This document shows positions 1 to 26,259 of a DNA stretch of 26,259 nucleotides, piece by piece. Every line of letters begins with the position of its first letter. The first letter of the stretch is position 1. Origin of the DNA: a virus. A program made the position numbers and the translations under genes. The notes beneath the pieces were generated by a model that was not told where the DNA came from, did no database searches, and was given only the letters and a program-made list of their open reading frames with translations. Where the stretch lies: positions 1 to 26,259 of the IMG/VR virus record IMGVR_UViG_3300010883_000374; one strand, given 5' to 3'.

Positions 1-243
1 AAGTACTGTAAATTGCCCATAGATTGTAACTCCTTTAGGAATTGTAAAATCTATTGCATCTTCTATATTCATAGTACAGCTTGATACATCTAACTCAGCA
101 TCTGCTAAAGCAGTTATTGCAAAATATGGTCCTGTGTGGTCTGCAGTATCATCTATTAATATAGAACCATTAGACCCTAAAGGTAAGCTTGTGTTAGTTT
201 TTACTTGATTTAGTAATGAATCTTGTGTTGTTCTTATTGTCAT
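1..243 (-). CDS. Small virion-associated protein, C-terminus outside window
   Basis: Reading on the minus strand from the ATG at 243-241 gives 81 codons (MTIRTTQDSLLNQVKTN...) open to the window edge, so the C-terminus is missing. The start overlaps the stop of the upstream 136-aa gene as ATGA, which supports translational coupling and this start. The segment GPYFAITALADAELDVSS followed by IPKGVTIYGQF resembles short beta-rich phage proteins encoded near tail fibres, in which a conserved GPY/AI core is followed by a PxGxxIYGxF strand. From family appearance and position it is inferred to be a small structural or fibre-associated protein. No enzymatic motif is visible. Confidence 0.7.
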   Translation of the reverse strand, partial: MTIRTTQDSLLNQVKTNTSLPLGSNGSILIDDTADHTGPYFAITALADAELDVSSCTMNIEDAIDFTIPKGVTIYGQFTVL

Positions 244-650
244 TTAAGTAATTTTAGTGATAATATTTGTTGAGCTGTAATTGTTTCAGGAAACATTTCC
301 TCTGTAATTTGTTCTAACTCAATTTCAATTTCTTGTTCTAGTATTTTATTAACCTCATTTATCTGCGCTTGTCTAGCTAGAATATCTTCTTTATATTCTT
401 GTTCTAACTTTTTTATTGCAGTTAAAGATTTTTTATCTTTTTTATTTTGATATTCTTTTACTTTTTCAGATAATTCTGCAAATTTTTCTGTAGGTGCTAA
501 AATACCTTCTAAAGGTAATAATGCATCTTTAATTAACATTGTGTTTTTAGCTATTGCTAAAGCAAATGTTTTGCCTTGTACCTTTGTTAATTCTGGTAAC
601 TGATTTGATAAGTTTACCCATTCTCCGTTTTTTGCTTTAATTGTTTTCAT
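240..650 (-). CDS. Coiled-coil protein, possible tail/fibre assembly helper
   Basis: A 136-aa protein, highly charged and mostly helical. Residues about 55-115 form a Lys/Glu-rich coiled-coil-like stretch (ELSEKVKEYQNKKDKKS..., then EILEQEIEIELEQI). The N-terminus IKAKNGEWVNLSNQLPEL recalls the opening of phage proteins of the DUF1617 type, small proteins next to tail genes, but this is a resemblance only. It sits between the 481-aa fibre gene and the truncated small virion gene, overlapping the latter by ATGA. An assembly chaperone or a minor tail component are both possible. No membrane segment or signal peptide is seen. Confidence 0.7.
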   Translation of the reverse strand: MKTIKAKNGEWVNLSNQLPELTKVQGKTFALAIAKNTMLIKDALLPLEGILAPTEKFAELSEKVKEYQNKKDKKSLTAIKKLEQEYKEDILARQAQINEVNKILEQEIEIELEQITEEMFPETITAQQILSLKLLK

Positions 651-676
651 CGTCTATTATGATTTTTATTAATAAT

Positions 677-2122
677 TTAGTTAATCACTAAAAAGTGAAT
701 TTTGCTGGCTGTTGTTGATGTTGATCCAGTAGCCGCTGGATTGTGTATTGATATTTTAAAACTACCACTTCCTATTGTATGTGTAGAAACAGTTAGTGAT
801 GCGTTGTTAGTTGTATTTTCATCTTGCATTGTTAGCATAATAATAGAGTCAGAAGTAACTGTACTATTTGTAACTGTAAATTCTACATTAGTTGCAGCTG
901 ATAATGCTACTGCTGCTAGTTGTATTTTACCTGAAGTTGAGTGAATTGTAACTCCAGTTGTGTGATTTGTTGCTTGTGTAACTGTTCCTGATCCTGAATG
1001 TACAATACCTTTACCTGCTGCTGTAATAACTAAGTTACCGGAATTAACTGTTACATTTTGTCCTTCTGCTGCAACTGTTAAACCAACTGTTTCTTCACCA
1101 CCTGTATAAGTTTTTAATTGTACTGTTCCATCTGCAGTTCCGTTAGTATCTCTACCTGCACATAATATTACACTACCTCCTGCTCCGTTTGCTGATGCAG
1201 TACCTCCTTTTAAAGTTAAATTTCCTGCCGCTGCTCCTGCACTAGAACCTCCTTCAATTAATACAGCTTGACCAGCTGTGCTGGATTCAGTAGCTGTAGG
1301 TTTTATTGTAGGGGCGTCTGTGTTTGTAAATCTAATTCCTCCTTTAATGTTTAAAGTGTCAGCAAATACTGGAGTAGGTGTTCCTTGTCCTATAAATACT
1401 TTACCAGCATTATCTACTGTTAATCCTTCTGCTGATCCATCTCCAGAAATAAAAGCTGTTCCTGCAACTAAATCTACATTATATGTAGCATTATTAGCTG
1501 CATTACGCATATCTATATTTGACTCTGCATTAGATATTGCTGAAGCTATTGTAATTGTCCCTGCTCCATTAGTTATAGTTACACCTGCACCTGCAGTAAG
1601 AGTAGATACTGATGGGTATCCATTAGTTGCATTTCCAATAAGTAATTGTCCATTTGTAGACATTGCTGCTGTAGCAGCTATTGTATCATTTGCACTAGCA
1701 TATAATAAAGCACCTTTAGATATTGTAGATAAACCTGTTCCTCCATTTACTACAGAGTTTTCTCCTGTTATTGTTGACGTAAAATCCATACCAGATAGAA
1801 ATCCAGATGTACTATTATTACATAAACTTAAATCTATACCTGCTTCTAATACTGTTAATACTACATTGCTTGACGCAGTAGCTACAGTTAATAACCCTGT
1901 GTCTCCACTTATTATACCTTTAAAAACTACTTGATTTTTATTTGTTAATGTAGCACTGTTGTATACTGTTTGACCTCCTGTTCCTGCAGTTGACACTGCT
2001 GGGAATAAACTTTCTAATGTTATTTTTTTTGATTTTCCTGTAGTACTATTTGTAACAAGTAAAAAGTCTGTACTTGCTGCGCTAGTTTTAGCTAAGGTTG
2101 ATAAATCGGTTACTTTTGCCAT
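677..2122 (-). CDS. Tail fibre protein
   Basis: A 481-aa fibre-like protein. The N-terminal 40 residues (MAKVTDLSTLAKTSAAST, then STTGKSKKITLESLF) match the anchor commonly seen in environmental phage fibres: a short 'TDL..L' segment, a 'FLLVTNSTTG' strand and a 'SKKITLESL' strand. The middle has the typical beta-repeat vocabulary: VNGGTGLSTISKGALLYAS, NGQLLIGNATNGYPSVSTL, then Gly/Ala/Thr-rich segments (about 280-330) such as SSAGAAAGNLTLKGGTA. The C-terminus is Thr/Ser-rich beta sequence without an evident intramolecular chaperone. It lies 16 nt downstream of the 1517-aa gene with an A-rich leader before the ATG. Likely role: trimeric fibre contacting the host surface. The exact receptor is unknown. 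Confidence 0.8.
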   Translation of the reverse strand: MAKVTDLSTLAKTSAASTDFLLVTNSTTGKSKKITLESLFPAVSTAGTGGQTVYNSATLTNKNQVVFKGIISGDTGLLTVATASSNVVLTVLEAGIDLSLCNNSTSGFLSGMDFTSTITGENSVVNGGTGLSTISKGALLYASANDTIAATAAMSTNGQLLIGNATNGYPSVSTLTAGAGVTITNGAGTITIASAISNAESNIDMRNAANNATYNVDLVAGTAFISGDGSAEGLTVDNAGKVFIGQGTPTPVFADTLNIKGGIRFTNTDAPTIKPTATESSTAGQAVLIEGGSSAGAAAGNLTLKGGTASANGAGGSVILCAGRDTNGTADGTVQLKTYTGGEETVGLTVAAEGQNVTVNSGNLVITAAGKGIVHSGSGTVTQATNHTTGVTIHSTSGKIQLAAVALSAATNVEFTVTNSTVTSDSIIMLTMQDENTTNNASLTVSTHTIGSGSFKISIHNPAATGSTSTTASKIHFLVIN

Positions 2123-2138
2123 GTTATTTTTTGTTTTA

Positions 2139-5100
2139 TTATATTTCTAATCCGTTAATTCCATCTATTGATAAACCTCCTCTTTTAGATCTATTTTGGT
2201 TTTGAATTCTTGGAGTTTTAATTACATTTTCATCTTCTATACCACAATCTACACAAAAGCTAGTTACAAATGTATTAAATTTATCCAAATAATTAATATT
2301 ATTATTAAAGGAAGTTACTTGAGCATGTACAACACATTGCCTCCAGTTTCCTGTTCTAGCTCCTTGCGCACTTTCTGGGCTATAACATCCATACCCACAA
2401 CTTCCATAGACTGTTACTAGCTCATATACTAATCCGCTTGGCATCTTAATTACATCTCCTGTAAAAAGATCAGTTCCTTGCGCAAAAAATAAATTAGGAT
2501 CTGTTATTGTAGTTCCTTGACCTGTTGTTATACTTGAACCTGGATATGCAGCATCATTAATTCCTGTTGCAGGTCCTCCAGTTACCCATTTAGAACTACA
2601 ACTTGAAAGAGTAGCTAGTCCTGTTGTTAAACTGTCTGCACAATTAAATATACAACTGTTTCCTCTCTTACTTACAAGATATTCTATTAATATTACTTTC
2701 CAAGTATTTAATACTGAACAATCATCTGCTTGACCCGTAACTAATTTATTATAGTATCTAAAGCCATTTTTAGCTACACATGCTTGTAATAAATCTATTA
2801 AATCATTTGTGTAAGTAGGAATGCAAGGATTTGTTACAACTGGGTATATACATGAACCGTCATCTGTAGCTGCATTAGGATTATAATTAAGAGCGTTAGG
2901 ATCTGTACAACCATCATATAAACAAGATCCATCATCTAATACTGCTGTTGCATCATAATTTTGAGCATTAGGGTCTGTACATCCACAATTTCCTGCTGCA
3001 CTTCCTATTGAAAAACTTACTGTTTCTTGACATCCAAAATTATCTGATATAACAGAAGAGTAAACTCCAGGTAAAAATAAAGAATATGTCCAAGTGTTAA
3101 AGTGGTTTGGTGAATTTGCATTACTATATGTTGTTGGATCAGTATAAATTAAAACTCCACTATTAGTATAGTATGAAATTGTTTTAGTTTGTCCTGCCAT
3201 TACTCCTTGATCAAAAAATGTAGTAACTGCTATAGATCCATCAGCATTTGAACCTCCACAAGTACCTGTAGCATCTATTATAACAAATGTACTTGCAGCA
3301 GGTTGAGTAGTAGGATCACAAGGATAAAAACAACATCCATCATCTATTGATGCTGTTACTGTTTGGTTTGCACAATTTTTATTAAAATTATAAGCAGCTG
3401 TATCAGTACAACCTGGAATTCCATAAAGACATGAGCCATCATCAACTGTTGCGTTACTATTATAGTTTGAAGCTGTTGGGTCTGTGCACCCATAAACAGG
3501 AGCTGAACATGACCCATCATCACATGTTGCCAGTGGATTATAATTTGTTGCTGTAGAATCCATACATCCATAAATACAATATGTACAACTTCCGTCATCA
3601 CAAGTAGCTAATGAATTATAATTTTGAGCAACAGGATCTATACATCCGTAAGTTGGACTTCCTATAGTTATAACGGCACTTGTAACTGTACAATCCGCTG
3701 CACCAACGTAAGAACTTGTATGAGTTATTCTGTAATTTCCGTCATCAACAAATGTAGTAACACTAACAGTAGATGCTTGATTATATGTAACTGTATGAGA
3801 ATTTGATGTTGGAACAACTGTACCTGCACTTAGTGGTGTCCAAGTTCCATTATCATTGTATTCTAAATCCCAACTTAAAAAACTTGGTATAGGATCACAA
3901 TAAAAAGATGCAACTATTTGATTAATGTTACACAAACCTTGATTAGGATTTGCTAAAGTAACTGGGTCACAACAAAAATTATTTATTACAGTACAAATAG
4001 ATGGATTTGAATGCCATAGTCTTGGATCTGATATTACTAAAGTTCCAGGAGGAGTATTAGTATCAGTTAAAGCTGTAGCAAAATTGTTACTTGGATCTAC
4101 ACAAACTTCAATTGGTATTACAAAATAAAATACTTGAAAACATTGTTCTATTTCTACTACAGCGTCTGGATCACTAACTGCTACTTGTACAGCATAGTAT
4201 CCATAATTCATATTTGCTCCTAAAGTAGTGGTATTATAAGTATAAGCCCACCCCATATTATTATTATTAACCGCAGCAGCTTGAGCTGTAAAATTAGTTA
4301 AATCATTAGGAGTTAAACTTCCTAAAGCGTTATCGTAATCAACTTCACTAGTAGCTTTATAAAGCCTTAAAGTAAAATCTACATTAACAACTCCACTTGC
4401 ATTAACAATGTTGTTTATATAAGCTTGAAAATCTAATGTTGGAGATACGTTTTGTATTACAACTGATCCATCATTAGAATTTGTTCTTTGAGTAGGAGTT
4501 GCTAGAAATGAATTTATTCCAGATACTGCTATATCTCCTGCAGTAGGAATAAGATTTCCAAGAGAATCTATTAGTGTTCCATTACTTGCATGACAATATT
4601 GACATGAACCATCATCTAAAACAGCGTTTGCATTATAATTCAAAGCAGTTCCAAAGTTTGTACTTGCACTGTTATCTGTACATCCTATAACTCCTACTCC
4701 ATCTTGAATACAAACATCTATACTTGCAAAACAAGGAGTAGTTGAATTTGCTGCATTTACACTTTGATCATAAACATATAATCTATAACAACCAGCTATT
4801 AAACCTGTAGTTGCTGTTCCATTTACAGTACTTGCTGGTACTAATACATTTGTATTTCCTCCAACTACTACACTTAAAACGTTACTACCTGCAGTTGCTG
4901 TATTTTGAGGGAATAAAGATGCATCTTGAAATAAATCTACATTAAATCCCCATGTGTAACTAGTACCATCACCAAGAGAACTACCTACTGGTTGACCACT
5001 TGCACCTAAAATTGCACCTGCACTACCTAAACCTAAAACTGTTGTACTATTTAAAGCTTGTATAACATATGTGTATTTTGGGTTACCTGTAGAGTTCCCA

Positions 5101-6692
5101 TTACTATCCATAACAGTAACTTGTATTGCTCCATCAGTTCCTCCTTGTGTGCTACAATGTGTAACGTAATCTATATTTAATTGTAAATTGTTACAATCTG
5201 TACAACAAGCTCCATTATTCCAAGTAGCTAATTGAGGATTAGCAATATAATTAACTCCATTGACATTTGTTAAATCAGTACTTGAACAATCTACATATGT
5301 AAATCCATAGTAATCAGATGAACCTGAATCTATACAAGCATCAAATGCTATTGGTGGTGGTGGAGCTCCTGTACAATCTGGAGTATTTTCTGCAAATACA
5401 TGTACAGTACTAAATCTAAAATTATTTCCTCCACCCATATAAGGGTTAAAAGCTTGAAGAGGCGCTTGATAAATAGGAACTGTTAATTGACTTTCTGCGT
5501 ATTGATAAGAATTTCCTGATATATTTTGATCTAACCAAACTTCAGGAGATAGCCCATTAACAAGCGTGTTTCCATGAAGATTAGATATAATTCCTTTATA
5601 ATGTTGCTCTCCTACTACATTTTCTGCGGGTGACCCTACAGGTCCAAAATCAAAAGGACCATCATTACTATCGTAACTAAAATCATAAAATCTATAATTA
5701 TTCCAAGTAGTATTATTAAAATATCCTTCAGAAACATTTGGTCCAAAATTTGTATTACCTGGTAAAGGATTTATACCATTAGGAATTACTTCTTCAAAAA
5801 ATCCTGCAAAAATATAACTTGAATGTTGATTACCTGAATATGTTACATAATTTAAAGATTCAGATGTAAGAGTAGGCCCACCTTGTAATGCACTGTCTCC
5901 TTCACATGAGTCAGCCCTAGTACTATCCATATAAACTTGATGACTTGCACCATTCATATCTAAATAAGCAGCTCCTGGAAGTAATACTTGAAAATCTTTA
6001 AAATCTCCACTTGACCAAATAACTCTTATTTCACGATAAAATCCTAATTCTGGTAAAGCTGAGCTATTATTTTCATATTCAATATAAAATCTATTTGTTG
6101 CAGGATTACTATTTATAACTAAACTTTCTCCAAAAGCTAATGATAAAGTTTTAACTTGGAACCCATCATCATAATTAATTCCTACTGGAAAATTATATTC
6201 AGGTTGACCAGATAAAACAGTACCCTGTGCGTCTGTATGATATGGTGCTCCTGATCCTGGATTAGTTATATCACAAATAGCAATTACAGAATCAAAATAT
6301 GAATTAACTACAAGTGAACCTGTGTTATGATCTTCATCAACTACAAACTCATTAACATAAATTCTTATAAATGAAGAATTACCACCTCCGTCCATGTATG
6401 GACCTGCATGTAATTGTATATGTTTAGGTGAGCCAGCTGGTGGAGGTGATCCAAAACTTTGGCTCATTCTCCCCATTGTAGTTTGGTTAGGATTACCTAC
6501 ATAAGGTTGTACTCTTAAATATTTTCCCCCTGTACCACTTACTGCCTGTCTTGCTTGAGAACTTTCTGAAGAGCTAGTATTTTCATTTGATTTTTGAGAA
6601 TTTTCTCCTGATGAAGATTCTTGTCCTCCATCGCCACCTCCAGATTCCTCAGCAGCTCCCATATCATAAAAAATTGGAAATAATTTAAACAT
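2139..6692 (-). CDS. Giant repeat-containing tail/adhesin protein
   Basis: A 1517-aa protein. A Ser/Gly/Glu-rich low-complexity stretch occupies residues ~13-55. The first ~430 residues are beta-rich. Cys-containing Ig-like or PKD-like segments follow, in which phrases such as 'ITIGSPTYGCIDP' link modules. Seven copies of a ~21-residue repeat, consensus GCTDPxAxNYNPxAxxDDGSC, occur: one near residues 670-700 and six at about 1010-1280. This repeat is frequent in secreted Bacteroidota proteins. The paired Cys and DDGS acid cluster suggest disulfides and/or a Ca2+ loop (inference). The C-terminus (after ~1285) is a separate Cys-rich domain. Its position between a Cys-rich 176-aa protein and a fibre suggests a receptor-binding or adhesin subunit. 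No signal peptide is present, as expected for a virion protein. Confidence 0.75.
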   Translation of the reverse strand: MFKLFPIFYDMGAAEESGGGDGGQESSSGENSQKSNENTSSSESSQARQAVSGTGGKYLRVQPYVGNPNQTTMGRMSQSFGSPPPAGSPKHIQLHAGPYMDGGGNSSFIRIYVNEFVVDEDHNTGSLVVNSYFDSVIAICDITNPGSGAPYHTDAQGTVLSGQPEYNFPVGINYDDGFQVKTLSLAFGESLVINSNPATNRFYIEYENNSSALPELGFYREIRVIWSSGDFKDFQVLLPGAAYLDMNGASHQVYMDSTRADSCEGDSALQGGPTLTSESLNYVTYSGNQHSSYIFAGFFEEVIPNGINPLPGNTNFGPNVSEGYFNNTTWNNYRFYDFSYDSNDGPFDFGPVGSPAENVVGEQHYKGIISNLHGNTLVNGLSPEVWLDQNISGNSYQYAESQLTVPIYQAPLQAFNPYMGGGNNFRFSTVHVFAENTPDCTGAPPPPIAFDACIDSGSSDYYGFTYVDCSSTDLTNVNGVNYIANPQLATWNNGACCTDCNNLQLNIDYVTHCSTQGGTDGAIQVTVMDSNGNSTGNPKYTYVIQALNSTTVLGLGSAGAILGASGQPVGSSLGDGTSYTWGFNVDLFQDASLFPQNTATAGSNVLSVVVGGNTNVLVPASTVNGTATTGLIAGCYRLYVYDQSVNAANSTTPCFASIDVCIQDGVGVIGCTDNSASTNFGTALNYNANAVLDDGSCQYCHASNGTLIDSLGNLIPTAGDIAVSGINSFLATPTQRTNSNDGSVVIQNVSPTLDFQAYINNIVNASGVVNVDFTLRLYKATSEVDYDNALGSLTPNDLTNFTAQAAAVNNNNMGWAYTYNTTTLGANMNYGYYAVQVAVSDPDAVVEIEQCFQVFYFVIPIEVCVDPSNNFATALTDTNTPPGTLVISDPRLWHSNPSICTVINNFCCDPVTLANPNQGLCNINQIVASFYCDPIPSFLSWDLEYNDNGTWTPLSAGTVVPTSNSHTVTYNQASTVSVTTFVDDGNYRITHTSSYVGAADCTVTSAVITIGSPTYGCIDPVAQNYNSLATCDDGSCTYCIYGCMDSTATNYNPLATCDDGSCSAPVYGCTDPTASNYNSNATVDDGSCLYGIPGCTDTAAYNFNKNCANQTVTASIDDGCCFYPCDPTTQPAASTFVIIDATGTCGGSNADGSIAVTTFFDQGVMAGQTKTISYYTNSGVLIYTDPTTYSNANSPNHFNTWTYSLFLPGVYSSVISDNFGCQETVSFSIGSAAGNCGCTDPNAQNYDATAVLDDGSCLYDGCTDPNALNYNPNAATDDGSCIYPVVTNPCIPTYTNDLIDLLQACVAKNGFRYYNKLVTGQADDCSVLNTWKVILIEYLVSKRGNSCIFNCADSLTTGLATLSSCSSKWVTGGPATGINDAAYPGSSITTGQGTTITDPNLFFAQGTDLFTGDVIKMPSGLVYELVTVYGSCGYGCYSPESAQGARTGNWRQCVVHAQVTSFNNNINYLDKFNTFVTSFCVDCGIEDENVIKTPRIQNQNRSKRGGLSIDGINGLEI
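2850..3650 (-). repeat. Six GCTDPxAxNYNPxAxxDDGSC coding repeats
   Basis: Six degenerate 63-nt coding units lie within the 1517-aa gene. The cleanest are 2850-2912 and 2922-2984, each exactly 21 codons from Gly-Cys to Ser-Cys. A longer variant with an insertion (GCTDTAAYNFN..., ending DDGCC) lies around 3330-3413. Three close copies follow, with the last ending near 3650. A seventh copy lies apart near 4597-4688. The units differ at many codons, so they are old protein repeats rather than fresh DNA duplications. Confidence 0.85.
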
Positions 6693-6703
6693 GTTTTATT
6701 TTT

Positions 6704-7234
6704 TTAGCAGTCACACCCGCAACTATTATCACAAACTTCTCTTGCTTTAGTGTATTTATTATGTGCGTCGGTTATATAACCAGTCATAAAAGGTTGGTTA
6801 GAAATAGTATTTGCTTGATTAACTGAATATTCAGCTGATTTTAATAGTAGCATAACTTTTTGAGCTTTTGCTAATGTTTTAGAACATCTTGCACAATCAC
6901 AAGAACAGTCAATTAATTCGTTTGTTAGTTTAGCAAGACAGCAATCAATATCACAATGTAATATTGTAGTTTGTCTGTCTTTCTCTGCTCCATTAATAAA
7001 GGAGACTACGGTTACAACACCTCTGTCTTGTGTAAGATCAGCTGTAAAAAAAGGTATACTAAGAACACCACTTGTAGCAGTAACACTAAAAGATGGTGAT
7101 GATATACCTAAAATATTTTGCCCTTGCGCATTTAAAATTGCAAAGGTTAATGCAGTAGTAGTACTAGCACTATAATAATCTGCAATTATATTTATTTGAT
7201 CGCATGAATTAGATGCAGATACTTGTAAACTCAT
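6704..7234 (-). CDS. Cysteine-rich small virion protein
   Basis: A 176-aa protein in two parts. Residues 1-90 are beta-rich (NIIADYYSASTTTALTFAIL, then FSVTATSGVLSIPFFTADL). From residue ~92 it is helical and Cys-rich: HCDIDCC, DCSCDCARC and a terminal VCDNSCGCDC. In total there are twelve Cys residues, eleven of them in the second half. Such spacing suggests metal binding or disulfide cross-linking, but no named zinc-finger signature fits exactly. The gene opens the receptor-binding cluster, starting about 16 nt after the U-tract of a strong terminator. The helical stretch LTNELIDCSCDCARCS echoes the start of the C-terminal domain of the adjacent 1517-aa protein (YTNDLIDLLQACVAKNG), suggesting the two are related or interact. 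Confidence 0.65.
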   Translation of the reverse strand: MSLQVSASNSCDQINIIADYYSASTTTALTFAILNAQGQNILGISSPSFSVTATSGVLSIPFFTADLTQDRGVVTVVSFINGAEKDRQTTILHCDIDCCLAKLTNELIDCSCDCARCSKTLAKAQKVMLLLKSAEYSVNQANTISNQPFMTGYITDAHNKYTKAREVCDNSCGCDC

Positions 7235-7250
7235 AGTTTATATTTTAAAA

Positions 7251-7297
7251 GTTAAAAAAAAAGACCAGCAGGGGGACAATGCCCCCTGATAGTCTTA
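7251..7297 (-). terminator. Intrinsic terminator after connector/virion unit
   Basis: On the minus strand a 14-position stem (7262-7295) with two mismatches and a 6-nt loop is followed directly by a run of about nine U (7253-7261). The core is AGGGGG pairing with CCCCCT. It lies 17 nt past the stop of the 118-aa gene and leaves only about 16 nt before the ATG of the 176-aa gene. Confidence 0.88.
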
Positions 7298-7313
7298 ATT
7301 AAATTTGTTGATT

Positions 7314-7670
7314 TTACTCGTCAGCTTCTGTTACATACTCTACGTGTAAGACAGCATCACTACCACCACTGAAAGTTCCAGTAGTAGTTAGTTTTAACTC
7401 TCCTGCAGCAGCCAGTTTGTTAGCTGTTAACGTAAGAGCATTGTAATCTGCAATGCCAGAAAGTGCTAGTACATCCATTAAGTTTGTAGTTCCAGAACTA
7501 AGTCTAACATTTGTTCCGCCTGCTAGTGTAGTTATTTCGCTTAAATGTGCGCGAAGAACTAAAGCTCCTTGTGGTAAGAACACCCCACTTCCCCCTGTAG
7601 GGTAAGAAGCTGCTCCTGTTATAACTCCAGTTCTAAAAGAAGCTGTTTTTACATTTGATAATTTACTCAT
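7314..7670 (-). CDS. Small beta-rich virion protein (decoration-like)
   Basis: A 118-aa protein, Gly/Thr/Ala-rich and beta-stranded, without membrane or catalytic motifs. The sequence FLPQGALVLRAHLSEITTLA followed by GGTNVRLSSGTTNLMDVLAL is the pattern of small phage head-decoration or spike proteins, in which a 'P.Ga.V....' strand is followed by a 'G....l.sG.t.l' turn. It has the leader AAAATAAAACAAAATG and is the last gene before a strong terminator, after the 310-aa virion protein. The role as decoration or minor tail protein is inferred from composition and context. Confidence 0.65.
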   Translation of the reverse strand: MSKLSNVKTASFRTGVITGAASYPTGGSGVFLPQGALVLRAHLSEITTLAGGTNVRLSSGTTNLMDVLALSGIADYNALTLTANKLAAAGELKLTTTGTFSGGSDAVLHVEYVTEADE

Positions 7671-7694
7671 TTTGTTTTATTTTTTATATTAATA

Positions 7695-8627
7695 TTATAA
7701 GTTAACAGGAGCAAAATTAACAGATGCTAAATATCCATTTAATACTGACTCTAATGCACCAGTCAAAGCTGCTGTAGCAGGGTCAAACGCAATATTTACT
7801 TCAATTAAATTATCTACTCCGTGAATTTGTGACGCTGAAGAACCATCTTTAGTAGCTGCAATAGTATACATATCGTATGCTGTTCCAGTTATAGAAGTGT
7901 CTGCAGGAGTATTTGGAAGGTGTCCTCTAAAGTAGTATCCGTATTGGTTACCTTTTTGATTATCTTCCATTTTTCTTACATAAAATCCATCACCAGTTCC
8001 TTGAGATCCAGCTGTAGTATCTGAAAATATTGTAACTGTTCCATTAGAACCATCCATTCCTGTTGCTCCTCTCATTTCAACTAACTCATCTTGAACTGAT
8101 CCGTCTGCTTTTGATGCTCCTTTTGTAAATCCAGTAACATCAATATCACCATTATTATCTGTAACAGGTCCGTTTACCCAATGAGGTAAATCTGCATCAA
8201 TAGCTACTTTGAAAGCAGCAGATTGAACAGTAGCAGTAGCTCCAGCTGCAACAGCAATTTCATATGATTTCATTTGAAATGGTTCAGCACCATTAGTCAT
8301 GTTAATTAATTTTAACTCGTGAGTACCTGCCGCTGTAGCATTAACAGCTTGAAAGTCTATATTAAAAACTTGTGCTTGTTGTGCTGCTGCGCTTTTACCG
8401 CTCCAGTTAATTACATCTTTACCGTAAATCCAAGGACTTACAATATCTCTTGTGCCAGTTCCTTGTACAATTCTAAATTGTGCAGAATCAGCGATTGTGT
8501 CTCCAGCTACCATTGCAGTAGGTCCGGACGCACTTAATTTTTGGATTTCAACTGCTTTGTTATCTAGAATACCTGCTGCTGTTCTAGCTACTGCTACGTT
8601 GTTTCCAATGTATAAATGTCTTGCCAT
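7695..8627 (-). CDS. Virion structural protein, candidate tail tube or major tail component
   Basis: A 310-aa protein starting MARHLYIGNNVAVARTAAGI, with Ala/Gly/Thr-rich beta sequence throughout and no enzyme motif. The charged C-terminal third contains a loop (VRKMEDNQKGNQYGYYFRGH), then NLIEVNIAFDPATAALTGAL and a terminal helix-strand. Alternating beta strands with an Ala-rich composition are typical of abundant assembled virion proteins. Its place after the connector candidate (374 aa) and before the 118-aa protein suggests a tube, collar or head-surface protein. I cannot identify the family; structure prediction would separate these options. Confidence 0.6.
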   Translation of the reverse strand: MARHLYIGNNVAVARTAAGILDNKAVEIQKLSASGPTAMVAGDTIADSAQFRIVQGTGTRDIVSPWIYGKDVINWSGKSAAAQQAQVFNIDFQAVNATAAGTHELKLINMTNGAEPFQMKSYEIAVAAGATATVQSAAFKVAIDADLPHWVNGPVTDNNGDIDVTGFTKGASKADGSVQDELVEMRGATGMDGSNGTVTIFSDTTAGSQGTGDGFYVRKMEDNQKGNQYGYYFRGHLPNTPADTSITGTAYDMYTIAATKDGSSASQIHGVDNLIEVNIAFDPATAALTGALESVLNGYLASVNFAPVNL

Positions 8628-8654
8628 TTTTTTATAATTTTTTAATTATTATTA

Positions 8655-9779
8655 TTATTCATTCTTATTTACCTCTATTTGTTGCGTTGAATATCGTGGA
8701 TCTCCGATCCCTTCAAGTATACTTGCAACCGTCATGTCCACTATCTCTTGATGACAGTGTTCGGGTAATTCACAACTAATCCCCAAAGATAACGAAATCT
8801 TAGAGGGTTTTCTTATGTAAGTTATTTTAACCGCGTCTATTATAAATATATCATTCGTGTACAAATCTAGTGCGTTACCACGTATAGTATATAAAGGGTC
8901 TGTATATTTTGTTGTATTAAAAGGATCTGTTAATAAAGTAAATATATCATCATGTTGAATAAATGTACTACCTGATGAAACTTCTGTTGGATCCTGTAAA
9001 GTTCTTTTAGCCCCAAGAAATGCTTGAGAGTATTGTAAACCTATATTTTGAAATTGTGTTCCTGCTGAGTCTACATGTGCAAGACTTGTTACTGTACCTA
9101 TTGACCCATCCCAGTTTAACCAAGGATGTACATCTGGATTAGGTATTATAATAAATGATCCTGGATAATTTAAATCTCCATATTGTTCCCAATAAATATT
9201 AAAACCTATTCCTGGGTTTTGTATAATATCTTCTCTAACTGCATTTGAATCTTGAGGAAATATATAGTTATTATTATTTTGCCATAAAATAGCTTGTCCT
9301 AACGTTAAATTAGTAGCATCCTCAAACATTACAAGAGAATCAGCTATAGCAGTATTTCCATTTAATACTACATTTGCTAAAGACATAGTAAAAAACTGTA
9401 TAGGCTCAGCTTCTTCTAAATCATAAGTAATACGAGTACAATTATCATTAATATGTGATCTTGTTAATGTACTTACTAAATATAAATAATCATATGGGAG
9501 AGAAAAAGAATCTATATGAAATTTAGTTCCTAAAGCTTCTTTATAATTTGTTGGAGCTTCATACTCTCTAACTAAAGATCTTAAATCGTCAATTCTTTTT
9601 TGAGACTCTTCAAATCCTTTTCTATATTTATTATTTTTACCATACTTTGTATTAATAAATCTCATCTGAGACTTATTTAACTCAATATCTATTTCTTCTC
9701 TTAAAAGCAAATCAGCTTGGAGTGAATTTATTTTATCCACTCCTTGCTGTATTGCTAAATGCATTTCGTTTACATTCAT
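8655..9779 (-). CDS. Putative head-tail connector/ring protein
   Basis: A 374-aa protein. The N-terminal ~95 residues are helical (MNVNEMHLAIQQGVDKINSL, then ELNKSQMRFINTKYGKN), a pattern seen in phage adaptor or ring proteins that sit under the portal. Residues ~100-340 are beta-rich with Asn/Trp loops, and the end returns to a helix (HQEIVDMTVASILEGIGDPR). It is one nucleotide from the stop-to-start junction with the 270-aa gene upstream, so the two are co-translated. Adaptor or ring function is inferred from architecture and position after the major capsid gene. A baseplate or stopper protein cannot be excluded. Confidence 0.55.
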   Translation of the reverse strand: MNVNEMHLAIQQGVDKINSLQADLLLREEIDIELNKSQMRFINTKYGKNNKYRKGFEESQKRIDDLRSLVREYEAPTNYKEALGTKFHIDSFSLPYDYLYLVSTLTRSHINDNCTRITYDLEEAEPIQFFTMSLANVVLNGNTAIADSLVMFEDATNLTLGQAILWQNNNNYIFPQDSNAVREDIIQNPGIGFNIYWEQYGDLNYPGSFIIIPNPDVHPWLNWDGSIGTVTSLAHVDSAGTQFQNIGLQYSQAFLGAKRTLQDPTEVSSGSTFIQHDDIFTLLTDPFNTTKYTDPLYTIRGNALDLYTNDIFIIDAVKITYIRKPSKISLSLGISCELPEHCHQEIVDMTVASILEGIGDPRYSTQQIEVNKNE

Positions 9780-9780
9780 A

Positions 9781-10593
9781 TTATACTAATGATAGCTCTT
9801 TTAATTTAGCTCTTAATATTGATAATTTACCAGAATTCTTTTTGTCTTTTAAAAATACAATTGCGTCATCTAGTGTGTCTCCAAGTGTTTCGTCAATAAA
9901 AATTACTTGGTTTCCTATCCTTCTTAAAACTGCAGCTGATACCATTTCTTCGATTTCAGATTTTAGTTCTAAATTTTTATCTGTGACAATTCTAATAAAC
10001 TTCTTTGGATTTTCATTTTTAAGTTCATATAAAGAATTTTCAATTTGATCTTGTGTTAATCTATCAGGATTAGCGCTAGACATTAGTCTTAACACTCTTG
10101 CCATAGATTTTTCATTAGCTGAAATTTTAATAAATTCTTTATCTGCATCTTTTCTAAGCTGAATTTTATTATTTTTTACTTTGTCATCTCTTGTAAGATC
10201 TTGAATGTAAAACTTTTTCTCAAAGTTACTATCCATTTCTTCTTTAGTCATAGCTACATGTGGATGTTTTAAAGCAAACCTGTATTTAATATAATCCATT
10301 ATACTAATAGGGTTTTCTTCATCATCCATTCCTATTTCAAGTTCTACACCAGTAAATCCAATTGGTATTGTTATTTCTGCCCAAAATTGTTTAGAATGTT
10401 TAGGCCAATCATTATGTTCAGGATTAACATCTAATATCCCTTCCATATACCTCTTTTCTTCTTTTGTTGTAAAGCCTTTTAAAGGTTGTCTATTTACATA
10501 AACACTACTGAGCTTATATATAGCTTCAGCTCTTACTGCTTTAGGCAAATGATTTAATAATTCTTTTTGCCTGATTGTTACTTTTTTACTCAT
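9781..10593 (-). CDS. Conserved-looking structural-module protein, function unknown
   Basis: A 270-aa soluble, charged protein with mixed helix and strand. Notable segments are EEKRYMEGILDVNPEHNDWP, KQFWAEITIPIGFTGVELEI and NPISIMDYIKYRFALKHPHV. The C-terminal half is helical (SANPDRLTQDQIENSLYELK, then DETLGDTLDDAIVFLKDKKN). No catalytic signature or Cys pair is present. It is the first gene after the capsid terminator and runs directly into the 374-aa connector candidate, so a role in head completion or connector assembly is likely. I do not recognise the family. Confidence 0.5.
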   Translation of the reverse strand: MSKKVTIRQKELLNHLPKAVRAEAIYKLSSVYVNRQPLKGFTTKEEKRYMEGILDVNPEHNDWPKHSKQFWAEITIPIGFTGVELEIGMDDEENPISIMDYIKYRFALKHPHVAMTKEEMDSNFEKKFYIQDLTRDDKVKNNKIQLRKDADKEFIKISANEKSMARVLRLMSSANPDRLTQDQIENSLYELKNENPKKFIRIVTDKNLELKSEIEEMVSAAVLRRIGNQVIFIDETLGDTLDDAIVFLKDKKNSGKLSILRAKLKELSLV

Positions 10594-10654
10594 AATATAG
10601 TTCTTTTAAAGTTTAAATTAGGTGGGTGTAAAGAATAACTCCCCGTATTTATAA

Positions 10655-10686
10655 TTAATTAAAATTATGGGGGATTTCTCCCCCAC
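10655..10686 (-). terminator. Intrinsic terminator after major capsid gene
   Basis: On the minus strand a GC-only hairpin, TCCCCC pairing with GGGGGA (10669-10684, loop of 4), ends with an AT-rich, U-containing tail (10655-10668). It begins 46 nt past the capsid stop codon. It probably defines the 3' end of the scaffold-capsid mRNA. Confidence 0.82.
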
Positions 10687-10731
10687 AACCTTAATCAAAA
10701 ACCAATATATAGACGCAAATTAATGCCTACG

Positions 10732-12180
10732 TTAAGATGCCGTACAAGTGATGTCTAATGAAGTATCAAATCTCTTAAGAGCGATACCTGCAGTTTTCAA
10801 CATATGTACAGACGCCCCGTCCACATCAGAAGCTCTGGATGAAGATGAATCAAATCCTCTAGGGACTACTGATCCAGCTACACACCATCTCATTGCCTCA
10901 CGACCTTTCTTATTAATCATTTGAAGATTATTTTGTCCATCATAATTTGACTGATCAACAAATACCATTCTGTATGATTCAAGAGAGTATCCTGTAACAG
11001 GGTGTTTTGCACGAGCTTGCGCTACAGCACCGTGATCAAATAATGGTAATTTTACCACATTGATTGCGTGTCCGTCTACATGCTCGTAGGAAGTGAAGTA
11101 TCCAGTCATACCTAGGTTACGTCCTGAACCTGTGATAAATCTGTTTTCTCCACCAATTTTCCAAGAACCTGCAGCTCCTGAAAAATGATTTTTAAGAGCT
11201 TCATCGAATTCTCTTGCACCACCAGTACCAGTATATAAAGTTACTTGTTTAGTTGCTGCATCTGTCATTCCGTAGAATAAGTCTCCGATAATGTTCTTAA
11301 GTTTAGTTTCAGTCATTGTAGAGTAAGTGTCAGTATTGACGATTTGCTCTAAAAGACCTGGGCCTACAATTACTGGCTGTCCGTTTTCATCTTTCATGAA
11401 AGTTTGACCATTTGAATCGTAAGTTTTTTGTCCGTACCAGTAGTACATTTCACATTCTTCTTTAAAATCTAACATGTGTAAGTACTCTTCGTAGTCCATC
11501 CAAAGTTTAGTAGTAGATCCTCCTTTAGTTGGTAAAGAAAATTCTGCTACAAAATCTTTTGCATTTCCAGACATGTGGTAAGATTTTCTAACTGTAGTTA
11601 GTTTATTTCTTACTTTACCTGGAGTTTCCCAATTTGAAGCATTTCCTCTAGAGAAATCAACTCCTACTGGTGCATACATTTGTGCAAAAAGTGATCCTGC
11701 AGTAACATCCGCTGCTGCGATTGTTGCTGTTGCTGCTGGGTTAACTAATTGTAAAGTGTACTTCCAGTTAGAACCAATTGCTTCAGGCTCTTTCATAATA
11801 CGTGCTTGAATACCTGATTGAGATACTAATACGTATGGGAATACAAAATGTTTATCAGGAAATTCCAACTCGAAAGTTGCTCCTCCTAATCCTACATTTG
11901 ATGTTGTTGCTGGTGTTGCTACTACTGGTCTCGTTCTTAATCTATGTGTTGCCACACGATACTCATATTCTAAGCGATCAATAGACTTTGTGTTACCAAC
12001 ACCTTCCGTTAAGAAAGATAGTGGGAATCTTTTGTCATCTTTACCTGCTAAATGAGTAATAATTGGAGACAGTTCAGTAGGTTTAGACAACAATGCATTT
12101 GATAGACTATTCATGTCTGTCATTTGCGAGTCATTGTAAAACGTTTTTTGAACGCTTATATTTGTTCCATTTACTGCCAT
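10732..12180 (-). CDS. Major capsid protein (HK97-fold, inferred)
   Basis: A 482-aa protein of the size usual for crAss-like and related Bacteroidota phage capsid proteins (about 480-500 aa). The N-terminal arm (NISVQKTFYNDSQMTDMNSL) is followed by a helix-turn region with LSPIITHLAGKDDKRFPLSF. A central region reads YHMSGNAKDFVAEFSLPTKG then KLWMDYEEYLHMLDFKEECE. The C-terminus (RRFD-like segment, SLDITCTAS) lacks a tag or extension. Evidence for the assignment: it directly follows an acidic scaffold-like gene, is bracketed by its own promoter/terminator unit, and lies downstream of terminase and portal. The HK97 fold is inferred from family knowledge, not visible directly. The ATG has an A/T leader with a small hairpin 24 nt upstream. 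Confidence 0.82.
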   Translation of the reverse strand: MAVNGTNISVQKTFYNDSQMTDMNSLSNALLSKPTELSPIITHLAGKDDKRFPLSFLTEGVGNTKSIDRLEYEYRVATHRLRTRPVVATPATTSNVGLGGATFELEFPDKHFVFPYVLVSQSGIQARIMKEPEAIGSNWKYTLQLVNPAATATIAAADVTAGSLFAQMYAPVGVDFSRGNASNWETPGKVRNKLTTVRKSYHMSGNAKDFVAEFSLPTKGGSTTKLWMDYEEYLHMLDFKEECEMYYWYGQKTYDSNGQTFMKDENGQPVIVGPGLLEQIVNTDTYSTMTETKLKNIIGDLFYGMTDAATKQVTLYTGTGGAREFDEALKNHFSGAAGSWKIGGENRFITGSGRNLGMTGYFTSYEHVDGHAINVVKLPLFDHGAVAQARAKHPVTGYSLESYRMVFVDQSNYDGQNNLQMINKKGREAMRWCVAGSVVPRGFDSSSSRASDVDGASVHMLKTAGIALKRFDTSLDITCTAS

Positions 12181-12203
12181 TTTATTATAATAATTTATTA
12201 GGG

Positions 12204-12225
12204 TTCCTATCTCCCTGTTTAGGAA
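12204..12225 (-). promoter_or_regulatory. Leader hairpin upstream of capsid gene
   Basis: In the 51-nt gap between scaffold and capsid genes the minus-strand RNA can form TTCCTA/TAGGAA (6 bp, 10-nt loop). An alternative AGGG/CCCT pairing overlaps it. There is no U-tract, so it is not a terminator. An mRNA-stability or processing element is possible. Confidence 0.4.
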
Positions 12226-12231
12226 TTAGTT

Positions 12232-13308
12232 TTAAATATTAAGATCTAAACTATCTAAATCAAAACTTTTACTTCTTCTTGATTGTTTACGAGCACTTTT
12301 TACAGTTTCTTCGTTTTTAGATATTTTTTCCCTCAATGTTTTCGTAGCCGTTGTTTTAGCTTTTTTGTTAATAATCTGCTCTAAATTAAATCCTTTATAC
12401 ATTAAATAATCTATAGCTAATTTTTTATCCATTTCAGCTTCAGAGTGATCTATATCACGCTGAGTGTAACCTTCTTTGTTTACTGGCTTCGAGAGATAGT
12501 TAAAGAATTTTGTTTTTTCTCTTTCTGGAACTTGCAAACCTGCAAATTCTTTTGATTCTTTAATTGTCTCTTGCACTCCATTCCAAAATTCCATTTGCTT
12601 TTGTTGCGCTGCTTGGGAATCTTGTTGTTGACGTGCTACTAGGTTCTCTTTCTCTTGAGCTTGAACTTTACCTAAAGCTTGCCTAGCTGCTTCTGCTTTA
12701 GTGTGTAGTTTTCCAGAATCTTCATAATCTCCAATCATTTCTTTTACAAATTCTTTATCATGTCCTTTTTGTTCAAAATAATCAGATAAAATTGCTTTTT
12801 GACTTCTTGAGTCATCTTCTGCAAGTTCTATTTGATTGTAATCTAAAGTAGGATCATAAGCATTCATAAATTTTTGAGATTCTCCTCCAGCTAAAACATA
12901 ATCTAAATGTTTTTTAACTAGTGGGAATTTTTCAAGAACTTCATCAATTCTATCATCTGCCATTTGAGAAGCTACATCTTTAGTCATTTCTGTTAAACCT
13001 TCAGTTGTGTCATCATACTTTCCTTCATAGCCTAAGCTACTTAGTATTTCTGATACAACTGTAGAGTCAGATTCTACTTCTTCAGTATCTTTATCTTTTT
13101 CTTCTACTTCCTTTTCTTCTACTTCTTGCTCTTCAGACTCTTCTTTTTCATTATCTTCAATGTTTTCAAGTTCAGATTCTGGTTTTTCTACTTCTTCTGT
13201 TACTCCTTCAATAGGGTCTATTTCATCAACAGCCTCCATTGCAACTCCATCACCAATGACATCGTCAAAGGTAATATCGTCTAATTGTATTTTTTCATTT
13301 GGGTCCAT
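12232..13308 (-). CDS. Capsid scaffold-like acidic coiled-coil protein
   Basis: A 358-aa protein immediately before the major capsid gene, the usual place for a scaffold. Residues 1-85 are extremely acidic (EEVEKPESELENIEDNEKEE, then EEQEVEEKEVEEKDKDTEE). A charged helical body follows, with a Gln-rich coiled-coil segment at about 205-235 (RQQQDSQAAQQKQMEFW). The C-terminus is basic (KSARKQSRRSKSFDLDSLDL), as in scaffolds whose tail binds the capsid interior. No protease motif is present in this gene. The start is supported by a -7 promoter element only 22 nt upstream. It probably guides capsid assembly and is then removed. Confidence 0.72.
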   Translation of the reverse strand: MDPNEKIQLDDITFDDVIGDGVAMEAVDEIDPIEGVTEEVEKPESELENIEDNEKEESEEQEVEEKEVEEKDKDTEEVESDSTVVSEILSSLGYEGKYDDTTEGLTEMTKDVASQMADDRIDEVLEKFPLVKKHLDYVLAGGESQKFMNAYDPTLDYNQIELAEDDSRSQKAILSDYFEQKGHDKEFVKEMIGDYEDSGKLHTKAEAARQALGKVQAQEKENLVARQQQDSQAAQQKQMEFWNGVQETIKESKEFAGLQVPEREKTKFFNYLSKPVNKEGYTQRDIDHSEAEMDKKLAIDYLMYKGFNLEQIINKKAKTTATKTLREKISKNEETVKSARKQSRRSKSFDLDSLDLNI

Positions 13309-13330
13309 ATATATATATTGTTTTAGGTTA

Positions 13331-13338
13331 CAAAGTTA
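13331..13338 (-). promoter_or_regulatory. Bacteroidota-type -7 element driving scaffold and capsid genes
   Basis: The minus strand reads TTAACTTTGTAACC here, an exact match to TAnnTTTG. The predicted start gives a short leader of about 15 nt before the scaffold ATG at 13308. A TTTG at the -33 position is not evident, so strength is uncertain. It lies in a 105-bp gap after the 953-aa gene, a logical place for a separate high-output capsid promoter. Confidence 0.55.
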
Positions 13339-13413
13339 ATATTTAATTTAATTGGTTTTTACTTGTCTATAGTTTTATTTTTCCTTTTATTGTATAACAC
13401 TTGCTGTATTTTT

Positions 13414-16275
13414 TTAATGCTTATATCCTCCTTTTTTAAAGTTATATGACAGTCCTGCGTTATAGCTAGGCCTGCTTCCTGTTTGGTAATTTACCCCTGC
13501 ATTAGCGGTAAAATTATTTTTTGTGTACTTACCAGAGAGTCCAAAAGACCCTCCTAAATTTACAGTAGGGCTACCATACTTAGAAAACTTAGTATTATTT
13601 GCGTTCCACCCAACTTCACTATCGATACCCATATTAGCTTGTAAATTTAAATTTTTATTATTTATAAGTGTAGGATTTGTGTAAGCATTAAAATATTCTG
13701 AAGCATCAGATCCAATCTGTTCAAGTCTATTGTCAGATATACCATCATTTACTTTTTCATAAGCTTTTGTAGTATATCCACTTATTCCTCCTTTTCTAAA
13801 TTTCTTTTTAGTATTAGCTCTCCATTTTTTTAATTCTAAGGCTTTCTTATCATCAGGTAAATTGTCATAAGTATATTTTACAGTTTCTTCGCCTCCTTTT
13901 GTTTGAATTTTGTAAGTAAAAACTCTTTTATGATTTTTTCCCCAAAATTCAAATATTTCATCTGAAGTTGGAGAAGTGTCATCATTCTTAACTAAATCAT
14001 AAAATGCTTTAGATGAAGATGTATTTTTATTCATTTTATCTCCTAAAAATAGTCCATCTTGATCTTCTCTAGATAAAGTTGAAAAATCTGGACTTTCTTT
14101 TTTACCTTCAGTATATACAGTTGGAAAATTACTAAAAGATCTATTTGTAGAATCACGAGTAAACGAAGCGTTTCTATTCATAGCAGTACTACCTCCTTGC
14201 TTACTCCCTATTTCATATTGATAAGCCCCTCTTGCAGGACCATCATAAAATCCAGTTTCTTTATTTCCTGAAACTTGTATTGCATCATCTACATTTTTAG
14301 ATTCATGTTCTGCAACAACCTGCATTACATTATTTACATAATTAGTATCTACTTTATTTGTGTCGTGTAGAAAATGCATCATGCTTTGTCTATAACTTGT
14401 TTCTTTTCCAGTAGTTGCTTTTTTGGTAGGCTTTGTTGGGGGTTTAGTATAATCAAGTTCTAGTCTTTCTTGAGGGTCATCATCAAATCCTCCAAGTTTT
14501 TTTTGATTTGAATATACTCCTGCTCCTACACCCATTACTGGCATTATAGCAGGAAGTTTGTTCATTTCGTTTGATAATAAAGTAAAATTCTTTTTTGTAT
14601 TATCCATAAAATTAAGGATACGCGTATTACTTGAATAACTTTCCTCCATAGGATTTAATACTCCAGAAGGTCTTACTTTATATATTGTTTTTGCACGATC
14701 TAATAGCTCAGGACTTATGTTTTGATAATAATTGTTAATTAATTTATCATCTAACATTTGTTGTCTTAACCCATGAATATATGCAGATGGCTCTTGCCCT
14801 GATTTTTTAAAATAGTTGTATGCGCTTTTATTTTCTGGACTTAAATTAGAACTAGGTTTAATACCTTTTATAAGTCTTTCATCCATAGCTAACTGTCTAC
14901 CTCCTTGAAATACATGTCCAAATTCATGTGCAGCAACTCTGTTACCGCTTGTGCCTGTATATTTATTTCCTAATGTTACTGATCCAGGATTTACTTTTCC
15001 TCCTTTTATAGTTGGTTTAGCAAAATTAAATGGACTAGACGTATCTAACACAGGGTCTCCATTTTTTAAAAACAAATCATCATAATTTGTTGGTCCTTTC
15101 CTATAAACTGCATTATTAAAATGATAAGAATCATTTGCAATATTTTCTATAGTTTTATTTTCACCAAAAACACCTCCAGCAATTTCTGCATTTCTATTTG
15201 TAGTAAGTATTACTTCTAATTCTTTAGCTTCTGCATTTATTTTAGCTTGACTTTTAATTATAGCTTCATCTCCGTTTCCATAACCTATTTTTCTTAAATA
15301 GTCTATTTCTTGATTTAGTAATCTTTTTTGACCTTCTTTACTAGCTATATTTTGTGAGTATGCATCTCTAATCTTTTCTATACTTACAGCACCATCTTCA
15401 AATTCTTTTAAAAATGCTTTTTGTCCTTCTTTTGTTTTAATTAAATTTCCTGCTGCTCCTTTAGATGTTGGATTTACTACTTTTACTTTACTAAAGTTTG
15501 AACTATTAGGGAGCATGTCTTTTAGCATTTCTTTACTAAAAACTGACATATCTGCTACTTTATTTTTAATTGCAGTCCCAACAGTAGTATTCCCAGCTTT
15601 AGACATAACTTTTCCTGCAGAACCTAAAATAACGTCATCTAAAAGTCCTGGTATTCTTGCACCTGCTGATGTTACTTTCATACTATTTACTAAAGGAATA
15701 GGTGTAGCAAGACTTAAAATAGTTTCACCATAATTTTGACTATTTTGTTTAACTGTATTAGATTGATTGTTTTGATTAGACGCTCCTGAAATCCATTGCT
15801 TATTAGGATTATTACCTATTAAAGGATCGTAAATAGTACCAGTATTTTTTTGAGCTGCTAGTCTTATCATTTTTTCTTGCTCAGTCTCAGGTTCTATTAT
15901 TGTTGGGATGTTTACAGGAGCAACAGCTGTAGAAGAAGCTTCTGCTGTATGTAATCCTCCATGAGATTTTACTCCACCTGTTTTTAATAACTGTGGTTCT
16001 GCGGATCCGTTAGGTAAATCTTGTATTTGTGGGGCTGTGTTACTAAAACTATTAACTAATGAATTTGTTCCAATTTCAGGAGTTTGCATATCTACATTAG
16101 TAACTGGTTCAGGACTTGATGGAGGAATACTAGGAGGTTCAGGTTGTGCTTGCTGCATTTCCTGTTGTGGTTGTTCAGGCATAGTAGGATTACCTTGGAG
16201 AGCAGCCATAATGTCCCCAGATCCAGATGATTTTACCTGTTCAAGTATTGACCTTCTATCTTGGTTTGTTAGCAT
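13414..16275 (-). CDS. Modular internal virion protein: metallopeptidase and lysozyme-like motifs, beta-rich C-terminus
   Basis: A 953-aa protein; its start overlaps the portal end by 20 nt. The N-terminal ~120 residues are Pro/Gln-rich and end with KTGGVKSHGGLHT. Residues ~130-260 are Ser/Ala/Val-rich. At ~449 the motif VAAHEFGHVFQGG gives a HExxH zinc-metallopeptidase signature. A second unit starts near 630: EHESKN (~655) followed by GPARGAYQYEIGSKQGGSTA, the Glu / G-R-G-x-x-Q-x-E pattern of lysozyme-like domains in environmental phage virion proteins. The final ~90 residues are short amphipathic strands (NLGGSFGLSGKYTKNNFTAN, then AGVNYQTGSRPSYNAGLSYN) that look like outer-membrane barrel hairpins. 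GG-containing linkers recur (KTGG, KLGG, RKGG). An ejected protein that opens the cell envelope is inferred. Confidence 0.68.
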   Translation of the reverse strand: MLTNQDRRSILEQVKSSGSGDIMAALQGNPTMPEQPQQEMQQAQPEPPSIPPSSPEPVTNVDMQTPEIGTNSLVNSFSNTAPQIQDLPNGSAEPQLLKTGGVKSHGGLHTAEASSTAVAPVNIPTIIEPETEQEKMIRLAAQKNTGTIYDPLIGNNPNKQWISGASNQNNQSNTVKQNSQNYGETILSLATPIPLVNSMKVTSAGARIPGLLDDVILGSAGKVMSKAGNTTVGTAIKNKVADMSVFSKEMLKDMLPNSSNFSKVKVVNPTSKGAAGNLIKTKEGQKAFLKEFEDGAVSIEKIRDAYSQNIASKEGQKRLLNQEIDYLRKIGYGNGDEAIIKSQAKINAEAKELEVILTTNRNAEIAGGVFGENKTIENIANDSYHFNNAVYRKGPTNYDDLFLKNGDPVLDTSSPFNFAKPTIKGGKVNPGSVTLGNKYTGTSGNRVAAHEFGHVFQGGRQLAMDERLIKGIKPSSNLSPENKSAYNYFKKSGQEPSAYIHGLRQQMLDDKLINNYYQNISPELLDRAKTIYKVRPSGVLNPMEESYSSNTRILNFMDNTKKNFTLLSNEMNKLPAIMPVMGVGAGVYSNQKKLGGFDDDPQERLELDYTKPPTKPTKKATTGKETSYRQSMMHFLHDTNKVDTNYVNNVMQVVAEHESKNVDDAIQVSGNKETGFYDGPARGAYQYEIGSKQGGSTAMNRNASFTRDSTNRSFSNFPTVYTEGKKESPDFSTLSREDQDGLFLGDKMNKNTSSSKAFYDLVKNDDTSPTSDEIFEFWGKNHKRVFTYKIQTKGGEETVKYTYDNLPDDKKALELKKWRANTKKKFRKGGISGYTTKAYEKVNDGISDNRLEQIGSDASEYFNAYTNPTLINNKNLNLQANMGIDSEVGWNANNTKFSKYGSPTVNLGGSFGLSGKYTKNNFTANAGVNYQTGSRPSYNAGLSYNFKKGGYKH

Positions 16276-18538
16276 TAGTCTGTGCTATATCTTTTTTACT
16301 TAAAATATCTTCTCGTTTAATTTGATTATCTTGTAAAGAAGATTCCATTTTCATATCTAGTTCTCTTTCTTTTAATGCTAATTCAGCTTTTTTAATTTCA
16401 AATTCTTGAATTAATTTTTCTAAATTAAATGCTTTACCTTCTGCATCTTGTTTAACTTCTGCACCTATTAAAGCAATTTCAATATCTTTTTGTCTGTCTT
16501 TTTCTTTTTCAAGATTTTCAGCTTCTGCCATCATTTGTTGTGCTTGCAATTGTTGTTGCTGTTGTTCTTGTTGAGCTTGTTGTTGAGCTGCTTCTAATTC
16601 TTCAGTTGCTTTATCTGCAAGTTTAAGATTCTTTTTAATTTCACTAAAACTATCAGAATCTAACATCTCAGCTATATCTCCAGGCTTAGCACCATTCTGC
16701 ATCATTGATTGTGTTAATGCTTTAATGTTTTGTAATTTTTCTTGGTCTTTACCTGCATCAGAAACAAATATACCATAGTTAGTTTCCATGTGTTCCATAC
16801 TGTTTACATCTAGATAGTCTGTAGTTCCATCAGGCATTACAAACATTCCTTTTTTACCAGTTAACCATGCTTCTTTAGAATAATCTAATAATGCTTGAAA
16901 ATCTCTTTGTTCCATTCTTTCAAACTTTCTAAATAGATCTTCTGTAATATGTGATGATTGTAATATAGCTTGTTGTGAAGATGCTTTACCTTCATAAGCT
17001 CCAATCTCACCTTGTCTTTGTCTACTTACACCAGATATTTTTTCCCACTCCATTAATATAGAGTCTAGTAACTGTATATATTGTCCTATAGTTTTAATAG
17101 ACATATCCATAACAGATTGATGTTGTGGATTAAGTTGTATACCTTCTTTGTTATAATCTACCCATGCAATACCTGTACCTTCTACATAGTACATGAATTT
17201 GTCCATATCCCATTTTTTAGGGATCATATTAATATCAAATTGAGCTATTATATCTTTACTCCTTGCTATTGCAAGTTCTAATCTATATTTATAGATATTA
17301 TAATTTAATTGGTAAGGTATCCCTAATTTAACTAGAGATATATTTTTAGAATTTGTATCTGAGTATCTTCTCCCATTAATTGGTAATTTACATTTAGATG
17401 GATTATCTATAGATAACCTTTGATTAAGAATAGGATTAATATTTATATATATTCTCCCATCTATTCTTGTACCTTCCCAAACTTCATTTACCCAAGTCCA
17501 TTCTAACTTAGCTCCTTGTTCTTTTAGCTCTAAAGGCATTCTAAAACCGTCTTCAACTTCTACTTCTTCCATGCCTCCTGTTTCTGGATCCATATATGTT
17601 AAAAATCCAATTCTTTTTCTAGATTTCCAATATACATTTACAACTTCAATTAATCTATTTCTAAATGCATTTGAATTTCTATTTGAAGCATTAGCATGTA
17701 AAAAAGAAACATCACTTTCAGAATGTGTTGGCTCTTCAAGTTCTAATACCTGTTGTTCTGATAAGCTATCGTAATAAGCATCAATAACTGTAGATGCATG
17801 TACATATTTTCTAACTAGTGCCCAATCTCCATCTTCTACAAACTCTAAATCCGGGTCAAGATCATAATCTACATCTAAAGGATTTAATACTGAGTAATAT
17901 GGTTCTCCACTTCTTACTCCTCTTTGTGTATAAGCTTCTCCAGTTACTAAATAGTGAAACCAAGCTTTTTGTATTTTATCATAAACTTCTTGTTCTTGAA
18001 ATACATAATTTAAAGTTTTTTGACCTAATACAGCTCTATTATCTACATAAGAACCTTCAAACATATCTGCAATATGCTTAGGAGTTGGTATCTCATCCAT
18101 ATTAGCACCTACATCTACTCCTTGTGCTTGTACTTCTTGTAAAAAACTTTGTCTTAAATTTTCTGCAATAGATTTAGACTTTTCCATTTCTTTCATAGAA
18201 AGAGAATCTGCATTTTGTACTGTAACAGTATAATTGAGAGGTCTTTTAGATTTTTCCCCTAGAAGAAGGTCAATTATGGGTTTAATTATGGGGTAGTTAC
18301 GCATTTCAGAAGGAAAATTCTTACGGCTTTTGCCATAAGGTTTCAATACGTAATTATAATCTCCCTCATCAATTACACCGTTATAGTAATCATATAATAT
18401 TTTAAGGTCATCCTTTTGTTTTGAATGTGAGTGACCTGAATTAGAAAGATCTATAAATGCCTCCACACATTCTTCTCCCCATTTCTTATTCTTCTTGTTA
18501 ATCGAGAGCTTTTGTCTCGGTATTTTATCGTATCCCAT
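16256..18538 (-). CDS. Portal protein
   Basis: A 760-aa protein, long for a portal but usual for crAss-like phages. After a basic N-terminus it has LKILYDYYNGVIDEGDYNYV and the conserved-looking NYPIIKPIIDLLLGEKSKRP near residue 85-105. A beta/helix body with many Trp/Tyr loops follows. The long stem helix region includes SGVSRQRQGEIGAYEGKASS (~505-525), the 'R.G.....S....QQ' segment typical of portals. The last ~120 residues are coiled coil, with a Gln run (QQQAQQEQQQQQLQAQQ) near 650 that would line the barrel. It follows terminase and a SET-domain gene. It forms the dodecameric vertex through which DNA is packaged; assignment rests on size, order and these segments. Confidence 0.85.
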   Translation of the reverse strand: MGYDKIPRQKLSINKKNKKWGEECVEAFIDLSNSGHSHSKQKDDLKILYDYYNGVIDEGDYNYVLKPYGKSRKNFPSEMRNYPIIKPIIDLLLGEKSKRPLNYTVTVQNADSLSMKEMEKSKSIAENLRQSFLQEVQAQGVDVGANMDEIPTPKHIADMFEGSYVDNRAVLGQKTLNYVFQEQEVYDKIQKAWFHYLVTGEAYTQRGVRSGEPYYSVLNPLDVDYDLDPDLEFVEDGDWALVRKYVHASTVIDAYYDSLSEQQVLELEEPTHSESDVSFLHANASNRNSNAFRNRLIEVVNVYWKSRKRIGFLTYMDPETGGMEEVEVEDGFRMPLELKEQGAKLEWTWVNEVWEGTRIDGRIYININPILNQRLSIDNPSKCKLPINGRRYSDTNSKNISLVKLGIPYQLNYNIYKYRLELAIARSKDIIAQFDINMIPKKWDMDKFMYYVEGTGIAWVDYNKEGIQLNPQHQSVMDMSIKTIGQYIQLLDSILMEWEKISGVSRQRQGEIGAYEGKASSQQAILQSSHITEDLFRKFERMEQRDFQALLDYSKEAWLTGKKGMFVMPDGTTDYLDVNSMEHMETNYGIFVSDAGKDQEKLQNIKALTQSMMQNGAKPGDIAEMLDSDSFSEIKKNLKLADKATEELEAAQQQAQQEQQQQQLQAQQMMAEAENLEKEKDRQKDIEIALIGAEVKQDAEGKAFNLEKLIQEFEIKKAELALKERELDMKMESSLQDNQIKREDILSKKDIAQTNANKPR

Positions 18539-18544
18539 AATTTA

Positions 18545-18552
18545 CAAATTTA
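18545..18552 (-). promoter_or_regulatory. TAnnTTTG -7 element just before the portal start
   Basis: The minus strand reads AGTAAATTTGTAAATTATG: an exact TAnnTTTG match ending 6 nt before the portal ATG. If active it would make an essentially leaderless portal mRNA. No clear -33 TTTG is visible, so chance occurrence in AT-rich DNA is possible. Confidence 0.35.
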
Positions 18553-18590
18553 CTTATTTTTTACCTTATTTTTAGCCTACTGTTAATTAC

Positions 18591-18602
18591 AATACTAGTA
18601 TT
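18591..18602. promoter_or_regulatory. 12-bp palindrome next to a TATAGATA direct repeat
   Basis: AATACTAGTATT is a perfect 12-bp palindrome. It is followed at once by two TATAGATA copies six bases apart (within 18602-18623). The group sits in the 76-bp gap between the SET-domain gene and the portal, upstream of the portal -7 element. It could be an operator or an RNA fold; it is AT-rich, so caution applies. Confidence 0.35.
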
Positions 18603-18614
18603 ATAGATATACCA

Positions 18615-18953
18615 CTATAGATAATTACATATATCATATAAGCTATATTTTAAAGTTAATTCTTGACCTGCTTCTATTTTATGTAGCGTTTTTAATTTTT
18701 TATAATGGTAATCATGATTATCTTCTATCAATTCACAATTTGCTTTTTCACTATGATTAATAAAACCACCTAAAGGTGTTCTTATAAAATTGTGTTGAAA
18801 TTCTGGGTCATACACATGACTAATACCTATAACTACCTCTCCCGGAATATCTTCTTTGGCTAGGATCCCTACTCCGTGAATGTCTGATGGTCCTATCGTT
18901 AAGTATTCTGGTAGAGGGTTATAAGGTTCTTTTTCTTCGCATTTTTCTTTCAT
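18615..18953 (-). CDS. SET-domain protein, putative protein lysine methyltransferase
   Basis: A 112-aa protein consisting of little more than a SET domain. The order of motifs is diagnostic: IHGVGILAKEDIPGEVVIG (GxG..A...I..G), GGFINHSEKANCEL (NHSxxxNc, the SAM/knot motif) and KIEAGQELTLKYSLYDI (I.aGeELTl.Y). The usual final DY is KYS here, which may alter activity. No pre-SET or zinc-binding post-SET region is present, as in other minimal viral or bacterial SET proteins. SET enzymes transfer methyl from SAM to protein lysines. Here the target could be a virion or host protein (unknown). One nucleotide separates it from the terminase stop, so it is co-expressed with packaging genes. Confidence 0.85.
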   Translation of the reverse strand: MKEKCEEKEPYNPLPEYLTIGPSDIHGVGILAKEDIPGEVVIGISHVYDPEFQHNFIRTPLGGFINHSEKANCELIEDNHDYHYKKLKTLHKIEAGQELTLKYSLYDICNYL

Positions 18954-18954
18954 A

Positions 18955-20919
18955 TTAATAATAGTTTTGTTGAAACCATTTATCTGTAGATCTATCTTCT
19001 AATATATCTTTAACTTCAGTGTTATATAATTCTCTTGTATGGTACATGCCTATCATAAATGACATCACACGGTCAAAATTTCCTGAATGATTAAATTTAA
19101 TTAGTTCTGTTAACAGAGCTGGATCATATATTTTGTGCAAATTTAGTAATTTTTTTCCAGTTTCGTCTTTACTCCTAACTGTATTAAGCCAATCCCTTAT
19201 ATATATCTCACCTTGACGCTTACGTGCCTCAGTCATATGCATACCATATTGACGCTTTACAGTTTTACTTCTTAATTCTTTTTTATCTAACATTTCAAAC
19301 TCTTCTTGCAATTTATGCATTTTTCTAAACCTTTTTGCATAAGCTATTACTTCTCCTCGATCATTTTCAAATCCTATCTTACATCCATAATAGTCTGCTA
19401 ACATAAACAAATTTCTATTATAATCATCTTGTGTATGCGGTCTACCAACATATGATGCTACAATTATATCATCAGGTTGAGATAAATTGTTAGGTCTTTT
19501 TAATACATAAGCTGATCCTAAAGACATAGAGTCTGCAGATTGATTTTGTCCATATGGATCATGACAAATTACATATAAATTCATAGGAACTTGCTGTTCT
19601 TGATTTTTATAAGGAGCTTCATATATTACAACTGCTCCTGTTTTATCATCATCCTTTCTATGTGGGTATTTAACTATAGGTCTTAAGTCTCCATCTATTT
19701 TAAACTTAACTTTTCCTTTTTTATCATGATAAAAAGTACCTGCTGTACCTATAGATTGTAAATTTCTTGCTTTTACATTATTATACTGTTCTTGCAATGA
19801 TGCAATATCAAATAAATTAGCAGTAACTTGTAATGTAGCTTCTTGAGGAGAAAAAGGATGCTCAGCTATATATTGGTCTAACGATTTTGCATCTGCAGCA
19901 CCCTTCTTCTTTTCCCTCATTTGTTCTTCGTACTCTATAGCTTCTTGTGCTATAGAATTACCATCTTCATCTATAAATCCATCTAAGTTTTTTTGTATAG
20001 GTATAAAATATCCACATTTTGTACCCATAGCTCCTTCATCCCATACATTTTCATAGTCCATACAGTCATATGCTGCTGGATTGTAAAATATTTCTTCCAT
20101 AGCTTCAAAATCAGAACCTTCTGTACCACCTGTACCAAATGCTACCATCATTCCTAATGTTTTAGAACCTTGTCTCATTGTAGGCATTGTTACTTCCCAT
20201 GCTTTTAATAATCCTGGGAAAGAACCTGCTTCTTCAAAGAACACTAGCTCCCCTGCTTTACCCCTTACTTTATCTGGGTTATCTTTTAGTGATACTCCTA
20301 TAATTTGAGACTTCATACCCATTTCTATCTCTAATCCGTTTACTTTTTTCTTGTATCCAGACATTTTATGCATTTCTCTATCTCTTAAACGTGGTTGAGC
20401 CCATGCTGTGTGATCATCTATAAAAGATAAAAACTCCCAAGCTTTTGAGAGTAGTCCATCACCAATTAAGAATTCTTTAGAAGATGCAAATACAAAGTTT
20501 TTACTATTTCTAACAAAAAAGTAGTTTCTAGCAAGCATTGATCCAGCTTTGTAAGAGTATCCCTTACGCCTTGCTTTTAATACAATCATATGTTTGTTTG
20601 ATGCCCTTGCTTTATCTATCTCATGGAAATACTGATAGTCTCCATCATAAAATCTAGGGAATGTACGTTCACGTCTAGCTTGTATTGTACCATCTGGCAT
20701 TAACTCATCTACAGCTCTATCAATTGGACAATAGTTTAAATAAAAATAGTGGAATCCAGTAACATGTAGTTCATCTACAGTGTAACCATACATACATCTC
20801 TTTTGCTCTTCGTCCCAAAACTCATAATACTCTCTAGTACCAGGTAATGCAGCTGTGTAATGTCCGTATTCTATAAATTTAACCGCGGAGGCTCTGACTC
20901 TATCAGTGTTTTTGAGCAT
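18955..20919 (-). CDS. terL: Terminase large subunit (ATPase-nuclease)
   Basis: A 654-aa packaging motor. The ATPase domain has a Walker A-type segment LKARRKGYSYKAG (~114-126), Walker B with catalytic acid ELVFFEEAGSFP (~224-235) and a coupling motif FGTGG (~261-265). The RNase H-like nuclease has its acids at ICHDPYG (D~454), GFENDRGEV (E~518) and NFDRVMSFMIGM (D~617). KVRGKAGELVFFEEAGSFPG closely recalls terminases of crAss-like and related Bacteroidota phages. It moves DNA into the prohead through the portal and cuts concatemers. The start at 20919 overlaps the 99-aa gene by 49 nt; a later start cannot be excluded, but the N-terminal helix looks conserved in character. Confidence 0.93.
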   Translation of the reverse strand: MLKNTDRVRASAVKFIEYGHYTAALPGTREYYEFWDEEQKRCMYGYTVDELHVTGFHYFYLNYCPIDRAVDELMPDGTIQARRERTFPRFYDGDYQYFHEIDKARASNKHMIVLKARRKGYSYKAGSMLARNYFFVRNSKNFVFASSKEFLIGDGLLSKAWEFLSFIDDHTAWAQPRLRDREMHKMSGYKKKVNGLEIEMGMKSQIIGVSLKDNPDKVRGKAGELVFFEEAGSFPGLLKAWEVTMPTMRQGSKTLGMMVAFGTGGTEGSDFEAMEEIFYNPAAYDCMDYENVWDEGAMGTKCGYFIPIQKNLDGFIDEDGNSIAQEAIEYEEQMREKKKGAADAKSLDQYIAEHPFSPQEATLQVTANLFDIASLQEQYNNVKARNLQSIGTAGTFYHDKKGKVKFKIDGDLRPIVKYPHRKDDDKTGAVVIYEAPYKNQEQQVPMNLYVICHDPYGQNQSADSMSLGSAYVLKRPNNLSQPDDIIVASYVGRPHTQDDYNRNLFMLADYYGCKIGFENDRGEVIAYAKRFRKMHKLQEEFEMLDKKELRSKTVKRQYGMHMTEARKRQGEIYIRDWLNTVRSKDETGKKLLNLHKIYDPALLTELIKFNHSGNFDRVMSFMIGMYHTRELYNTEVKDILEDRSTDKWFQQNYY

Positions 20920-21170
20920 TTATTCTTTATTTTAAGTAGTGCCGCACATTTTTCATATTCTTCATAGTTTGTAAAATGTTCTATTAACATATCTAATATA
21001 TCTGCAGATCTACCATCATTTACAAGAGGATCAAATGGTAAAGGGAAACTTTCTAATTCTTTACTCTCTAAATCATAATAAATATCATCTAAAGTTTTCT
21101 TTTTGGTTATTAGCATATAAGCATTTTCCATTGCTTCATTATAAAGTTCTATATCTTCTAAAAAATCCAT
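20871..21170 (-). CDS. Small acidic helical protein upstream of terminase
   Basis: A 99-aa protein, acidic and helical. A central LPFDPLVNDGRSADILDMLI is followed by EHFTNYEEYEKCAALLKIKN. The last segment, from about residue 52 on, is a pair of helices ending in a short basic tail. Similar small 'FDP ... EEYEKC' proteins appear near terminase genes of Bacteroidota phages, but I know of no assigned function. Its stop lies within the terminase coding region (49-nt overlap). Its ATG shares one nucleotide with the stop of the 173-aa gene, so translation is tightly coupled. A packaging accessory role is only suggested by position. Confidence 0.65.
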   Translation of the reverse strand: MDFLEDIELYNEAMENAYMLITKKKTLDDIYYDLESKELESFPLPFDPLVNDGRSADILDMLIEHFTNYEEYEKCAALLKIKNKCSKTLIESEPPRLNL

Positions 21171-21691
21171 TACATACTATATTTATTTACTTCAATGCCA
21201 CCTCTATTTGTATTAGCGGCTTGTTCTTCTTTTTTAACTATTTCTTCTAGGCTTCTAAGCCCATCTACTACTTTACCCATCTTTTCTAGATTATTAATTA
21301 AATCTTTTGCATGAAAAATTGGTCTTCCATTATCATCTGCAGTAGTTAAGTCTATATCTCTAAAATATCTCTCTAGTTTTATTATAGATTCTCTAGCAGC
21401 TCTTAATAATCTAACTGCTGAGGTTTCTATTAACTTATCATACTTTTCACAAGCTGCTAACACTTTAGATGAAGGTTTAAAAGTATTATCTTGTCCAAAT
21501 ATACTATTTTTTACTTCAATTACACGTTGTTCCCATTCATATACAGAAAAAGGGGATTTATGATCCATTGTAAAGTAAACAAAAGCAAGTTCTTGCACTG
21601 TTAAAGTTTTAAACTCTATAATAGTTAAAGCATATCCACTTAGAACAGCTTTATTATTAACTATGTGTATTAAATCATCTCTTAGACTCAT
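21170..21691 (-). CDS. Candidate small terminase subunit or packaging accessory protein
   Basis: A 173-aa protein, almost entirely helical. It has an N-terminal unit (MSLRDDLIHIVNNKAVLSGY, then TLTVQELAFVYFTMD) and a coiled-coil middle (ETSAVRLLRAARESIIKLER). The C-terminal helix (LEKMGKVVDGLRSLEEIVKK) could mediate oligomerisation. Its position two genes upstream of the large terminase and its helix/coiled-coil layout fit a small terminase, which binds phage DNA and feeds it to the motor. A clear helix-turn-helix is not obvious, so this remains inference. It overlaps the HU/IHF-like gene by 17 nt at its start. Confidence 0.5.
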   Translation of the reverse strand: MSLRDDLIHIVNNKAVLSGYALTIIEFKTLTVQELAFVYFTMDHKSPFSVYEWEQRVIEVKNSIFGQDNTFKPSSKVLAACEKYDKLIETSAVRLLRAARESIIKLERYFRDIDLTTADDNGRPIFHAKDLINNLEKMGKVVDGLRSLEEIVKKEEQAANTNRGGIEVNKYSM

Positions 21692-21896
21692 CTTTCAATT
21701 TATTTATATGTTTTACCCTATTAGGATTTACAGAAAATTTTCCAAAATATGGGAGACGTACCATTTCAAATTTACCTGCTTTCATTACTTTTTCTACAAA
21801 TTTAAATTGATGATTTATTATCTCTTCTATTTTTTGTAAAGGTAGATTATGCTTTGTTGCTATTATTTGCACTATTGCTTTCTTGTCCCACGCCAT
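21675..21896 (-). CDS. HU/IHF-family DNA-binding protein
   Basis: A 73-aa protein, shorter than cellular HU (about 90 aa). The N-terminal helices (KKAIVQIIATKHNLPLQKIE, then INHQFKFVEKVMKAGK) match the HU helical body. FEMVRLPYFGKFSVNPNRVK (43-62) matches the 'V.lpgFG.F.v..r' strand signature. The DNA-embracing arm beyond this is truncated, ending HINKLKDESKR. Crassvirales carry IHF-like subunits near their packaging and structural genes, which fits. It may bend DNA at the packaging site or organise phage DNA. It overlaps both neighbours, so it is part of one packaging operon. Confidence 0.8.
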   Translation of the reverse strand: MAWDKKAIVQIIATKHNLPLQKIEEIINHQFKFVEKVMKAGKFEMVRLPYFGKFSVNPNRVKHINKLKDESKR

Positions 21897-22161
21897 CTAA
21901 TATTTGTTTTTTCCATCTTGTTGGTTTATCTGGACATGTGGTTGTTTTCCATTTAGCTTTATGCTCTAATAAACATCCGCATAATCCACATCTCATTATA
22001 GGTTTTTTTAAATGCTCACAGGTATTGCAAGCACCTAACCTTTCTATATAATCTTCTGTTGATACATTAGGGGAACCATTTGCTATATATGTTTTTATTT
22101 CAGATGCAAAAGTTTTAACCATAGTAAAAATACTAGGTGTTGGTTTTCCTAAGCTATTCAT
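21847..22161 (-). CDS. Zinc-ribbon protein
   Basis: A 104-aa protein with six Cys: C45, C48, C58, C61, C63 and C76, in CNTCEH, RCGLCGCLL and TTCPDKPTRW. Pairs of CxxC separated by ~10 residues, then a Cys followed by P and W, form the small zinc ribbon often seen in phage proteins near structural genes. The N-terminal ~40 residues (IFTMVKTFASEIKTYIANG) are helical. The last 15 residues are Ser/Asn-rich and overlap the HU-like gene by 50 nt. Nucleic-acid or protein binding is likely; no enzymatic motif. Confidence 0.72.
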   Translation of the reverse strand: MNSLGKPTPSIFTMVKTFASEIKTYIANGSPNVSTEDYIERLGACNTCEHLKKPIMRCGLCGCLLEHKAKWKTTTCPDKPTRWKKQILDGVGQESNSANNSNKA

Positions 22162-22273
22162 AGTAATTAACTTTAATAGTTAATAGTGCTCCATTTTTAT
22201 CTTGAAGTATTATAATCTCCATATCTCCTATTTCAAAATATGAAGGTACTATGTTTTCTAATGTTCTCATCAT
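22154..22273 (-). CDS. 39-aa hypothetical protein
   Basis: A short gene found by reading the gap between two larger ones. It runs from the ATG at 22273-22271 (overlapping the upstream TGA as ATGA) to the TAG at 22156-22154. The downstream zinc-ribbon ATG lies 8 nt inside its end. The protein MMRTLENIVPSYFEIGDMEI continues with IILQDKNGALLTIKVNYYE. It looks like a small beta protein, in which the stretch MEIIILQDKNGALLTIKV forms two strands and a turn. It has tight coupling on both sides and no competing ORF in the gap. Function is unknown. Confidence 0.62.
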   Translation of the reverse strand: MMRTLENIVPSYFEIGDMEIIILQDKNGALLTIKVNYYE

Positions 22274-22617
22274 TTTTTATTTATTATTACTTCTACAAAA
22301 GATGTATTAGGATTTAAAAAAGGATTTAAAGTATATGTACTATTATTATTTTTTAAAACTCCTTTATCTTTAAATCTTTTAACATAATTATTTAAAGTAT
22401 TATAATCTTTTAATCCTACTATTCGTGCTACTTCTTTTTTATTTTTTACACTACAAAAGTTATCTTCATTAGTTATATCTTGAACATCTATAAAAGCAGA
22501 TAAAATTTGCATTCCTTTTTCTGTTAAATTAAAAATACCATTCCATAATTGTATGTATTTATAAGTACTATTTATAACAAGGGTTATTTTTTTCCTAGTT
22601 TCGTTTTTCTTTGTCAT
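22270..22617 (-). CDS. Winged-helix transcription or replication regulator
   Basis: A 115-aa protein with a winged-helix layout. Helices occupy residues ~25-45 (LTEKGMQILSAFIDVQD). A helix-turn-helix is at ~60-85 (KKEVARIVGLKDYNTLNNYV) and a wing follows (KDKGVLKNNNSTYTLNPFL). The ending 'y.lNPf' after the wing recalls RepL/RepA-like initiators and related phage regulators. It sits upstream of the packaging genes and could activate the late operon or bind an origin; neither is shown by the sequence. It overlaps the 66-aa gene by 23 nt and the 39-aa gene by ATGA. Confidence 0.68.
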   Translation of the reverse strand: MTKKNETRKKITLVINSTYKYIQLWNGIFNLTEKGMQILSAFIDVQDITNEDNFCSVKNKKEVARIVGLKDYNTLNNYVKRFKDKGVLKNNNSTYTLNPFLNPNTSFVEVIINKK

Positions 22618-22795
22618 TTTCTAGTATTTTAATTAAACCATCTTGGGTATGTAAAGGTTTAGCGTTTGCAAACTTCCTATATTCTTCAGGAGAGTATATA
22701 AGTTTTACTTCTTTTACTAAATCTTCTGCGTATTTTACTACCCATCTACTTGAGTAGTGCATTTTATTTTTTTTAAGGTGTGCTAAGTAATTCAT
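22595..22795 (-). CDS. 66-aa hypothetical protein
   Basis: A small basic protein (MNYLAHLKKNKMHYSSRWVV, then KYAEDLVKEVKLIYSPEEYR), helical and Lys/Tyr-rich, without recognisable motifs. It overlaps the 79-aa gene by 4 nt at its start and the winged-helix gene by 23 nt at its end, as expected in a compact phage operon. The short helix pair might be a DNA-binding or partner protein of the adjacent regulator (speculative). Confidence 0.55.
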   Translation of the reverse strand: MNYLAHLKKNKMHYSSRWVVKYAEDLVKEVKLIYSPEEYRKFANAKPLHTQDGLIKILENDKEKRN

Positions 22796-23031
22796 TTCTT
22801 AATTATTTTAACTGTTCCATTTGTATTAATTTCAATAACAGATGTCTTAGATTGTTTATTAAATTCTGTAACATATGGTGATATATCTGTACGAGTTACC
22901 ATAAATGATAAAAAAACTTGCAGTTCTTTAAGAAGACGGTCAGTTTTTTCTTGACTTTCAAGAGATATTATCTTGGAATCTATTAAAGCGTGGTAATCTT
23001 CTAAATTTAATGTTACTTGACCTTTTACCAC
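22792..23031 (-). CDS. 79-aa helical hypothetical protein
   Basis: A 79-aa protein with an N-terminal strand-turn (KGQVTLNLEDYHALID), a central coiled-coil-like helix (LESQEKTDRLLKELQVFLSF) and a C-terminal beta hairpin (TSVIEINTNGTVKIIKK). 'VTLNLEDYHALID' resembles the start of several small phage proteins, a 'v.l.l.dY..L' strand and helix, but I cannot assign a function. It overlaps the co-chaperonin gene by 7 nt, so it is in the same operon. Confidence 0.6.
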   Translation of the reverse strand: MVKGQVTLNLEDYHALIDSKIISLESQEKTDRLLKELQVFLSFMVTRTDISPYVTEFNKQSKTSVIEINTNGTVKIIKK

Positions 23032-23294
23032 TTACCTAAAATCTGGTGTTCTGATATAGTTAAGTATAACTTTTTATCAATCTCTACTATTGCAGCTTCT
23101 GCTCTAGGATCTACCATTACAGTATCTCCTACCTCTACAAATTGGCAATGAGGACCAACAGCTAAAGCTTCTAATACGTTAGATTTTTTTGAGTTTTGTA
23201 AGGCAGTTGCCTCATCAAGGATAATTCCTGATTCTGTTTCTTTAATTACTGGGTTTGGTAGTACTATCCAGCTTCCACTTGGTTTAAAATTCAT
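23025..23294 (-). CDS. GroES-like co-chaperonin
   Basis: An 89-aa protein, close in size to bacterial GroES (about 95 aa). The order of elements fits Cpn10: MNFKPSGSWIVLPNPVIKET (first strands), ETESGIILDEA (mobile loop with the hydrophobic GIIL that docks into GroEL), LEALAVGPHCQFVEVGDTVM (V.avG...... vkvGD.V) and LYLTISEHQILGKW (y....e.dILg). A roof-loop region is reduced. Phage-encoded co-chaperonins such as T4 gp31 work with host GroEL to fold capsid protein. Here it probably serves the major capsid protein, encoded downstream in the same direction. It is preceded by the best promoter in the window. Confidence 0.82.
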   Translation of the reverse strand: MNFKPSGSWIVLPNPVIKETESGIILDEATALQNSKKSNVLEALAVGPHCQFVEVGDTVMVDPRAEAAIVEIDKKLYLTISEHQILGKW

Positions 23295-23311
23295 GTCTAT
23301 ATATTTTTTGA

Positions 23312-23344
23312 CAAATATATAAATTATTTTTTTACAATTCCAAA
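23312..23344 (-). promoter_or_regulatory. Bacteroidota sigma-type promoter of the co-chaperonin/packaging operon
   Basis: The minus strand has TTTG (23344-23341), a 21-nt spacer, and TATATTTG (23319-23312), an exact TAnnTTTG. This is a nearly complete match to the -33/-7 consensus of Bacteroidota. The inferred start lies about 10 nt upstream of the GroES-like ATG. It probably drives the gene series from the co-chaperonin through at least the terminase. Confidence 0.7.
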
Positions 23345-23355
23345 TGTTTAGAAAA

Positions 23356-23544
23356 TTATTTTTTTCTTAAGGTTGCTTCAGTTCTTATTAAGTTAGGAAA
23401 TCCTTTAAAGCTCACGTCTGCTTCTTTCATGTATTTCCCACATTCACATTTAGATTCAACTGTCCGCACCTTTCCGTCAATAACTTTAATAGTTAAAGTA
23501 GATAGTTCTTTTGATTCCCCACATTCACATATATATTTAGGCAT
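23356..23544 (-). CDS. Small zinc-ribbon protein
   Basis: A 62-aa protein with two CxC pairs: ICECGES (C6, C8) and SKCECGKYM (C33, C35), separated by 24 residues with beta-strands between, a compact zinc ribbon. The C-terminus is basic (RTEATLRKK). It is the first gene of the leftward block and follows the long structured leader, so it may be made early or be controlled by that leader. A regulator or nucleic-acid-binding role is inferred from the fold only. Confidence 0.68.
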   Translation of the reverse strand: MPKYICECGESKELSTLTIKVIDGKVRTVESKCECGKYMKEADVSFKGFPNLIRTEATLRKK

Positions 23545-23549
23545 TGTAA

Positions 23550-23796
23550 TTTGAATATAGTTATCCCCCTTCAGGTTTTTGTTTCAAGTTTGATTTCGTT
23601 CTAACAGTGCTCCTAACGGACCCAAGGATACTAAGACTGATGTTAATTCACCGCACACTTTACTTATGTGCAATGTACCCTAGCTAGACTTTATACTTTA
23701 ACTCTTTTGTAACTACCGGAGAAAATCTCACTCTTATTTAGAGTTACCAATCCGATGTCTTTTCCCTTGTCTGGTTACCGAGGGATGATATTGTTA
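23550..23796 (-). ncRNA. Structured leader or small RNA upstream of the zinc-ribbon gene
   Basis: Downstream of the -7 element the minus strand is less AT-rich than the genes and folds by hand. Stem AUCGGA (23756-23751) pairs with UCCGGU (23720-23715), enclosing hairpin ACUCU/AGAGU (23744-23730). GGGUAC (23680-23675) pairs with GUAUCC (23631-23626), enclosing GCACA/UGUGC (23671-23653). A closing pairing of AAUAU-AUCCC (23792-23782) with GGGAU-AUAUU (23567-23554) is possible and competes with a UCCCU/AGGGA hairpin. I do not recognise a known riboswitch, tmRNA or RNase P signature. Ends are approximate. Confidence 0.5.
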
Positions 23797-23804
23797 CAGT
23801 GCAA
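23797..23804 (-). promoter_or_regulatory. -7 element of the leader RNA promoter
   Basis: The minus strand reads TATATCTTTGCAC, containing TATCTTTG, an exact TAnnTTTG match. Upstream is a T-rich run with TTTG, but at only 14 nt spacing rather than 19-21, so the -33 part is weak. Position and orientation fit transcription of the structured leader and the 62-aa gene. Confidence 0.5.
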
Positions 23805-23886
23805 AGATATAAAAACTTTCTATCAAAAAATAAAATTACCCTAAAATTTTTTTTAACAGGGTTTGTGAACGTATGAACCAACACAA

Positions 23887-23911
23887 TCAAAGACCCCCGC
23901 TATGTAACGCA
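23887..23911 (+). repeat. 25-bp intergenic repeat, copy 1
   Basis: TCAAAGACCCCCGCTATGTA followed by ACGCA. It matches copy 2 at 24263-24287 at 21 of 25 positions, with identical TCAAAGAC and GCTATGTAA blocks. It lies 48 bp upstream of the 84-aa gene. CACAATCAAA precedes or overlaps it here and recurs exactly at 24243-24252. Confidence 0.75.
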
Positions 23912-23959
23912 CTTAAAATACCCCGCATTGGAGTATTGGTGTAAAAACATATTCGTCCT

Positions 23960-24214
23960 ATGGATACTAATCTAATCACAGCTACACTAAAATACTTCTC
24001 AAAGTCTGGGAAGTCTGCGTTCATCACTACATCTTCTAATGCATTCTCTATGGATAGCGTTGCTGGTTATGTGAAGTCAGCTCCTATTTTAAATATCTTA
24101 CCAGGAGATAACTTTGAAATGCCTTCAGGATTCAGCCTCGTACAGATGCTAGATGAGGATGGTACTCCATTCACTACTAAGAATGGTGAAGTTCGTATGA
24201 AGTTTGTTTGGTAA
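23960..24214 (+). CDS. 84-aa hypothetical protein of the rightward block
   Basis: First gene of the rightward block. Protein MDTNLITATLKYFSKSGKSA, then FITTSSNAFSMDSVAGYVKS; the C-terminal half is beta-rich (FSLVQMLDEDGTPFTTKNGE, then VRMKFVW). There is no Cys, membrane segment or known motif. It forms its own unit: a 25-bp repeat upstream and a strong terminator right after the stop. Codon use and the A/T-rich start are like the rest of the phage. Early host-takeover or DNA-binding roles are possible, but nothing in the sequence decides. Confidence 0.65.
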   Translation: MDTNLITATLKYFSKSGKSAFITTSSNAFSMDSVAGYVKSAPILNILPGDNFEMPSGFSLVQMLDEDGTPFTTKNGEVRMKFVW

Positions 24215-24217
24215 AGT

Positions 24218-24238
24218 AAGGGACTTTGTCCCTTTTAT
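24218..24238 (+). terminator. Intrinsic terminator after the 84-aa gene
   Basis: AAGGGAC/GTCCCTT stem (24218-24234) with a 3-nt TTT loop, followed by TTTTAT. It starts 3 nt after the stop codon. A compact, textbook rho-independent terminator on the plus strand. Confidence 0.85.
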
Positions 24239-24504
24239 ACACCACAATCAAAACAAACACGGTCAAAGACACTTGCTATGTAATGCAAAGTTTGTAAGTG
24301 TGTGTGCCAGCCACTATGCACCACATTTTACCACAATTTAACAATCAACTAGAACATAATAATAAGATAGTATAACACTATCAACAATTTAACCTCACAA
24401 AAGACTTACAAACTCTGATTACTATTACTACTTAGATAGATGATAGGATTATGATAAAAGTCTTTTATAAATCAATTAAATAACTATTAAATAAACAGAA
24501 ACCT
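24239..24504 (+). promoter_or_regulatory. 266-bp leader region with repeat and inverted repeats
   Basis: It contains no credible ORF. It holds copy 2 of the 25-bp repeat and GATAGT-ATAAC-ACTATC (24366-24382), a perfect 6-bp inverted repeat that could be an operator. It also holds the distant 9-bp pair AAAAGACTT (24399-24407) / AAGTCTTTT (24458-24466), enclosing 50 nt. The promoter and 5' leader of the 113-aa gene must be here, but a TAnnTTTG match was not found. Confidence 0.45.
24263..24287 (+). repeat. 25-bp intergenic repeat, copy 2
   Basis: TCAAAGACACTTGCTATGTA followed by ATGCA. It differs from copy 1 (23887-23911) at four positions, and the pair is in the same orientation. Both copies are intergenic and upstream of rightward genes, which points to a shared regulatory signal. 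Confidence 0.75.
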
Positions 24505-24846
24505 ATGGAAACAATAATATTTGTATTTACAATTTTAGGATCATACATATTTGGCTTGATGTCAGGTGTGATAATGATGAAGAAAACAAACAACGAAAGC
24601 TCTACCAAGTTCAGAAAAGAAATGCTTGATATACAAAAGCAACAATTAGCAAGAACAAGGCAGAATAAAACTGATTATAATTCAGGACCAAAGATAATTG
24701 ACAAGAAAGTTGATGTCTCAAAATCACCTTATAGTCAAGGTAATTTAAATTGGACTAATGCAAATGGTGATGTATTTGTTCATAATCCACCTGTAAAAAA
24801 GAAACGTGTGTATAAGAAACGCAAGAAAGCAGTAACAAAAGATTAG
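24505..24846 (+). CDS. Membrane-anchored basic protein
   Basis: A 113-aa protein. Residues ~3-26 (IIFVFTILGSYIFGLMSGVI) form one membrane helix, followed by MMKK, so by the positive-inside rule the C-terminus is cytoplasmic. The soluble part is a Lys/Gln-rich helix (FRKEMLDIQKQQLARTRQNK), a Ser/Asn linker and a strongly basic tail (KKKRVYKKRKKAVTKD). A single-pass anchor with a basic cytoplasmic tail could tether nucleic acid or bind a host factor; a lysis role (spanin-like) fits less well because of topology. Function is unknown. Its stop codon lies inside the next RNA hairpin. Confidence 0.65.
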   Translation: METIIFVFTILGSYIFGLMSGVIMMKKTNNESSTKFRKEMLDIQKQQLARTRQNKTDYNSGPKIIDKKVDVSKSPYSQGNLNWTNANGDVFVHNPPVKKKRVYKKRKKAVTKD

Positions 24847-24874
24847 ATTTTTCCTAACTTGTTTAGTCTAATCT
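24840..24874 (+). promoter_or_regulatory. Hairpin overlapping the stop of the 113-aa gene
   Basis: AGATTAGA (24840-24847) pairs perfectly with TCTAATCT (24867-24874) across a 19-nt loop that starts with a T run. The TAG stop is within the 5' arm. The 3' side has no U-tract, so it may be a processing or stability hairpin for the tRNA-like element that begins 3 nt later. Confidence 0.5.
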
Positions 24875-24876
24875 GT

Positions 24877-24939
24877 TAACTAGATGATGGTATTGCCTGC
24901 GATAGGGTAGGTTATGAGGTTCGACTCCTCACTAGTTAC
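24877..24939 (+). tRNA. tRNA-like element lacking a D arm
   Basis: TAACTAG (24877-24883) pairs perfectly with CTAGTTA (24932-24938) as a 7-bp acceptor stem. TGAGG-TTCGACT-CCTCA (24915-24931) is a perfect 5-bp T arm with a canonical TTCRANY loop, directly abutting the acceptor strand. Only 31 nt lie between acceptor and T arm, about ten fewer than a cloverleaf needs. One 5-bp stem is visible, CCTGC/GTAGG (24896-24911) with a G-U pair and a 6-nt loop, leaving no D arm. A clear anticodon cannot be read and CCA is not encoded. It may be a degenerate tRNA, a tRNA mimic or a minimal tRNA. Confidence 0.5.
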
Positions 24940-25000
24940 TAATAAGGTTGGTGATATACCTTTTTGAAATCACTAAAATAATCCATTTAAAATAAACAAA

Positions 25001-25699
25001 ATGGCCAATCAAACCAATAGTGGAAGTCTAGACACTCTAAAAATAGACCAAACGTTGTTATTATCTTTGCAAAAAGCAAGTAACGACTCTTATCAAGCAG
25101 TATTTGTAGAAAGAATAGACAGAAATGGCTCTTCTAAAGTAACAACTACTGAAGACAATGATGAAATAGATGCATTAGCAACTATGAATTATGGAGACTC
25201 AAGGTTTCAACAAGGTAGTACTACTTACAAGTATGGTAGAATGACTGCAGAAAGTATTGAATTACTGAAGATTAAAAACTCTGACGGAACAGACTTTGAT
25301 CTTGATGCTGCTGAATTTACAGCTATGACTCAAAAGAGTGGTAAAGTTGTACAATCTTGTTCTTTAAACATCTTGAACCCTAGTGTGCAAGAACCAAGTC
25401 ATCCTGCTTACAACATGAGATACAGAGTTAAACTTGTAGAAACTCATGTACCAAATGAATGGCAGTTAGAAAATGATAAGCACAAGATTAACCCTTCAAC
25501 AGGAGAAACGCTTACTAAAGCTGTGACTGATGAAGAAACAGGAGAGATAGTAACACATAAAATCTATGATGCTCATAGAATGGTGTTCACTAACAATTCA
25601 GTTAAACATAATTTAATTCAACATGATAAAGTGAATGTTGCAGCTACTTCTAAAGCAGCTGTAAATTCATTTGAGAAAGTTGGAGAATTAGGTTACTAA
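25001..25699 (+). CDS. 232-aa hypothetical protein of the rightward block
   Basis: A soluble 232-aa protein. The N-terminus is MANQTNSGSLDTLKIDQTLL, followed by LSLQKASNDSYQAVFVERID. An acidic middle (GTDFDLDAAEFTAMT) and a beta-rich region (YNMRYRVKLVETHVPNEWQL) follow, then a Thr/Glu hairpin (GETLTKAVTDEETGEIVTHK). The C-terminus VNSFEKVGELGY is compact with a terminal aromatic. Size, beta content and abundant-looking expression (own strong tandem hairpins downstream) would suit a single-stranded DNA-binding or similar stoichiometric protein, but the acidic C-terminal tail of cellular SSB is absent, so this is only a possibility. I do not recognise the family. Confidence 0.62.
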   Translation: MANQTNSGSLDTLKIDQTLLLSLQKASNDSYQAVFVERIDRNGSSKVTTTEDNDEIDALATMNYGDSRFQQGSTTYKYGRMTAESIELLKIKNSDGTDFDLDAAEFTAMTQKSGKVVQSCSLNILNPSVQEPSHPAYNMRYRVKLVETHVPNEWQLENDKHKINPSTGETLTKAVTDEETGEIVTHKIYDAHRMVFTNNSVKHNLIQHDKVNVAATSKAAVNSFEKVGELGY

Positions 25700-25720
25700 T
25701 ACAGACATAGGACTCTGTAT
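25699..25720 (+). promoter_or_regulatory. Hairpin at the stop codon of the 232-aa gene
   Basis: ATACAGA-CATAGGAC-TCTGTAT: a perfect 7-bp stem beginning at the last base of the TAA stop. It has no T-run of its own and sits 8 nt before the main terminator, so it may protect the 3' end of the mRNA. Confidence 0.55.
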
Positions 25721-25728
25721 GTTTATAT

Positions 25729-25775
25729 AAAATAAGGGAGCTGGGTTTATATACTAGCTTCCTTGTTTTATATTT
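25729..25775 (+). terminator. Intrinsic terminator after the 232-aa gene
   Basis: A 14-bp uninterrupted stem (25729-25742 with 25756-25769, including two G-U pairs) and a 13-nt loop. The 3' arm ends in GTTTT and continues TATTTTAATTT. The A-rich foot of the 5' arm pairs with the U-tract, so it may act on both strands. Confidence 0.82.
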
Positions 25776-25792
25776 TAATTTAAATCAAATTT

Positions 25793-26026
25793 ATGACGAA
25801 AAGATATGATGTAAAAATACCATCAGTTATACATAGAACTGTGGTAAATGAAGAGATTATACTTCAAGGAAAGAGGATAATGAGAGAAAGAATAGTTAAA
25901 ACGATTGTGCTCCCTAAAATAATTAGGGATGATCTTGGCTTTGAAATGATGTTTGGGTTTAAACGTACTGCAAACAACTTAAACTCACAGTCAAGTGGCA
26001 TAGAATCAAGAGCTATAGAATATTAA
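25793..26026 (+). CDS. 77-aa basic hypothetical protein
   Basis: A 77-aa protein (MTKRYDVKIPSVIHRTVVNE, then EIILQGKRIMRERIVKTIVL). It has two short beta strands, an Arg/Lys-rich middle and a C-terminal helix (IIRDDLGFEMMFGFKRTANN). It lacks Cys and membrane segments. The start is preceded by AATTTAAATCAAATTT, the A/T leader type used here. It is alone between a terminator and a structured intergenic stretch. The basic character might fit nucleic-acid binding, but no motif confirms it. Confidence 0.6.
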   Translation: MTKRYDVKIPSVIHRTVVNEEIILQGKRIMRERIVKTIVLPKIIRDDLGFEMMFGFKRTANNLNSQSSGIESRAIEY

Positions 26027-26050
26027 AGCAATAAAAAAACATATATAGAA

Positions 26051-26143
26051 TACTCAGGAAATAATTAATCAATAAAGGGTAAGACCTAAAAGCTTTTAAT
26101 TTTTCAGACCTGAGTAGTAAAGGGGGGGTTTGGTCGCCTCCCC
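26051..26143 (+). other. Structured intergenic element
   Basis: TACTCAGG (26051-26058) pairs perfectly with CCTGAGTA (26109-26116), enclosing 50 nt that include the palindrome AAAAGCTTTT. It is followed by a G-rich hairpin, GGGGGGG with CCTCCCC (26122-26143; one G-U), that has no U-tract. This could be a leader or small RNA for the next gene, or a weak terminator pair. Confidence 0.45.
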
Positions 26144-26159
26144 AATACAACTAAAATAT

Positions 26160-26259
26160 ATGCAAGTAAATATAATAGAGGAGAAACCAATGACAAAGAA
26201 TGTAAATACATATAATGTGTCTAGTTTATTCATCAATTTACAAGACAATGAACCGAATA
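26160..26259 (+). CDS. Start of a rightward gene, truncated by window edge
   Basis: From the ATG at 26160 the frame reads MQVNIIEEKPMTKNVNTYNV and stays open for 33 codons to the window end. A second in-frame ATG at 26190 is preceded by GAGGAG six bases upstream, a rare Shine-Dalgarno-like match in this genome, so the true start may be 26190. The A-rich leader before 26160 (ACTAAAATAT) fits the other genes. Too short to classify. Confidence 0.55.
   Translation, partial: MQVNIIEEKPMTKNVNTYNVSSLFINLQDNEPN

Follow-up and report, generated by a model that had tools for sequence, protein, structure and literature searches.

On its minus strand, at positions 23554-23801, a virus fragment of 26,259 bases (the window, by which the whole stretch of DNA analysed is meant) encodes a structured phage RNA of a separate family that had not been filed before. 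That a real structured RNA exists at this site is as good as certain. It lies where a first-pass annotation had placed a minus-strand structured RNA, at a divergent control region upstream of the leftward gene block. Its most probable role, put at about 0.45, would be that of a phage non-coding RNA that is a gene product in its own right, with transcription starting at a promoter of its own and carrying on into cargo genes. Common crAss-like viruses thus appear to carry an undescribed RNA part and, with a fold conserved over at least 123 distinct sequences together with a covariation model, a place, a strand and invariant segments, what was an unannotated gap becomes an object that can be assayed. 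It may bring to light either a novel means of driving a long late gene block or a novel host-directed phage RNA.

Structure and Covariation

The fold comprises nine helices and 44 pairs, with 96.5% of cells paired over the 49 sequences of an alignment (A1) made with MAFFT without structural guidance, compared with 87.4% in shuffles and 40-46% when one side was slid by 1-3 columns. None of 500 shuffles matched the observed pairing or covariation score of A1, in which 23 of the 44 pairs show changes on both sides. Significance was assessed with a tree-aware null in which each column's own substitutions were re-thrown on the tree (a custom substitute for R-scape), and with 60 and 40 null alignments, which grade E-values down to about 0.02, seven significant covarying column pairs were obtained from 49 sequences, all seven inside the fold, and nine from 123 sequences. 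All nine fall in helices P2, P4, P5, P6b, P7 and P9, the long-range P5 included, and are standard pairs in 90-100% of cells. Compensatory changes therefore exceed what phylogeny alone gives; the check for such changes in homologues that the first-pass annotation had proposed was strongly positive, and the several stems it had noted are real. The single-sequence folding energy carried no signal on either strand (z = -0.04 for the minus strand and 0.14 for the plus strand), and a single-sequence fold would have revealed none of this structure.

Three column pairs of A1 are mostly G-U (54 with 95, 108 with 247 and 196 with 221), and since majority G-U pairs would be A-C on the other strand, the RNA is assigned to the minus strand of the window, which is the strand of the late block. 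Such pairs on one strand, with the compensatory changes, also tell against a signal at the DNA level or a coding one (a promoter cluster, a replication origin or a small ORF), a reading to which the divergent junction and a nucleotide conservation reaching upstream into the promoter region had lent some appeal. Coding by the 3′ half was considered and rejected, as 64 of 95 homologues interrupt the sole open-looking frame (GGT GAA TTA ACA), in which variation is greater at first codon positions than at third. The covariation refutes the DNA or coding reading in the main, leaving it scarcely credible. The region was correctly described at the outset as non-coding and comparatively GC-rich, with 36-40% GC against 25-33% in most flanking stretches.

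All the helices are on the minus strand. Helix P2 (23763-23785) joins 23785-23782 to 23766-23763 (UCCC/GGGA) around a loop with CGGUAACC; it is paired in 49 of 49 sequences, its base pair being U-A, C-G or G-C, and is significant in both the 49- and the 123-sequence tests. P3 (23715-23756) pairs 23756-23751 with 23720-23715 (AUCGGA/UCCGGU), with the invariant UUUUCUCC at 23725-23718, and is likewise paired in 49 of 49 with a change from C-G to U-A in a distant clade. The hairpin P4 (23731-23743; 23743-23740 with 23734-23731, loop AAAUA) changes on both sides in all four of its pairs, with up to 28-30 substitutions per side. One clade (L195, L075, L226, L124 and L236) has in place of P4 an insertion of about 65-70 nt that may itself form stems, and P3 is still found there in a third form, GUGGGA/UCCCAC, as seen in L195, L075 and L226. 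Distant clades have an extra 5′ hairpin of varying sequence, identified by eye as ACUC/GAGU, ACAC/GUGU or ACUU/AAGU.

The 3′ domain is closed by the long-range helix P5 (23586-23704), in which 23704-23700 (GAGUU) pairs with 23590-23586 (AACUU) and which occurs as GAGU/ACUU, GAAC/GUUU and GAGC/GCUU. A local hairpin, GAGU/ACUC, was considered in its place and rejected, being inconsistent across sequences where the long-range P5 is significant in the 123-sequence test. Within the domain, P6a (23600-23688; 23688-23684 with 23604-23600) is paired in 98% of cells with both-side changes in four pairs, and P6b (23625-23681; 23681-23675 with 23631-23625) is 100% paired and holds two significant pairs, with 23675/23631 being G-C, C-G, G-U or A-U. 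The hairpin P7 (23653-23671; 23671-23668 with 23656-23653, GCAC/GUGC) has a significant base that is G-C, A-U or U-A. P8 (23639-23652; 23652-23649 with 23642-23639, loop AAUUAA) is 100% paired, forms part of the invariant UGAAUUAACA (23650-23641) and has one pair that is G-C, A-U or G-U, while in P9 (23609-23621; 23621-23620 with 23610-23609 and 23618-23617 with 23613-23612) the pair 23618/23612 is C-G, U-A, G-C or A-U and significant. The alignment further shows a near-invariant 3′ tail, AAGGGGGA (23564-23571), outside every covarying helix, which with UUUUCUCC, GUAUAA and UGAAUUAACA makes up the invariant segments of the folded core. A hairpin of the tail with the sequence that follows was set aside, since by eye it works in some sequences and fails in others.

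The Proposed Gate

Two mutually exclusive pairings had been proposed from the single sequence, UCCCU with the nearby AGGGA and AUCCC with the GGGAU near the next gene. The first is P2, which with its three pair types at the base stands; the second, which was to act as a gate, is not borne out. Although AUCCC/GGGAU can form in the window, over the 49 sequences its outer pair is lost in 30 and the next in 9, with the other three pairs resting on nearly constant letters. Changes in the AUCCC strand are matched by changes in the 3′ strand of P2, the hairpin to which it belongs, and the G-run is nearly invariant. With the alternative pairs lost in homologues and the AUCCC strand co-varying with its local hairpin partner, the gate is unsupported, and the 49 sequences hold no two exclusive pairings that are both conserved, as a riboswitch or switching leader would. 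A transient contact between the C-run and the G-run may occur.

The motif GCACTGT does occur twice as had been remarked, at 23802-23796 and 23610-23604, but as a repeat it is incidental. Shuffles of the same 255 bases hold 2.8 repeated 7-mers on average, and in homologues the 5′ copy varies freely, the 3′ copy alone being conserved (89 of 95), inside a helix.

Distribution and Phage Context

Homologous loci were gathered first through the zinc ribbon and terminase and then through DNA patterns drawn from the RNA itself, the latter being independent of gene context. The nhmmer profile, whose model span (23555-23809) takes in the -7 element upstream of an RNA of about 240 nt, matches the window at E 3e-69, and it found 148 loci in uncultivated viral contigs and 207 after a second round, which is a count of loci and not of phages since one contig can give several. 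At least 123 of the sequences are distinct, and 123 entered the largest covariation test. One credible copy per contig was found in 25 of 25 carrier contigs (28-107 kb, with some smaller ones of 26-28 kb); two weak extra matches at E 0.03-0.05 appeared in the copy-count scan and two more at E 0.08. A weaker DNA pattern also retrieved contigs that lack the RNA.

The window phage fits a crAss-like placement by its terminase large subunit (18955-20919, minus strand; PHROG 6681, E 2e-137), which is 42% identical to that of Crassvirales cr60_1, and the gene order GroES, HU-like protein, terminase, portal and major head protein is compatible with this. crAss-like phages are among the most abundant viruses known, and the carriers here are presumably marine, judging by their sample identifiers. 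The GroES-like co-chaperonin (23025-23294, minus strand; PHROG 3188, E 7.6e-11; Pfam Cpn10) opens the conserved gene block that runs on to the terminase. Between terminase and portal (18615-18953, minus strand) lies an ORF of 112 aa with SET-domain-like sequence, recognised by eye (GVGILAKEDI ... GGFINHSEKANCEL).

No match to the RNA was found at E <= 0.1 in cr60_1, cr1_1, crAss001, phi14:2, ProJPt-Bp1 or the related Fpv1, so that the family is known here from uncultivated contigs only and, on these six crAss-like or related genomes, is not a common feature of Crassvirales. Direct DNA search of named phages gave no match for the window and only short chance matches for two distant homologues. 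cr60_1 has a matching divergent junction (L240:4422-4802) with a GC-rich hairpin-like stretch and conserved AU-rich DNA that is partly common to nearby gut phages; this was rejected as an RNA site, the conserved DNA being mostly AU-rich and shared by few phages, with no trace of the RNA. The first genome pattern gave no cellular match in the genome collection. The cellular matches to the genome-collection pattern, at least 120 stretches, all of those listed from Prochlorococcus or relatives, were dismissed as a chance match to one conserved locus, and among the matches listed none fits the RNA profile.

In the divergent member L305 (E 1.8e-13; crAss-like contig of 106,836 bases) the RNA comes straight after a tRNA array and precedes an exonuclease-like gene and a crAss-type tail ring protein. 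The array (L305:232-2601) holds eight predicted tRNA genes just before the RNA, one of them with a CUA anticodon and called tRNA-Pyl by ARAGORN. In L257 (E 1e-27) the RNA precedes a GroES/GroEL operon, its genes identified by eye.

Promoters and Downstream Genes

The TAnnTTTG promoter element pointed out in the first-pass annotation is present as TATCTTTG at 23809-23802 on the minus strand, just upstream of the RNA, and was kept in 111 of 123 distinct homologues. It is predicted from sequence as the -7 element of the RNA's promoter, which from the consensus we take to be of Bacteroidota type, and transcription would start at about 23797-23795. In L162, L182 and L264 the RNA follows a short ORF with no promoter of its own visible. 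One clade (L130, at 5764-5913, L194, L140, L171 and L216) has a short ORF of 49-73 aa, with cysteine and an ENCGS ending, immediately upstream of the RNA and in the same orientation. Across the promoter lies a second conserved stretch (23843-23953), probably control DNA for the rightward genes; in several phages (L055, L066, L091, L109 and L128) insertions of about 140-420 nt intervene between it and the RNA. Neither a terminator nor a defined 3′ end was found downstream of the RNA.

In 196 of 207 loci GroES is encoded on the same strand no more than 3 kb downstream; most of the others stop at a contig border. The next ORF is one of at least ten unrelated ones, GroES in about half or more of distinct loci. 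Where it is another, it usually starts 5-40 nt past the RNA, and those named by eye include structural proteins (xIRTEQ, MLGLG), a zinc ribbon, MGKSKPKNPSLW, a short protein with a membrane anchor and a SET-like protein. The SET-like ORF that comes after the RNA in L270 is similar to the window's ORF at 18615-18953. The zinc-ribbon ORF (23356-23544, minus strand; 62 aa) that directly follows the RNA in the window phage is one of many alternative cargo ORFs and takes this place in 9 of about 130 distinct loci. A second predicted promoter of Bacteroidota type (TTTGG ... TATATTTG; 23312-23344, minus strand) precedes GroES, and a TAnnTTTG element stands between RNA and GroES in 58 of 58 distinct GroES-first loci, where 3.7 would be expected. 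In the window it sits between zinc ribbon and GroES, and the zinc ribbon thus has the look of cargo inserted downstream of the RNA and ahead of this promoter.

These arrangements bear on the initial proposal of a fold that could gate expression downstream, taken here as a leader, riboswitch or protein-bound, gating translation of the next gene. The zinc-ribbon ATG lies about 20 nt past GGGGGA in the window, several other ORFs begin 5-40 nt after the RNA, and AAGGGGG in the tail could pair with the anti-Shine-Dalgarno sequence, all of which would suit such a leader. Against this, the proposed switch helix fails in homologues, the AU-rich stretch that follows the tail shows no covarying helix to hide a start codon, the gene that comes next is not a conserved one, and in about half of distinct loci it is GroES with a promoter of its own. 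With a second promoter and changing next genes a single-gene switch is unlikely. A switch for the zinc-ribbon gene is thus unsupported, that gene being one of at least ten unrelated ones, as is the broader notion of a fold gating one downstream gene, given the second promoter before GroES. No constant or related next gene joined to the RNA without an intervening promoter was found, and the RNA is not a gene-specific leader; translational gating of whatever gene follows is distinctly improbable.

Proposed Function

As an independent product, the RNA would be made from the host-type promoter, and its folded core, with the invariant UUUUCUCC, GUAUAA, UGAAUUAACA and AAGGGGGA, would be recognised by a protein or RNA partner, candidates being host RNA polymerase, the ribosome and the packaging machinery. 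It would then act in trans, the mode supposed for other compact phage RNAs, and the transcript would continue into whatever ORF sits between the RNA and the separate GroES promoter. As no terminator follows the RNA, such read-through into an inserted ORF would account for the variety of cargo genes. Many phages have nothing separating the RNA from the second promoter, so that the RNA's own promoter has no other exclusive product and the RNA itself is taken as the product. Support comes from the conservation of both promoters (111 of 123 and 58 of 58), the unrelated next ORFs and the single copy in 25 contigs, and the position of the L305 RNA, between a tRNA array and an exonuclease-like gene, was also counted in its favour. 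On the other side, with neither terminator nor defined 3′ end found, processing would be needed to yield a free RNA, in some phages (L162, L182 and L264) the RNA has no visible promoter of its own, and in nearly all loci that could be assessed it is oriented towards the virion genes, which would suit a cis element (GroES within 3 kb in 196 of 207, with L257 before its GroEL operon and L305 before structural genes). The bolder form of this idea, an RNA machine that works in trans and forms a separate class, for example by reprogramming the ribosome or RNA polymerase of the host towards making virions or by being built into the particle, is unlikely.

The constant orientation into virion genes and the lack of a terminator would be fitted equally well by elongation control at the head of the operon, in which the nascent RNA would bind host RNA polymerase and make it resist pausing and termination over the late block, as put and EAR do. 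The RNA stands at the head of a long operon, with a host-type promoter close by and no terminator between; in almost all cases that could be assessed it leads the virion-gene block, in the same orientation, and it is indifferent to which gene comes next. In crAss001 the late genes probably require host RNA polymerase (PMC8375218), a dependence that a put-type element could serve. The second promoter in all 58 GroES-first loci would, however, start unmodified polymerases, and the RNA is larger than put or EAR, such that this alternative is possible but rather doubtful.

Its place upstream of the terminase gene, on the late side, and its single copy per contig would allow a packaging or virion RNA by analogy with the pRNA of phi29. 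Such a role is very unlikely, the RNA having no match at E <= 0.1 in the six other crAss-like or related genomes with a related terminase and being unlike any Rfam family, and L305 having no recognised terminase among the genes right after the RNA. The chief rival of an RNA product is the elongation control described above.

Comparison with Known RNAs

None of the 4227 Rfam 15 families matched the window at the gathering threshold, and at E <= 10 the RNA region gave only chance matches (17 bits), which upholds the initial impression that it belongs to no recognisable riboswitch class. No structured RNA of crAss-like phages is described in the literature searched, a scope that leaves aside most subscription journals and preprint servers, and this silence is weak evidence of novelty. 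In five homologous loci Rfam gave only GOLLD and tRNA, both elsewhere in the loci.

GOLLD and ROOL are structured phage RNAs of unknown function often found near tRNA islands (PMC12286853). The divergent RNA at the tRNA array of L305 recalls this position, but GOLLD is often above 800 nt and ROOL about 660 nt against about 240 nt here, sequence and fold are unlike, and the present RNA fails their models, with no match to GOLLD (RF02032) at the RNA itself. GOLLD is encoded in 3 of 20 carrier crAss-like contigs (200-223 bits), on the opposite strand and 2-4 kb from the present RNA (L195:2283-2678, minus strand; G005:12186-12568; G006:2695-3086, minus strand), so that some crAss-like phages have two structured RNAs.

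The manA and wcaG motifs, candidate leader RNAs of marine phages, likewise lie upstream of phage genes in marine viruses, but they stand before particular cyanophage genes, whereas the present RNA precedes changing genes in crAss-like phages and no Rfam model fits it. The pRNA of phi29 is similarly a compact phage RNA encoded near packaging and structural genes, with no match in sequence or structure to the present RNA. By position, the RNA is likened to put of HK022 and EAR of Bacillus, which stand at the head of a phage or other long operon beside a host promoter and are indifferent to the next gene; those elements are smaller, whereas the present RNA, at about 240 nt and with nine helices, is followed by a second promoter.
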